Assembly: GCA_021773795.1 (NCBI GenBank) | Contig: JAJFJT010000014.1 | Location: forward strand, 1 to 64,000 | Direction of reading: 5' to 3' | Length of the DNA stretch: 64,000 nt | Origin: Gammaproteobacteria bacterium | GTDB taxonomy: Bacteria > Pseudomonadota > Gammaproteobacteria > HK1 | Shown here: piece by piece, positions 1 through 64,000 of the stretch | How positions within the stretch are numbered: position 1 is the stretch's first letter | Layout of the letters: every line of letters begins with the position of its first letter | Program-made: the position numbers and the translations under genes | The notes under the pieces: model-generated | Told to the model about the DNA's origin: nothing | Seen by the model: only the letters and a program-made list of their open reading frames with translations | The model's database searches: none

Positions 1-1
1 T

Positions 2-172
2 GAACGGCGGGGGATCGAAGCACGGAAATCTTTTTCCGGAAAATTCAATGTACGCATACCTCCAGCGCTGCACAGTGCGGTTGCTGCGGCTGCGGCCGCG
101 AATGGAAAGAGCCTGAATCAATGGGTTGTGGATGCTCTGGACCATGAAATTGAATCACGATCCGACCCATAA
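2..172 (+). CDS. HicB-family antitoxin, C-terminal part (cut by window start)
   Basis: The reading frame is open from the left edge and ends with TAA after 56 codons. It contains GKFNVRIPPALHSAVAAAAA followed by NGKSLNQWVVDAL, the ribbon-helix-helix segment that closes HicB-like antitoxins and binds operator DNA as a dimer. The HicB N-terminal fold and any HicA toxin would lie outside the window. The stop is 48 bp before hsdR on the same strand, so it sits inside or beside the type I restriction locus. The family call rests on the tail only; another Arc/CopG-type regulator is possible. Confidence 0.6.
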   Translation, partial: ERRGIEARKSFSGKFNVRIPPALHSAVAAAAAANGKSLNQWVVDALDHEIESRSDP

Positions 173-220
173 CTTGCTTTGCCGAGGCCATGACGGCCTG
201 GTGAAAATGAGGGAAAACCG

Positions 221-3487
<3,267 letters not shown>

Positions 3488-3943
3488 TGTGAATCCGGTT
3501 CAGTTTCCCAAGGTCCCGTCATTCCAGACAGCGTTTTTCGCTGCTTTGGCCAAGAATGTGCGGAATCGGCCCCAAGAACCCTGGTTTTTCAAGCGTTTAC
3601 TGAATTCCGCATATGGTCTCCTCCCATTTTGGAAGGATCGGTTGGTAGTGAAAGATTGCTTCCGTATATACGACCTCTGGGCGAGAACTACTTGAGTTTT
3701 TCAGTAGATCGGGTTAGCGCAGCGTAACCCGACATTTCCTTGCCACAGCCTAAAAGACCTGTCGATGAAGCCCCCCCAGACATGCCGCTTGCCACCAGGC
3801 GAATACCCATGGAATCCAGATAAGACCACCCGATATACGGCAGTCGAAACACCGCAAATATCACAATGAAAGACTTGACCCTGTGGGCTCCTGCTTTTAG
3901 CAGTCCAGCCACGAAGTGGCGAACATTGAACACTTTGTTATAC
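3488..3943. other. Intergenic stretch between hsdR and the YaaC-like gene, no convincing gene
   Basis: Two open frames exist here: 72 codons at 3477-3695 (+, GTG start inside the hsdR end) and 93 codons at 3688-3969 (-). Neither has a good ribosome site or a recognisable domain, and the minus frame runs through the palindrome at 3709-3732 and overlaps the end of the YaaC-like gene. The stretch probably marks a junction left by gain or loss of a defence gene. Otherwise I see only the palindrome. Confidence 0.5.
3709..3732. repeat. REP-like palindrome
   Basis: The sequence has the 8-bp perfect arms TCGGGTTA and TAACCCGA around the octamer GCGCAGCG. Short palindromes of this type are dispersed in many gammaproteobacterial genomes. 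It lies between hsdR and the convergent YaaC-like gene, where it could also act as a weak transcription stop. Only one copy is seen in this window, so calling it a family member rests on general knowledge. Confidence 0.5.
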
Positions 3944-5005
3944 CTAAATCCTTGCATATGGAATAACACACAATTTATTCGTAATTAGACTTACCAGTTG
4001 ATATAGAAATTGTGGTGGGCATAGCGCCACAGCTTCGGTAACTAGTGGCCTCATGTTGCCTGTAAGTATTTCATTCATCTCCGCTGGCCGGTAACGTGCG
4101 GAATGTCCAATATAGAACATTAGTAGATAAGAGTTGCATAAGTGATGATATGTAGAACCCTTAAGCCCACAGTAATAACGGTAGCCACTTCTTGTCAGTA
4201 CTGATGTTAATCCGAACGCTTGATATTCATTCAAAATATTTTTATACACACGAGGCCAATTTTCCTTTGTGACTTTCTTACGTTTCTGGCTTCGATAAAT
4301 AACCTTGCTATCCACACTCGTGGATTCGCCAAAATATACTTTCCTTGCACCTTTGTAGAATTTGCTTGTGTCGACCAAGTACTCTGACGATTTATCATAG
4401 GCTATCTCTGTAAATAGATACGTATTATCCAGATTAACCAAAAACCTTATGTCTACTGGCAACATTCTGGATTTTTTAAGAAACCCTGTCTCTGTGACAA
4501 TGGCGTGTAACTCAGGTATATGGGTGAACACATGGCGTAAATTGATTTCATGTTTTCCGTAAACTGGAGGTTTCAACAACTTCGCAAACTCAAGAAATAT
4601 ATTCGTACAACCTTTTATTTTTCCTGAGACAGTGAGGCTGTGTTTACGACCATGAGTATTAGTCACCCCATGATGCTCTTGAATCTCTTCAAGAGGGGTT
4701 TTATTTACGGCAAGGTAAGCTTTGACCAAATTCATCATGCCGTAATATAGGAGGGTTCCCTTAGTTGGGAGGTTGATGGAGTCAGAGGACTTATAAAAAT
4801 CTTCCGCTAACTTCGAAAAATAACTAGCGCGCTCAAACCTCTTACGGTTCGCACCTACTGAGTTGGCGGCCCGGTCTAACAGGAACCCATGAAGAAACGA
4901 CCAAGGATCAGCCGTTAAAACCGAAAGTTCATCTGGGGCAACCTGCACATGGGAATATCGAACCTGCTTGTAGTTGCAGCGAGCCAACTTTCCTTCTTGA
5001 GGCAC
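3944..5005 (-). CDS. YaaC-like protein
   Basis: The 353-residue protein resembles the YaaC family: an N-terminal helical segment (HGFLLDRAANSV, then KLAEDFYKSS near 66-75), a central LLYYGMMNLVKAYLA, and a C-terminal YLLMFYIGHSARYRPAEM typical of the family end. No catalytic motif is evident and the biochemical role is unknown. It starts with GTG behind an AAAGGGAAA ribosome site 8-9 nt away. The gene is clearly more AT-rich than its neighbours and uses codons avoided elsewhere in the window, which suggests recent transfer. Its position next to hsdR and a HicB-like gene makes a defence link plausible but unproven. Confidence 0.6.
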   Translation of the reverse strand: MPQEGKLARCNYKQVRYSHVQVAPDELSVLTADPWSFLHGFLLDRAANSVGANRKRFERASYFSKLAEDFYKSSDSINLPTKGTLLYYGMMNLVKAYLAVNKTPLEEIQEHHGVTNTHGRKHSLTVSGKIKGCTNIFLEFAKLLKPPVYGKHEINLRHVFTHIPELHAIVTETGFLKKSRMLPVDIRFLVNLDNTYLFTEIAYDKSSEYLVDTSKFYKGARKVYFGESTSVDSKVIYRSQKRKKVTKENWPRVYKNILNEYQAFGLTSVLTRSGYRYYCGLKGSTYHHLCNSYLLMFYIGHSARYRPAEMNEILTGNMRPLVTEAVALCPPQFLYQLVSLITNKLCVIPYARI

Positions 5006-5034
5006 TATGATTTCCCTTTAGGTATAACAACAGA

Positions 5035-5186
5035 TATATGGATCCGCATAAGATGCCAGGGTCCGTGACGGGTCTGCATATAATGCAGCATTAATATCCT
5101 GCATTCTTCTGAGCGTAACCGTAAATTAAGGAGTGAGCACGCCACGCCTACATTTTGGTGGTTTTATGCAGATCCGCATAAGACAT
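5035..5186. repeat. Direct repeat GATCCGCATAAGA within three short palindromes
   Basis: GATCCGCATAAGA occurs exactly at 5041-5053 and 5171-5183, 130 bp apart. The second copy is the right half of TTATGC-n7-GCATAA (5164-5182). Between them lies CTGCAT-ATA-ATGCAG (about 5073-5087), a related palindrome. The stretch lies upstream of the YaaC-like gene, between it and the GDYXXLXY gene, and carries no gene. Such spaced TATGC/GCATA arms look like recombinase or operator sites marking the right boundary of the accessory block; this is inference. Confidence 0.45.
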
Positions 5187-5223
5187 TCCCCCCCTTGCTG
5201 CTCATCTCTACGTATTCCCGCTA

Positions 5224-6060
5224 TCAACCATCCGGCTGTGCAATTTTTTCCACCGCGACGACCCAGGGTTCGTAACGCTTACCATAAGCCAGGGTCACGC
5301 TGAAGCGTGGTGGCTGATTGTAGCGATTGCGACCGCGCTTAGTGGGTTTGAGTTCCTCGAAGATCCCACGATAGGCAAAAGGAATATTGATATGTCGCAC
5401 CGACAAACCGGACAGGCGCCCCTGGGCCGTCCACCCGCCATCCTTGCTCCGCCTTGTGACCGCTTTCACCAGTCCGCGCGCAATCAAGTATTGCGTCTTA
5501 TCCGGGTAACGCCGTCTCAGTGAGCTGTAGTCAGATCCTACATCCACCATAAACAAACGTGATTTTGCGGTGCGCCCTGTCATCAGGTTCTTCTTCACAC
5601 GCTCGGCTTCGCGAAGGAGTTTCTGGCTGTCCGGATTACGTTTGGCGAGAGCCTGCTTTTTCTCGTAGAGCGTCTTCTGTTTGGCCAGCTTCCGGCGCCA
5701 GGCCGGGCCATCCTGCTCCAACACCACGAAGGCCTCACGCGGCAAGTTGCGGCGCAACCGGCGTCTCGATTCGGATGTCGCCACGGTATCGGTGGCTGGA
5801 AAACCCAGTTCCACGAGCTTTTCCTTTCCCAGCCAACCTGGTGAATGATCGCTCCGCACCCGGATGCGCAGGCTGATGCCACTGTTTTCCCGATTAAGGC
5901 CCCAGCGATAGGGCATGCTCAGTTCACGCTCGGTGAGGATAATGATGTCCTTGACCTCACCCGAACGATTCCAGGCGACACCGCCCAGGGCAACGGCATT
6001 GGTGAGCAGGATGATTGCCAGACCCGCCATCCAGGTATGGCTACGCGACCAGGCGATCAT
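5224..6060 (-). CDS. GDYXXLXY-domain (DUF4824-like) membrane-anchored protein
   Basis: The 278-residue protein begins with one membrane segment (WMAGLAIILLTNAVALGGVA, about residues 9-28) and is otherwise predicted to lie outside the cytoplasm. The family signature is seen as DVGSDYSSLRRRYP. A basic, probably helical stretch lies in the middle. I chose the ATG at 6060 because its ATGA overlaps the stop of the upstream DUF2157 gene by 4 bp, indicating translational coupling. A longer frame to 6183 would run into that gene. DUF2157 and GDYXXLXY proteins are usually encoded together; their function is not established. Confidence 0.75.
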   Translation of the reverse strand: MIAWSRSHTWMAGLAIILLTNAVALGGVAWNRSGEVKDIIILTERELSMPYRWGLNRENSGISLRIRVRSDHSPGWLGKEKLVELGFPATDTVATSESRRRLRRNLPREAFVVLEQDGPAWRRKLAKQKTLYEKKQALAKRNPDSQKLLREAERVKKNLMTGRTAKSRLFMVDVGSDYSSLRRRYPDKTQYLIARGLVKAVTRRSKDGGWTAQGRLSGLSVRHINIPFAYRGIFEELKPTKRGRNRYNQPPRFSVTLAYGKRYEPWVVAVEKIAQPDG

Positions 6061-7142
6061 AGTGCGCCCTCCCCGCCGGCTACGTTGCTGACGCCGCGCA
6101 GGCGCATGAAGATCATCAGCAATAACAACGCGCTCAGGCCGACGATCAGGAAGAACAGGTATTTCGGCATGATCTCCCACCACCAGTCGAAAAATTTGCT
6201 GTAGAGAAAGATGACGAAGAAGACATTGCCGGTATTCGCCGTGTCCGCCCAGCTACGATGGATTCCCAGCCAGATGGCACCGGCACTGAGCCCGAAACCA
6301 GCCAACTGGTAGCCACCCTCAATAATGCCCGTATTAATCAACAGATAGCTGCCCTCGCCCCAGTTGGACAACACCAGCACCGGAAGCAGGATGGTCAGTA
6401 ATCCGAACACCCGGTAGATCACCGCAAAGCCGCCAAAATGCCGGTGGTTTAACCCCCAGGGAAAGGCAAACAGCAACACGCCGGCGGGCAGGAAGTTCTC
6501 CGGCCGATAACCGAAATTCAGCCAGTACATCCCGCCCCAGGTGCCGGTGCGTGCGGACAGAAAGGCGATCAGGCACAGGATTCCAGCCGCCAGCAGCAGG
6601 CGCACATCCAGCGTATAGGCGAGCAGGAAGGCAAAGGCAGCCCACGGCAGCAGCGCCTTGTCCGAGGGCGTGATATTGAAAATAGCCCCCAGCATGGTGA
6701 TGTTGAGGACGAAACAGGCGAAGGCGACCATGGCCACCAGCTTGACGAAATAGCCGGATGGGTCGCGATGCTCTACCAGCATGGTGGCGGCGAACAGAAC
6801 CAGTGGTGCAACCACAAGGACCCCTACCTGCGCCACTGTGCCGAACAGACCCCAGAACTGGTAGAAGACGAAAAAGGCACTAGCCGCCAGGGCAATGGCA
6901 CCGAGAAAAGAGGCGATGCGCATACCCAGCGATAACTGCCTGGCCTGGTGACTGCGATCGATATCGTAGTCCCGTGCGAGGCTGGTGAGCAGCCCATCAT
7001 GGTGGCTTGTGACCGTGCTAAGTGTTGGCTCATCCAGGACCAGCACGCCCTCGACTTCCAGCCGTGCCAGCTCCTGACGGAACGACCCAATTTGATCGAC
7101 CCGTTGCTGGGCTTCACTTTTGGTGACTTTCTTCGCGCTCAT
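6057..7142 (-). CDS. DUF2157 multi-spanning membrane protein
   Basis: The protein has about 361 residues. After a soluble N-terminal helix-rich part (RVDQIGSFRQELARLEVEG), the remainder is a series of about ten to twelve hydrophobic segments, e.g. IASFLGAIALAASAFFVFYQ, ending in FFLIVGLSALLLLMIFMRL. This is the DUF2157 layout. I start it at the ATG at 7142, the first methionine that fits the family N-terminus; the frame is open to 7337 but that would overlap the divergent prfC. The downstream gene overlaps by 4 bp, so the two form a unit. No function is known. Confidence 0.75.
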   Translation of the reverse strand: MSAKKVTKSEAQQRVDQIGSFRQELARLEVEGVLVLDEPTLSTVTSHHDGLLTSLARDYDIDRSHQARQLSLGMRIASFLGAIALAASAFFVFYQFWGLFGTVAQVGVLVVAPLVLFAATMLVEHRDPSGYFVKLVAMVAFACFVLNITMLGAIFNITPSDKALLPWAAFAFLLAYTLDVRLLLAAGILCLIAFLSARTGTWGGMYWLNFGYRPENFLPAGVLLFAFPWGLNHRHFGGFAVIYRVFGLLTILLPVLVLSNWGEGSYLLINTGIIEGGYQLAGFGLSAGAIWLGIHRSWADTANTGNVFFVIFLYSKFFDWWWEIMPKYLFFLIVGLSALLLLMIFMRLRGVSNVAGGEGAL

Positions 7143-7275
7143 GCTGTCTGCCTGAGTGATGATTGCGGATAGCATTGTAGCGCTATCCGAATGATGTTGG
7201 GGTTGGCTCAGATTTGCATCCGCCTGCCTTTTCCGTTCCAATCGCGCACCCCGACACCACTGACAATAACCGCCC

Positions 7276-8841
7276 ATGCTTTCCCGTCGCACCTTCGCCA
7301 TCATCTCCCATCCCGACGCCGGCAAGACCACGCTCACCGAGCAATTGCTGCTCTATGGGGGTGCGATCCAAGAGGCCGGCACGGTGAAGGCCCGCAAGGC
7401 GGCGCGCCACGCCACCTCGGACTGGATGGAGCTGGAGAAACAGCGCGGTATCTCGGTGACCTCATCGGTGATGCAGTTTCCCTATCGAGATCACATCATC
7501 AATCTGCTCGATACCCCGGGACACGGAGATTTTTCTGAGGACACCTATCGCACCCTCACCGCGGTGGACTCCGCTCTCATGGTGATGGACTCGGGCAAGG
7601 GCGTGGAGGACCGCACCATCAAGCTGCTGGAGGTATGCCGGTTGCGGGACACCCCCATCTACACCTTTATCAACAAGCTCGATCGCGATGGCCTGGAACC
7701 CATCGATCTACTCGACGAAATCGAACAAGTGCTACGGATTAAGTGCGCACCCGTGACCTGGCCCATTGGCATGGGGCGTACCTTTCAGGGAATCTATCAT
7801 TTAGACGAGCAGCTTATTTATCCCAATCCCGCCCGGTTTGAGGAAGGCACCGCCGTGCCCGAACCCTTCCCGGCAACGGATACCGCGGCGTTGGACAAGC
7901 TGACCGATGGGGGTGCGGAGGCACTGCACGAGGAGATCGAGCTGGTACAAGGAGCGAGCCACCACTTTGATCACGCCGCCTATACCCGCGGTGAACTCAC
8001 GCCGGTATTTTTCGGCACCGCACTGGGAAATTTCGGGGTCCGCCAGTTGCTGGATTCCTTTATCGACCACGCGCCGTCACCGCAACCACGCGCCTCCCGG
8101 GAGCGGTTGGTAGAGCCAGACGAGAGCGCCTTTACCGGCTTCGTATTCAAGGTGCAGGCCAATATGGATCCCGCCCACCATGACCGCGTGGCCTTTCTGC
8201 GAGTCTGCTCCGGAAGCTTTGAACAGGGCATGAAACTGCGTCACGTGCGCCTCGGCCGGGACAAACGCATCAATGATGCCATCCAGTTCTTTGCCGGCGA
8301 GCGCGGCAAGGTGGAAGTTGCCCGTGCCGGTGACATCATCGGCCTGCATAACCATGGCGCCATCCATATCGGCGATACCTTCACCCACGGTGAGGAGCTG
8401 CACTTTAGCGGCATCCCTGATTTCGCCCCGGAGCTATTCCGCCGCACCCAGTTACGCGATCCATTGCGTTCCAAGGCACTGAACAAGGGCCTCGATCAGC
8501 TGTGTGAAGAGGGTGCCACCCAGGTATTCCGCCCCATAACCCGCAACGACGTAGTGCTCGGCGCCATCGGTCCGCTGCAATTCGAGGTGGTGGCCTACCG
8601 GCTGCAACACGAGTATCGGGTGGAATGTGGCTTTGAGTCGGTAGCGGTCTACACCGCGCGCTGGGTGTACTGCGAGGATGAGAGCATGTTAAAGCGCTTT
8701 CGTACCCGTAACGAAGAACATCTGGCGCTGGATCACAAGGGTCAACTGGTTTATCTGGCACCCACCCGGGTCAATCTGACGCTGGCCCGGGAACGCTGGC
8801 CAGGAGTTGAATTCAAGGCCACCCGCGAACACGCCGCCTGA
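7276..8841 (+). CDS. prfC: Peptide chain release factor 3 (RF3)
   Basis: The 521-residue GTPase frees RF1/RF2 from the ribosome after termination. Visible G-domain motifs are [16 protein letters not shown] (residues 10-25, P-loop), [13 protein letters not shown] (switch II, about 78-90) and FINKLDRD (G4). Domain II and the RF3-specific C-terminal domain follow without a break, and the length is normal. It is transcribed away from the DUF2157 gene with about 130 bp between them and is monocistronic, with a hairpin behind it. Confidence 0.97.
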
Positions 8842-8849
8842 GTGTGGTC

Positions 8850-8866
8850 GGCGGACATGGTCCGCC
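8850..8866. terminator. Hairpin downstream of prfC
   Basis: GGCGGAC-ATG-GTCCGCC forms a perfect 7-bp GC-rich stem with a three-base loop, 9 bp after the prfC stop and between convergent genes. It lacks a long T tract, so it is either a weak intrinsic terminator or a member of the GGCGGAC/GTCCGCC palindrome family also seen near 21.7 and 23.0 kb. Confidence 0.45.
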
Positions 8867-8918
8867 TTGGGATGCAACCACCCAGTAAAGACAAGTTCTT
8901 CAGGCGATGAAAAGGGGT

Positions 8919-9425
8919 TCAGCGCGCCGGTAACACCGCCGTGCAGCCCCAACCGCCCTTGGCTGGAAATGCGGCACAGCGCATCCCGTGCTTGAAGCGC
9001 GTGCCTTCCAGTTGCACCCCCACCAGTTCGACAAATTCCAGATCGGTGTCCACATCGAGGTGACTCAGATCTGCCCAGCGGAGATCGGCACCCACCAGCC
9101 CCACGGTGGAAAGCGCTGTACCCACCAGATTGGCGCCCTCCAGCCGCGCACCGCGCAGGCTCGCCCCCTCTAACCGGGCCTGTGCCAGGGAGGCTCCGGT
9201 AAGATCCGCACCACTGAGATCAACGCCTCGCAAATCGGCCTTTTCCAATCGACTCCAGCGTAGCCCGGCCCTAACCAGCATAAATCCACGCAGATCGGCA
9301 GATCTAAGATCGCAACCAACACAGAATTTTTGGGTTTTTAGTTTGGCTAAATCTGCTGCATCAAAGGCCAAAGACGGCATACTGAAGACGAATAACAAAA
9401 TCCAAGGTAGGTAGTGATGGGACAT
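8919..9425 (-). CDS. Secreted pentapeptide-repeat protein
   Basis: The 168-residue product starts with a signal peptide (HHYLPWILLFVFSMPSLAF). A CVGC pair just before the repeats is followed by about a dozen A(D/N)LxG-type pentapeptides (e.g. DLRGVDLSGADLTGASL), which fold into a right-handed quadrilateral helix. Two further cysteines at the C-terminus could form a disulfide. I start it at the ATG at 9425, which gives a clean signal peptide. It is probably periplasmic. The target is unknown; the export signal argues against a gyrase-mimic role. Confidence 0.75.
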   Translation of the reverse strand: MSHHYLPWILLFVFSMPSLAFDAADLAKLKTQKFCVGCDLRSADLRGFMLVRAGLRWSRLEKADLRGVDLSGADLTGASLAQARLEGASLRGARLEGANLVGTALSTVGLVGADLRWADLSHLDVDTDLEFVELVGVQLEGTRFKHGMRCAAFPAKGGWGCTAVLPAR

Positions 9426-9465
9426 CGGGGGACAGTTCCCTCCAGAACGCGCGACGAACCATCTT

Positions 9466-9942
9466 TTAAGGTTCCTCGTCTTCAGGCTCATCGTCGAACC
9501 AGTCGACGATATGGGCATCCAGCTGACGTGGATGAACGTACTCCTCACTCAGAGTCTTGCCACGCACGGAAATTCCCTCGCCATGAACGCTCTCGGGATC
9601 GCCCGACACCAACGGATGCCATGCCTGAAGCTCTTTGCCCTCGTCCAGGCGGCGGTAGGCGCAGGTGGAGGGTAACCAGGCAAAAGGCTGGCGCTGCTCT
9701 GGATGCAGCACCACGCAATCCGGCACATGCTGGCGCCGGTGTGCATAATCCCGGCACTGGCAACTATCACCGTCAAGCAAGCGACAATGCACGTTGGTAA
9801 AATGCAGTGTGTCACTGTCCTCATCCTCAAACTTGACCAGACAGCAACGCCCGCAGCCATCACACAGGGATTCCCATTCCTCCCGGCTCATCTCGGCCAG
9901 GGTTTTGCGTTTCCAGAAGGGTATTTTTTCTTCGGGCTTCAT
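9466..9942 (-). CDS. ycgN: YcgN/UPF0260 family cysteine-rich protein
   Basis: The 158-residue protein matches the YcgN family, which belongs to the YkgJ-type zinc/iron-cluster proteins. The cluster CDGCGRCC sits near residues 28-35, with further cysteines in NVHCRLLDGDSCQCRDY and STCAY, probable metal ligands. The role is not known. The ATG at 9942 lies 4 bp from the end of bepA on the same strand, so it is likely co-transcribed with it. The acidic C-terminal tail is low-complexity. Confidence 0.85.
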   Translation of the reverse strand: MKPEEKIPFWKRKTLAEMSREEWESLCDGCGRCCLVKFEDEDSDTLHFTNVHCRLLDGDSCQCRDYAHRRQHVPDCVVLHPEQRQPFAWLPSTCAYRRLDEGKELQAWHPLVSGDPESVHGEGISVRGKTLSEEYVHPRQLDAHIVDWFDDEPEDEEP

Positions 9943-9946
9943 CCGA

Positions 9947-11422
9947 CTACTTTAGAATTTCTGCGCGCTGCATACGCTCATGCTGCCACTCGGCCATACG
10001 GGCATCAATGCGCGAGGCCTGATAATAGGCATCACCCGCCACCTTGCGCGCCAGATGCAATTGCTGGATCGCAATGTCGAGACGACCGTAGTAATAATGA
10101 TGCTCGGCCAAGGCCAGATAGGATGCTGCACGCTGGCCCTGTAATTCATAGTTCTCCGCCATTAGCCGATGGTAGATCCCGTCCACCAAAGCAAGCTCCC
10201 GATAATCCCTGAGCGCGACCGTCGCCGCCTTCGTGCGCCCGACCTTAAGCAGCAATTTGATCAGGCCACGCTGTATCCCTCGATTGCCCGGAAATAACTC
10301 CAGGCCCTGACGATAGCGCCGCTCGGCCTTGGCCTGATGCCCCAATGCTTCTTCCGTCTGGGCCATGGCGATCAAGACACCGGCCTGCTCTTCTCCCCCG
10401 GCCATCACTGCCTGTAACTCACGCTGTGCGGCTGCCCAGTGCTCCACTGCCATCAGGGCCAACGCATGACCGTAACGGGTTGCCGCCTGATCCCGATAAC
10501 GCCCGGTGGCCAGGCGGTCGGCGAAATAGCGCAGCACCTCACGCGGCTCCGCCGCCGTCAGTACCCGCAGCTTGGCCCGAACCATGAGAAAGGCATGGCT
10601 GTCCTGAAACTGGCGATAGGGATGCTGCTCGGCACGGCCCCGGCTATCGGCAATTCGGTTGGTGGTGACGGGATGCGTAGAGAGAAATTCCGGTGGCTCA
10701 CTGTAATAACGATAAGCCTGCTGCAGGCGTTCAAAAAAGTTAGGCACGGCACGTGGGTCAAGGTTGGCCTTGGAGAGGATCTGGATGCCTACACGATCCG
10801 CCTCCTTTTCGTTCGCGCGAGTGAAATCCAACTGCATCTGGGTGCCAAAAGCACCCACCGCCGAGGCGGTAGCCGCACCCATTTCCGCATTTTGGCTACC
10901 AATGATGATAGCCGCCAGCATCCCCGCGAGGGCGGGCAGATTAGAGCGATCCGCCGCCTCGATACTGCGTGCCAGGTGGCGCTGGGTGACATGGGCAATC
11001 TCGTGTGCGATCACCGCGGCAAACTCGCTCTCCGTTTCCGTATTGAGCATCAGGCCGGTATTGGCCGCAATCACCCCGCCGGGTCCGGCAAAGGCATTGA
11101 TCGCCCTATCGGCCACCATAAAGAAATTAAAGCTGGTCCCTGCACCATCACTGGCTTCAACCAGACGCTGGCCCAAACTGGTGATGTATTCCTCCACCTC
11201 CGGGTCCTCGATGATATCGAGCTCGGCGCGGATGGTGCGCAGAAAAGCGCGACGCAACACCGCCTCCTCCACGCTGCTAAAAACTCCAACAGTAGAGTCG
11301 CCCATATCGGGCAAGCGAACCTCGGCCCAGCCGCCAATGGCAAACACCATCATTGAGGCCAAGACAGCGCTGGCGACAAATCGGCGACCAACATGGGAAA
11401 CAGAGAATTGGAAAATAGTCAT
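9947..11422 (-). CDS. bepA: Periplasmic M48 metalloprotease / chaperone BepA (YfgC-like)
   Basis: This 491-residue protein monitors outer-membrane protein assembly and degrades stalled substrates. A hydrophobic N-terminal signal (about residues 14-33) precedes the M48 domain with HEIAH at 140-144 and the third zinc ligand in NEKEADRVG near 203. The C-terminal half consists of TPR-like helical repeats, as in E. coli BepA. The length matches the family. It shares a transcription direction and a 4-bp gap with ycgN; upstream lies a MITE-like repeat and then the divergent pfp. Confidence 0.9.
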   Translation of the reverse strand: MTIFQFSVSHVGRRFVASAVLASMMVFAIGGWAEVRLPDMGDSTVGVFSSVEEAVLRRAFLRTIRAELDIIEDPEVEEYITSLGQRLVEASDGAGTSFNFFMVADRAINAFAGPGGVIAANTGLMLNTETESEFAAVIAHEIAHVTQRHLARSIEAADRSNLPALAGMLAAIIIGSQNAEMGAATASAVGAFGTQMQLDFTRANEKEADRVGIQILSKANLDPRAVPNFFERLQQAYRYYSEPPEFLSTHPVTTNRIADSRGRAEQHPYRQFQDSHAFLMVRAKLRVLTAAEPREVLRYFADRLATGRYRDQAATRYGHALALMAVEHWAAAQRELQAVMAGGEEQAGVLIAMAQTEEALGHQAKAERRYRQGLELFPGNRGIQRGLIKLLLKVGRTKAATVALRDYRELALVDGIYHRLMAENYELQGQRAASYLALAEHHYYYGRLDIAIQQLHLARKVAGDAYYQASRIDARMAEWQHERMQRAEILK

Positions 11423-11480
11423 GTGCTCAAGGGGAAACTATCCCTTGGACGCGATTCAATGCCGGAAGTTCTTTTCATTA

Positions 11481-11616
11481 GGGTGCCTCTGTAAATTCAA
11501 GTTTCCAGACAAGGCATGAGTAAAAAAAGTTGAGCGCAGCATATATTTGATAGGTGAGCGAGACTTTTTTGTGAGAAACGCCGTATTGCGACGATAGTGG
11601 ATTTTCAAAGGTGCCC
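11481..11616 (+). repeat. MITE-like element, copy A
   Basis: This ~136-bp copy starts GGGTGCCTCTGTAAATTCAA and ends GGATTTTCAAAGGTGCCC, imperfect terminal inverted repeats of the consensus GGGCACCTCTAAAAAT. Inside, AGTTGAGCGC and a TTTGATAGG-type hairpin lie between complementary A and T tracts. It fills most of the 291 bp between the divergent bepA and pfp genes, so it may carry or disturb their promoters. It is in the same orientation as the copy at 42325. Confidence 0.8.
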
Positions 11617-11713
11617 ATCAATGTCGATACCTTACTTCACCGCGGCCCGCTTTGATCATACAATTCTGTCTTTACAAACGGCGACTTGACAGCAGATACG
11701 GAGCTAAAAAATC

Positions 11714-12976
11714 ATGGCGAGAAACGCGTTTTACGCACAGTCCGGTGGGGTTACGGCGGTTATTAATGCATCAGCCTGCGGGGTTATTGAGACCGCACGC
11801 AAACACCCGGATATCATCAAAAATGTCTTTGCTGGCCGCAACGGCATCATCGGCGCACTGACGGAAGATCTTATCGATACCAGCAAAGAATCCGATGCTG
11901 ATATCGCCGCCCTGCGTCACACCCCTGCGGGCGCCTTCGGCTCCTGCCGCTACAAGCTCAAGGGGCTGGAAGACAGCCGCGCCGAGTACGAACGCCTGAT
12001 CGAAGTCTTCAAGGCCCATGACATCGGCTACCTGTTCTATAACGGTGGCGGCGATTCCCAGGACACCTCTCACAAGGTTTCTCAAATCGGCGAGAAGCTC
12101 GGTTACCCCATCACCTGCGTGGGCGTACCGAAAACCGTCGATAATGACCTCCCCGTTACTGACTGCTGCCCGGGCTTTGGCTCGGTAGCCAAGTACGTTG
12201 CCGTGTCCATCCGCGAGGCCTCCTTCGACGTCGCCTCCATGGCCAAAACCTCAACCAAGATCTTTGTCATGGAGGTGATGGGACGCCACGCTGGCTGGAT
12301 CGCCGCTGCTGGTGGATTGGCCGCCGAGAAAGAAGGCGATGCCCCGCACATCATCCTGTTCCCCGAGGTGGTTTTCGATCAGGAGAAATTCCTTGCCCGG
12401 GTGGATGAGACGGTCAAGGAATTCGGTTACTGCGCCATCGTGGTTTCCGAGGGCGCCCAGTATGCCGACGGTACCTTCCTCGCCGAGGCCGGTACTCGTG
12501 ATTCCTTTGGACACGCCCAGCTCGGTGGTGTCGCACCAGTGGTGGCGAAGATGGTCAAGGATGCTCTGGGCTATAAGTACCATTGGGCGGTCGCAGATTA
12601 TCTGCAGCGTTCCGCACGCCATATTGCCTCGGCAACCGATGTCGAGCAGGCCTATGCGCTGGGCAAAGCGGCTGTGGAACTGGCCGTTGCCGGCAAAAAT
12701 GCGGTTATGCCCACCATCGTCCGCACCGGTGAAAATCCCTACACTTGGGAGACCGGCAGCGCCAATCTAGCCGACATCGCCAACGTTGAAAAGATGATGC
12801 CGCCGGAGTTCATCAGCGAAGATGGTTATGGCATCACCGAGGCCTGTCGGGATTACCTGAGCCCCCTCATCCAGGGCGAGGACTATCCGCCTTTCAAGGA
12901 TGGCTTGCCGCAGTATGTGGAGCTGAAGAAGGTGGCGGTACCCAAGAAGCTCAACAAAGAGTTCATCGTGACCTAG
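11714..12976 (+). CDS. pfp: Pyrophosphate-dependent 6-phosphofructokinase
   Basis: The 420-residue enzyme interconverts fructose 6-phosphate and fructose 1,6-bisphosphate with PPi as phosphoryl donor. Donor choice is readable: GGGDS (111-115) has Asp where ATP enzymes have the second Gly of GGDGS, and PKTVDND (139-145) has Lys where ATP enzymes have Gly; both are hallmarks of the PPi type. MGRHAGW near 194 is also conserved. A GGAG ribosome site precedes the ATG. The gene is monocistronic with a strong terminator. Such enzymes are reversible and common in autotrophic and methanotrophic proteobacteria. Confidence 0.93.
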   Translation: MARNAFYAQSGGVTAVINASACGVIETARKHPDIIKNVFAGRNGIIGALTEDLIDTSKESDADIAALRHTPAGAFGSCRYKLKGLEDSRAEYERLIEVFKAHDIGYLFYNGGGDSQDTSHKVSQIGEKLGYPITCVGVPKTVDNDLPVTDCCPGFGSVAKYVAVSIREASFDVASMAKTSTKIFVMEVMGRHAGWIAAAGGLAAEKEGDAPHIILFPEVVFDQEKFLARVDETVKEFGYCAIVVSEGAQYADGTFLAEAGTRDSFGHAQLGGVAPVVAKMVKDALGYKYHWAVADYLQRSARHIASATDVEQAYALGKAAVELAVAGKNAVMPTIVRTGENPYTWETGSANLADIANVEKMMPPEFISEDGYGITEACRDYLSPLIQGEDYPPFKDGLPQYVELKKVAVPKKLNKEFIVT

Positions 12977-13000
12977 AGATCAACCGCGCTAACGAAAAAA

Positions 13001-13033
13001 ACCCCGCTATCTAGATAGCGGGGCTTTTTTTTG
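13001..13033. terminator. Bidirectional intrinsic terminator between pfp and rpoH
   Basis: The self-complementary CCCCGCTATCTAGATAGC continues to GGGG (13002-13023), is flanked by an A-run on the left (12995-13001) and is followed by eight or more T residues on the right. This gives a perfect stem with U-tracts on both strands, so it can stop pfp from the left and rpoH from the right. Confidence 0.92.
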
Positions 13034-13059
13034 CTCCCACTCAGGGGAGTAACAGAGTT

Positions 13060-13911
13060 CTAGTTTTCTAACAGACCACGCAGGTTGCCAAGGGCCTTCT
13101 TCTCTATCTGACGGATGCGTTCCGCCGAAATCCCGTACTCCGTGGCCAGCTCTCCCAGGGTCGTCTTATTCTCTCCCAACCAGCGGCGCGAGAGAATATC
13201 CCGACTACGCTCATCCAGAGTTTCCAATGCGGCATGCAAACGTTGCTGCGAACGCAAGGCCCAATCGGCATCTTCATGCTGACTCGCGGGGTCAAAACTA
13301 AGATCCCCCAGATAAGCTGACGGAGCTGCCGGCGCACCACTATCATCGTCCGCCGAATGGCCATCAAAGGCAGCATCGTGGGCGTACAGGCGTTTTTCCA
13401 TCTCCAGCACGGTCTCGGGCTTGACCCCGAGGTCACTGGCCACCCCTTCCACTTCTTCGCGGTTGAGCCAACCCAGGCGCTTCTTGCGGCGGCGTAGATT
13501 GAAAAACAGCTTGCGCTGCGCCTTGGTGGTGGCCACCTTGACGATACGCCAGTTACGCAGCACAAATTCGTGAATCTCGGCGCGAATCCAGTGCACCGCG
13601 AAAGAAACCAGGCGCACACCGAAATCGGGGTCAAAACGCTTGACCGCCTTCATCAAGCCGACGCTGCCTTCCTGAATGAGATCGGCATCGGCCAGGCCGT
13701 AACCACGATAACCACGCGCTACCCGCACCACAAAACGCAGGTGCGAGGTGACCAGCTGGCGGGCTGCCTCCAAATCATTATTACGGCGCAAACGTTTGGC
13801 CAGGGCACTCTCTTCCGACTCGCTAAGGAGCGGAAAGCGGCTCACGGCCTGCTGGTAGGCATCCAGATTCCCGATGGGAAGACTGAGAGATAGTTCCAGC
13901 GCGTTGGACAT
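13060..13911 (-). CDS. rpoH: RNA polymerase heat-shock sigma factor sigma-32
   Basis: The 283-residue sigma factor directs transcription of heat-shock genes. Region 2 is visible as [19 protein letters not shown] and [20 protein letters not shown], and region 4 as [20 protein letters not shown] near the C-terminus. The RpoH box area [17 protein letters not shown] near 132-148 matches the family. The order ftsY-ftsE-ftsX-rpoH is the conserved gammaproteobacterial one, but an 88-bp gap after ftsX holds its own promoter with a CIRCE operator. GAGGT serves as the ribosome site. Confidence 0.97.
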
Positions 13912-13942
13912 ACATTTACCTCAACTGACAGCTATGGGAGCG

Positions 13943-13972
13943 AGTTTAGCACTCGCTACATATGAGTGCCAA
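13943..13972 (-). promoter_or_regulatory. Candidate sigma-70 promoter with CIRCE (HrcA) operator upstream of rpoH
   Basis: Read toward rpoH, the sequence is TTGGCACTC, nine bases, GAGTGCTAA (13972-13946). This is 17 of 18 identities to the CIRCE consensus TTAGCACTC-N9-GAGTGCTAA bound by the heat-shock repressor HrcA. The same bases offer a -35 TTGGCA (13972-13967) and a -10 TAAACT (13948-13943) at 18-bp spacing, so a bound repressor would cover the promoter. The predicted transcript start is about 25 bp before the rpoH ATG. The operator match is seen directly; regulation is inferred, and hrcA is not in the window. Confidence 0.78.
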
Positions 13973-13999
13973 ACTCGCCACGGGTTCCGTGCCAGTGAG

Positions 14000-14968
14000 C
14001 TATCCGACTTCAATGCCCCGCAAATGCCTGCGTACCGCCAACCAGGAGCCCGCCAACCCCAGCAAGGCACCCATCAGACAGAGCACCAGACTCGCCCGTA
14101 GGCCGAGGGAGGCCAGCAGGAAATTTGCCTGATAGAGGGATGCCAGCTCTGCCAGCGGCCCACGCACCAACCACAGGCCACCCTCTACCAGCAGCCAGGC
14201 CATTAGCGCACCGAGCAGGCCGAAACAGAAACCGGTATAGAGAAAGGGGCGACGTATAAAGGCGTCGGTAGCGCCCACCAGCTGGATAATCTCGATTTCC
14301 GCGCGGCGATTCTCAATGCCGAGCCGAATGGTGTTGCCAACGATGAGCAACACACCGAGCGCCAGCAACGCCGCCAGCACCACTACCCCCCGTTTCAGAG
14401 TATGGATGATGGCGTGCAAACGCTGCAGCCATTCCAAATCAAACTGTGCCAGCTCCACCGCAGGCAGCCGACCCAGCTCCGCTACCAGTCCCTTGATGGC
14501 CTCCGGCTGTGCATAACGCAGCGTCGGCTCCACCAGCACCAGTGCGGGCAGGGGGTTTTCCTGCTCGAAGGCATTAAGGGCCTCAGCGAAACCGGAAAGC
14601 TGGCGATATTCCTCCAGTGCCTCGGCACGCGTAATGAGCTGAACGTGACGTAATTCCGATCGTTTATGCAGGCTTAGGGCAAAACGACTCGCCGCCTCAT
14701 CATCGATCTGGTCTTTGAGAAATAGCGAAATCTCTACCTTGCCATCCCAGTTCTGCCCCACCGCCTGGACGTTATCGAGGAATACATAAAGGCCGGCGGG
14801 CAGGGCCAGGGCGATACCGATGACCCCGGCGGTCATGGCTGTGCCCAAGGGGCTGCGGGTTAATTCTCCCAGCGCCGAAAACAAGGTTTGCAGGTGGCGT
14901 AGTAACCAGGCGCGTAACTGGAAGCGCGGGCCACGCTCGAAATGGGGCGTGGTGGCCTTAGCCCGCAT
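14000..14968 (-). CDS. ftsX: Cell division protein FtsX (ABC transporter-like permease)
   Basis: The 322-residue inner-membrane protein pairs with FtsE and activates septal amidases through its periplasmic loop. The first membrane helix (TAMTAGVIGIALALPAGLYV) is followed by an extracellular loop of about 100 residues (VEISLFLKDQ onward), then three helices in the FtsX permease domain (LAALLALGVLLIVGNTIRL; FGLLGALMAWLLVEGGLWL; LVLCLMGALLGLAGSWLAV). It lies 50 bp after ftsE. Behind it is the rpoH promoter. Confidence 0.95.
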   Translation of the reverse strand: MRAKATTPHFERGPRFQLRAWLLRHLQTLFSALGELTRSPLGTAMTAGVIGIALALPAGLYVFLDNVQAVGQNWDGKVEISLFLKDQIDDEAASRFALSLHKRSELRHVQLITRAEALEEYRQLSGFAEALNAFEQENPLPALVLVEPTLRYAQPEAIKGLVAELGRLPAVELAQFDLEWLQRLHAIIHTLKRGVVVLAALLALGVLLIVGNTIRLGIENRRAEIEIIQLVGATDAFIRRPFLYTGFCFGLLGALMAWLLVEGGLWLVRGPLAELASLYQANFLLASLGLRASLVLCLMGALLGLAGSWLAVRRHLRGIEVG

Positions 14969-15018
14969 GTCTCACCTGCACGTGTAATGATCGCGGACTA
15001 TTCTGTGAGAAATGCGGG

Positions 15019-15675
15019 CTAATCATCGACCAGGCAACCCTTGCTGAGTACCAGAGTGCGGGTGTTCATCCGCTGGATCAGCTCGATATCGTGGGTGGCG
15101 ATGAGCACCGTCACACCGAAGTTGCTGAAGCTACCGAATAACCCCATGATCTCCCGCGACAGTTCCGGGTCGAGATTTCCAGTGGGCTCGTCGGCCAGCA
15201 AAATAGGTGGCTTGTTGACCACCGCACGGGCGATACCCACACGCTGCTGCTCACCACCCGAGAGGGTAAGCGGATGGAGCCGCTCCTTGCCCAGCAATCC
15301 CACCTTGTCCAGAGCGGCCCGTACCCGCCGGGCGATTTCCTGATGGCGGGCCCCGGCGATCACCAGTGGCAGGGCGACGTTATCGAAAACGGTACGCTCC
15401 GGCAGCAGGCGGTGATCCTGGAAAACCAGACCAATATTGCGGCGGAAATACGGGATCTTGCGGTGCGCCAGTCGATTCAGGTTCTGACCACCGATGAGCA
15501 CCTGGCCCCGACTGGCACGCTCCACCAGAGCCACCAGACGCAACAGGGTGGTCTTGCCGGCACCGGAATGGCCCGTGAGAAAGGCCATCTCACCCGCCGC
15601 CAACCGAAAACTGACGTTGCGCAGGGCCTCGTGACCACTCTGGTAGCGCTTGCTGACCTGATCGAAATGAATCAC
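15019..15675 (-). CDS. ftsE: Cell division ATP-binding protein FtsE
   Basis: The 218-residue ABC ATPase shows Walker A GHSGAGKTTLLRL (about 35-47), signature LSGGEQQRVGIARA (about 139-152), Walker B ILLADEPTGNLD and the switch His in IATHDIELI. Together with FtsX it links the Z-ring to cell-wall hydrolysis at the septum. The start codon appears to be GTG (15675), the only start that retains MIHFDQVSKRY, the usual FtsE beginning. It follows ftsY by 21 bp. Confidence 0.95.
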   Translation of the reverse strand: MIHFDQVSKRYQSGHEALRNVSFRLAAGEMAFLTGHSGAGKTTLLRLVALVERASRGQVLIGGQNLNRLAHRKIPYFRRNIGLVFQDHRLLPERTVFDNVALPLVIAGARHQEIARRVRAALDKVGLLGKERLHPLTLSGGEQQRVGIARAVVNKPPILLADEPTGNLDPELSREIMGLFGSFSNFGVTVLIATHDIELIQRMNTRTLVLSKGCLVDD

Positions 15676-15696
15676 TGCAGCGGTTCTCGTCCCCGT

Positions 15697-16635
15697 TCAG
15701 TGCGCCAGTAAGGCATCAATAAATTCCTCGGCATCAAAGGGCCGTAAATCCTGCGGCTGCTCACCTACGCCGATGAAACGAATGGGCAGGCCCAACTTGT
15801 CAGCAATGGATAACACGATGCCTCCCTTGGCGGTGCCATCAAGCTTGGTCAGGGTAATACCACTGATCCCTACGGCGGCATGAAATTCGCGCGCCTGCGC
15901 CAGGGCATTCTGGCCAGTTCCCGCATCCAGCACCAGCATGGTCTCGTGGGGTGCCTCAGGGTCCAGCTTGCCCATCACCCGGCGGATTTTCTTGAGTTCT
16001 TCCATGAGGTTGGACTGGGTATGGAGACGACCCGCAGTATCCGCCAGCAGCACATCATAGTGTCGCGCTGTGGCAGATTGCAGGGCGTCATAAACCACCG
16101 AGGCAGAGTCGGCACCGGTGCCCTGAGCGACCACCGGAACTTGGTGGCGCTCACCCCACACCTGCAGTTGTTCCACCGCAGCAGCCCTGAAGGTATCCCC
16201 GGCAGCCAGCATGGGGCGCAGATTATCGTTCTGAAAACGCCGTGCGAGCTTGGCGATGGTGGTGGTTTTACCGGCACCGTTCACCCCCACCATGAGGATC
16301 ACAAAAGGCTTTTCCCGCACTGGAATCAGCAACGGCTGACTGACCGGTTCGAGAATCTTCAGCATACCGGCGCGCAGTGCCGCGAACACGTCTTCGGCCT
16401 CGCGCAAACGGCCACCGCCGGTTTGTTTTAACTCAGCGATGAGGCGTTCGGTAGCCTCTACCCCAACGTCTGCCGACAGCAGCAGGGTCTCTACCTCCTC
16501 CAGGGTCAATGCATCGAGACCGCGCTGGCCGGGAAAGAGCTCGCTGATGCCACGCACCAGAGCGCCACCGGTGCGTTGCAAGGCCTGGCGCATGCGCCCG
16601 AACAATGGCCGTTTTTCAGTCTTTTTCGCGCTCAC
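15697..16635 (-). CDS. ftsY: Signal recognition particle receptor FtsY
   Basis: The 312-residue SRP GTPase docks ribosome-SRP complexes to the membrane. The N-domain helices ([20 protein letters not shown]) lead into the G-domain with [18 protein letters not shown] (about 117-134), [11 protein letters not shown] and [13 protein letters not shown]. It lacks the long acidic A-domain of the E. coli protein, as in many relatives. It starts with GTG at 16635, preceded by a good AGGGG ribosome site 5 nt away. It heads the ftsYEX run, divergent from the M16 peptidase genes. Confidence 0.96.
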
Positions 16636-16710
16636 CGCTGCCCCTTGATCTAGACGCCCGACACAAATCGGCTATGCTACCATCTTTGCCCCTTTTCACG
16701 CCCTACGACC

Positions 16711-18054
16711 ATGACCCGACTAGCCGCTTTCAGCATCCTCATTTCTCTCGCATTCGCCACCACTGCGGCGCCCAATGCGCCCCAGGCTTTTAAGCTCGAC
16801 AATGGCCTCACGCTGATCGTCCAGGAGGACCATCGTGCCCCGGTGGTAGTCTCGCAGCTATGGTACAAAACTGGCGCCAGCTACGAGCATGCGGGCATCA
16901 CCGGCATCTCTCATCTGCTCGAACACATGATGTTCAAGGGCACCAATAAGCACGGCCCTGGAGAATTCTCACGCCTCATCGCCCAAGAAGGTGGTCGCGA
17001 GAACGCCTTTACCGGTCGCGACTACACCGCCTATTTCCAGCGTCTGGAGAAGAGCCGCTTGGGCGTGGCTCTGGCACTGGAGGCCGACCGCATGCAATAC
17101 CTGCGTCTCGACGGGGCCGAGCTGGAAAAAGAGCGTCAGGTGGTGCTGGAGGAACGACGCCTGCGCACTGAGGACAACCCGCGCGCACTAACCAGCGAAG
17201 GCTTCTACGCCACCGCCTTTCAAACCAGCCCCTATCGCCATCCAATCATCGGCTGGCAGCAGGATATTCAGGCCATCGGCATCAACGATCTGCGTGCCTG
17301 GTATCAGCGCTGGTATGCACCGGATAATGCGGTGTTAGTCATCGCCGGCGACGTTGACACCAGCGCCATCCGAGCGCTGGCAGCCCATCATTTCGGCACC
17401 ATTCCCGCCACCACCACGGTGCCCGTGGTGACGCACGAGGAGGTGCCTCAGCGTGGCGCCAAGCGCCTGCAGGTGGCGGCACCTGCACGGCTACCCTATC
17501 TGCTGTTGGGTTACAAAAGCCCCTCGTTGAAAACCGCTGCAGAACCTTGGGAGGCCTATGCCCTGACCGTCCTGGCCAGCATCCTTGACGGTGACGACAG
17601 TAGCCGCCTGGCCCGTGAACTGGTGCGCGGCAGCGAAATCGCCGCCAGCGCCAGTGCCTCCTACTCTCTATACCAACGCCTTGATAGCCTGCTGGTGCTG
17701 AGTGCGATTCCCGCTCCCAGTATCGGTATGCCAGCACTTGAACAGGCCCTGCGAGCGCAAGTTGCCAGGCTGCGCAATGCATTGGTAAATGAGCGCGAAC
17801 TGGCGCGGATTAAAACCCAGGTGATCGCCAGCAATGTTTATGAGCGCGATTCCATCTTCTATCAGGCCATGCAACTGGGAATGCTGGAAACCGTGGGGCT
17901 CGGTTGGCAGCGGCGTGACGAATTTGTCGCTGGCATCAGCACCATCACCGCGGCCCAGGTACAGGCAGTAGCCCGAAAATACCTGCGCCCGGAATACGCC
18001 ACCGTGGCCGTGTTGAAACCACAGAAAATGGCTGGAAACCAACATGGAGAGTAA
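16711..18054 (+). CDS. M16 family zinc metallopeptidase, catalytic member
   Basis: The 447-residue exported peptidase begins with a signal peptide (about residues 1-20, cleavage near TTAAPNA). The inverted zinc motif HLLEH is at 68-72, and the downstream glutamate lies in EKERQVVLEERRLRTED. Two pitrilysin halves follow. A partner of similar size with no zinc motif comes next with an 11-bp overlap; such pairs usually act as a heterodimer in the periplasm. The substrate is unknown. Confidence 0.9.
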   Translation: MTRLAAFSILISLAFATTAAPNAPQAFKLDNGLTLIVQEDHRAPVVVSQLWYKTGASYEHAGITGISHLLEHMMFKGTNKHGPGEFSRLIAQEGGRENAFTGRDYTAYFQRLEKSRLGVALALEADRMQYLRLDGAELEKERQVVLEERRLRTEDNPRALTSEGFYATAFQTSPYRHPIIGWQQDIQAIGINDLRAWYQRWYAPDNAVLVIAGDVDTSAIRALAAHHFGTIPATTTVPVVTHEEVPQRGAKRLQVAAPARLPYLLLGYKSPSLKTAAEPWEAYALTVLASILDGDDSSRLARELVRGSEIAASASASYSLYQRLDSLLVLSAIPAPSIGMPALEQALRAQVARLRNALVNERELARIKTQVIASNVYERDSIFYQAMQLGMLETVGLGWQRRDEFVAGISTITAAQVQAVARKYLRPEYATVAVLKPQKMAGNQHGE

Positions 18055-19393
18055 ACGCAACGGTACTCCGACTGCCTGGCGCGCGCTTTTCATCACCAGT
18101 CTGTTATTGCTCTCGGGCACCGCACGCGCCTTGCCCACCATCGAGCACTGGCAAACCGCCCACGGGGCGCGCGTACTGTTCGTCGCTGCCCCAGAACTGC
18201 CGATGGTGGATCTCAGTGTGGTCTTCGATGCCGGCAGTGCCCGCGATGGTGACCGTCCGGGCACCGCCCGCTTTACCAATGCGCTGCTGATGGAAGGGGC
18301 TGGTGGCCTCGACAGTGATCGCATCGCCGAGCGCTTTTCAGAACTTGGGGCGCGGGTTTCCACCTGGTCTGAGCGTGATATGGCGGGACTGGACACCCGC
18401 ACGCTTAGTAATCCTGCGCAGCTGGAGGCCACCATTTCCCTGGTTTCGCTGATTCTGCAACGCCCCGATTTTCCACCACAGGCAGTGGCTCGGGTGCGCA
18501 AACAGATGCTCACCGCACTGGAAAATGACAAGCAATCCCCGGGCAGTCGTGGAAGCAAGGCCTTCTACCGCCAACTGTATGGGGCTCACCCTTACGGCTC
18601 ACCCCCCGGCGGTACCCCCGCAGCACTCGAACAGCTACAACGCGGTGATCTGGAAATCTTTCATGCCCGCTATTACAGCGCGGCTAACGCCTTGATCAGT
18701 ATCGTCGGCGACCTCTCACGTAGCGAGGCCGAGGCCCTGGCAGAGAAGCTGGCCAGCACCCTGCCCGCCAGTGCAGCAGCATCCACATTGACCCAAGTAC
18801 CGGAAGTAATTGAGGCCCAGGCGCAGCATATTTCACATCCTTCCAGCCAGGCCCATGTTTTGCTGGGGCAACGTGGCATGCGCCGTGGCGATCCGGACTA
18901 TTTTCCGCTTTATGTAGGCAACCATATTCTCGGCGGCAATGGCCTCAATTCACTAATCTCCAAAGAGGTGCGGGAAAAGCGCGGCCTCGCCTACAGCGCC
19001 TATAGCTATTTCCTTCCCATGCGAGTGGCCGGTCCCTTCCTGATCGGCCTGCAAACCCGCCATGGGCAGGAAAACAAGGCCATCGCGGTACTGATGAAAA
19101 CACTGCAAAACTTTGTCCGCAACGGACCTGATGAGGAGGCGTTGGAGGCGGCCAAACAGAATCTTATTGGTGGCTTTGCACTGCGCCTGGACAGCAATAA
19201 AAAGATCCTCGGTTACCTGCGCATGATCGGTTTCTATCGCCTACCGCTGGATTACCTCGCACGCTTTAGCCAAAACATCCGTGAATTGAGTGTGGAAAAG
19301 GTACGTGACGCCTTCCAGCGGCGGGTTCATCCAGAGCATCTGTTACAGATGGTGGTGGGCCCGGTGGGCAACGAACAGCCGAAGCAGCCCTGA
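18044..19393 (+). CDS. M16 family peptidase-like protein, non-catalytic partner
   Basis: The 449-residue protein has a signal peptide (LFITSLLLLSGTARA) and the M16 fold, but where the active partner has HLLEH this one reads RFTNALLMEGAGG, with no zinc ligands. It retains the partner-subunit region HILGGNGLNSLISKEVREKR GLAYS, cut here at a family-typical R/Y pair used for substrate binding. It overlaps the upstream gene by 11 bp and ends 3 bp before rsmD, so the genes are coupled. Confidence 0.88.
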   Translation: MESKRNGTPTAWRALFITSLLLLSGTARALPTIEHWQTAHGARVLFVAAPELPMVDLSVVFDAGSARDGDRPGTARFTNALLMEGAGGLDSDRIAERFSELGARVSTWSERDMAGLDTRTLSNPAQLEATISLVSLILQRPDFPPQAVARVRKQMLTALENDKQSPGSRGSKAFYRQLYGAHPYGSPPGGTPAALEQLQRGDLEIFHARYYSAANALISIVGDLSRSEAEALAEKLASTLPASAAASTLTQVPEVIEAQAQHISHPSSQAHVLLGQRGMRRGDPDYFPLYVGNHILGGNGLNSLISKEVREKRGLAYSAYSYFLPMRVAGPFLIGLQTRHGQENKAIAVLMKTLQNFVRNGPDEEALEAAKQNLIGGFALRLDSNKKILGYLRMIGFYRLPLDYLARFSQNIRELSVEKVRDAFQRRVHPEHLLQMVVGPVGNEQPKQP

Positions 19394-19396
19394 GCC

Positions 19397-20474
<1,078 letters not shown>

Positions 20475-20484
20475 GGACGCCTAG

Positions 20485-20742
<258 letters not shown>

Positions 20743-20749
20743 CGGATTC

Positions 20750-20778
20750 CTAGGAGCCTGTCGGATTTAGGACTGCTA
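20750..20778 (+). repeat. 3'-end repeat, copy 1 (at mutM stop)
   Basis: TAGGAGCCTGTCGGATTTAG, continuing GACTGCTA, matches copies at 39953, 40080 and 54849. The bases CTA at its right end are the mutM stop codon read on the other strand, so the repeat abuts or defines the end of that gene. Confidence 0.75.
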
Positions 20779-21591
20779 ATGTTGGCAGCCCGGACAATAA
20801 AAGGTCCCGCGCTGGGCAATCACACGACGACGCATGGTGGCCCCGCAGCGGGTACAGTCCTCGCCGGCACGCCCGTAGACTTGTAAGGATTGTTGAAAAT
20901 AGCCGGGGCGTCCCTGGCTATCGCGAAAATCCCGCAGCGTAGTACCACCAGCCTTGATGGCCTCAGCCAGCACCTCACGGATGACCTCTGCAAGGTGCCG
21001 ATAACGCGCCAATGCGATGCGGCGTGCCGCCCGCAAGGGATGAATGCCCGCTGCAAACAGCGCCTCGCAAGCATAGATATTGCCTACCCCCACCACCACC
21101 TGGCCATCCATAATCAGGGACTTAACCGGCCGTTGCTGGTGATGGCCAATATGATGCAGATAGTCACCATTAAAGCTCTCACTGAGTGGCTCGGGCCCGA
21201 GTGTACGCAACAGACGGTGTCTTTCCGGCGCCTCCCGTGTCCATAACACTGCACCGAAACGACGTGGATCCCGCAGCCGCAAGGACTGCCCACACGCAAG
21301 GAAGAATTCCACGTGATCGTGCTTTTCCAGCGCTGTATCCGTCGCCACCACCCGCAGGCTACCCGACATGCCGAGGTGAATCAGTACCGTGCCGCGGATG
21401 GTATCGAGTAACAGATACTTGGCCCGCCGGCGAACCTGGCAGATGTGTGCACCCGGTAGCTCTCGGACCAACTCGCCCGGCACTGGCCAGCGCAAGCGCC
21501 CATTGTGTACACGCACCGCCAACACCTCCTTGCCAGTCAACAGGGGTGCCAGGCCGCGGCGGGTAGTTTCAACTTCGGGTAATTCCGGCAT
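20776..21591 (-). CDS. mutM: Formamidopyrimidine-DNA glycosylase
   Basis: The 271-residue base-excision repair enzyme removes 8-oxoguanine and nicks the strand. It begins M-PELPEVETTRRGL with the catalytic Pro2/Glu3; GGTTLRDFRDSQGRPGYF precedes the C-terminal zinc finger CTRCGATMRR...FYCPGCQ. It is convergent with the ferredoxin gene. The last residue and stop lie at the edge of the short 3'-end repeat, but the protein is full length. Confidence 0.97.
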   Translation of the reverse strand: MPELPEVETTRRGLAPLLTGKEVLAVRVHNGRLRWPVPGELVRELPGAHICQVRRRAKYLLLDTIRGTVLIHLGMSGSLRVVATDTALEKHDHVEFFLACGQSLRLRDPRRFGAVLWTREAPERHRLLRTLGPEPLSESFNGDYLHHIGHHQQRPVKSLIMDGQVVVGVGNIYACEALFAAGIHPLRAARRIALARYRHLAEVIREVLAEAIKAGGTTLRDFRDSQGRPGYFQQSLQVYGRAGEDCTRCGATMRRRVIAQRGTFYCPGCQH

Positions 21592-21683
21592 CGGGGGATC
21601 ATAACGCCTCGATCAGCCGGATGGGGACTCCGATAAACGGATACCCCAACCTGCATTATCACGCCGTGAAACACAGTTAACCC

Positions 21684-21830
21684 GCGGGCCGTGCCCGCCG
21701 GATAGTGGCCGCCGAAAGGACAATTACAGGGATGATACAGCTGCATCTGTTCCCTGGATTACCTGCCCCGTATCGGGGTACGGGGCAGGCCCTGCTTGGG
21801 GGGAAACAAAACGGCGGGCACGGCCCGCCC
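21684..21830. repeat. Composite palindromic repeat (BIME-like)
   Basis: GCGGGCCGTGCCCGCCGG (21684-21701) recurs inverted as CGGCGGGCACGGCCCGCC (21812-21829). Between them an 11-bp perfect hairpin CCTGCCCCGTA/TACGGGGCAGG occupies 21762-21789. The group lies between mutM and the Avd-like fragment and ends right at that fragment's stop. Pairs of inverted palindromes of this kind are typical of REP/BIME units. Confidence 0.7.
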
Positions 21831-21836
21831 TACGCA

Positions 21837-21905
21837 TTACTGCTCGAAATTCACCGCCACATCCATCGCCTGCTTGTAGATGGGCAAATGCTCGTAACGC
21901 GCCAT
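21837..21905 (-). pseudogene. Avd-like fragment (diversity-generating retroelement accessory protein), truncated
   Basis: The ATG at 21905 opens a 22-codon frame beginning MARYEHLPIYKQAMDVAV and ending FEQ then TAA. The YEHLPIYKxAMDLAVxFE start is characteristic of Avd, the four-helix-bundle accessory protein of diversity-generating retroelements; a full Avd has about 110-130 residues. The frame breaks where the GGCGGGCACGGCCCGCC repeat begins, so the rest was lost or replaced. No reverse transcriptase or template repeat is present. It lies downstream of a DUF1566 gene on the same strand, as avd lies downstream of target genes. Identity rests on a short peptide. Confidence 0.55.
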
Positions 21906-21996
21906 AATGGAAAAATACCGCCGGCGCTTTTGCTTCCCCGGCTCAACCCCCTCAAAAGAGCCAAATCCCTCGAATCACCTTTGGCCATGAACGGCC

Positions 21997-22698
21997 TTAT
22001 GTCGCGGCCGCTTTCCGACGACCCAGGCCGAGCCCCAACAAACCCAGGGAGAATAACAACAGCGTAGCCGGCTCCGGCGCGGACGCGTCCTCGACATCAC
22101 CGGAGCGAACAGCCCACGCGAAGAAGTTGCCGTTCAGGCCCGCCGTGCCCTGGACACCAACGTTGAAGAAGAAGTCCCACGCGCTGGAAGAACCGGGCGC
22201 GAACTCCGTACCGGACCAGTAGTTGTTGGACTGGACGTTGGAGAACTTATCTAAATCCGGATCCAAACTGCTCAAGATGGAAGAACCCGCCGTACCACCC
22301 AGTTCGTTATAAAACAGGTGGCCCATTTCACTGCCCGTGCAATTGTAACCTCGTGAATCGGCCCTTGGCACACCATCAAGGTCGGTACACCCCGAATCCG
22401 GAACCACAGTAGTTGGCAAACGCCAGTCACTATAACCAAGGTAGCCCGTGCCGCCATCGGCATTCATCCCGGCTATCCAGGCGTTGGCATTGCCCCAGGT
22501 CATTCTGCCGGTGGTAGTGAGGGACAAACCAAACTGGTTCGTAAGGGCAAGGTTCGCATCCGACAGCCAGGTGATATTCAAATCCTCGTCGTAAACCGCC
22601 TGTCCGCCTAGTCGCGATATTAAGGCAGCATTACCGAGGCCGGAGTAGAGAACTCCAAGGCTGAGGGTGAGGGTGAGGGCTAATGTGAGGGCTTTCAT
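21997..22698 (-). CDS. DUF1566 (Lcl-type) PEP-CTERM exported protein
   Basis: The 233-residue protein has a signal peptide (KALTLALTLTLSLGVLYSG, then NAA), a DUF1566/Lcl domain seen as ITWLSDANLA, YSDWRLPT and SNNYWSGTEF, and a C-terminal sorting signal PEPATLLLFSLGLLGLGLGR, with a PEP motif, hydrophobic helix and basic end. The last would be cut by an exosortase, which is not in the window. The ATG at 22698 follows the ribosome site GGAAG; a longer frame to 22764 lacks one. The fold is C-type-lectin-like, suggesting surface binding. Confidence 0.85.
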   Translation of the reverse strand: MKALTLALTLTLSLGVLYSGLGNAALISRLGGQAVYDEDLNITWLSDANLALTNQFGLSLTTTGRMTWGNANAWIAGMNADGGTGYLGYSDWRLPTTVVPDSGCTDLDGVPRADSRGYNCTGSEMGHLFYNELGGTAGSSILSSLDPDLDKFSNVQSNNYWSGTEFAPGSSSAWDFFFNVGVQGTAGLNGNFFAWAVRSGDVEDASAPEPATLLLFSLGLLGLGLGRRKAAAT

Positions 22699-23079
22699 GA
22701 TGTCTTCCTTGTTCGTCCGTGGGTATTGCCACCGGCTTATCACGCGGCACCGGGGGATAACCATACAAATTCCATGCCTATTCTATAAACCGGCTTTATT
22801 TCAATGCTTTAGAAAGCAAGCGCAGGCGCAGGCGCAGGCGCAGGCGAGAAAGTGTAAAAAATTCTGACGGGTTTGGAGCGTTTTTGGGCGGGATGGAGAT
22901 GGGATAACCGTGGCTTTTATGGGGTTTTAAATAAGATACTGGTGATTCAATCGCTTAGATGACAAGCCTCAAAGCAAAAAATCCTGACAAAGCGGCGTTT
23001 TTTTTGGGGATAGTAGGGCGGACCGTGTCCGCCGTTCAACGAGGATCAGAGTCAAGGTTTGCGGCGGGCACAGCCCACC
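22699..23079. other. Non-coding stretch upstream of the PEP-CTERM gene with simple repeats
   Basis: No gene is supported. The stretch holds four tandem copies of GCAGGC at 22822-22845 within a low-complexity run, a poly-T patch near 23000 and the left arm of an inverted palindrome pair. Base composition varies strongly, from AT-rich around 22850-22990 to GC-rich in the repeats, as in a patched-together intergenic region. Confidence 0.6.
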
Positions 23080-23083
23080 CTAC
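23013..23083. repeat. Inverted pair of GTAGGGCGG-type palindromes
   Basis: GTAGGGCGGACCGTGTCCGC (23013-23032) and its inverted relative GCGGGCACAGCCCACCCTAC (23064-23083) face each other across about 30 bp. They belong to the same family as the copies at 21684 and 21812. The right arm contains the stop codon of the small secreted ORF on the minus strand. Confidence 0.65.
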
Positions 23084-23256
23084 GGGCCGAATCCAGAGAA
23101 ATCCGCGAGAATCTGAGAATCAAGGGTATTAAACAGGATATGCTGTAAAGGTACGCTGTACCAGGACATATCAAGTGCTGGAATCTCCCCGGCATTTGGT
23201 GACTGCATGGCCCCAAGGCCAAGCCATAGCAGCAACCACCATCGGTAAGGCGTCAT
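23080..23256 (-). CDS. Small secreted hypothetical protein (58 aa), possibly truncated
   Basis: The ATG at 23256 is preceded by a strong ribosome site GGGAG at 7-nt spacing. The product begins with a clear signal peptide (MTPYRWWLLLWLGLGAMQ, then SPNAGE) and continues IPALDMSWYSVPLQHILF to a stop. The stop TAG lies inside the GTAGGGCGG palindrome, so an originally longer gene may have been cut by the repeat. I do not recognise the mature part. Confidence 0.45.
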   Translation of the reverse strand: MTPYRWWLLLWLGLGAMQSPNAGEIPALDMSWYSVPLQHILFNTLDSQILADFSGFGP

Positions 23257-23458
23257 AGATTTCTCCCATCACCACAAATGCCGAGCGACAACTTCCTCAT
23301 AGGCCCGCCCCCCAGCGGGAAGTTCCCCAATAAACCGGGCTGCAAACGCTGTTATACTCGCGCGCAGTGCCGCCATTCAGGTGGCAACTTTGAGGCAGGG
23401 AGTTGCAGAAAAACCGGGGTGTATAACTAGAATAAACAGATCTGATAAAGGGGATAGC

Positions 23459-23722
23459 ATGTTTAAGCGACCAAAAATTACGATTGCCCTGGATGCCTTT
23501 GGTGGCATCGCCATTTTCGCTGCAGTAGTCTTTTTGGGTATTTCGTTTTATCTAGAAAACGAAATCGGCAGGGCCTTTGCACTCGGTGCCTTTTTCTCCG
23601 GCATTATCGGTTCAATCCTGCTGCTGGGCTTCGCCAAAGTAATCCAGCTACTTGACACCATTCGGCTACAAACAGAACAAACCCTGGAAAAATCCGACAA
23701 TGCCGAAAGGGAAGATGACTAA
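23459..23722 (+). CDS. Small two-helix membrane protein, hypothetical
   Basis: The 87-residue product has two hydrophobic segments (ALDAFGGIAIFAAVVFLGIS and LGAFFSGIIGSILLLGFAKV) and a charged, probably cytoplasmic C-terminal helix (DTIRLQTEQTLEKSDNAER). AAGGGG gives a good ribosome site for the ATG at 23459. The frame is open further upstream to 23381 but without signals. No family is recognised. It precedes the TPR and L,D-transpeptidase genes on the same strand. Confidence 0.6.
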   Translation: MFKRPKITIALDAFGGIAIFAAVVFLGISFYLENEIGRAFALGAFFSGIIGSILLLGFAKVIQLLDTIRLQTEQTLEKSDNAEREDD

Positions 23723-23813
23723 GGCAACTCAACAACGCCCGTCTGAATACTTTTCCCCTAATCACCAGCCTTTGCGCCCTTTCCGAAGTGCGGCAGGGGT
23801 AATGGAAATCCCC

Positions 23814-24728
23814 ATGCGTTATCTGCTTCTTATATTCAGCCTGTTTTTCACCCTCGCGACCGCTGCCAGCGAAAATCCCCTGGCCAGCGTACGAGCCCTA
23901 GTGGATAACGGCCAGTACAAGGCAGCAGCAAGTCAACTGGAAAGCCACCTCAAACAGCAGCCAAATGACCCGCAGGGGCGTTTTCTGCAAGGCGTGGTCC
24001 TGGCCGAACAGGGTAAGACCTCACAGGCCATCGAAATCTTTAGCGCCCTGACCAAGGAATATCCCGAGCTCCCGGAACCGCATAACAATCTGGCAGTGCT
24101 GTTCGCAGCTCAGGGGGATTATGTACGTGCTCGGGACGCCCTGCTGGTATCTATAAACACCCATCCCAGCTATGCCACCGCCCATGAAAATCTTGGCGAT
24201 ATCTATGCCCGTATGGCAGGCATGGCCTATGACAAGGCACTGCACCTGGATCGAAAGAACAAAACCGCAAAGGCAAAACTGGGTTTGGTGCGAAACCTGT
24301 TCTCCAGCCCCAGCCCCATGCCAAGCAGCACAGCAATTGTAGCTGCAGCGAAACCCACTAAGATAGCGCCCCCCCCGGCAGCCGACACAGAAAAACTAAT
24401 GGCGGCAGTCCAAGCTTGGGCCACGGCCTGGTCCCAGCGAGACGTAGACGCCTATCTTGGCTTTTACAGTGCTCATTTCAAACCGGCCAATGGCCGCTCC
24501 CGTCGCACTTGGAAGAAACAGCGAGCACGGCGATTGCGGGCACCGGCCTTTATTGAAATCAAAGTCCGTCAGCTGCAGGCCACGCTCAATGCTAGCGGCG
24601 AAGCAGAGGTCCGTTTCGTCCAGGAATACCACTCCGATAGTTATCATGACCGCATTTGGAAGATACTGAATCTGGTCCGTGAGGGTGATCGTTGGCTCAT
24701 TTCTGGCGAATACACCAAGCCCCGGTGA
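23814..24728 (+). CDS. Exported TPR protein with SnoaL/Cds6-like C-terminal domain
   Basis: The roughly 304-residue product has a signal peptide (MRYLLLIFSLFFTLATAAS), three or four TPR units (ALVDNGQYKAAASQLESHLK; GRFLQGVVLAEQGKTSQAIE; PHNNLAVLFAAQGDYVRARD), a Pro/Ala linker, and a C-terminal domain starting VQAWATAWSQRDVDAYLGFY, the NTF2/SnoaL-like fold that accompanies L,D-transpeptidases. I chose the ATG at 23814 with GGAAA 5 nt upstream; 23802 is an alternative. The next gene begins inside its stop, so both are one unit, likely acting on the envelope. Confidence 0.75.
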   Translation: MRYLLLIFSLFFTLATAASENPLASVRALVDNGQYKAAASQLESHLKQQPNDPQGRFLQGVVLAEQGKTSQAIEIFSALTKEYPELPEPHNNLAVLFAAQGDYVRARDALLVSINTHPSYATAHENLGDIYARMAGMAYDKALHLDRKNKTAKAKLGLVRNLFSSPSPMPSSTAIVAAAKPTKIAPPPAADTEKLMAAVQAWATAWSQRDVDAYLGFYSAHFKPANGRSRRTWKKQRARRLRAPAFIEIKVRQLQATLNASGEAEVRFVQEYHSDSYHDRIWKILNLVREGDRWLISGEYTKPR

Positions 24729-25930
24729 GTAGCAGAACCCGATCTGTGCGCCTTCTTAACCCGCTACCAACCCTGCTGGCATGCCTGCTACCCCTCGCGG
24801 TCTCTGCCGAAGCGCCGACCACCGGCAGTCACGCGGATGAGGAGCTGCTCATCTCCACCTTCAACGAGGTTGGAGACAGTCGTATCGACCATGCCCTTGG
24901 CCATATCGAAACCCTGGTGCAGCGCAATCCTAAATTCCGCCTGGCACAACTGGTATACGCCGATCTGCTGCTGGCCAAGGCGGGGCCGATCCACGATCTG
25001 GGAAATATTTCCCAGGCATCCGGTGAACAGATTTCCAACCTTCGTGCCGAGGCCCGGATACGCCTGAAACATCACCGCTTCCAGCCACCCCCCGGGACAC
25101 TGCCTGAGGCCCTGTGGCAACTTGCGGAGGATCTCCCTCGGGTACTGATGGTGGATGTAGCAAGTGCGCGCCTGTTTCTGTTCGAGCGCCGTGACGGCAG
25201 GCTCCGTCTGGTGGAGGATTTTTATGCCACCATTGGCAAGAATGGTATGCATAAGCTCCGTGAAGGTGATCGCAAAACACCCATTGGCGTCTATTTCGTC
25301 AATGGCCGGATTGACGGCGATCAGCTACCGGATCGCTATGGGGCTGGTGCTTTCCCGGTGAACTATCCGAACGAGTGGGATCGCTTGCAGGCGCGTACCG
25401 GCTCTGGCATCTGGCTGCACGGCGTCCCCTCCAATACCTTTAGTCGCGCCCCACGGGCCAGTGACGGCTGTGTCGCCATTGCCAATGAGGATCTCAAATC
25501 CCTCTGGGGTCTCCCACATATGGGACAAACCCCGATGCTCATCAGCCCGGCTATCAAGTGGCAAAAACCAGCATTCATTGAGACCAAAAAAGCAGGCTTT
25601 GTTGCCGCCCTGGAACGCTGGCGGCAGGACTGGCAAAGCCGGAGTTTAAACGCGTATGCGGATCACTACTCCCGCAGTTTCCGCAGCGGCAAGCTTGATT
25701 ATCAAGGCTGGGTGGCCCACAAGACACGGGTGAACAGCAGCAAACGCTTTATCGAGGTCGATCTTTCCAAGCTCAGCATCTTTGCCTATCCGGGGGAGTC
25801 TAATCTGCTGGTGGTTAATTTTGAGCAGGACTACCGCAGTGACAACTACCGTGGTCAGATGCGCAAGCGCCAATACTGGCGACTGGAAGCAGATGGGGTG
25901 TGGCGCATCATCTACGAAGGCAAGGTGTAG
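24725..25930 (+). CDS. L,D-transpeptidase (YkuD domain) with SnoaL/Cds6-like C-terminal domain
   Basis: The protein has about 401 residues. A signal peptide (LPTLLACLLPLAVSAEA) leads to a YkuD domain with VLMVDVASARLFLFE and the active site SGIWLHGVPSNTF followed by RAPRASDGCVAI, where HG and SxGC carry the catalytic His and Cys. The C-terminus (ALERWRQDWQSRSLNAYADH onward) resembles that of the upstream TPR protein. I start at GTG 24725, whose GTGA overlaps the previous stop. It probably cross-links or anchors peptidoglycan in the periplasm. A MITE-like copy begins at its stop codon. Confidence 0.88.
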   Translation: MSSRTRSVRLLNPLPTLLACLLPLAVSAEAPTTGSHADEELLISTFNEVGDSRIDHALGHIETLVQRNPKFRLAQLVYADLLLAKAGPIHDLGNISQASGEQISNLRAEARIRLKHHRFQPPPGTLPEALWQLAEDLPRVLMVDVASARLFLFERRDGRLRLVEDFYATIGKNGMHKLREGDRKTPIGVYFVNGRIDGDQLPDRYGAGAFPVNYPNEWDRLQARTGSGIWLHGVPSNTFSRAPRASDGCVAIANEDLKSLWGLPHMGQTPMLISPAIKWQKPAFIETKKAGFVAALERWRQDWQSRSLNAYADHYSRSFRSGKLDYQGWVAHKTRVNSSKRFIEVDLSKLSIFAYPGESNLLVVNFEQDYRSDNYRGQMRKRQYWRLEADGVWRIIYEGKV

Positions 25931-26069
25931 GGCACCTCTAAAAACACACTATCGTCGCAATACGGCGTTTCTCGCAAAAATGTTTCGCTTACCTATCAAA
26001 CATAGGCTGCGCTCAACTTTTTTACTCTTGCCTTGTCTTGCCTGGAAACTTGAATTTTTAGAGGCAGCC
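25930..26069 (-). repeat. MITE-like element, copy B
   Basis: This ~140-bp copy opens with GGGCACCTCTAAAAACACAC, directly at the transpeptidase stop, and ends TTGAATTTTTAGAGGCAGCC. Internally CCTATCAAACATAGG is a perfect 5-bp hairpin flanked by A-rich and T-rich tracts. Orientation is opposite to copies A and D. It lies between convergent genes, where the structured transcript could stop transcription. Confidence 0.85.
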
Positions 26070-26105
26070 TGTAGTCACCAAGCCCCCTTAAATTGCCACC
26101 AACTC

Positions 26106-26975
26106 TCAAGGCACTAGCGAGGCACGCCGAAGTTCCCGCTCGGGAAAGCGCTTGAACAACCAGCCTACCGCATCCCCCCAAATACGCCGCACCTGCCGCG
26201 GCTTGGGCATGATCCCCGCATAGGGCAACTCCACCGTCACCACCGGCAACTGCCCCTGGACCCCGGCATAGTTCCCCAGCGACCCCGGATAGATCCCCAG
26301 TAGTTTCAAATACAGGCTGCCCAGTCGCTTGGGTGCCTGTGGTGGACCATCAAAATCAATGATTCCATAGGGAGCGTGAATCGCCAGCACCGCATCGGGC
26401 GCAAAGTCACGAATCTCCTGCGCCAGCCAACGGCTCTCCGGCTCACTCAAGGATCGGGGCCCGGGATAGCGGCGGGGATTGCGTCCGGTACGCCGCCAGT
26501 AACGTGCACTTTCCGCATGCCAGTCCGGAGTCGGAAAGTTTCGGTTCAAATCCACCCCGTTGGCGTTGACCCGCTGCGATTTTCGCCGTAACAAGCCATC
26601 GGGATTCATTAGCGGCGCCACCCGCCAGTGGAAGCGTCCACTGTGATGGCGTTCAAGGATTCGCAACCACTTGAAGACGATGCTCACCGAGGCATATTCG
26701 TCACCGTGAATTCCACCCACCACCAACACTCGAGCCAGCGGCTGGCGCCCTGCTAGCGGCGCAAATTCACGTACCAGGATGGGGGTTCCCTGCACCGAGG
26801 ATGCACCGCTGGCTTGCAGCCCCCGCGCCAGGCACTCCCGCAAACCGACGCTCGCCAGCTTGCGCGCAATACGGCTACAGGTTTCGCGCACCGGATCCGC
26901 GGCCGGGGTCGCAGCTATCGGCCCACACAAAACCAGCAAGACCAGCAGTAGCGCAGGATTTATTGCTGGAATCAC
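26106..26975 (-). CDS. M14 zinc carboxypeptidase, MpaA-like (murein peptide amidase family)
   Basis: The roughly 289-residue protein has a hydrophobic N-terminal signal ([20 protein letters not shown]) and the M14 core: [12 protein letters not shown] (first zinc His and Glu), [19 protein letters not shown] (third zinc His) and VTVELPYAG (catalytic Glu). Family members release meso-diaminopimelate from murein tripeptides. Unlike cytoplasmic E. coli MpaA this one appears exported. The GTG at 26975 overlaps the ubiA stop by 4 bp (GTGA), which favours this start over the longer frame. Confidence 0.82.
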
Positions 26976-27841
26976 AGCCAGTAGTGGAGCAACAGGCCAA
27001 AAAAGACCGCTGCACCGAAATAATTGTTGTTGAGAAAGGCACGAAAGCAAGCAGCCGGAACGCGCTCACGAATCAAATATTGCTGGTAAATAAACAGGCC
27101 AGCGCCGACCCCAAGACTGGCACCGAACCACCCTCCGAGGGTCGCCCGCTGGGCCACCAGCAGCAGGGCACACAACACCATTAACTGCAGCACACCAATG
27201 ATCACCCGGTCAGCATCACCGAAAAGAATCGCAGTGGATTTAACCCCGATACGGATATCGTCCTCCCGGTCTACCATCGCGTACAAGGTATCGTAGGCTA
27301 TCGCCCACACCACCACCGTAATCCATAGCAACCAGGCCACTACCGGCACTGTGCCGGTCTGGGCGGCGAAGGCCATGGGCACCGCCCAACCAAAAGCCAT
27401 GCCCAAATGCGCCTGGGGCAGATAAGTGTAGCGCTTGGCGAAGGGATAACTGGCCGCCAGCACCACCGCTACCAGCGATAGCAACACGGTCAATCCGTTC
27501 ATCAGCAGCACCAGGCCAAAGGCCAACAGGCAGAGCACCGCAAACAGCAGCAACGCCTCCCGCCCAGACACCTGCCCCGAGGCCAGTGGCCGGTTGCGGG
27601 TACGCTCCACATGGGGGTCGATATCCCGATCTGCCCAGTCATTGATTACACAACCGGCGGAACGCATGAGAATAACGCCCAGCACAAATACCGTGCAGAC
27701 TCCCACATCCGGTCGCCCCTCGCCGGCGATCCACAACGCCCACAGGGTAGGCCACAGGAGTAGCAAGATGCCGATGGGCCGGTCGAGACGCATCAGCAAG
27801 GCATATTGCTGTATGCGTTCTTGCAGCGGCGCCCAATCCAT
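26972..27841 (-). CDS. ubiA: 4-hydroxybenzoate octaprenyltransferase
   Basis: The 289-residue membrane enzyme prenylates 4-hydroxybenzoate in ubiquinone synthesis. The two Asp-rich motifs are visible: [15 protein letters not shown] (about 75-89) and [20 protein letters not shown]. About eight or nine membrane segments follow the usual pattern. The ATG at 27841 overlaps the ubiC stop (ATGA). ubiC-ubiA is the conserved gene pair for the first two committed steps. Confidence 0.95.
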
Positions 27842-28404
27842 CACCGCCCCTTGGCTCCCTCGATCAACCCGAGTTGCGGCAGAAATACCTCGTGTACCAG
27901 CAACGGCTGGTGACGACGACGGAATACCGAACGGCGCCCCCATAACAATCCTGGCGAGTTATCCAGATGGTGGGTAGCCTGCCCAAAGAGTCGGTGACTG
28001 CGGCGCAAGCGGGCATACTGAATCTCGCTACGACGGTAGGAGCGATCGCTAAACAGCAAACTGCCCAGGGAACGGCTGCCCAGATGCCCGAGGCGCCTGC
28101 CGCTACCACGCAGGCTAGACTCAGGAATCACGCTACGCGCAAATATCAGCGCCTGCTCACCACAACACAGCAGCACCCGCCGCACCAGCGCACGCTCACC
28201 AGATCCCATGGTCAGCACCGTGGCCTCATCCGCCAACGGATACTCCCAGCGCTGCCCCAGCAGTTGCACCCGTACCCCATCCTGACACAGGCCCGCCAGC
28301 CCTTGGGTCAGGGAACCTTCTTCAAACAACCAGGCACGTAGTAATGCCGGCACCGCTGGACGAACAAGGTCCTTATGTGGCAACCATCGTGGGCCTGTCT
28401 TCAT
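27841..28404 (-). CDS. ubiC: Chorismate pyruvate-lyase
   Basis: The 187-residue cytoplasmic enzyme converts chorismate to 4-hydroxybenzoate and pyruvate for ubiquinone synthesis. Family features include [12 protein letters not shown] near 25-36, [20 protein letters not shown] with the substrate-binding Arg, and LGSLLFSD near 112-119. It overlaps ubiA by one codon and starts 15 bp after recG, all in one minus-strand run. Confidence 0.9.
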
Positions 28405-28419
28405 GGGATTTTCAAGCAG

Positions 28420-30525
28420 TTACACATCCGCATAGTGTACCCCGCCACTCACCCAGCGACGGACCAGCAGCGGCACCTGCTCAGGCCATTGCTGAAGCAT
28501 TTCCTCCGCCACTGCTTCCACCTGCGGAAACAGTGCCTGGTCACGCATGATGTCGGCAATCCGAAATTGCATGGCACCGGTTTGGCGGGTCCCTAATACC
28601 TCGCCGGGACCGCGCAATTCAAGATCGCGCCGGGCAATTTCAAAGCCATCGTTGCTGGCACGCAGCACCTGCAAACGGGAGCGTGCATTGGCAGACAAGG
28701 GACTTCGATAAAGCAGCACGCAGCCACTCTGACGCTCGCCGCGTCCCACCCGCCCGCGCAACTGGTGTAGTTGGGCCAGACCCAAGCGCTCGGCATTATC
28801 GACAATCATCAGGCTCGCATTGGGTACATCCACGCCCACCTCGATGACCGTGGTCGCCACCAGCAGATCGATATCCCCGGCCTTGAAAGCGGCCATGGTG
28901 TAATCCCGCTCGGACTTTTTCATGCGTCCATGGACCAGACCGATACGCACTTCGGGCAAGGCCTCGGTAAGCGTCTCGGCGGTAGCTGCGGCGGCACGAC
29001 ACTGCAGCGCCTCAGACTCATCAATCAGCGGGCACACCCAATAGGCCTGCTGTCCGGCGGCACAAGCACGAGCGATCCGTTCAATCACCTCCTCACGACG
29101 ACGATCGGACACGATAGCGGTCTCTATGGGCTGGCGTCCTGGCGGTAGTTCATCAATTGTTGAGGTATCCAGATCCGCATAGGCGGCCATGGCCAGCGTG
29201 CGGGGAATGGGGGTGGCGGTCATCACCATCTGGTGCGGCCGGACGCCCTCACTAACCCCCTTGTTGCGCAGGGCGAGACGCTGATGTACACCAAAGCGAT
29301 GCTGCTCATCCACCACCACAAGCCCGAGGCGCGCAAAGCTGACATCTTCCTGAAATACCGCATGCGTGCCCACCAGCAACTGCGCCTCGCCACCGGAGAT
29401 AGCCGCCAGGGTCTCTCGCCGCGCCTTGGCTTTGAGTTTTCCGGTTAGCCACGCGCATTCGATGGCAAGCGGCTGGAACCAAGCCTGAAAACAGTTGAAA
29501 TGCTGCTCTGCCAGCAATTCCGTAGGTGCCATGATCGTCACCTGAAAGCCAGCCTCGATGGCCTGGAGTGCGGCCAAGGCGGCGACCACGGTCTTACCCG
29601 ACCCCACATCACCCTGCACCAGACGGTGCATGGGATGCTCAGCGGCAAGATCCTGTGCCAGCTCCGCCGCCACCCGCTGCTGGGCGTGGGTGAGGGAGAA
29701 TTTAAGTTGCTGCAGAAACGGCTGGCTTAAGTGCCCCGTTGGCGTCAGGGCCGGCGCCAGACTATCGGTAAAACGCCGGCGCAATAGGCGCAGGCTCAGA
29801 TGGTGAGCGAGCAATTCCTCAAATACCAGACGTCGACGGGGCGGATAGTCTGGGCGCCCAAGGACATCCAAAGACAGGCCCGGGGAGGGGCAATGGAGAC
29901 TACGTAGCACCTCATCCAGGGGCGGAAAATCGAGCTTTATACGCACCGGAGCGGGCAGATAGTCGTCCAACCCATCGCCACCTGCGAGTAGCTCCAGAGC
30001 AGCGAGATTCAATTTGCGCAACCGCAACTGCCCCAAGCCCTCGGTAGTAGGGTAAATCGGCGTCAGACTCTGTTCCAGCAATGGCTCTTCGTCGGGATCC
30101 AGCAACTGATACTCAGGATGGACCATTTCCATGCCGGCGGGACCGGCGCGTACTTCACCAAAACAGAGTATCCGGCAGCCGGCGGCTAGCGCCCGCTGCT
30201 GTGCACCACCAAAATGAAAAAAACGCAGGGTGAGCTTGCCAGTACCATCGCTCACCAGGCACAGCAGGGAACGACGACGTCCGTAACGAATCTGCGCGAG
30301 ACCGATTTCACCCACAATAACCGCCTGGGTGCCCGACTGCAGAGCACCGATGGCGCTGAGCCGGGTGCGATCCTGATAGCGCTGGGGCAGGTGAAAGAGC
30401 AGGTCCTGAACACTAATGATTCCAAGCCGCTCGAGGCGCTCGGCAAGGCGTGCTCCCACTCCCTTTAGTTCGGTAACCAGACGGCTATCCAGAGCAGGGA
30501 CGGAATGAGATGAACTAGTCGTCAA
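28420..30525 (-). CDS. recG: ATP-dependent DNA helicase RecG
   Basis: The 701-residue helicase regresses stalled forks. The N-terminal wedge domain ([20 protein letters not shown] onward) is followed by the SF2 motor: [33 protein letters not shown] (DEQH box), [11 protein letters not shown] and [19 protein letters not shown]. The start codon appears to be TTG at 30525, overlapping the end of ridA by 11 bp; no ATG or GTG fits the family N-terminus, so translation may depend on ridA. Confidence 0.95.
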
Positions 30526-30898
30526 GCACCATCACCGCATCCATTTCCACCCCCACACCCTTGGGCAGGGCAGCCACGCCTACGGCAGCCCGGGCCGGAT
30601 AGGGTGGCTGAAAATATTCCGCCATCACCTCATTGACCACCGGAAAATCAGCCAGGCTGGTGAGGTAGACATTGAGTTTGACGATATCGCTCAACTGCCC
30701 GCCCGCCGCCTCGGCCACAGCTGCCAGATTGCGGAACACCTGATGGATATGTTCCCGGATACCGCCTGGAACTATCTCCATAGTCTCCACCTGCAACGGA
30801 ATCTGACCCGAAAGATAAACCGTATCGCCAACCCGTACCGCCTGGGAATAAGTGCCAATGGCCTGGGGTGCCTGCTGAGTTTCAATGATTTTTTTCAT
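30515..30898 (-). CDS. ridA: RidA family 2-iminopropanoate/2-iminobutanoate deaminase
   Basis: The 127-residue trimeric enzyme hydrolyses reactive enamines/imines released by PLP enzymes. The family core is evident: [27 protein letters not shown] and the catalytic Arg in [20 protein letters not shown] (read here as [15 protein letters not shown]). I start at the ATG at 30898 rather than the longer frame to 31141, which would overlap spoT out of frame. It sits between spoT and recG, a common gammaproteobacterial arrangement. Confidence 0.93.
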
Positions 30899-30941
30899 GT
30901 GGTGTCCGAATATGGCTGAATTAATTATTCCCTGGCACCTG

Positions 30942-33104
30942 CTAGGCGTCGACGCGTGAAATACGTACGACCCTGGGCATTCTGTGCACCGCCCGCATGG
31001 TGCGGGCAAGATGCACCCGATCCCTGACCTCGATACTGAAAAGCAGGGAGGAGTGCTGGCCCTCCCGTTCCTGGATATCGACATTATCAATATTGGCATC
31101 GGTAGCCGAGATAGCCGAGGCGACCGAGGCCAGTACACCACGGCGATTTTCTACGTCCACCCGTACATCGACCCGGAATACGCCATCAAGATCCGCGGCC
31201 CACTCGACTTCAATCCAGCGTTCCCGACGGTTCATCAGCTCGCTTAGATTATTGCAGCCCTGGCGATGAATCACGATGCCGCGGCCAGCGCTGGTAAATC
31301 CGAGTATGTCATCACCAGGAATCGGGCGACAACATCTGGCAAAGCTGACAACCATGCCCTCGGTGCCCTTGATGGCCAGTGGTCGGCCATCATCTGTATC
31401 GCTCTCAACCGCTGCATAGCCGGAAAGATCGGTCAACCTGCGCGCCACCAGGGGAGCCATGCGTTCACCCATGCCGATATCCTCGAACAGCGCCTCCAGG
31501 CTGGCGGAGTCGGTTTCTTTCAGCAGCTGATCCAGATGTGCCCGAGGAACCTGCTCGAGTGAACGTGACTGGGTAGCCAGGGCCTGGTCAAGCAATCGCC
31601 TTCCCAATGCACCCGCCTCGTCGACACGCAGGTTTTTCAGGGCGCCACGGATATGGGTTCTAGCCTTGGCGGTCACCACATAGTTGAGCCAATTGGGATG
31701 CGGGGCCCCCCAGGCTGCGGTAACGATCTCCACCGCCTGCCCGGTTTCGAGCACCGCACGCAGGGGCGCATAACGCCGGTCTACCTTGGCGGCGACGCAG
31801 GTATTGCCCACATCGGTATGCACCGCATAGGCAAAATCCACCACCGTCGCACCGCGCGGCAACTCCATAATCTTGCCCGCCGGGGTAAAGACATAAACCT
31901 CGTCCGGGAACAGGTCCACCTTGACGTTCTCGATAAATTCTATGGAGTTACCGGCACCCTTCTGCATTTCGAGCAGCCTGCGCAGCCAATCACGGGCACG
32001 CTTTTGCGCCGCAGAGCTGGCGGTACGCTCATCCTTGTATAGCCAATGGGCCGCGATCCCCGCCTCCGCCACATCGTGCATGTCACGGGTACGGATCTGC
32101 ACTTCCAGCGGTCCTCCATAGGGACCAAAAAGTGCCGTATGCAGGGATTGGTAGCCATTGGCCTTGGGATTGGCGATGTAATCCTTGAACTTGCCCTGAA
32201 TCGGCTTGTAGAGGTTATGCACCACCCCCAGCACCCGGTAGCACTCGTCCGGGGTCTCCACGATGATGCGAAAGGCATGGACATCCATCACCTCGGCAAA
32301 GGGCAAGTGCTTGTCGCGCATCTTTTTATACAGGCTGAATAGATGCTTTTCACGGCCGCTGGTCTCGGCCACCAGCTCTTCCTGACGCAAGCGCCGCTTC
32401 AGGCTGGTCTCGATTTTCTTCACTACCTGCTTGCGATGACCACGCCCCTTCTTCAGCGCTGCCGTGAGCGCCCGCGAACGCTGCGGGTAGAGGGTTGAAA
32501 AACCAAGATCTTCCAGTTCCAGGCGGATGCCATTGAGCCCCAGGCGGTTTGCAATGGGGGCATATATTTCGAGTGTTTCGTGAGCGATCTTGCGGCGCTT
32601 GTCCGGCCGCAGGGCACCCAGGGTACGCATGTTATGCGTACGATCAGCCAGTTTGACCAGAATGACGCGGATGTCGCGGGCCATAGCGAGAAACATTTTG
32701 CGGATGTTTTCCGCCTGCGCCTCGGCACGGCTATCAAAGCGGATCTGGGTCAGCTTGCTAACCCCATCGACCAATTCCGCCACTTCCTCGCCAAATTCCG
32801 CTGCCAGTTCTTCTTTTTCTACTGCAGTGTCTTCGATGACATCGTGAAGCAATGCGGCCTCAATACTTTCCACATCAAGACGCATCTCCACCAGGATGCG
32901 GGCAACCGCCAGGGGATGGGATATATAGGGGGCGCCGGAGACTCGATACTGTCCGGCGTGGGCCTTGGCGCCGTAATGATAAGCACGTCGGATATCCCGA
33001 GCCGCATCTCGGCCCAGGTATTTGCGAGCGGCTTTGCAGAGGTCGCTAAGCTCGAAGAGCAGGCGTGCCTCGGCTGCGATGACGCTCGGTCTAGGTGACA
33101 GCAT
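30942..33104 (-). CDS. spoT: Bifunctional (p)ppGpp synthetase/hydrolase
   Basis: The 720-residue stringent-response enzyme carries, in order, the HD hydrolase domain with HPLAVA and LLHDVIEDT (His87/Asp88), the synthetase domain ([20 protein letters not shown]), a TGS domain ([20 protein letters not shown]) and a C-terminal ACT domain ([20 protein letters not shown]). The intact HD motif and the position rpoZ-spoT-ridA-recG identify SpoT rather than RelA. The ATG at 33104 overlaps the rpoZ end by 14 bp. Confidence 0.96.
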
Positions 33105-33375
33105 CCGAGGCAGGAACTATGGCAGCCTCGGTATTTTCGGCTTCTTCGTCAGTGGGATCGTCTTCGACCTCGATGAAGATCTGCTCTACGGATTCAGCAT
33201 CCACCAGGCCTTCCGCGATCTCGCGTAACGCGATAACCGTTGGCTTATCGTTCTCTTCATCCACCAACACCTCAGCGCCATTGGCAATCTGGCGCGCGCG
33301 TTTGGCGGCGACCAAAACCAGGTCAAAACGGTTATCGATGTTATCCAGACAATCTTCTATTGTGACCCGAGCCAT
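33091..33375 (-). CDS. rpoZ: RNA polymerase omega subunit
   Basis: The 94-residue subunit helps assemble RNA polymerase. The start [20 protein letters not shown] and the helix [13 protein letters not shown] are conserved through the family, and the C-terminus is acidic and variable. It is encoded between gmk and spoT in the usual order, overlapping spoT. Confidence 0.97.
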
Positions 33376-33474
33376 GGGGCTCCTCCTGATAATCGCGTAC
33401 GGCGGCGAGGGGCCTGTACATGAAGGCGCCCGCGCAAAAGCCTGTTTTTGAACCGAGCCATTCTACGTTAGTGC

Positions 33475-34122
33475 TCACACTGTTTCCAGAAGTCCCTTTA
33501 ATAAATTGCTGCAGGCGGCCAACTGAAATTCCTGCCGTACCCGGCGTCCCCGGATGACAGCCAGCAAATCCTTCAAGGCACACTCAAAATCATCGTTGAT
33601 CACGAGATAATCAAAATCGCCATAATGCGACATTTCAGCCACCGCCCCCGCCATCCTGCGTGCCACCACCTGTTCAGAGTCCTGACCACGGGTACGCAAG
33701 CGGGTTTCCAGCACCGCTTGGCTGGGCGGGAGGATCATGATGCGCACGCTCTCGGCTAGTTGAGTGTGTACCTGCTGCGCCCCCTGCCAATCTATTTCAA
33801 GGATCACATCCAGTGCCTCATCCAGGCGCTCAAGCACCCATTGCCGCGAGGTCCCGTAATGATGGTCAAAGACCTCGGCATGCTCCAGAAAGGCGCCATC
33901 ATCCAGCATCCGCTGAAAATCCAGCTCACCGATGAAATGATAATCCGTGCCCTCACGCTCGCCGGCGCGTGGCGCGCGAGTAGTATGTGAGACCGAGACC
34001 ACCAGATTTTCAGCTTCACGCTCAAGGGCGCGGACCAGGCTGGTCTTGCCCGCCCCCGAGGGTGCGCTAATCACATACAAAGTTCCCCGCGGACCCTGCC
34101 CGCTTGCCTTCAGATTATTCAT
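33475..34122 (-). CDS. gmk: Guanylate kinase
   Basis: The enzyme phosphorylates GMP to GDP. With the ATG at 34122 the product has 215 residues; a TTG at 34158 would add 12 non-conserved residues and overlap yicC, so I prefer the shorter form. The P-loop ISAPSGAGKTSLVRAL lies near the start, VSHTTRAPRAGEREGTDYHF contains the GMP-binding residues and VILEIDWQGAQQV follows. It forms the gmk-rpoZ-spoT order. Confidence 0.95.
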   Translation of the reverse strand: MNNLKASGQGPRGTLYVISAPSGAGKTSLVRALEREAENLVVSVSHTTRAPRAGEREGTDYHFIGELDFQRMLDDGAFLEHAEVFDHHYGTSRQWVLERLDEALDVILEIDWQGAQQVHTQLAESVRIMILPPSQAVLETRLRTRGQDSEQVVARRMAGAVAEMSHYGDFDYLVINDDFECALKDLLAVIRGRRVRQEFQLAACSNLLKGLLETV

Positions 34123-34150
34123 TGTTGCGTCCACACCCCTGTCCCACTCG

Positions 34151-35017
34151 CTATTCAATATTCTGGATCTGTTCCCGCATCTGCTCGATGAGCACCTTGA
34201 GGTCCACCGCCGCCTGAGTCATTTTCAAGTCGCAGGATTTGGACCCCAGCGTATTAGCCTCGCGGTTGAGTTCCTGCATAAAAAAGTCCAGACGCCGGCC
34301 CACGGGCTTGTGTTGCCCCAACATCTTCTCCACCTCAACCACATGTGCCTGCAGACGATCCAGCTCTTCCGCCACGTCGGCCTTGCCGGCAAGCAACACC
34401 ACTTCCTGTTCCACTCGCCCGGCATCCAGCTCTGCGATGAGGCCGGTGAGTTTTTCCTCCAAGCGGGTTCGCAACTGGGCAATCAGCTCAGGATAGTGCG
34501 TACGGATCTCATCCACGATAGCGAGAATCTTGCCGCAACGGCTGCGCAGCATCTGCTCAATTTTTTTGCCCTCACACGCCCGCGCCGCACGTAAATCATC
34601 CAGACCCACGGCCAAGGCATCCAGCACCGCCTTGTGAACCATCCCGGGATCCGGTGGCCGAGCACTCACCACCCCGGGCCAACGCATAATGTCCATGGAG
34701 TTGATGCGTGCCGGATCGTATAGCAGACCATCAATTTCGCGGCTGATGCGCGCCAGTTCCCGGGCCAGCCCCAAGTCAGCGTCCAGACCGCCCTCCTGAC
34801 CTGTAGCCGCGCGGAAGCGCAAACTGCACTCTACCTTGCCTCGCTGCAGGCGCTTGCCCACCGCCGCGCGCACCTCGGCCTCCAGAGAACGAAATTCCTC
34901 CGGCATCCGCACCGACAGATCGAGATAGCGGGCATTAAGCGCACGCAGCTCCCACACTGCGCTACCCCAGTCTCCCTGTGCTTCCTCCCGCGCAAAGGCG
35001 GTCATACTCTGAATCAT
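34151..35017 (-). CDS. yicC: YicC/YloC-family endoribonuclease
   Basis: The 288-residue protein starts MIQSMTAFAREEAQGDWGSA and has the central RALNARYLDLSVRMPEEFR segment plus the C-terminal RRLDFFMQELNREANTLGSK, both strongly conserved. Family members have been described as endoribonucleases involved in small-RNA turnover. It heads the minus-strand run yicC-gmk-rpoZ-spoT-ridA-recG and is divergent from rph, with 229 bp of promoter space. Confidence 0.94.
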   Translation of the reverse strand: MIQSMTAFAREEAQGDWGSAVWELRALNARYLDLSVRMPEEFRSLEAEVRAAVGKRLQRGKVECSLRFRAATGQEGGLDADLGLARELARISREIDGLLYDPARINSMDIMRWPGVVSARPPDPGMVHKAVLDALAVGLDDLRAARACEGKKIEQMLRSRCGKILAIVDEIRTHYPELIAQLRTRLEEKLTGLIAELDAGRVEQEVVLLAGKADVAEELDRLQAHVVEVEKMLGQHKPVGRRLDFFMQELNREANTLGSKSCDLKMTQAAVDLKVLIEQMREQIQNIE

Positions 35018-35246
35018 GTTAACGCCTGTTTACGGCTAAAGGACACCCTAAAGGGTTGCTCTAAAAAAAGAAGGGCAAAAGATAACATTTCCGACCGCCC
35101 CTGTGCGGGCCAGTGCCACAGCAGAGATCTGCCTGACACTCTGCCACAGGGTATACTTGGCGGTTCAGTATTGAAGCTTGGCGGTGAGCGATTGTCATCG
35201 TTCATGGCCTCCTGCTACTGCCCTTTAACCATGGAGATAGTCCCAG

Positions 35247-35984
35247 ATGCGCCCCAGTAACCGAGCCGCCGACGAACTACGTTCCGTCCGCTTTCAGCGT
35301 TGTTTCACCAATCATCCCGCAGGCTCGGTATTGGCCGTGTTTGGCAACACCCGGGTGCTTTGCACCGCCAGTGTAGAGTCGGGCGTACCCCGGTTCCTGC
35401 GAGGCAAGGGAGAAGGCTGGGTGACCGCCGAATACGGCATGTTGCCCGGCGCCACCCATCAGCGCTGTCAGCGCGAAGCCGCAAGAGGCAAACAGGGTGG
35501 GCGTACGCTGGAGATCCAGCGCCTTATTGGACGCTCTCTGCGTGCCATCGTGGATCGGCGTGCCCTTGGAGATCGCACCATTGTCATGGACTGTGACGTA
35601 CTTCAGGCGGACGGCGGCACCCGCACCGCCGCCATTTCGGGCGCCTATGTGGCCCTGGTCGATGCCATTAATCAGCTGATTGCTGATAATGCCCTGGCCC
35701 AGAGCCCGCTGCATGGCCAACTCGCTGCTATTTCCGTAGGCATCCATGAAGGGCAACCGGTGCTGGATCTTGATTACGCCGAGGACAGTACCGCCGAAAC
35801 CGATATGAATGTAGTGATGAACGGCGCCGGTGGCTTCATCGAACTCCAGGGTACTGCCGAGGGACACGCCTTTCGCAGCGACGAGCTGGAGCAAATGCTG
35901 GCACTGGCCCGCAAGGGTGTCAGCGAACTGCTGGCGCTACAGCAGCAGGCCCTGGACACAACCCCCGGCGGCGACGCACCGTGA
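35247..35984 (+). CDS. rph: Ribonuclease PH
   Basis: The 245-residue phosphorolytic exoribonuclease trims tRNA 3' ends. Family segments are clear: [51 protein letters not shown] and [20 protein letters not shown]. Length is normal and no frameshift is seen, unlike the well-known E. coli K-12 allele. rdgB begins within its stop. Confidence 0.97.
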
Positions 35985-36577
35985 AACCGGAACGGGTGGT
36001 ATTGGCTACCGGGAATCCGGGGAAAATCCGTGAGCTAAGGCAGTTGCTTGAGGGCGTGGGTATCGAGGCGCTTCCCCAGGCCCACTTTAATATTGAAGGG
36101 GCGGAAGAAACCGGACTCAGTTTCGTGGAAAATTCCATCCAGAAGGCACGCCACGTGGCCAGTCTCACCGGCCTGCCCGCCATAGCCGATGATTCTGGCC
36201 TGGCGGTAGATGCCCTCGGCGGAGCTCCGGGAATTTACTCGGCACGCTATGCCGGGGCCGGGGCGAGTGACGCGGAAAACCTGGATAAGTTGTTACTGGA
36301 TTTGCAGGGAATAGCCGACGAACAGCGCGGCGCCCGCTTTGTCGCCGTCATCGTTTACCTGGCAAGCGCCACCGATCCCCTGCCGCGCATCTATCAGGGT
36401 ATCTGGGAGGGCCGTATCCTCACCGAGGCCCATGGCAAAAATGGTTTTGGCTACGATCCTGTCTTTTTTGTCCCGGACCAGGGCGTTGCCTCCGCCGAGC
36501 TGTCGCCTGCAGCCAAGAATGCCATCAGCCATCGGGGCCTGGCCATGCGTGGGCTCCGCGCCTGGCTGGCGAATTGA
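35981..36577 (+). CDS. rdgB: Non-canonical purine NTP pyrophosphatase (RdgB/HAM1)
   Basis: The 198-residue enzyme hydrolyses dITP, XTP and ITP to keep them out of nucleic acids. The start [19 protein letters not shown], the metal-site stretch [20 protein letters not shown] and [11 protein letters not shown] are family signatures. The GTG at 35981 overlaps the rph stop (GTGA), so translation is coupled. Confidence 0.96.
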
Positions 36578-36595
36578 TGCGGGCATCCCATCCTG

Positions 36596-37762
36596 GTGCT
36601 TGAGCCCGTACGGCCCCTCGGGCTCTACATCCACATTCCATGGTGCCTGAGCAAGTGTCCCTACTGCGACTTCAACTCCCATGCAGTCAGCGACGGTATT
36701 CCCGAGGCACGTTATGTCGATGCCTTGTTGGAGGATCTCGACGGTGAACGAGAAGCCGTATCCGGGCGGATTATCAGCAGTATTTTTCTCGGCGGCGGCA
36801 CCCCGAGTTTGTTTTCAGCCGCAGCCCTGGAACGCCTGTTAACGGGGATTCGTAGCCGTTGTATCCTCAGTGCTGATACAGAAATCACCCTGGAGGCCAA
36901 CCCCGCCAGTGTTGATGCGGGACACCTCAGGGAGATCCGTGCCACGGGCATCAACCGCCTATCCATTGGCATTCAAAGCCTCGACGACGAGGCCCTGAAA
37001 AAACTGGGGCGTGTTCACACTGCTGAACAGGCCTGTAACACCGTGGCCGCCGCCAGAGATGCCGGCTTCGATAATCTCAACATCGACTTCATGTATGGCC
37101 TGCCGGGCCAAAGCCCCGAACAGGCTGTTGCCGACGTAGAAGCGGGCATTGCCTTGCAAAGCACCCACTTCTCTCACTACCAGCTAACCCTGGAACCAGG
37201 CACCCCGTTTTTTCGCTCGCCGCCACCTGACCTTGCCGATGGTGAGCGACTACACGCTATGGAGACCCCCTGCCAGGAAAAACTGGACACTGCGGGCTTC
37301 CAACACTACGAAATTTCCGCCTACCAACGCGACAATAAAGCCTGTGCCCATAACCTGAACTATTGGCGCTACGGCGACTACCTGGGGATCGGAGCCGGGG
37401 CCCACGGCAAACTAAATACCCAAAGTCCGTGGAAAATTGTCCGCAGCATCCGCCACCGTAGCCCACAGCGTTATATGGATGGATTGGAAAATGGGAATTT
37501 TAGTACGCGCGACTGGCAACTCACGACAGATGAGGCTATTTCGGAATTTCTACTTAACGCCCTGCGCCTGCGCGATGGCTTTGACGCCGAGACATTTCAA
37601 AGCACCACCGGCTGTCAGCTAAGCGCCATCGCACCCGCCCTGCAATCGGCTCGGGAGCAAGGCCTTCTAGAGGAACATGGCAAACAAATTTGTGCCAGCA
37701 AGCTAGGGTGGCGTTTTCTCGACGAACTCATCACCCGCTTGATGCCTGAGCCCGAATCCTAG
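36596..37762 (+). CDS. hemW: Radical SAM heme chaperone HemW
   Basis: The 388-residue protein has the radical SAM motif CLSKCPYCDF (CxxxCxxC, about 17-26), FLGGGTPSLF, ANPASVDAGHLREI and SIGIQSLDDEALKKLGRVH; the HemW-type C-terminal domain includes HNLNYWRYGDYLGIGAGAHG. HemW delivers heme to respiratory enzymes and is distinct from the oxygen-independent coproporphyrinogen oxidase HemN. It starts with GTG at 36596, 18 bp after rdgB. rph-rdgB-hemW form one unit. Confidence 0.93.
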   Translation: MLEPVRPLGLYIHIPWCLSKCPYCDFNSHAVSDGIPEARYVDALLEDLDGEREAVSGRIISSIFLGGGTPSLFSAAALERLLTGIRSRCILSADTEITLEANPASVDAGHLREIRATGINRLSIGIQSLDDEALKKLGRVHTAEQACNTVAAARDAGFDNLNIDFMYGLPGQSPEQAVADVEAGIALQSTHFSHYQLTLEPGTPFFRSPPPDLADGERLHAMETPCQEKLDTAGFQHYEISAYQRDNKACAHNLNYWRYGDYLGIGAGAHGKLNTQSPWKIVRSIRHRSPQRYMDGLENGNFSTRDWQLTTDEAISEFLLNALRLRDGFDAETFQSTTGCQLSAIAPALQSAREQGLLEEHGKQICASKLGWRFLDELITRLMPEPES

Positions 37763-37804
37763 CCAGGAAGGCGGGTGCTATACTCCCGCCAGCGGTTGAC
37801 ATAA

Positions 37805-37820
37805 GGGCACCTCTAAACAA
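37805..37820 (+). repeat. Solitary end of the MITE-like element
   Basis: GGGCACCTCTAAACAA is a good match to the terminal inverted repeat of the ~140-bp elements at 11481, 25930, 38331 and 42325, but no body or second end follows. It is best explained as a remnant left by deletion, or a chance match. It lies 26 bp before the start codon of the next gene. Confidence 0.45.
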
Positions 37821-37845
37821 AACGTAATTGGGGAAGGAACGCATC

Positions 37846-38325
37846 ATGAAGTGGATACTACTCGCCGTATTCATCTCCCTGTCGAGCGTGGCAAATGCCC
37901 GCATGTATCAATGGATTGATGCCCATAGTGGCACCCCACAACTCTCTGGTGGACCACCCGTTTGGTACCGCAGCACCAGTCCTGGCCCTCGTGTCGTGGT
38001 CTTTGAGGATGGACGGCTGCTGGACGACACGGAACTCAAGGTCTCGCCGGAACGACGCAAGGCCCTGCGCGAAGCGGCCTATCGGGAGTATGACGAGCGC
38101 AAGCAACTCGGTGAATTAAAGCGCCTGGAACAGCTAGCCCGACGCGAAGAGTCGCTGCGCCGGCGGGCAGCACTAGCTGAAAAGGGTGCAGAAGAGGCCA
38201 AAACCGAGGATAAAACTGAAGAAACACCAGAAAATCTCGATCAGGCCACCATCGACCGCCTGAAGGCCCTTATCTCAAGCTTTGACAAGCAAAACACCGG
38301 TACACCCCCACCCGCCAGCAAATAG
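37846..38325 (+). CDS. Small exported protein with DUF4124-like start, coiled-coil
   Basis: The 159-residue product has a signal peptide (MKWILLAVFISLSSVANA) directly followed by RMYQWIDAHSGTPQLSGGPP, like the DUF4124 beginning. A long charged helix follows (KALREAAYREYDERKQLGEL onward), probably a coiled coil, and then a Glu/Thr-rich tail. GGGGAAGGAAC precedes the ATG at 37846. The function is unknown; it is likely periplasmic. Confidence 0.65.
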   Translation: MKWILLAVFISLSSVANARMYQWIDAHSGTPQLSGGPPVWYRSTSPGPRVVVFEDGRLLDDTELKVSPERRKALREAAYREYDERKQLGELKRLEQLARREESLRRRAALAEKGAEEAKTEDKTEETPENLDQATIDRLKALISSFDKQNTGTPPPASK

Positions 38326-38330
38326 ACGAA

Positions 38331-38464
38331 GAGCCACACTAAAAATACACTATCGTCGCAATACTGCGTTTCTCGCAAAAAAGTTCGCTCACCTATCAAA
38401 CATAGGCTGCGCTCAACTTTTTTAACATGCCTTGTCTTGCATGGATAGTGTATTTCTAGAGCCA
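38331..38464 (-). repeat. MITE-like element, copy C
   Basis: This ~134-bp copy lies just after the DUF4124-like gene. Its ends AAAATACACTATC and GATAGTGTATTTCTAGAG are better matched to each other than in other copies, and the core has CCTATCAAACATAGG and AACTTTTTT. The terminal GGGCACC has drifted to GAGCCAC. Orientation is as in copy B. Confidence 0.8.
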
Positions 38465-38473
38465 CTCGAAGGC

Positions 38474-39892
38474 CTAACTGCTCAGGAAAAAACTGATAAA
38501 GCGCTCCAACAGGGTTTTCTCCCGAGTTTCGATAAAGGAACGCAGTGCCAACAGCCCCTTGTTGCCCGGCTCCACCTGCAGGCCAAGCGTTATATAGGAA
38601 CGTGCCTTGGTGTAGTTTTTAGCTGAAAAGGCCTTTTCAGCCAGAATGACATAGCGCTCCGCAATCGTGGAAAAACCCTGTTTTGCCAGCGTGTTCTCCG
38701 GATCGAGCGCCAATAATCGACTGTAATAATAATGCGCATTATCGGCCGGCGGTGTGGTCAGATGGTCCTTCTCGAAGCTGGTTTTTGCTAACCACTCCAG
38801 CGCCTTAATCGCCTCATCGCGACGCACATCGGGACTTGCCGTTTGAACCGGGTCAGGCGATACAGCAGGCTTGGCCTCTGGCACCGGCCGATAGCCCGGC
38901 ACGCCTGTTCGGGACGCAGAACTGAAGCTCGGCACCCGGGTAATTTCAAGATAAACGTAGAGACTGAGGGCCCCGGAGGCCATAAGAAAGATAGCAGCTA
39001 GTGCCCCCCAAAGCAGGTGCTTACGCTGTAACGCTCCCCCACCCGCCGCGCGCCGTTGTACCGTTGATGCAGTTTCTGAATCCGGACCCACACCCGTCTT
39101 TAGCCGCAGCTTTTGCACATAGCTAATCAGCGCGTCGGTATCGGCAAACCGCTCCTCCCGATCCTTGGCCATCATGAGGTCAAGCAATTCCTGATAGGCG
39201 GTGAAAGGCCTGGGAAACTTAGGTAAGGGGGCCTGCAGATGCTGCATGATGATCTTGACGGCAGAATCACCCTCATAGGGCCGGGAGCCCACTAGCATCT
39301 CGTAAAAGATAACCCCCAAGGCATAGATGTCGGTGCGACCGTCCACCTGCATGCCCTCTGCCTGCTCCGGGCTCATATACACCGGACTGCCAAGGATCGT
39401 CCCGGTAGAGGTCAATTCAGCATCAAATTTGAGGCGCTTGGCAATGCCGAAATCACTGAGCATGGGAGTGCCATCTTCCCGATAGAGGATATTCGCAGGC
39501 TTGACGTCGCGGTGGATAATACCTTCCTTGTGAGCCAGCCCCAGTGCCTCGGCCACCTTCTCCACCACCTCCAGCGCCTCGCCCGGATGCATGCCATCAC
39601 GGATTCTATCTTTGAGATCACCGCCCTCCAGGTACTCCATAGAGATATAGAGGACGCCATCGGCGTTGCCGATATCGTAGATGGTGACAATGTGGGGGTG
39701 GCGCAGCGAGGCTACGATTCGTGCCTCATTAAGGAAACGCTCGATGAACTCTTCACGGGCGGCACCTTCCTCGCCCGCATTCATGGTCTTGAGCACGACC
39801 GCCCGCGCCAGGGATTCCTGGGTCGCCAGATAAGCGGTGCCCATGCCCCCACGGCCAATGGTGCGGATAATCTTGAATCCCTCGACTTCCAT
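38474..39892 (-). CDS. Hanks-type serine/threonine protein kinase with one membrane helix
   Basis: The 472-residue protein has an N-terminal kinase: glycine loop GRGGMGTAYLA (14-24), VVLKTMN with the ATP lysine, catalytic HRDVKPANIL, DFGIAKR and SPVYMSPEQAEG. A helix (LLWGALAAIFLMASGALSLY, about 293-312) anchors it, and the outer part has TPR-like helices (NTLAKQGFSTIAERYVILAE) rather than PASTA repeats. It is the only gene of its transcription unit seen; the substrate is unknown. The neighbouring PilZ gene is on the same strand. Confidence 0.9.
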   Translation of the reverse strand: MEVEGFKIIRTIGRGGMGTAYLATQESLARAVVLKTMNAGEEGAAREEFIERFLNEARIVASLRHPHIVTIYDIGNADGVLYISMEYLEGGDLKDRIRDGMHPGEALEVVEKVAEALGLAHKEGIIHRDVKPANILYREDGTPMLSDFGIAKRLKFDAELTSTGTILGSPVYMSPEQAEGMQVDGRTDIYALGVIFYEMLVGSRPYEGDSAVKIIMQHLQAPLPKFPRPFTAYQELLDLMMAKDREERFADTDALISYVQKLRLKTGVGPDSETASTVQRRAAGGGALQRKHLLWGALAAIFLMASGALSLYVYLEITRVPSFSSASRTGVPGYRPVPEAKPAVSPDPVQTASPDVRRDEAIKALEWLAKTSFEKDHLTTPPADNAHYYYSRLLALDPENTLAKQGFSTIAERYVILAEKAFSAKNYTKARSYITLGLQVEPGNKGLLALRSFIETREKTLLERFISFFLSS

Positions 39893-39952
39893 CTGAGTTT
39901 AAATCGACTCCCTTTTTAAGCGCCCACAAGCCTCGCCGTTATAAACGGCACT

Positions 39953-39992
39953 CTAGGAGCCTGTCAGATTTAGGACTGCCCTGCTGCGGAAA
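39953..39992 (+). repeat. 3'-end repeat, copy 2 (intergenic)
   Basis: CTAGGAGCCTGTCAGATTTA, then GGACTGCCCTGCTGCGGAAA, matches the copies at 20750, 40080 and 54849. It lies in the roughly 200 bp between the PilZ gene and the kinase gene, whose 5' side it occupies. About 90 bp further on there is a second copy. Confidence 0.75.
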
Positions 39993-40079
39993 AGCCCGGG
40001 GAAGCCCAGATCAAATACTGGTGGATTATGCCGGTTAAATGATGGTCAGAGCAGGGCCACCGTAGTGCGCGCTAGCAGC

Positions 40080-40121
40080 CCAGGAGTCTGTGGTACTTAG
40101 GACTGCTCTGATGCAGGAAAG
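40080..40121 (+). repeat. 3'-end repeat, copy 3 (contains PilZ gene C-terminus)
   Basis: CAGGAGTCTGTGGTACTTAG, then GACTGCTCTGATGCAGGAAA, matches the family. Read on the minus strand its right part encodes the last residues FPASEQS and the TAA stop of the PilZ gene, so the repeat forms the gene's end. A partial copy (TAGGAGTCTGTAAAC) lies at 40601-40615 upstream of fhs. Confidence 0.75.
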
Positions 40122-40486
40122 CACATACACTCCTCAATAAAGGCCTCCAGGCACTCGTAGCCATCCTCGATAAACTCGTTGAACAGAAATCCCAGCTGGA
40201 ATCCCGCACCACGCTTCACGGTAGCATGGACCAACCGGCAGTCGATGACGATGTCGGCCGGCTTCTGCCACAGGAAAGGCAGCTTGAGTTGCAGCAAAAA
40301 GGTATCCCCCACCGGCCAGGCTGGTTCGCCCACAATGCGGCGCGCACTCTCACGATCACAAACTATCTGAAGCCCGGTGCGAGACAGATTAACGATGCTC
40401 ACCGTCAGTACATGGCCCGCCGGGTCGCGCACACCGGCGGCAAATTGAGTATCAATTCGGGGATAGTCCCGACGATTCTGGTCCAT
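40097..40486 (-). CDS. PilZ-domain protein
   Basis: The 129-residue protein starts MDQNRRDYPRIDTQFAAGV, where RRxxxR is the c-di-GMP-binding arginine motif (seen as RRDYPR), and SIVNLSRTGLQI follows as the (D/N)xSxxG motif. It likely senses c-di-GMP. The ATG at 40486 has GAGGA 8 nt upstream. The last seven residues (FPASEQS) are encoded by a dispersed repeat, so the C-terminus may differ from relatives. Confidence 0.82.
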   Translation of the reverse strand: MDQNRRDYPRIDTQFAAGVRDPAGHVLTVSIVNLSRTGLQIVCDRESARRIVGEPAWPVGDTFLLQLKLPFLWQKPADIVIDCRLVHATVKRGAGFQLGFLFNEFIEDGYECLEAFIEECMCFPASEQS

Positions 40487-40631
40487 AACCTTAATCCTCA
40501 CTGCAACGCGATCTGCGTTTGGCCGTGACTTTTAGCCCATCAACATATTGTATCGTCCGACATCGTAATATATTGAATGGTGAAAGTACGTGTTGCTGGA
40601 TAGGAGTCTGTAAACAACTTACGATCAGCCG

Positions 40632-42320
40632 ATGAATAGCTTATCCACAGCCAACCCCGATCTCGCCATTGCCCGTGCCGCCCAACCACGTCCAATCGCG
40701 GAAATCGGTGCGAAATTGGGTATTCCCACCGAGGCCCTCATTCCCTACGGCCATCATAAAGCCAAGCTGGACCGGCCTTTTACTCAAAGCCTGGAGGAAT
40801 CTGGCGACGGTAAACTGATACTGGTAACGGCCATTACACCGACGCGGGCGGGCGAAGGTAAAACCACCACCACCGTCGGCCTTGGTGACGCCCTGAATCA
40901 ATTGGGACAACAAACCACAATTTGTCTGCGGGAGCCCAGTCTTGGCCCCTGCTTTGGCATGAAGGGTGGTGCCGCCGGGGGTGGTTACGCACAGGTCTTG
41001 CCCATGGAGGATATCAACCTTCATTTTACCGGTGACACCCACGCCATCAGCACCGCTCACAACCTGTTGGCCACCCTCATAGATAACCATATCCACTGGG
41101 GCAATGCACTCAACATGGACCCCCGCCGAGTCACCTGGCGCCGCGCCATCGACCTCAACGATCGCGCGCTACGGGATATCGTAGTCGCCCTGGGTGGGGT
41201 CAACAACGGACTGCCGCACGAAACCGGCTTCGTCCTCACCGCCGCCTCGGAAACCATGGCGATCTTCTGTCTCGCACGCGATCTCCCGGACCTGGAGCGC
41301 CGCCTTGGCAATATCATCGTCGGCACCAGCTATGAAGGAAGGCCCGTGCGTGCCAGTGATCTCAATGCTCAGGGAGCCATGACTGCATTGCTACGCGATG
41401 CCCTGATGCCGAACCTGGTCCAGACCCTCGAGTACAACCCCGCCTTCATCCACGGTGGCCCCTTTGCCAACATTGCTCACGGCTGCAATTCTGTGATCGC
41501 TACCCGCACCGCCCTGAAACTGGCGGACTATGTAGTAACTGAAGCCGGATTTGGCGCCGATCTCGGAGCGGAAAAATTCTTTGATATCAAATGCCGTAAG
41601 GCTGGCTTACATCCCGACGTAGCGGTGCTGGTAGCCACCATACGCGCCCTTAAAGTGCACGGTGGCCAGCCACTGGAGGAGCAAACGGGAGAAGACGTGG
41701 CGGCGTTAGAGCGTGGCCTTGGTAATCTCGGCCGCCACATCCGCAATCTTGGCCATTTTGGCGTCCCCGTAGTGGTTGCCATCAACCGCTTCAGTACAGA
41801 CAGTGATGCCGAGTGTGCTGCCATCCGTCGCTACTGCACGCGCTTTGGCATCAAGGCGGCGGAATGCACCCACTGGGCAGACGGCGGCAAGGGAGCCCTG
41901 GAGCTTGCCGAGGCCGTAGTCAGCCTGAGCGAACAAAACTCGGCCCAGTTCCGGCCACTTTATGAAGATGAGTTGGGGCTATGGGAGAAGACCCAGCTCA
42001 TTGCCCGCAGCCTCTACGGGGCTGACGATGTAGTAGCCGACGAAAAAGTATTTGCAAAATTTGCCCGCTTCGAGGCCGAGGGTTTCCGCCAGTTCCCGAT
42101 ATGTATGGCCAAAACCCAGTTTAGCTTTTCCACCGATCCAAAAAAGATCGGAGAGGCCTACAGCCACGTAATTCCAGTGCGAGATATTCAATTATCTGCC
42201 GGCGCGGAATTTCTCGTGGTACTTTGCGGGGATATTCTCAACATGCCCGGCCTGCCGCGAAAACCCTCGGCGGAAATGATCGGGGTAAATAGCCAAGGCG
42301 AGATCGAGGGGCTTTTTTAA
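40632..42320 (+). CDS. fhs: Formate-tetrahydrofolate ligase
   Basis: The 562-residue enzyme makes 10-formyl-THF from formate, THF and ATP. The ATP loop [20 protein letters not shown] is near 72-91, [20 protein letters not shown] follows, and the family continues through [11 protein letters not shown] and [19 protein letters not shown] to [20 protein letters not shown]. It is full length and monocistronic. Many gammaproteobacteria lack it and rely on FolD alone, so it points to formate or C1 use. A MITE-like copy begins 5 bp after its stop. Confidence 0.96.
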
Positions 42321-42324
42321 GGAA

Positions 42325-42465
42325 GGGTACCTCTAAAAATTCAAGTTTCCAGGCAAGACAAGGCATGAGTGAAAAAGTTGAGCGCAGCCTATGTTTGATA
42401 GGTGAGCGAAACTTTTTTGCGAGAAACGCCGTATTGCGACGAATATTGTATTTTTAGAGGTGCCC
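42325..42465 (+). repeat. MITE-like element, copy D
   Basis: This ~141-bp copy runs from GGGTACCTCTAAAAATTCAA to GTATTTTTAGAGGTGCCC, the best-preserved terminal inverted repeats in the window (one mismatch in about 15). The core holds AAAAAGTTGAGCGC, CCTATGTTTGATAGG and ACTTTTTTGCGAGAAACG. It is oriented like copy A and separates fhs from the Trm112-like gene. Confidence 0.88.
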
Positions 42466-42499
42466 GGAAGCTGATAGCTATCTGGAGACTTAGATACTT

Positions 42500-42766
42500 A
42501 TGTCCATAGACAAAAAATTACTGGAAATACTCTGTTGCCCGGTCACCAAGATCGCGGTGAAGTCACTGCCCAAAGCAAAACTTCAGGCCCTGAACGCTAG
42601 CATCGCTCAGGGCGCCATAAGATACGCCGACGGCAGCTCGGTAGACGAAGCCCTGGATGAAGGGCTGATTACAGAAAATGAAACCACCATTTACCGGGTA
42701 GATGACGATATCCCCATCATGCTGGAAGACCGAGGCATTCCTACTTCACAACTACAGGACAGCTAA
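42500..42766 (+). CDS. Trm112-family / YcaR-like protein
   Basis: The 88-residue protein opens with KKLLEILCCPVTKIAV, the family start with the CCP zinc-site remnant, and ends YRVDDDIPIMLEDRGIPTSQ, also typical (DIPIML). Family members include E. coli YcaR and the eukaryotic methyltransferase activator Trm112. Only the N-terminal Cys pair is present, so zinc binding is uncertain. It lies 1 bp before the peroxiredoxin gene. Confidence 0.85.
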   Translation: MSIDKKLLEILCCPVTKIAVKSLPKAKLQALNASIAQGAIRYADGSSVDEALDEGLITENETTIYRVDDDIPIMLEDRGIPTSQLQDS

Positions 42767-42767
42767 T

Positions 42768-43250
42768 ATGAGCATCCAGGCCGGCGACAAAATTCCTGCG
42801 GAAACCCTATACAAAATGGGCGCCGAAGGTCCAGAGGCGGTATCCACTGCGGAGCTGTTCGCGGGTAAACGGGTAGTGCTTTTCGCTCTGCCCGGCGCCT
42901 TCACCCCCACCTGTTCAAAGAGTCATCTGCCAGGTTTCGTGGTACACGCTGATAACCTGCGGGCCAAAGGCGTAGATCTCATCGTTTGCCTCTCGGTCAA
43001 CGATGCCTTCGTAATGAACGCCTGGGGCGAAAGCCAGAACGTGGAAGACCGCGTGCTGATGCTCGCCGACGGCAGCGCCGCCTTCACCCGCGCCCTAGGC
43101 CTGGATCAGGATCTCAGCGCCCGTGGCATGGGGGTACGTTCCCAACGCTATGCCATGGTGGTAGATGACGGCATTGTGAGCAGCCTGCATGTGGAGCGAG
43201 CGGGCGCCTTTGAGGTCAGCAAGGCCGAGGCCATACTCGCAACTCTATAA
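42768..43250 (+). CDS. Prx5-type peroxiredoxin
   Basis: The 160-residue thiol peroxidase shows the active site PGAFTPTCSKSHLPGFV, with the peroxidatic Cys in TPTCS, and the family segments VNDAFVMNAWG and SQRYAMVVDDG. A separate resolving Cys is present at IVCLSVND; whether it serves this role is not clear. It reduces H2O2 and organic peroxides in the cytoplasm. The ATG at 42768 is the family start; the longer frame lies inside the upstream gene. Confidence 0.93.
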   Translation: MSIQAGDKIPAETLYKMGAEGPEAVSTAELFAGKRVVLFALPGAFTPTCSKSHLPGFVVHADNLRAKGVDLIVCLSVNDAFVMNAWGESQNVEDRVLMLADGSAAFTRALGLDQDLSARGMGVRSQRYAMVVDDGIVSSLHVERAGAFEVSKAEAILATL

Positions 43251-43274
43251 AAAGAGAGTCAGGGGGGTACGACT

Positions 43275-43949
43275 ATGAAGCATCCATTAGGGCGTCGTGA
43301 TTTTATCGGGGGTCTGATCGCAGGCGGTTTGAGCCTCGGCCTGATGGAAAAACTGCTGGCCATGTCAAAACTGCCACCCGGACAATCCATCTACAGCCTG
43401 CGCGGAAAAGTTTACGTCGATGGCGTGATGGCCAATATCCACACCCCGGTCACGGCAAGGTCCACGATACGAACTGGCCCCTCCTCAGAGATCGTCTTTG
43501 CGGTGGGTGGTGATGCCTTCACCGTGCGCGAAAACAGTCAGCTTAAGCTCAAGGGAAAAACCAGCAAAACGGTAGAATTACTGCGCGTGCTGACAGGCGC
43601 CGTACTCGCCGTCTATGCCCGTGGCCCGAAAAAGCAAATCCGCACCAGCACCGCCACCATCGGTATCCGCGGCACCGCCACCTACATTGAAAGCGAAGCA
43701 AACCGCAGCTACGTCTGTACCTGTTACGGCGAGGCAATATTGACGAGCTTGGCCGACAGCAGCATTAGCGAAACCGTCCGCACCCGCCACCACGAATCCC
43801 CGCGCTATATCGAGAATATCCCCGGCGGTGGCACCCGCATCGTTAAGGCACCGGTGATCAATCACACCGACGCAGAGCTAAGCTTGCTGGAATCTTTGGT
43901 GGGGCGGATACCGCCGTTTGAAGAAGATGATAGTTATGGGGCGTACTGA
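43275..43949 (+). CDS. FecR-domain protein with Tat-type signal
   Basis: The 224-residue product begins KHPLGRRDFIGGLIAGGLSL, a twin-arginine signal. The FecR-like beta domain follows, with IYSLRGKVYVDG, RTGPSSEIVFAVGGDAFTV, LLRVLTGAVLAVYARGPKK and TSTATIGIRGTATYIES. Such stand-alone FecR-domain proteins are exported and are not coupled to a sigma factor here. The C-terminal tail is acidic. The function is unknown. Confidence 0.82.
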   Translation: MKHPLGRRDFIGGLIAGGLSLGLMEKLLAMSKLPPGQSIYSLRGKVYVDGVMANIHTPVTARSTIRTGPSSEIVFAVGGDAFTVRENSQLKLKGKTSKTVELLRVLTGAVLAVYARGPKKQIRTSTATIGIRGTATYIESEANRSYVCTCYGEAILTSLADSSISETVRTRHHESPRYIENIPGGGTRIVKAPVINHTDAELSLLESLVGRIPPFEEDDSYGAY

Positions 43950-43992
43950 GGGGGGGGAAATGACACCCTCACCATTCCCAGTCCTGGCCAAT

Positions 43993-44301
43993 TCACCCCG
44001 GGAATGTTTTCTTCCTTTTAATCCAGTAATCCGGTTTTCGGTGCTGGTGCGCAACAGCAATAATAAAGATGTGATCTTCTTCAATAGAATAAAACAGCTT
44101 GTATGGAAACTTGTGCAGAAGACATTTCCGGATGTCGCCACGCTCTACAGACCACGCCTCTGGATATTCTGAAATCCTTTTTGCGGCCTTTCCAACCTCT
44201 TCCCAAAACCGCACGCCACGGCCCTTGAATTCAATCTCATAGTAGTGAGTGGCATCATCAAATTCTTGCCTTGCCAGCTTTGAGAATATAATTCTCGTTA
44301 T
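43993..44301 (-). pseudogene. RelE/ParE-family toxin, start codon apparently lost
   Basis: In one frame the minus strand reads ITRIIFSKLARQEFDDATHY, then FWEEVGKAAKRISEYPEAW and KCLLHKFPYKLFYSIEEDHI to a stop: a complete ParE/RelE toxin of about 102 codons. The position of the expected ATG is ATA (44301-44299), overlapping the antitoxin stop TAA; an ATG there would have created the usual ATGA overlap. A GTG at 44214 would give a 73-residue product lacking the first helices. Rare ATA or ATT initiation cannot be excluded. Confidence 0.65.
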
Positions 44302-44504
44302 TCTTCCTTGAAGATTTCCTCCATAGGTATTCCTTCAAGCTTACCGGCGCGATAGGCCCTGAGCCGTTTTTCCGCCTCATCTGCCCATATTGCATCCAGC
44401 GAGCTATCAGGTTCATCCAAGCTTTTTATAAGCCCTTCGACCACCATAAACCTTTCATCAGGCTTAAGTTTTAGTGCTTGCTCAAGCACATCTTTGCTAC
44501 CCAT
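44298..44504 (-). CDS. Addiction-module antitoxin (PF09720-like)
   Basis: The 68-residue protein reads MGSKDVLEQALKLKPDERF and later SLDEPDSSLDAIWADEAEKR, RLRAYRAGKLEGIPMEEIF, the typical short antitoxin encoded just before a ParE/RelE toxin. The ATG at 44504 has a GAGGTGA ribosome site. Its stop overlaps the toxin's expected start. It would bind and neutralise the toxin and probably represses its own promoter. Confidence 0.8.
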   Translation of the reverse strand: MGSKDVLEQALKLKPDERFMVVEGLIKSLDEPDSSLDAIWADEAEKRLRAYRAGKLEGIPMEEIFKEE

Positions 44505-44621
44505 CAAACTCACCTCACACTTGTTCAAACATAATGCCTTATTCTGCAGTTTCCAGGCGATGTTAGGATACAAGACTTGGCTCAAATGCTCTTTTTCTTA
44601 CGCTATTTTTCTGGGGAATTA

Positions 44622-45106
44622 CTATGTTTCTTCCCCAAATAACTGCCATTCGAGTCTGACCTTATTGATTTTTCCAAACATGTGTTGGAGATTTCGTGTG
44701 GAGAGATGCCAAAAAAAGTAACAGTTTCCAAGTTTTTCTTGTTCTGTAACGTCCAGACCTGCACTCCCCCCAATACTACCCAGAGCATCGTTCTTTTTAT
44801 ATCGATACGCCAGCATTCTGTAGCTGGTATTTTCGGTTGCTATAACACTTTAACGAGATCGGTGATTTTTCCTACCATTTCCACCTTGCCTTCAAGACGC
44901 TCGAAGTACACTGCACCTTCGGCAGACAGGTCTTCTGTTAACCTTGAAAAGTGAAATGTACGTGCACCAATATCGCCAGCGCGTGAGTACGTATTAGGAA
45001 TATTCCACTGACATCCAGCAAACGTGAAACTCGTAGCATCGTCCCCGTTCACGTCGCACGATGCTAGAATCAAAACGCCAATTATAATGAGGACAACGTT
45101 AGTCAT
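44622..45106 (-). pseudogene. Small lipoprotein gene with frameshift
   Basis: Frame one (45106-44840) starts MTNVVLIIIGVLILASCDVN with a lipobox (LASC), continues GCQWNIPNTYSRAGDIGART and ends DLVKVL-stop. A second frame directly behind continues VIATENTSYRMLAYRYKK to FGEET (stop at 44622). Removing two bases (GTGTTATAG to GTTATAG) joins them as DLVKVIATENTSY, giving about 155 residues. The gene is AT-rich and of no recognised family. It is likely a broken lipoprotein gene; a sequencing error is the alternative. Confidence 0.55.
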
Positions 45107-45153
45107 TAGAGCAGGAGCATTAGGGTCTTGTCCTGAGCCTTTTCAGCATCTCG

Positions 45154-46044
45154 CTAGGCAGGAAATACCTGACTGCCATTAAACACCGGGCCATCCACAC
45201 AGACCCGCTTCATTTCCGGCCCATCAGGACCAGCGAGTTCCACCACACAGCCAGCGCAGCCCCCCACGCCGCAGGCCATGTATTCTTCCAGCGCCAGTTG
45301 GGAGGGCACGCCAAAACGACGGGCGAGAGCGGCGGCGGCTTTCAGCATAGGGCCAGGACCACAAGCATAGATTTCCACTTTGGCTAACTCGGTTTCATTC
45401 AATGCAGCCAACCAGTGCTCGGCAAGCGCCGTCACGTGGCCCTGAAAGCAGCCAGGGAAGTCTTGATTGCTGGCCAAGCGACTGGGTACGCCGCGATCTT
45501 CCAACAGCGGCATGGCGGCAATAACGTCTGGCAGCATGTCGGGCAATAACAATCGCGAAGGCTTTGGAGTAAAGGGAAAAGCGACCTCGGAGCCGAGCAG
45601 AACGATGGCCTGGTGCTCGGGCCAATCAGCGCTAATCTCGCCCGCGAGAAACACCATCGGCGGCAATCCCACGCCACCACCGATCAGCAACGGACGGCTA
45701 CGCTCGGCGCTGGGGCTAAAGGAATTACCGATAGGACCAAGCAGGCTGAGGAGAGTGCCGGGTTGCTGCTGAGCAAGCAAGCGGGTTCCTGCACCCATGT
45801 CCTTGTAGAGAATTTCGATCCAGCCAGCGGCAGGATCAGCCCTGAGTAAGGAGAAGGGACGCCGCAGCGGCAGCTCTGGGCCACAGCAAAGATGCACAAA
45901 TTGTCCAGAACGAGCCTTTTGCGCGATTCCCGGGGCCTGCAGACGCAGCAGGTGTTGCCCGCCCGGCAGGGTCTCGTGCTGGAGCACCGTGGCCTCCTCC
46001 AGCAGGATGCTTCCACGCCGATCGTGTTCGGCTAAGGCGTCCAT
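45154..46044 (-). CDS. pyrK: Dihydroorotate dehydrogenase electron-transfer subunit (PyrK-like)
   Basis: The 296-residue flavoprotein has an FAD-binding front (PLRRPFSLLRADPAAGWIEI), an NAD-binding part (LLIGGGVGLPPMVFLA, then ACGPGPML) and the [2Fe-2S] cluster motif CGVGGCAGCVVEL with a later Cys in KRVCVDGPVF. It passes electrons from dihydroorotate oxidation to NAD+. Its catalytic partner PyrD is not in the window. It overlaps pyrC' by 13 bp and ends the pyr run. Confidence 0.85.
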   Translation of the reverse strand: MDALAEHDRRGSILLEEATVLQHETLPGGQHLLRLQAPGIAQKARSGQFVHLCCGPELPLRRPFSLLRADPAAGWIEILYKDMGAGTRLLAQQQPGTLLSLLGPIGNSFSPSAERSRPLLIGGGVGLPPMVFLAGEISADWPEHQAIVLLGSEVAFPFTPKPSRLLLPDMLPDVIAAMPLLEDRGVPSRLASNQDFPGCFQGHVTALAEHWLAALNETELAKVEIYACGPGPMLKAAAALARRFGVPSQLALEEYMACGVGGCAGCVVELAGPDGPEMKRVCVDGPVFNGSQVFPA

Positions 46045-47312
46045 GTATGCACGACTTTACCGCCGAGCAGGGTGTGCATCACCCGACCGCGCAGGGTCTG
46101 CCCCAGAAACGGACTGTTGTGACCCTGACTAAGCATGGTGTCTTCCTCCAGCACCCAGCGAGCATTGAGGTCAAAGATGCAGACATCGGCCACCGCGCCA
46201 ACGCCCAGGGCACCACGTTCAACACCCATGATTTTTGCCGGATTGCTGGTCAGGGCGGCAAGCAGTTCAGCAAGCCCCATGCCGTCTTCGTGGTGCAGAT
46301 CAAGCGCCAGTGGCAGCAAAGTCTCCAGACCCGAAATACCGGGCTCGGTGAGGGCAAAGGGATCCTGCTTAGCATCATTTTCGTGAGGCTGATGGGCCGA
46401 GCAGATGGCCTGGATAACACCACTTCGGACCCCCGCACGCAGGCCCTTGCGATCACCAGCGCTACGCAATGGCGGGCGCACATGGCATTGGCTATCGAAG
46501 CCCACCACATCATCCTCGGTAAGATGCAGTTGGTAAGCACTCGCCCCGGCCGTGAGTGGCAAACCCCGTGCCCGCGCCTCGGCTACCATGGTCACCGCGC
46601 GGGTACTGGTGAGGTGGCAAAAATGCCCCTCCACCCCGGTCTGCTCCAATAGCAGCAAGTCCCGGGCCACGGTCACCGTCTCCGCGGTCTCCGGGATACC
46701 GCCTATCCCCAGGCGACCACTAACGGACCCCCCATGCATCTGACGGTCAACCGCGAGCCACGGGTCCTCGCAGTGCAAAAACACACCGAGGTCAAAAGTC
46801 CCGGCATACTCCATCGCCCGGCGCATCACCTCGGTGCTGGTGACCGGCTGCAGGCCGTTGCTAACCCCAACACAGCCAGCCCGTTTCAGGGCCGCCATTT
46901 CCGCCAGCCGCTCACCCTTCAAACCCACCGTCAATGCGCCCATCACCTCCACCCGTGCCATCCCGGCATCGGCGGCACGGCGATGAATCAACTCCACCAC
47001 CGCCTGGGTATCCACCACCGGCTCGGTATCCGGCGGCACGCATAAAGTGGTGATGCCGGCACTGGCCGCAGCCCGGCTCTCGCTGGCAATTGTGGCCTTG
47101 TGTTCCGCCCCGGGTTCCCGCAGGCGGGCATTGAGATCGACAAGACCCGGGCAGACGATCAACCCGCGGGCGTCGATCTCCTCATCCACTTGGGCGCCGG
47201 CCGGTGCACTACCCAGCGCCGCAATGCGGCCATCGACGATGGTCAGGTCAGTAACCTCATCCACGCCATTGGCGGGGTCTATCAGCCGGCCACCACGTAT
47301 TACTATCGCCAT
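46032..47312 (-). CDS. pyrC': Dihydroorotase-like protein, probably non-catalytic (PyrC')
   Basis: The 426-residue amidohydrolase-fold protein keeps the dihydroorotase frame (LIVCPGLVDLNARLREPGAE; DFDL-type C-terminus), but the zinc-binding DxHxH before REPG reads DLNARL, and the later DHAPH reads SAHQPH. Both changes remove metal ligands or the catalytic Asp. This matches the inactive PyrC' of pseudomonads, which is needed to assemble aspartate transcarbamoylase dodecamers with PyrB. An active PyrC must exist elsewhere. It overlaps pyrB by one base. Confidence 0.88.
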   Translation of the reverse strand: MAIVIRGGRLIDPANGVDEVTDLTIVDGRIAALGSAPAGAQVDEEIDARGLIVCPGLVDLNARLREPGAEHKATIASESRAAASAGITTLCVPPDTEPVVDTQAVVELIHRRAADAGMARVEVMGALTVGLKGERLAEMAALKRAGCVGVSNGLQPVTSTEVMRRAMEYAGTFDLGVFLHCEDPWLAVDRQMHGGSVSGRLGIGGIPETAETVTVARDLLLLEQTGVEGHFCHLTSTRAVTMVAEARARGLPLTAGASAYQLHLTEDDVVGFDSQCHVRPPLRSAGDRKGLRAGVRSGVIQAICSAHQPHENDAKQDPFALTEPGISGLETLLPLALDLHHEDGMGLAELLAALTSNPAKIMGVERGALGVGAVADVCIFDLNARWVLEEDTMLSQGHNSPFLGQTLRGRVMHTLLGGKVVHTWTP

Positions 47313-48292
47313 TAACCTGGCTCCTTCGCAGCATCCCGACGCCCAAGAATCATGGACATCACCGCCATACGTATGGCGATGCCGTGGCTTACCTGCTGCA
47401 GGATCACCGAACGGGGACCATCCGCAACTTCGGAGTCAATCTCCACGCCACGGTTCAACGGCCCGGGATGCATGACAATGGCATCGGCCTTGGCTACCGC
47501 TAATTTCTTTTCCGTGAGGCCGTAACAGGCATTGTATTCATGCAGGCTGGGAAGCAGCGGCCCCTGGATACGCTCCTGTTGCAGACGCAGCATCATCACC
47601 ACGTCTACATCGCGCAGACCTTCTTCCAGAGAGAGAAATACCTTCGCCCCCAGAGCCTCCGGCATCGGCGGCAATAGCGTACGCGGGGCCACGATGCGAA
47701 CCTCCTTTACCCCCAGGGCCCGCAGAGTCCTGATTTGTGACCGTGCCACCCGTGAATGGGCAATATCTCCCACGATGGCGACCCGTAACTTTGAAAAATC
47801 CGGCTTGTGCTGACGAATGGTGTAGACATCTATAAGCGCCTGACTGGGATGGGCGTGACGACCATCGCCTCCATTCATAACACTGATATGTGGCGCCACA
47901 TTGCGGGCAATAAAGTGGGCTGCACCGCTGCTGGCATGACGAATCACAAACATATCGCAGTGCATGGCTTCAAGGGTATGCAGAGTATCCAACAGGCTCT
48001 CGCCCTTGACCGCGGCAGAGCGCTTCAGGTTGATGTTCATGACGTCGGCGGAAAGCCTTTTTGCCGCCAACTCAAACGTAGTCAGGGTCCGGGTGCTAGG
48101 CTCAAAGAAAAGATTAACCACGGTCTTGCCGCGTAACAGGGGTACCTTTTTGATCGCCCGCTTGCCAACCGCTGCAAAAGAATCTGCCGTATCCAGAATA
48201 TCTGTGAGGGTTTCCCGGCTCAGCCCCTCGGTGGTAAGAAAATGACGCAGGTGCCCGGCCCCATCCAGCTGGCTAAACGGTAGTCCAGCCAT
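47312..48292 (-). CDS. pyrB: Aspartate carbamoyltransferase catalytic subunit
   Basis: The 326-residue enzyme forms N-carbamoylaspartate. The carbamoyl phosphate motif [30 protein letters not shown] and [18 protein letters not shown] are visible. As in pseudomonads it has a longer N-terminal part ([20 protein letters not shown] preceded by about 15 residues). The ATG at 48292 overlaps the pyrR stop (ATGA) and is preferred to 48316. It is expected to form a complex with the following PyrC'. Confidence 0.95.
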
Positions 48293-48798
48293 CAGCAGTC
48301 CCGAAACTCCAGGCAAAGGGCATCGGGCCCGGAGAGTTTTATTTGTTGCCCGGGAGTCAAACTCAGCTTGCGCCCCACCACATCTGCCCGAACGGGCAAT
48401 TCGCGACCACCCCGATCCACTAGTGCCACCAGCAGCACACTCGCCGGCCGACCGTAGTCAAAAATCTCGTTGAGGGCTGCGCGTATCGTGCGCCCGGTAT
48501 GCAAGACGTCATCTACCAGCACCACATGACGGCCATCGATGGCGAAGGGCAGGTCAGAGGGAGTTACCACGGGATGCAAGCCGGACTGACTGAAATCATC
48601 GCGATAGAAATTGATATTGAGCACACCCAGCGGCTCGGCTATAGCCAGCGCCTGGTGCAAATATTCGGCGACCCAGGCACCGCCGGTGTGGATGCCAATC
48701 ATCAACGGGTCCTTCCGGGCCAACTCGTGCAACCGCACCCTCAGTTCCGTTGCCAGGGATTTCAACAGTGCAGTCGTTTCTGTGGGATCGATATTCAT
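48292..48798 (-). CDS. pyrR: PyrR-family bifunctional regulator / uracil phosphoribosyltransferase
   Basis: The 168-residue protein has the PRPP-binding motif [20 protein letters not shown] (about 92-111) and the start [13 protein letters not shown]. In Gram-positives PyrR controls attenuation of pyr mRNA; in proteobacteria its role in the pyrRBC' cluster is less defined. It overlaps ruvX by 4 bp at the start and pyrB at the end. Confidence 0.93.
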
Positions 48799-49211
48799 GC
48801 CGTCTCGGCTTCCGCAAACCAGCTTTCAAGAATAATGGTGGCCGCCAGCGGATTGTCGTCCGCGCCACGCTTGCCTGCACTGGCCAGACGTGAACGTGCC
48901 TCAAGGGTAGAAAAGCGCTCATCCATCAGATGGACGGGTAATCCGAAACGACCGGCCAGCTGATTGCGAAAACGCCTTGCACGACGGCTGTTCTCCTGCT
49001 CGCCACCATCTTCCTTTAACGGTAGCCCCACCACCAGCGTTGCGGGTTGCCAGGTTTTGATCAACGCCGCAATGGTGTCCCAGTCGGGGCCTCCCGTGTC
49101 ATCGCCCGCCACGCTCTCTAGCGGACTTGCTGTAGCGGTGAGCGCCTGGCCCACAGCGATACCGATGCGATGCGCGCTGTAGTCAAAGCACAACACCACC
49201 GCGGTGCTCAT
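48795..49211 (-). CDS. ruvX: Holliday junction resolvase-like YqgF / RuvX
   Basis: The 138-residue RNase H-fold protein shows [27 protein letters not shown] and [13 protein letters not shown], the motifs carrying the catalytic acidic residues, and ends [14 protein letters not shown]. The family is implicated in pre-16S rRNA maturation. It overlaps yqgE and pyrR by 4 bp each, so translation is coupled. Confidence 0.94.
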
Positions 49212-49759
49212 GCGTGCCCCGCTTCGCTGGTAAGCAGATCCAGGTCTACCCCCAACAAACCAGCCGCCGCGTCCCAGCGCTCCTTAAAGGGCAGGTCAAA
49301 GATGATGGCACGATCCGCCGGACCACTCAGCCATGCGTTGGCCGCCAGTTCCTGCTCCAGCTGCCCGGCACCCCAGCCTGCATAACCCAACGCGACCGCC
49401 GAGCGCTCCGGCCCCTCGCCTGTAGCCAGAGCCTCAAGTATATCCCGCGAAGTCGCTACGGCGATGCCCTGCGCCACCTCCAACACCGCCTCCCAGTCCC
49501 CCGGGGGGCTGTGAAGCACAAAACCTCGCTCCCGTTGTACCGGACCGCCCTGAAGCACCTGCATCTGTTCTACCTGTTGATCGGAGATCTCGATATCCAG
49601 ATGCCCCAGCATCTCTCCCAGCCGCAACTCCAGCGGCCGATTAATGACGATCCCCATGGCGCCTGCCTCGCTGTGTGCGCAGACATAGGTCACGGTGCGC
49701 GAAAAGTTGGGATCCGCAAGCGTGGGCATGGCGATAAGGAAGTGGTTGAGTAGGTCCAT
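49208..49759 (-). CDS. yqgE: YqgE/AlgH family protein
   Basis: The 183-residue protein has the family start LLNHFLIAMPTLADPNFSRT, the YVCAHSEAGAMGIVINRPLE segment and VALGYAGWGAGQLEQELA. The molecular role is unsettled; in Pseudomonas AlgH affects alginate expression. yqgE-ruvX is a widely conserved pair. tonB lies 30 bp upstream. Confidence 0.94.
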   Translation of the reverse strand: MDLLNHFLIAMPTLADPNFSRTVTYVCAHSEAGAMGIVINRPLELRLGEMLGHLDIEISDQQVEQMQVLQGGPVQRERGFVLHSPPGDWEAVLEVAQGIAVATSRDILEALATGEGPERSAVALGYAGWGAGQLEQELAANAWLSGPADRAIIFDLPFKERWDAAAGLLGVDLDLLTSEAGHA

Positions 49760-49789
49760 GGATGCCTAGTTTACCCGGAACCGCCTTGA

Positions 49790-50758
49790 TCAGCGCGCTG
49801 ACAAACGATTGTTGTTAAGGAACTGCCAGGTACGCTGGATGTGGAGGATGTCGACCTCCTTGCGAATATTTTTCGGAAATGGCGCGAAGGGGGCCGCCAG
49901 GCGAACGATACGCAGCGCCGCGTCGTCCAATACCCGCTGACCCGAGGAACGACGCACGGTAACCGTATGTATCGAACCATCGGGCTTGAGGGCAACATCC
50001 AGCAGCAAATGTCCAGACAACCTCCGCCGCCTCGCCTCATCTGGATAGTTGAGATTTCCCACCCGCTCCACTTTCGAACGCCAGGCATCCATATAGCTGG
50101 CGTATTTGTATTCACGCGTCTTCGAGGTAATCCATTTTCGTCGCGGCCGGTTGGCGTAGGCCGCCAAGCGCTTATCCAGCTCGGCACTCAGACTGGCAAG
50201 CGCCATGCTGCGGGATACCAGGGCCTCAGCGCTGACCCGTCGTTGCACCACGGGCACCGTCTGTTCAGAGCCCTCCTCCGCAGGCTTGGAGGCCGGCTTG
50301 CTGGTGGGTTTTTTTGCCGGCCGGGTACGCTGAACCTTGTGGCTGGATTTGCTGGTAGAGAGTACCGCCCTGGGCCGTGGAGTAGAGCGTTTTGCCGGCT
50401 TGGGCTGACTGCGTTGCGGCCCCGGTTTAACCAATGCCGTGGGTACTGGCGCGGCGGCCACCACCACTGCCCGCTTACCCACCACGGGGCTCGGCAACGG
50501 TGTCGCGGGGCGCTTTTTTTCAGTGTGCTCACCACCCCCTTCCTGGCTGGCCTGGGCAAGAAAATCAGCTTTCTCCGGTGCCTTCTCGCTCTTCCTTGAA
50601 ACCAGAACAATATCCAGGCTCTGATTCACGGCGCGCGCCTTGTCCTCGGGCACAAAGCCCACCCCCAGCACCACCATGAGATGGGCCGCCACCGCGAGAA
50701 ACAGGGTGAGACTCAGACGATCGGCAGTGGTGATGGCGGTCAGCTGGAGCTGGGACAT
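49790..50758 (-). CDS. TonB-family energy transducer protein
   Basis: The 322-residue protein has one N-terminal membrane helix (LSLTLFLAVAAHLMVVLGVG), a long basic Pro/Lys/Ser-rich linker (SQPKPAKRSTPRPRAVLSTS) spanning the periplasm, and a TonB C-terminal domain (NYPDEARRRRLSGHLLLDVA; VRRSSGQRVLDDAALRIVRL). No ExbB/ExbD lies nearby. The position between gshB and yqgE is the one kept in pseudomonads, where the gene is one of several tonB paralogues. Confidence 0.88.
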   Translation of the reverse strand: MSQLQLTAITTADRLSLTLFLAVAAHLMVVLGVGFVPEDKARAVNQSLDIVLVSRKSEKAPEKADFLAQASQEGGGEHTEKKRPATPLPSPVVGKRAVVVAAAPVPTALVKPGPQRSQPKPAKRSTPRPRAVLSTSKSSHKVQRTRPAKKPTSKPASKPAEEGSEQTVPVVQRRVSAEALVSRSMALASLSAELDKRLAAYANRPRRKWITSKTREYKYASYMDAWRSKVERVGNLNYPDEARRRRLSGHLLLDVALKPDGSIHTVTVRRSSGQRVLDDAALRIVRLAAPFAPFPKNIRKEVDILHIQRTWQFLNNNRLSAR

Positions 50759-50761
50759 TGA

Positions 50762-51718
50762 CTATCCGTGCTTTGCCAGACGGGCCTCAATGGCCTGCAT
50801 CAACTGGAGGCCAATATCCAATCCGTAGAGGGTGTCGAGCTCACGGATACAGGTGGGGCTGGTGACATTAACCTCGGTAAGGTAATCACCAATCACGTCG
50901 AGGCCGACGAATATCAGCCCTTGATCCCGCAGGCTTGGCCCCACCTCAGCACAGATCCAGCGGTCTCGCTCACTTAGCTCCACCCCTACTCCTCGACCAC
51001 CTGCAGCAAGATTCCCTCGGGTTTCACCCTTGGCAGGTACGCGGGCCAAAGCATAATCGACAGGCTCTCCATCAATCAGCAGGATGCGCTCGTCGCCATC
51101 ACTAATCTCCGGAATAAACTGCTGCGACATGATGAAACGCCGTTCGTTATGGGTCAGAGTTTCCAGGATCACCTGAGTATTGGGGTCCCCTTTACGGATG
51201 CGAAAGATCGAGGCCCCGCCCATACCGTCCAGAGGTTTGACGATCACATCGCCCGTACGTGCGAGAAAATCAAGGTGATCGGATTTTTTGCGGCTCACCA
51301 CCATCGGGATGCAGCACTGGGGAAAAGCGGTGGTGGCCAGTTTCTCGTTGGTATCGCGCAGGGCTCGCGGGCGATTGACCACCAGACAACCCGCCGCCTC
51401 GGCGCGCTCAAGCAGATAGGTTGTGTAGATGTACTCCATGTCGAAAGGCGGGTCCTTGCGCATCAGGATCACATCCAGATCCGCCAAGGCCCCCGTTTTT
51501 TCCGGCCCCAGGCTGTACCAGTTGGTCGGATCATCGCGCACTTCCAGTGTCCGCCGGCGACCCATGGCGTGCTCATCCTGCAGATAGAGATCGCCCATCT
51601 CCATATAAGAGAGCTCCCAGCCCAGTTTCTGAGCTGCCAGCAGCATTGCCAAACTGCTATCCTTTTTAACATGAATGGAACCAATGGGGTCCATCACGAT
51701 TCCCAAACGTATAGTCAT
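50762..51718 (-). CDS. gshB: Glutathione synthetase
   Basis: The 318-residue ATP-grasp enzyme joins gamma-glutamylcysteine and glycine. The start RLGIVMDPIGSIHVKKDSSL, DVILMRKDPPFDMEYIYTTY, VKPLDGMGGASIFRI and LIFVGLDVIGDYLTEVNVTS are all diagnostic. The ATG at 51718 fits the family start; the frame is open to 51778 without a signal. It is first in the run gshB-tonB-yqgE-ruvX-pyrR-pyrB-pyrC'-pyrK and is divergent from the EAL/HDOD gene. Confidence 0.96.
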   Translation of the reverse strand: MTIRLGIVMDPIGSIHVKKDSSLAMLLAAQKLGWELSYMEMGDLYLQDEHAMGRRRTLEVRDDPTNWYSLGPEKTGALADLDVILMRKDPPFDMEYIYTTYLLERAEAAGCLVVNRPRALRDTNEKLATTAFPQCCIPMVVSRKKSDHLDFLARTGDVIVKPLDGMGGASIFRIRKGDPNTQVILETLTHNERRFIMSQQFIPEISDGDERILLIDGEPVDYALARVPAKGETRGNLAAGGRGVGVELSERDRWICAEVGPSLRDQGLIFVGLDVIGDYLTEVNVTSPTCIRELDTLYGLDIGLQLMQAIEARLAKHG

Positions 51719-51835
51719 CGCGTAATTCTCGCGGTTTTCCCCGGGGATGTCATGCCGGAAGGATCTGGGAAACATCAAGGTTCCATAGCGACAGCTGCTA
51801 TAGCGTTCGCGTCAAACATAAGTGAAGTGCATCAT

Positions 51836-53050
51836 ATGCAGGATATTTTTGTCGGCCGTCAACCGATCCTCGACCGGGATGGTGAATTAGCCGCCTACGA
51901 GCTGCTGTTTCGCCCCGGCCACGGCCCCGCGCCAACGGATGGCGTCAAAATGACCGCCAGCGTCATGGTCAACACACTGCTGGACATAGGCCTGGACAAG
52001 ATTTCCAACGGCAAGCCGGTGTATATCAATGTTCCCGATGCATTGCTTCTGGAGAACTCCCTGGACATCCTGCCACCAGGACGCGTCCACCTGGAAATCC
52101 TTGAAGATGTAGTTGTGACAGATGCCCTGCTCGAAGCATGCCAGCGGCTAAAAGACCTCGGCTACACCATCCTCCTGGATGACTTTGAGTACGCCCCCCA
52201 CCTGAAGCCACTGGTGGAACTTGCAGACATCATCAAGGTAGATATCCTGGCCATTGACGACCTCGCCACCGAGGTGGATAAGCTCAGCCCCTGGCCACTG
52301 GTGCTGCTAGCCGAAAAGGTAGAGACCCGAGAGCAATATGAAGCTACCCGAGCGCTCGGTTTTTCACTCTTCCAGGGCTACTACTTCTGCAAGCCGGAAA
52401 CGATCGCGGGATCCCGGATTCCCTCATCGACCATTGGTTTGCTGAAGGCACATCAGCAGGTGATGGCAACCACTGACCTGCAAGAAATACAAGATGCCAT
52501 CCAGCGAGATCTCGGTCTCTCCTACCGCTTGCTGAAATACCTCAATTCTGCCGCCCTTGGCTTCCGTACCAAGATAAAGTCCGTTAGCCATGCGGTCGCC
52601 CTGCTAGGTCTCGACAACATTCGCCACTGGCTGTCGTTACTAACCATGGTTTCCATCGCCAGCGACAAACCGCGGGAGCTGGTACACATGTCGCTGGTAC
52701 GTGGGCATCTGCTGGAGGAGCTGGCAACGTTGCTGGATCGGCGCCCTCAAAGACACGATTTCTTCACCCTCGGCATGTTTTCCCTGCTCGACGCCATCCT
52801 TGACCAGCTCATGGAAAGCATCATTGCTGAGCTTGCGCTGCCCGACGACATTCGCGCCGCACTGCTGGGCACTGATCCTGATCTTGCGGCCCTGCCAGCA
52901 CTTGCGCAGGCACTGGAACGAGGTGAATTTCCCGTCATTGATAGCTACTGCCAGCAATATGGCGTTCGCCACGATGCCCTGAACAAAGCCTATCTCAGCG
53001 CCCTCCAGCAAAGCGCAGAGTACGCCGTAGCCCTGCACGGAACGGCCTGA
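51836..53050 (+). CDS. EAL/HDOD dual-domain signalling protein (YuxH/CdgJ-like)
   Basis: The 404-residue protein has an N-terminal EAL-like domain starting DIFVGRQPILDRDGELAAYE and continuing LLDDFEYAPHLKPLVELADI and LAEKVETREQYEATRALGFS. The EAL triplet is replaced (AYELLFR), so c-di-GMP hydrolysis is unlikely. The HDOD domain follows (LGLSYRLLKYLNSAALGFR; VALLGLDNIRHWLSLLTMVS). Such proteins act as output or scaffold elements, for example in motility. I start at the ATG at 51836; sequence further upstream is antisense to gshB. Confidence 0.88.
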   Translation: MQDIFVGRQPILDRDGELAAYELLFRPGHGPAPTDGVKMTASVMVNTLLDIGLDKISNGKPVYINVPDALLLENSLDILPPGRVHLEILEDVVVTDALLEACQRLKDLGYTILLDDFEYAPHLKPLVELADIIKVDILAIDDLATEVDKLSPWPLVLLAEKVETREQYEATRALGFSLFQGYYFCKPETIAGSRIPSSTIGLLKAHQQVMATTDLQEIQDAIQRDLGLSYRLLKYLNSAALGFRTKIKSVSHAVALLGLDNIRHWLSLLTMVSIASDKPRELVHMSLVRGHLLEELATLLDRRPQRHDFFTLGMFSLLDAILDQLMESIIAELALPDDIRAALLGTDPDLAALPALAQALERGEFPVIDSYCQQYGVRHDALNKAYLSALQQSAEYAVALHGTA

Positions 53051-53155
53051 ACCCCTTCATAATCCGACGGCTTTTCTAGTCTGCATTCGGGGCTGGAAGC
53101 CCGCTGCGGTGGAAGTTACCCTGAAGCCATAAATGCACTCAATTATCGGGCCACC

Positions 53156-54088
53156 ATGAAGACCCTTCGCATCGCCACCCGTAAAAGCCCTCTCGCCCTC
53201 TGGCAGGCTGAAAAAGTCGCCCGCGATTTGAGCGCTACACACCCCGATCTCCGGTGTGAGTTGGTACCCATGAGCACCAGCGGTGACCGCTTTCTGGATC
53301 AGTCGCTGGCAGATATCGGCGGTAAGGGCCTGTTCGTAAAGGAACTGGAGCAGGCACTGCTCGATAATCGCGCCGACATTGCCGTGCACTCCATGAAGGA
53401 TGTCACCACGGAGCTGCCAAACGACCTCCACATCGCGGTTATCCTGAGCCGGGAGGACCCACGGGATGCCTTTGTGTCACCCAATTATGCAACTCTGGCA
53501 GAGTTACCCGAAGGTGCACGGGTCGGCACATCAAGCTTGCGGCGTGGTTGCCAGCTGCTGGCAGCACGCCCCGATCTGCACCTCGTTCCCTTGCGCGGCA
53601 ACGTCAATACCCGGCTGGCAAAGCTCGATGGCGGTGAATGCGAGGCGGCCATACTCGCCACTGCGGGCCTGGTACGTCTTGGCATGGCGGACCGCATCCG
53701 CCAACGCATCGAGCCTGAGCTGCTGCTCCCAGCCATTGGCCAAGGGGCGCTGGGCATCGAATGCCGCCGCCAGGATGCACGTATCGAACCCCTGATCGCC
53801 CCCCTGAATGACCCGGATAGTGCACTGCGCACCCGAGTGGAACGGGATTTCAATGCCGCCCTCGGTGGCGGCTGCCACGTGCCTGTGGCGGGCTACGCGG
53901 AGCTCACTGCGGCGGGACTGCGCCTGCGCGGCCTGGTAGGTTCTCCTGACGGTAGCCAGATGCTGCGGGCAGAAGTGCAAGACAGCGTGGCCGCCGCGGG
54001 AAAACTGGGCACACAACTCGCCAACAGCCTGCTGGCTCGTGGCGCCGGAGAGATTCTGGAGGAATTCCATCAGGATGCCGACACCTAG
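53156..54088 (+). CDS. hemC: Hydroxymethylbilane synthase (porphobilinogen deaminase)
   Basis: The 310-residue enzyme links four porphobilinogens. RIATRKSPLALWQAEKVA opens the protein, IAVHSMKDVTTELP follows near 75, RGNVNTRLAKLDGGE is near 148, and the cofactor cysteine lies in LGGGCHVPVAGYA (about 237-249). It is the first gene of hemC-hemD-hemX-hemY, overlapping hemD by 14 bp. Confidence 0.97.
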   Translation: MKTLRIATRKSPLALWQAEKVARDLSATHPDLRCELVPMSTSGDRFLDQSLADIGGKGLFVKELEQALLDNRADIAVHSMKDVTTELPNDLHIAVILSREDPRDAFVSPNYATLAELPEGARVGTSSLRRGCQLLAARPDLHLVPLRGNVNTRLAKLDGGECEAAILATAGLVRLGMADRIRQRIEPELLLPAIGQGALGIECRRQDARIEPLIAPLNDPDSALRTRVERDFNAALGGGCHVPVAGYAELTAAGLRLRGLVGSPDGSQMLRAEVQDSVAAAGKLGTQLANSLLARGAGEILEEFHQDADT

Positions 54089-54881
54089 TAAGTTTCCCCT
54101 TAACGGCCTTGGCGTCCTCCTGACCCGCCCCCTGGGGCAGATCGAGGGGCTAGCAAAGTGCGTGGAGCAGGCCGGTGGAAATGCGCTGTGCTTTCCCACC
54201 ATCGAGATCGGCGCTCCCGCAGATAACGCCATGGCACGCCAGCAGTTGCAGGAGGCCGCCCACGCTGACGCGATTATTTTCCTGAGTACCAATGCCGTGG
54301 ACTGGGCCATGAAGCTGGCCCCACCCGAGAATTTCTCGGCCCCACTCATGGCCATTGGGGCGGCAACCGCCCGGGCGCTGACCCGCCATGGATTACCCAC
54401 GGCTTTGCAACCAGAGCATGTCTACACTAGTGAGGCCCTACTGAAATTACCGCAACTGCAGGTAGACGCGCTCGCCGGAAAACGTATGCTTATCATCAGA
54501 GGGGAGGGTGGCCGAGCGCTGCTGGCAGAGACCCTGAAAAGCCGTGGCGCCCGGGTCGGGATTGCCGAGGTGTACCGGCGAATTCGGCCGCTGGCAGATG
54601 GTGGCATCCTGCTACGAGCGTGGGCGGCAAATGCAATTGATGTGGCGGTGCTCACCAGTGGGGAAGCCTTGCATAACCTTTATCATCTGGCAGGTGTAGA
54701 GGGACGAGAACGGCTCCAAAGCACACCACTGGTGGTGGTCAGTGAGCGCATTGCCGCACTGGCAAAAACTTTGGGGGCCAGCACCGAACCCATACTTGCC
54801 GCCCGAGCGGACAATAATGCGGTTGTTAATGCCCTGATTAAATGGCACCTAGGAGTTGTTGGAATTAGGACTGCTCCTTGA
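54075..54881 (+). CDS. hemD: Uroporphyrinogen-III synthase
   Basis: The 268-residue enzyme closes hydroxymethylbilane to uroporphyrinogen III. It reads GVLLTRPLGQIEGLAKCVEQ at the start, then ADAIIFLSTNAVDWAM, MLIIRGEGGRALLAETLKSR with the conserved RGxGGR, and AVLTSGEALHNL. The ATG at 54075 lies inside hemC. The last residues (GVVGIRTAP) and the stop are encoded by the dispersed 3'-end repeat, so the native C-terminus may have been replaced. Confidence 0.9.
   Translation: MPTPSKFPLNGLGVLLTRPLGQIEGLAKCVEQAGGNALCFPTIEIGAPADNAMARQQLQEAAHADAIIFLSTNAVDWAMKLAPPENFSAPLMAIGAATARALTRHGLPTALQPEHVYTSEALLKLPQLQVDALAGKRMLIIRGEGGRALLAETLKSRGARVGIAEVYRRIRPLADGGILLRAWAANAIDVAVLTSGEALHNLYHLAGVEGRERLQSTPLVVVSERIAALAKTLGASTEPILAARADNNAVVNALIKWHLGVVGIRTAP
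54849..54880 (+). repeat. 3'-end repeat, copy 4 (contains hemD C-terminus)
   Basis: CTAGGAGTTGTTGGAATTAG, then GACTGCTCCTTG, is a diverged copy of the repeats at 20750, 39953 and 40080. In hemD frame it codes for the final residues before TGA, on the same strand as the gene, whereas mutM and the PilZ gene meet the repeat from its other side. Confidence 0.7.
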
Positions 54882-54893
54882 ATTTGAGGAATC

Positions 54894-55991
54894 ATGATGG
54901 CGACAGAAAATCCGGCAACAGAGGCAGGCCAGAAAACCGAAGAGGAGATCGTGGAGACGCCGGCAGAGGAAGCCGAGCAAGCAACCAGCGAAACACCGGC
55001 CCGCCGATTTCCCTGGCTAATGCTCACGCTGATCCTGCTACTACTCTTGGGCCTCGGCCTGGGTGGTGTCGGCTATTTGGGCTGGCAGTGGCTGGAGCGT
55101 GAAAAACAGGCTTTGGTAGACAACCAGACCCGGGTGACCATCCAGCTACAAAGCCTGGAAAGCAGTCTGGCTGAGGCCGAGGCACGCGCCCGGACCGGTA
55201 CTGGCGGGCTCGACGAACGCCTGCAAAGAGCCGAGATTCTGATTCAGGAATTACGTGGCAATCCTGCCCGGGCCAACGCCATCCGCTCACCCTTGGTGGA
55301 AGTGGAATCGCTATTGCTTGCCGCCAATCACTGGCTGCGCGTCAATGCCGATATCAAACAGGCCATTACCCTGCTGGCGGCCGCGGATGCTGCTCTCTCT
55401 ATCGCCGGTTCATCCGACTACAGCCCGTTACGGGAAGCCATTGCCACCGAACTCGCGAGCCTTAAAACCCTGCCACGCAGCGACCGGAGCGGACTGGCGC
55501 AGCAGCTGGCGGAGTTGGCGACCCAGGTTGATAGTCTGCCACTAGCCGACGCCCCGGCACCGACTCATTCCACCCCGGTTCCTGCCAACGCCGGGATGGA
55601 CGCTGAAGCAACAAGTGGGACAGCCGGCTGGCGCGATGTATTACGGGCTATTGGGCGCGACCTGCGTCAGCTGGTCAGCATCCACCGTCTGGATCGTGCA
55701 GGCACTCCGTTGCTAGCCCCCGAAGAAGCCTGGTTTCTGCGCCAGAACATTCGCCTGCAACTGCAAAGCGCGCGCCTCGCGGTGCTCGATCGGAATACCG
55801 GGAGCTTCGCTGGCAGCCTTTCTTCGGTTCAGAGCTGGCTTGAACAATACTTCGATACCACCAGTCCAACGGTGCAAACCATGCTGGAAAATATGATAGC
55901 CATGGAAAAGGTCGTACTGGCGCCCGCCTTGCCGGATATATCCCGCTCGCTACAGTTGGTTCGCAAGCTGAACCGGGTTGTACAGCCGTGA
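54894..55991 (+). CDS. hemX: HemX-type membrane protein
   Basis: The 365-residue protein has an acidic cytoplasmic N-terminus, one helix (LMLTLILLLLLGLGLGGVGY, about 41-60) and a large periplasmic helical region (QLQSLESSLAEAEARARTGT; LLAANHWLRVNADIKQAITL). The C-terminal SVQSWLEQYFDTTSPTVQTM is family-typical. Despite old annotation as a uroporphyrinogen methyltransferase, no SAM site is present; it is thought to organise haem synthesis with HemY. It follows hemD by 12 bp. Confidence 0.9.
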   Translation: MMATENPATEAGQKTEEEIVETPAEEAEQATSETPARRFPWLMLTLILLLLLGLGLGGVGYLGWQWLEREKQALVDNQTRVTIQLQSLESSLAEAEARARTGTGGLDERLQRAEILIQELRGNPARANAIRSPLVEVESLLLAANHWLRVNADIKQAITLLAAADAALSIAGSSDYSPLREAIATELASLKTLPRSDRSGLAQQLAELATQVDSLPLADAPAPTHSTPVPANAGMDAEATSGTAGWRDVLRAIGRDLRQLVSIHRLDRAGTPLLAPEEAWFLRQNIRLQLQSARLAVLDRNTGSFAGSLSSVQSWLEQYFDTTSPTVQTMLENMIAMEKVVLAPALPDISRSLQLVRKLNRVVQP

Positions 55992-57319
55992 GAACCTTAT
56001 TGCTGGTCCTGGCGCTGCTGGTAGCGGCCGTCGCACTCACTCCATGGGTACTGGATGATCCCGGCTACGTCACCCTCGGTTATGGCCACTGGGTGGTGCA
56101 AAGCAGCCTGGTGGTCTTCACCCTGCTGCTGTGCCTGGGGTTTTTCCTGCTGTATCTGCTGTTTCGCCTGCTTGGCGGCATCGGGCGTTCCCCGCAACGT
56201 CTGCGCGGCTGGCATCGCCAACGACGTGCGGATGATGCCCGCCTGGGACTGGCACGGGGTCTTTTTGCACTCACCGAAGGCCGTTACGCAGATGCCGAAG
56301 GCCTGCTGAACCGGAGTGCGGAAGCCGGCGACTTGCCCGCCCTGCATTATGTCAATGCAGCACGTGCCGCCCAGCGCATCACCGCCTTCAAACGCCGGGA
56401 CCGCTACCTCGATCTGGCACGGGACAATCAGGACAGCGGCCAAATCATGTCCGCTCTCACGGCGGCGGAGCTGCACCTGAAGGCAGGTGAAAATGATCAG
56501 GCCAAAACACTTCTAACACCCTTGCTGGTGCGAAAAACGGTGCGTCCAAGGGCGCTTGAACTGATGATGGACAGCGCGCTGGCAGCGCGCGACTGGGACC
56601 ACTTGGCCAAGCTGCTGCCGACCCTGAAACGCCGCCAGATCCTTGACCGAAAGGCCGCCCAGGCACTATCCATACAAATACATTGTGGGCTACTGCTGAT
56701 GGCAGCATTGAGTGAAGATCCCCAAGCACTGGCCACGTACTGGAAGGCGATACCAAAAACTCAGCAACGCTGGCCCCGGGTGTTGCACAGCTACACTGCC
56801 CTTTGTCTGGCACAAGATCCCCGTAGCGATCTGGAAAAACTCCTGCACGAAGCGATAAAACGGCGCTGGAGCGATCATCTGGTCTATCTATATGGATTAC
56901 TGGAGGATGATAACAACGACCGTCGACTAGGCCGAATCGAGCAGTGGCAAGAGGCGCATCCGGAGAATGCCATGCTACTGCTGTCGGCTGGCCGATTGTG
57001 TCTGCGCGCCAAGCTTTGGGGCAAGGCAGAAGTCAATCTCGAGGCCAGCCTGGCCCTCGAAGCACGGCCAGAAACCTGCCATCTGCTAACCCAACTGTTG
57101 CTCCAGCTGGAACAGCCCGAACGCGCGACGGAGATGGCCCAGCGCGGCCTGGAGCTGGCCACCGTACAACCGCTCAGCGCACAAGCCGCAGGGGTAATGG
57201 CATCGGCAACAGCACTGTTGCCTGATGAGTTGCAGAAATACCCGGAACTGGAACAACGCTTCCGCTATCTGGCGGCAGCGGGTGGCGATCAGCGGATGGA
57301 TTCCCATGGGCAGTCGTAA
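55988..57319 (+). CDS. hemY: HemY-type TPR membrane protein
   Basis: The 443-residue protein has two N-terminal helices (LLLVLALLVAAVALTPWVL; SSLVVFTLLLCLGFFLLYLL) and cytosolic TPR units (ARGLFALTEGRYADAEGLLN; TAAELHLKAGENDQAKTLLT; AEVNLEASLALEARPETCHL). It begins with GTG at 55988 overlapping the hemX stop (GTGA). It is linked to late haem synthesis but is not the protoporphyrinogen oxidase of the same name in Bacillus. ptsH starts inside its 3' end. Confidence 0.9.
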   Translation: MRTLLLVLALLVAAVALTPWVLDDPGYVTLGYGHWVVQSSLVVFTLLLCLGFFLLYLLFRLLGGIGRSPQRLRGWHRQRRADDARLGLARGLFALTEGRYADAEGLLNRSAEAGDLPALHYVNAARAAQRITAFKRRDRYLDLARDNQDSGQIMSALTAAELHLKAGENDQAKTLLTPLLVRKTVRPRALELMMDSALAARDWDHLAKLLPTLKRRQILDRKAAQALSIQIHCGLLLMAALSEDPQALATYWKAIPKTQQRWPRVLHSYTALCLAQDPRSDLEKLLHEAIKRRWSDHLVYLYGLLEDDNNDRRLGRIEQWQEAHPENAMLLLSAGRLCLRAKLWGKAEVNLEASLALEARPETCHLLTQLLLQLEQPERATEMAQRGLELATVQPLSAQAAGVMASATALLPDELQKYPELEQRFRYLAAAGGDQRMDSHGQS

Positions 57320-57611
57320 CCCGGCACCGATAACCAATAGCAGGGTCCAGCGGGATGTCACACTGGTCAATAAATTGGGCCTGCACGCGCGTGCAGCCGC
57401 CAAGCTGGTCACCCTTGCCAGCAGTTTTGACAGCAACATCAGCATTAGTAAAGACAATCGCAAGGCCGATGCCAAAAGCATTATGAGCATTATGATGCTC
57501 GCCGCTTCCAAGGGCATGGTGGTACAAATTGAGGCACAGGGAAGGGACGCCAAGGAAGCGGTGTCCCAAATTAGAGCACTCTTTGGCAGCCGCTTTGGAG
57601 AACCAGAATGA
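57306..57611 (+). CDS. ptsH: Phosphocarrier protein HPr
   Basis: The 101-residue protein contains NKLGLHARAAAKLVTLAS with the phospho-acceptor His, and AKSIMSIMMLAASKGM with the regulatory Ser position. The first 15 or so residues exceed the usual HPr start; the ATG at 57306 lies within hemY. Enzyme I follows with a 4-bp overlap. No sugar EII component is in the window, so a regulatory phosphorelay is more likely than sugar uptake. Confidence 0.93.
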   Translation: MGSRNPAPITNSRVQRDVTLVNKLGLHARAAAKLVTLASSFDSNISISKDNRKADAKSIMSIMMLAASKGMVVQIEAQGRDAKEAVSQIRALFGSRFGEPE

Positions 57612-59368
57612 CCTTCATAATTCAGGGGATAGGTGCTGCCAAGGGCATCTCCATCGGCATGGTGCACATCATCGATTCTGGTCAGGTCGACATTGATGAA
57701 TACACCATTCCGGAGACCCGGGTAGATGACGAGATCCAGCGTCTGGATGAGGCGCTCTCGCTGGCACGGGCACAACTACGCGCTATCCGTGCCAAGACTC
57801 CGAGCAACTTTGGCGCTGATGTCACCAACTTCATTAACGTGCACCTGCTCATGCTCGAGGACACGGTGCTTACCCAAGTGCCCATGGATCTCATTCGTGA
57901 GCGCCACTGTAATGCAGAATGGGCGCTAAAAATTCAACGCGATACAGTCGTTGGGGTTTTCGAGGCCATGGATGACCCCTATCTGCGCACCCGCAAAGAC
58001 GATGTGGATAACGTTGTTAATCGGGTGCAATGGATCCTGCAGCACGTAGAACGATCAGATCAGGCCACCGCCGAACGCCACCTTGAGGGCAAGATCGTTT
58101 TCGCCGATGACCTGACCCCAGCGGATGCAGTGCTGATGCGCCATCAAGGGGTAACCGGTTTTCTCACCGCCCACGGCGGACCAAACTCCCACGCAGCCAT
58201 CCTTGCCCGCAGCCTGCGTATTCCGGTGGTCGCGGGACTGCATAACGCACGTTTATATCTCCGCGATGGTGAAGAGGTGATCATCGATGGCCGCCAGGGT
58301 GCCCTGCTGCTAGAGCCGACCGGGGAAATTCTCGCCCATTATCAGCAACTCCAGCGTTTCATCGCCCACCACCACAACACCCGTCAGCGCCTGCGCACGC
58401 TGCCGACCACCTCGGCCAACGGTGAACGCATCATCCTGCAGGGCAATATCGAATTGCCCGCGGACGCCACGGCGGCCACCGAGGTACATGCCGATGGTGT
58501 TGGCCTCTACCGCACCGAATTTCTCTTCATGAACCGCGATACCCCCCCCGATGAAGAGGAGCAGTACGCCACCTACCGAAACGTACTTGAAGCCATGAAA
58601 GGTGCACCAGTCACCATCCGTACCCTGGATCTGGGTGCCGACAAACAGGTAGACGGGGGCCGCCCTGGCGCACCCTTGAGCGCTAATCCTGCCCTGGGCT
58701 TGCGTGCCATTCGTCTGTGTCTGCAGGAAGTTGAAATCTTTCGCCCGCAACTACGCGCAATCCTGCGTGCTGCGGTCCACGGACCCGTACGCATCATGCT
58801 GCCCATGCTCTCGGCGATGCATGAATTTCACCAGGTACAGGAAATCCTCGGCAGCTGCCGTCAGGAGCTGGAACGAGAAGGCATCGCTATCGGCAAGGAC
58901 ATCCCCATCGGTGGCATGATCGAGGTGCCGGCGGCTGCGGTATGCGCCGATCTCTTTGCCCGTGAACTCGATTTTCTCTCCATAGGCACCAACGATTTGA
59001 TCCAGTACACCATTGCTATCGACCGCGTCGACGACGAGGTGAACTACCTCTATGACCCCTTGCATCCAGCCGTACTCCGGCTGATACAAACGACCATCCG
59101 TGCGGGTCAGCGGGCCGGCATACCCGTGGCCATGTGTGGGGAAATGGCGGGTGATGCCCGTTACACACGCCTGCTGCTAGGCCTGGGGTTAAAGGAGTTT
59201 AGTGTCCACCCGAACGCCCTGCTGGAGATCAAACAGGTCATCAGTGAAAGCCACATCGGCAAGCTCAAAAAGTTTGCCGCGCGAATGATGCGTACCATCA
59301 ATACCGACAACCGCATGGCCCTGCTCCAAGCCATCAACGCAAACACCAGCGCTGCACTCAGTAGCTAG
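57608..59368 (+). CDS. ptsI: Phosphoenolpyruvate-protein phosphotransferase (Enzyme I)
   Basis: The 586-residue enzyme phosphorylates HPr from PEP. TAHGGPNSHAAILARSLRIP holds the active-site His near 193, GVGLYRTEFLFMNRD and SANPALGLRAIRL lie in the PEP-binding half, and IGTNDLIQYTIAIDR and PVAMCGEMAGD complete the PEP-utiliser signatures. There is no N-terminal GAF domain, so it is the sugar-type rather than the Ntr-type enzyme by sequence. It is coupled to ptsH. Confidence 0.96.
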   Translation: MTFIIQGIGAAKGISIGMVHIIDSGQVDIDEYTIPETRVDDEIQRLDEALSLARAQLRAIRAKTPSNFGADVTNFINVHLLMLEDTVLTQVPMDLIRERHCNAEWALKIQRDTVVGVFEAMDDPYLRTRKDDVDNVVNRVQWILQHVERSDQATAERHLEGKIVFADDLTPADAVLMRHQGVTGFLTAHGGPNSHAAILARSLRIPVVAGLHNARLYLRDGEEVIIDGRQGALLLEPTGEILAHYQQLQRFIAHHHNTRQRLRTLPTTSANGERIILQGNIELPADATAATEVHADGVGLYRTEFLFMNRDTPPDEEEQYATYRNVLEAMKGAPVTIRTLDLGADKQVDGGRPGAPLSANPALGLRAIRLCLQEVEIFRPQLRAILRAAVHGPVRIMLPMLSAMHEFHQVQEILGSCRQELEREGIAIGKDIPIGGMIEVPAAAVCADLFARELDFLSIGTNDLIQYTIAIDRVDDEVNYLYDPLHPAVLRLIQTTIRAGQRAGIPVAMCGEMAGDARYTRLLLGLGLKEFSVHPNALLEIKQVISESHIGKLKKFAARMMRTINTDNRMALLQAINANTSAALSS

Positions 59369-59378
59369 CAAGCTATTC

Positions 59379-59666
59379 ATGGAAAACTGCCACGACACCG
59401 CCACCAGCCAGGAACTTCTGGAACAACTGGCTGACGTACTGCAGCAACGTATCTGCCGCAAACCAAGAGAACAGCTGGAGATATTTTTGCGCCAAGATCA
59501 CACTATACTGCCAAGGATACGCGAAGCAGAATTATCCGGGTCATACGGATACAGGCTCGTCACCATGCGGCAATCCGGATTGGGCCACCGGTTGGTTTCA
59601 TGCCGATATCTGGTCGTGGCCATCTTTAACCGAACCCGCTGGAGCACACTGCAATGGATGGTCTGA
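59379..59666 (+). CDS. Doubtful short ORF between ptsI and the CorC-type gene
   Basis: The 95-codon frame reads MENCHDTATSQELLEQLADV, then LQQRICRKPREQLEIFLRQ, amphipathic helices that look like true coding sequence. After about codon 45 the composition changes (RYLVVAIFNRTRWSTLQWMV) and it runs 13 bp into the next gene. It may be the stump of a longer lost gene or chance. There is no clear ribosome site and no family is recognised. Otherwise the 285 bp between ptsI and the next gene hold nothing visible. Confidence 0.25.
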   Translation: MENCHDTATSQELLEQLADVLQQRICRKPREQLEIFLRQDHTILPRIREAELSGSYGYRLVTMRQSGLGHRLVSCRYLVVAIFNRTRWSTLQWMV

Positions 59667-61204
59667 CACAGGAACTGGGAATGCACTGGGCGGCGATGGC
59701 GGCTTTTTTTGCCTTCGATTCAGCGCGCCTGTCAGAACCCGATATGATCATCCGCCTGGGTATCCAGGCATTTTTGCTGTGTAGCTCTGCGTTCTTTTCC
59801 GGATCTGAAACCGCGCTGTTCTCCCTGTCCCGCCTGGACCTGCAGAAACTTCGCCGGGAACGCAACCGTCATACCGAGACCCTGCATGCCTTGCTGGATC
59901 AACCGCGTCGACTGATTATTTCCATCCTGTGCGGAAATGAGCTGGTGAATATTGCCGCGACGGCAAATATGGCGAGCATACTGGTGGTGCTTTATGGCGT
60001 GGAACGTGGGGGCTGGATCAGTATCCTTGTCATGGTTCCCCTGCTGCTGCTATTTGGTGAGGTGACCCCGAAGACTATCGCGGTTTCTAACCCGGTACGC
60101 TTCAGTACCCGGCTTGTTGCTACGCCCTTGAATCTGTGGGTCAAGGTGGTTGCGCCGCTGGTCTGGATAATTCGTGGCATCGCCGACCGCATCACCACCC
60201 TGATTGTCGGTGAGGAAAAAGCCGCCGAGAACATTCTTCAGCTGGATGAGTTCCGAACCCTGGTGGAGGAGGTCGCCAGGGAAGGAGAACTCAATGCAAC
60301 CGAACGGGTCCTGATTTATAACCTGCTGGAGGCGGGGGAGACGGAAGTTGTCGAGATCATGACCCCGCGGACGCGCACAGCATTTCTTAATGTGAACATG
60401 TCCGTAGTGGAAATGGTTGAGCAGTTTCGCGCCGGCCGTCACCCTCGTGTCCCGGTATACCGGATACACCGCGACAACCTGATGGGCTTTATCCATGCCG
60501 AGGATGTCCTGCGGCTGGTGCTCGACGATACCGATCTGTCCTCACTGGAACCGGATGACATCATGCATCCGCCGGTGGTGGTGCCCCTGACCAAGAAAGT
60601 TGATGAGATGTTCGACTTCTTTACGGACAACAACGCGCGCGCCGCGGCGGTCCTCAACGAGTTCGGCGGAGTCGAAGGCTTCGTAACCATGAAAGATGTG
60701 CTGACCTTCATATTCGGCCAGATTTCCGGCGATGTAGAGGGGCAGGAGCTGTACCAGGAACGTGACGAGAATTCCTACGAAGTGGATGGTGGTATGAAGC
60801 TGACCGATTTCAACAACCTGAGCAATTTCGGGATTGAAGACCCGCGCATGACAACCATCGGAGGTGTCGCATTTCGGCACCTGGACCGTTTACCCAAGGT
60901 TGGTGACGGTATCAGTATTGAAGATATCAGCATTACCGTCCTGGAGATGGATGGACACCGGATTGAGCGCGTGAAGATAAGCCGCGGCAAGCACGATAAT
61001 GAAGGGGCTGCCGAGTACGAGCCCGTCGCCATGGAAGAAGCGCAGGGAACGCTGGAGAATGAACTACACGATGACAAGAAGGCTGAACCCGTCGGTGGCG
61101 AACAAACTACCGATAGCGGTCAGTCTGTCAGTAATGACGCAGCGCCCCGATCTGTCGGGGCAGAGGATGTGGAGAGCAAGCCTGACCGGAAGGTAGCTCG
61201 CTAA
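59654..61204 (+). CDS. DUF21/CBS/CorC_HlyC transporter-associated protein (first of two)
   Basis: The 516-residue protein has a DUF21 (CNNM) membrane domain (FLLCSSAFFSGSETALFSLS; VMVPLLLLFGEVTPKTIAVS), two CBS domains (EIMTPRTRTAFLNVNMSVVE; VVPLTKKVDEMFDFFTDNNA) and a CorC_HlyC domain (YEVDGGMKLTDFNNLSNFGI). Related proteins handle Mg2+ or Co2+ efflux. An unusual acidic tail of about 70 residues ends the protein. The start could also be at 59744, just before the first helix. It pairs with the next gene. Confidence 0.9.
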   Translation: MDGLTQELGMHWAAMAAFFAFDSARLSEPDMIIRLGIQAFLLCSSAFFSGSETALFSLSRLDLQKLRRERNRHTETLHALLDQPRRLIISILCGNELVNIAATANMASILVVLYGVERGGWISILVMVPLLLLFGEVTPKTIAVSNPVRFSTRLVATPLNLWVKVVAPLVWIIRGIADRITTLIVGEEKAAENILQLDEFRTLVEEVAREGELNATERVLIYNLLEAGETEVVEIMTPRTRTAFLNVNMSVVEMVEQFRAGRHPRVPVYRIHRDNLMGFIHAEDVLRLVLDDTDLSSLEPDDIMHPPVVVPLTKKVDEMFDFFTDNNARAAAVLNEFGGVEGFVTMKDVLTFIFGQISGDVEGQELYQERDENSYEVDGGMKLTDFNNLSNFGIEDPRMTTIGGVAFRHLDRLPKVGDGISIEDISITVLEMDGHRIERVKISRGKHDNEGAAEYEPVAMEEAQGTLENELHDDKKAEPVGGEQTTDSGQSVSNDAAPRSVGAEDVESKPDRKVAR

Positions 61205-61220
61205 CCCTGGAGAACCCGTT

Positions 61221-62480
61221 ATGGACTTTCTGATTATTTTTATGGTGATGGTGGTACTGCTACTGCTCAAGGGGTTTTTCTCGGGCTCGGAAATTGCGCT
61301 GGTTAACTCGGACAAACTCAAGATACACCACCAGGCAAACCAGGGTAACCGGGGGGCACAATTGGTGCTGAAACTGTTTCAGACACCGGACGTGCTGCTC
61401 GGCACTACCCTGGTGGGAACCAATATATCGACCATTATTCTGACCACCCTCGGAACCATGCTGATGATCCGTACGTTCGGCCACCTGGGCGACCTGTACG
61501 CGGTACTGCTGTTTACTCCGCTGTTCCTGCTGGTGGGAGAGATTGTGCCGAAGAGCGTCTATCAGCAAAAATCCAATGAACTCGCACCGTTGATCGTGTA
61601 TCCCTTGCAGGTGTTTTCCATATTGTTCTATCCCGTCGTATTTATCTTTTCACGCATTGCACGTCTGTGCGCACGCCTCGTGGGTAGTGGCAAAACCAAG
61701 CAGAATGTATTTATTACCCGGGAACAGATGCGCATGGTGGTGGATATGGCCGACCGCGGAGCCAATGTGGATGTCTTTGATCGGGCACGCATCAAGCGCG
61801 CAATCCGCTTTGCGGACACCTCGGTTGGCGAGGCCATGATTCCGGTGGCCGAGATTACGGCGATCAACCGCGATCAGGACACGCGCCGCGCCATTACGCT
61901 GGTGCGCCGGCGTGGCTATAACCGGTTGCCGGTATATTCCCGGAATATCAGCAATATCGTGGGGATCGTTACGCTGACGACCTGGGATCTGATGAACCAG
62001 GAATTACCTGATCTCCCACTGGAGGAGCTCATCAAACCTGCCCACTATGTTTCGCCCTACCAGACAATCGACCAGCTGCTGCCTATCTTGCGCAAGCGCG
62101 AGGATCGCATGGCCGTCGTGGTCAACGAGTTTGGTTCAGCCGTCGGCATGATCACCATGGAAGACATCCTCGAGGAGGTAGTCGGTGAAATTGATGTCGG
62201 TTATGACTTCGAGGAATACCTCCCGCGACGAAAACGCATTTTCGAAATGCTGGATGACGAGACTTACCTGATGGATGCACGCCTGCCTATTGCGGAAGTC
62301 AACGAGTTACTTGGCACCAGTCTGCCAGCCGTGGAGTCGCATACCATTGGTGGCCTGATGATGGCCCGGCTGCGCCATATCCCCGGTGAAGAAGAGTCCA
62401 TTGTGGAATCAGGATTCAGGTTTACGGTCACCGAGGCAACCGAGCGGGCCGTGGTGAAATTGCGGGTTGAACCAGCGTAA
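61221..62480 (+). CDS. DUF21/CBS/CorC_HlyC transporter-associated protein (second of two)
   Basis: The 419-residue protein repeats the layout of its neighbour: DUF21 with FFSGSEIALVNSDKLKIH and LVGEIVPKSVYQQKSNELAP, two CBS domains (EAMIPVAEITAINRDQDTRR; DRMAVVVNEFGSAVGMITME) and CorC_HlyC (YLMDARLPIAEVNELLGTSL; GGLMMARLRHIPG). It begins 16 bp after the first, so the two are co-transcribed and may form a heteromer; the pair is not a recent duplication, because the sequences differ strongly. Confidence 0.9.
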   Translation: MDFLIIFMVMVVLLLLKGFFSGSEIALVNSDKLKIHHQANQGNRGAQLVLKLFQTPDVLLGTTLVGTNISTIILTTLGTMLMIRTFGHLGDLYAVLLFTPLFLLVGEIVPKSVYQQKSNELAPLIVYPLQVFSILFYPVVFIFSRIARLCARLVGSGKTKQNVFITREQMRMVVDMADRGANVDVFDRARIKRAIRFADTSVGEAMIPVAEITAINRDQDTRRAITLVRRRGYNRLPVYSRNISNIVGIVTLTTWDLMNQELPDLPLEELIKPAHYVSPYQTIDQLLPILRKREDRMAVVVNEFGSAVGMITMEDILEEVVGEIDVGYDFEEYLPRRKRIFEMLDDETYLMDARLPIAEVNELLGTSLPAVESHTIGGLMMARLRHIPGEEESIVESGFRFTVTEATERAVVKLRVEPA

Positions 62481-62548
62481 CTGATACCTGCATATTGCCC
62501 CGGATGGACGTCCCGTGAGACGATCTCCCGTCCACCAGAAATCAGATC

Positions 62549-63091
62549 TCAGCTCTCGCCTCGTAACGCGGGTGGCGTAGTGCTGCGCCCACCACGATAA
62601 CCGACGTCGTCGACCTCCGGGTCTTTCCCGGCCTCGGTGCGATATTTAAGTTGCATGCCTTTCATGAAGTTGCGTAACACCTGATCTTTGCACTCACGAT
62701 AGTGCTTGTGATCCGCCCTGCGAAAAAAGGCACTTAACTCATGTTTGCTTATCTGCAAGCCTCCCAGCGCCAGAACCTCCAATACATCATCTGCTTTCAG
62801 GTTTAACGCAATCTTCAATTTCATGAAAATAATATTGTTGTTTATACGCCGCTCTGGCTGCGGTTGCGGCCCTTCTTTTTTACCCCGCTTATCGTTAATC
62901 AAGCCGTTCAGAAAAGTAGCCAGCTGAGTGTCGCTACAGACCTGGCACCCGGGAGTGTCATCCTTTTTCAGCCAATCACTGACTTGCCCACGACTCACCT
63001 CAGATTCAGCCAAAGCAAATATCGCCATCATTCTTGTGTCATCAAAGTCGAAGGTATAGCGGATACGGCGCAGGATATCGTTATTGTTCAT
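62549..63091 (-). CDS. yehS: DUF1456 family protein (YehS-like)
   Basis: The 180-residue protein has two copies of the DUF1456 repeat: MNNNDILRRIRYTFDFDDTR with ALAESEVSRGQVSDWLKK, and NNNIIFMKLKIALNLKADDV with GGLQISKHELSAFFRR. The function is unknown. The tail after NFMKGMQLKYR is longer than usual and ends GGRSTTPPALRGES. It overlaps the S4-domain gene by 4 bp, so both are coupled. Confidence 0.92.
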   Translation of the reverse strand: MNNNDILRRIRYTFDFDDTRMMAIFALAESEVSRGQVSDWLKKDDTPGCQVCSDTQLATFLNGLINDKRGKKEGPQPQPERRINNNIIFMKLKIALNLKADDVLEVLALGGLQISKHELSAFFRRADHKHYRECKDQVLRNFMKGMQLKYRTEAGKDPEVDDVGYRGGRSTTPPALRGES

Positions 63092-63312
63092 TGCTTGTGT
63101 CCAGCCAGTTGGATGCGAATTTCTTCATCTCCCAAAGCAATGACATCCCCGGAAACTATCTTCTTTCGTTTTCTCATTTCCACCTTGCCATTGACCAAAA
63201 CCTGACCATCCGCGATGAGCAACTTTGCCTCACCACCGCTGGAAGCCATCCCTTCAAACTTCAGGATTTTATAGAGCTCAACCGGCTCCTTTGAAATTTC
63301 AACTGCTCGCAT
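63088..63312 (-). CDS. Small S4-domain RNA-binding protein (YbcJ-like)
   Basis: The 74-residue product is essentially one S4 domain: YKILKFEGMASSGGEAKLLI, ADGQVLVNGKVEMRKRKKIV and SGDVIAL. Free-standing S4 proteins of the YbcJ type are thought to bind structured RNA. I start at the ATG at 63312; the longer frame reaching 63546 overlaps the LysE gene. It is coupled to the DUF1456 gene. Confidence 0.88.
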   Translation of the reverse strand: MRAVEISKEPVELYKILKFEGMASSGGEAKLLIADGQVLVNGKVEMRKRKKIVSGDVIALGDEEIRIQLAGHKQ

Positions 63313-63355
63313 GCTGGATTTGTCCCTGAATAAAAGTGGCAGGTTATCGTATGGA

Positions 63356-63949
63356 CTAACGGAGGGCCATCCAAACCGCAACACCGAACAGCATGCTCCC
63401 GTACAGCCGGCCCTGGATTTTAACCGCGGCCTCCGATCCCAGCAGCTGGTGTATCGCCGCGCCTCCCAGAATCCAGACACTGTTGCTGGCCAGGGTGAGA
63501 AAACCCAGCGCAAATGTAAGCAAGAGGATCGTCTCCCATCCTCCATCCTGCTGCCCGGTAAACTGCGAAAACATCAACATTGGAATCATCAGAAATTTGA
63601 AGTTGAAAAATTCGAGGATGCAACCATCCAGAAAACCGGGGGCTTCAAGTTCATCCGCAGCAACAACACTGGCGTGAAAGAATTTGTAAGCAAGGTAGAG
63701 CATGTATGTGCAGCCCGCATACTTGAAACCGTTCTGCAGGGCCGGATATCGCAACAATAATGCCCCCACGCCGGCACCGATCATCAAGCTTTGCAGGATG
63801 CATACCAGATTGGTGCCAAGCAATAATGGAACGGTCCGCCGGAAACCTACAGCAGCGCCAGAGGATGCAAACAAGGTATTTGCCGGGCCCGGACTGAAGC
63901 TCAATGGAACCAGCATCAGCAACCACGCCAATACGGATGTGGCGGTCAC
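63356..63949 (-). CDS. LysE-family exporter
   Basis: The 197-residue membrane protein shows the family start WLLMLVPLSFSPGPANTLFA (SPGP motif), GFRRTVPLLLGTNLVCILQS, YAGCTYMLYLAYKFFHAS and about six membrane segments. Family members export amino acids such as lysine, homoserine or threonine; the substrate cannot be told here. It lies 43 bp before the S4 gene on the same strand, so it could share a transcript. Confidence 0.9.
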   Translation of the reverse strand: MTATSVLAWLLMLVPLSFSPGPANTLFASSGAAVGFRRTVPLLLGTNLVCILQSLMIGAGVGALLLRYPALQNGFKYAGCTYMLYLAYKFFHASVVAADELEAPGFLDGCILEFFNFKFLMIPMLMFSQFTGQQDGGWETILLLTFALGFLTLASNSVWILGGAAIHQLLGSEAAVKIQGRLYGSMLFGVAVWMALR

Positions 63950-64000
63950 GGCACCATAAATACGTGTATCCGGCCGGGTCCATGGGCACCGATCTGCAGT

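Follow-up and report, generated by a model that had tools for sequence, protein, structure and literature searches.

Known systems of heat-shock control

Two bacterial strategies of heat-shock control, one based on a repressor sensing free GroEL and the other on an alternative sigma factor, are usually presented as operating side by side or in place of each other. In other bacteria, it is established that free GroEL keeps the repressor HrcA active; the classical targets of HrcA, which carry the CIRCE operator, are groESL and hrcA-grpE-dnaK. Sigma-32, the product of rpoH, is usually controlled chiefly by translation and stability, and rpoH control in E. coli involves several promoters, an mRNA thermosensor and chaperone-dependent turnover. 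A connection between HrcA and rpoH has been predicted for Geobacter sulfurreducens, where a full CIRCE stands at position -51 relative to the start of rpoH and further CIRCE sites occur at hrcA-grpE-dnaK-dnaJ and groESL (Rodionov et al. 2004, PMC545781). This prediction concerns a single genome of a Deltaproteobacterium, and neither a fusion of the operator with the promoter nor a class-wide survey was reported (PMC545781).

The locus described here lies in a 64,000-nucleotide stretch of gammaproteobacterial DNA, called the window below. As in G. sulfurreducens, a CIRCE precedes rpoH and others are found at other heat-shock genes. The locus shares with the classical system the operator and the repressor family, both present in this genome; here, however, the predicted target is a sigma factor and the operator contains the -35 and -10 elements. 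Compared with E. coli K-12, the rpoH gene is orthologous and the order ftsY-ftsE-ftsX-rpoH (minus strand in the window) is identical, but E. coli has no hrcA (used as control genome in the hrcA profile search, it gave no match).

A predicted HrcA operator within the rpoH promoter

The features of the locus are collected in Table 1. The TIGR02392 score of the rpoH product exceeds the cut-off of 323.1 bits, so a misassigned sigma factor was rejected. The protein also contains the RpoH box QRKLFFNLR, which is invariant in an alignment with 13 relatives. Downstream, a strong intrinsic terminator (13002-13031; stem CCCCGCTATC/GATAGCGGGG, then a T run) sits between rpoH and a convergent phosphofructokinase-like gene (11714-12976).

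Table 1. Positions of the genes and regulatory elements of the rpoH locus in the window.
Feature	Position	Strand	Basis
rpoH, heat-shock sigma factor, 283 aa	13060..13911	-	TIGR02392, 386.8 bits
rpoH Shine-Dalgarno GAGGT	13918..13922	-	sequence
Extended -10, TGC-TAAACT	13943..13951	-	TG + TAA in right CIRCE arm, ACT just outside
Predicted HrcA site, CIRCE operator TTGGCACTC-N9-GAGTGCTAA	13946..13972	-	17/18 matches; position kept in relatives
Candidate -35 hexamer TTGGCA, within left CIRCE arm	13967..13972	-	promoter match; TTAGCA/TTGGCA in 72/81 class sites
ftsX-like gene, upstream of rpoH, same direction	14000..14968	-	ORF; possible read-through into rpoH
ftsE-like ATPase gene	15019..15675	-	ORF translation, gene order
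ftsY-like gene	15697..16635	-	ORF translation, gene order

Read toward rpoH (13972 to 13946), the operator is TTGGCACTC-ATATGTAGC-GAGTGCTAA, which matches 17 of the 18 positions of the consensus used for scoring, TTAGCACTC-N9-GAGTGCTAA. The palindrome is located 34 bp 5' of rpoH, in the 88-nt gap that separates the ftsX stop (14000) from the rpoH ATG (13911). Nothing else in the window matches with three mismatches or fewer, 0.02 matches being expected from dinucleotide shuffles. The whole genome (2.56 Mb) contains three such matches, and none for a reversed control pattern. A chance palindrome was rejected on the basis of these two controls, and the CIRCE proposed at rpoH in the original prediction is confirmed. 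The range given there, 13943-13972, takes in the palindrome together with the three -10 bases that lie outside it.

The palindrome overlaps a predicted promoter, TTGGCA-N18-TAAACT, as expected of an HrcA operator. The two hexamers (13972-13967 and 13948-13943) match 9 of 12 positions, and the -10 is preceded by TG. From the promoter position, transcription would start near 13936, leaving a leader of approximately 25 nt. Both hexamers had been named in the original prediction; they are real matches, and comparative data back the -10. Indeed, among the 81 rpoH sites of the class set described below, the TG is found in all, the base 3 nt outside the CIRCE is T in 72 and the base 2 nt outside is A in 61, with a flat composition farther out. 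The right arm and the outside bases together form TGC-TAAnnT, an extended -10, with TTAGCA or TTGGCA 18 bp upstream. Bases external to the CIRCE are not constrained by HrcA, and the conservation of the T therefore supports the -10 register. For the -35, conservation of TTAGCA/TTGGCA (72/81) is inseparable from that of the operator itself.

The same T distinguishes the CIRCE sites within the family, being present at 13/13 rpoH sites and 6/6 hrcA-ward sites, vs 0/17 at groESL. This argues that the operator is promoter DNA at rpoH and hrcA and lies behind the promoter at groESL. In family groESL regions, a sigma-32-like CTTGAC...CCCTAT/CCCATAT is conserved and the CIRCE directly follows its -10, unlike the rpoH operator, which includes both hexamers.

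hrcA and the other CIRCE sites of the genome

The repressor required by the original prediction is present: a profile search detected one hrcA (PF01628, 5.5e-61; contig C7:137269-137922), followed by grpE and dnaK. A CIRCE was also found before groESL, where one would be expected (contig C15:79059-79085, about 91 bp 5' of groES). The third CIRCE is also intergenic, with hrcA on one side and the divergent nadK on the other. All three predicted sites of the genome are thus at or near expected heat-shock genes, plus rpoH. A genome-wide scan for the sigma-32 pattern returned 276 and 288 matches vs 212 and 224 in controls, the pattern being too loose.

The distance between hrcA and its CIRCE is about 100 bp in the two other species of the genus and about 490 bp in the genome of the window. 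The intervening stretch of about 390 bp (locus L002, approximately 1068-1455, on C7), absent from those two species, ends in inverted repeats (GGAGCCTGTCGG / CCGACAGGCTCC) and looks like a small mobile element that moved hrcA away from its operator. The same CIRCE (L002, 1501-1527) is also about 83 bp before nadK, and HrcA might therefore influence NAD kinase (nadK-recN).

Conservation and co-occurrence with hrcA

The family was sampled with 17 genomes from 8 genera, 15 of which have this rpoH. The CIRCE is conserved in the genus, and it is in place before this rpoH in 13/15 family genomes, representing 6/8 genera, and matches at 14 to 17 of the 18 positions. It is missing in G009 and G010; one copy in the latter retains the left arm and a -10 (TACAAT) next to a decayed right arm.

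Several members of the family have a second, divergent rpoH, and none of these genes is preceded by a CIRCE. Most of those inspected (L036, L039-L043) display a sigma-32-like CTTGAA...CyCCATnT about 90-160 bp before the gene, as in L042 (CTTGAA-N14-CCCCATCT). The second sigma gene may thus be transcribed by sigma-32, which suggests a two-tier sigma cascade with an HrcA-controlled rpoH1 and a sigma-32-controlled rpoH2.

Two wider sets were analyzed. Among 66 named genomes tested for hrcA, a CIRCE before rpoH (at least 14/18 matches) was detected in 30/34 genomes with hrcA vs 2/32 without. Carriers include Woeseiaceae, Methylocaldum, Dyella, Alcanivorax, Pseudoalteromonas luteoviolacea, Halieaceae and Candidatus Thiodiazotropha; Pseudomonas, Vibrio, Photorhabdus and Halomonas are among the non-carriers. 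In Alcanivorax and Methylocaldum, which have hrcA, the site matches at 18/18 positions. In the class set, each GTDB family was represented by essentially a single genome with a completeness of at least 90%, a choice meant to avoid similarity-search bias. The 350 bases before every rpoH were read, with at least 15/18 matches defining a site. In this set, 76/82 genomes with hrcA carry the CIRCE vs 5/30 without. Scores leave a clean gap between 12 and 15, no non-site sequence exceeding 12. Fisher's exact value for the class set is 1e-14, a guide only, which overstates independence because the 82 and 30 genomes share ancestry. Gammaproteobacteria with hrcA thus normally have a CIRCE before rpoH, and those that lost the repressor gene, such as the relatives of E. 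coli, mostly do not. Neither of the two conditions named as refuting the original prediction, a genome devoid of hrcA or a palindrome not conserved in related species, applies. The link between HrcA and sigma-32 put forward there is therefore supported, but not as something special: it is common in hrcA-bearing members of the class, and since a CIRCE before rpoH was predicted in G. sulfurreducens in 2004, it is not new in kind.

The class set also holds counterexamples, namely six hrcA-bearing genomes without the rpoH CIRCE and five (G150, G032, G110, G143 and G091) that have it with no hrcA detected. The latter may reflect assembly gaps, a diverged repressor or recent loss of hrcA.

The inner arm bases CTC / GAG, which make no promoter contact, are conserved in genomes with hrcA and lost in most without. 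The extended -10 alone is retained in 6/25 hrcA-less genomes that have no CIRCE, 0.26 being expected from shuffled bases. In one of these six, G093, the left arm is still discernible in full and the right arm lacks a single base. This is the pattern expected of operator decay under continued selection on the promoter.

Two further variants were observed. At Pseudomonas rpoH loci (L055, L075 and others), a sequence similar to GCAGTGCTAGACTGC occurs close to the rpoH start and is reminiscent of a right CIRCE arm in decay, together with a -10; hrcA was not found in the Pseudomonas genomes tested. Before rpoH of a Lysobacteraceae bacterium (L123), Luteimonas (L083) and Xanthomonas pisi (L113), the core reads GCAGTC instead of GCACTC, and two of the three show the mirrored change, GACTGC, in the other arm. 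This points to a change of HrcA specificity in these bacteria.

Proposed regulation and alternative explanations

The site, its promoter register, the presence of hrcA, the conservation and the co-occurrence with hrcA were established by computation. They make it highly probable, in our judgment, that the palindrome is an HrcA operator doubling as the housekeeping-sigma promoter of rpoH, with HrcA repressing, heat relieving this repression, and sigma-32 lying partly downstream of HrcA. The left CIRCE arm would provide the -35 and the right arm the extended -10 (TGC-TAA), completed by three outside bases. In unstressed cells, GroEL-activated HrcA would cover both hexamers and exclude housekeeping RNA polymerase. 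Under heat or misfolding stress, GroEL would become occupied and HrcA be released, and rpoH would be transcribed with groESL, probably also with hrcA-grpE-dnaK. Sigma-32 would then add to the output of sigma-32-like promoters, including that of groESL. This would create a feed-forward arrangement, groESL being repressed by HrcA both directly and via rpoH. Binding and repression by HrcA at rpoH, release on heating and the size of the effect are what we infer.

The effect could be small. As sigma-32 is mostly set by translation and stability, HrcA may matter little for its level, and read-through from ftsEX could supply rpoH mRNA independently of the CIRCE promoter. It is thus possible, though rather unlikely, that HrcA binds but only trims slightly an rpoH mRNA coming mostly from ftsYEX read-through or another promoter, with sigma-32 set, as in E. 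coli, by translation and turnover. The gene order ftsY-ftsE-ftsX-rpoH, identical in E. coli, is compatible with this, and no terminator was found in the 88-nt gap between ftsX and rpoH. On the other hand, most hrcA-bearing families have kept the rpoH site along with its -10, which calls for a selectable effect. RNA folding also bears on this point: the 5' mRNA of the window rpoH (first 220 nt) folds no better than shuffles (z 0.17 vs -2.6 for E. coli), and thus gives no sign of the E. coli thermosensor. This argument is weak, since the median z of genomes with and without hrcA (-0.34 vs -0.68) did not differ significantly (p 0.075).

Both hexamers lie inside the palindrome, and some hrcA-less genomes retain the -10 half. 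The palindrome could in principle be kept solely as a promoter (extended -10 plus -35), HrcA being inactive on rpoH. We consider this very improbable, because a promoter has no need of inverted symmetry and because the non-contact CTC / GAG bases are kept together with hrcA and lost in most genomes without it. Equally improbable is a role of the inverted repeat at the RNA level, as a leader hairpin of rpoH (for stability, thermosensing or attenuation). A stem could form in a longer read-through transcript, but transcription is predicted to start downstream of the repeat, which would leave it out of the main transcript, and conservation affects the bases of the DNA operator, just as it does at groESL sites.

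Returning to the operator-promoter reading, HrcA over rpoH could be the ancestral, GroEL-sensing heat-shock design of Gammaproteobacteria, with E. coli-type control, the textbook version, derived and spread with losses of hrcA, and the extended -10 left as an operator fossil. This scenario may as well be right as wrong.

Novelty and meaning

Full-text searches of open papers returned no report of a CIRCE before rpoH in Gammaproteobacteria. An earlier description for this class may exist, most likely in the survey by Permina and Gelfand (2003). The class-wide rule and the fusion of operator and promoter did not appear in the papers searched either and are possibly unreported.

Across an entire class, most families with hrcA use a predicted repressor operator as the promoter of a sigma factor gene. 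The order of events in the evolution of the heat-shock response thereby becomes testable, and E. coli may be a poor guide to rpoH transcription in many gammaproteobacteria.
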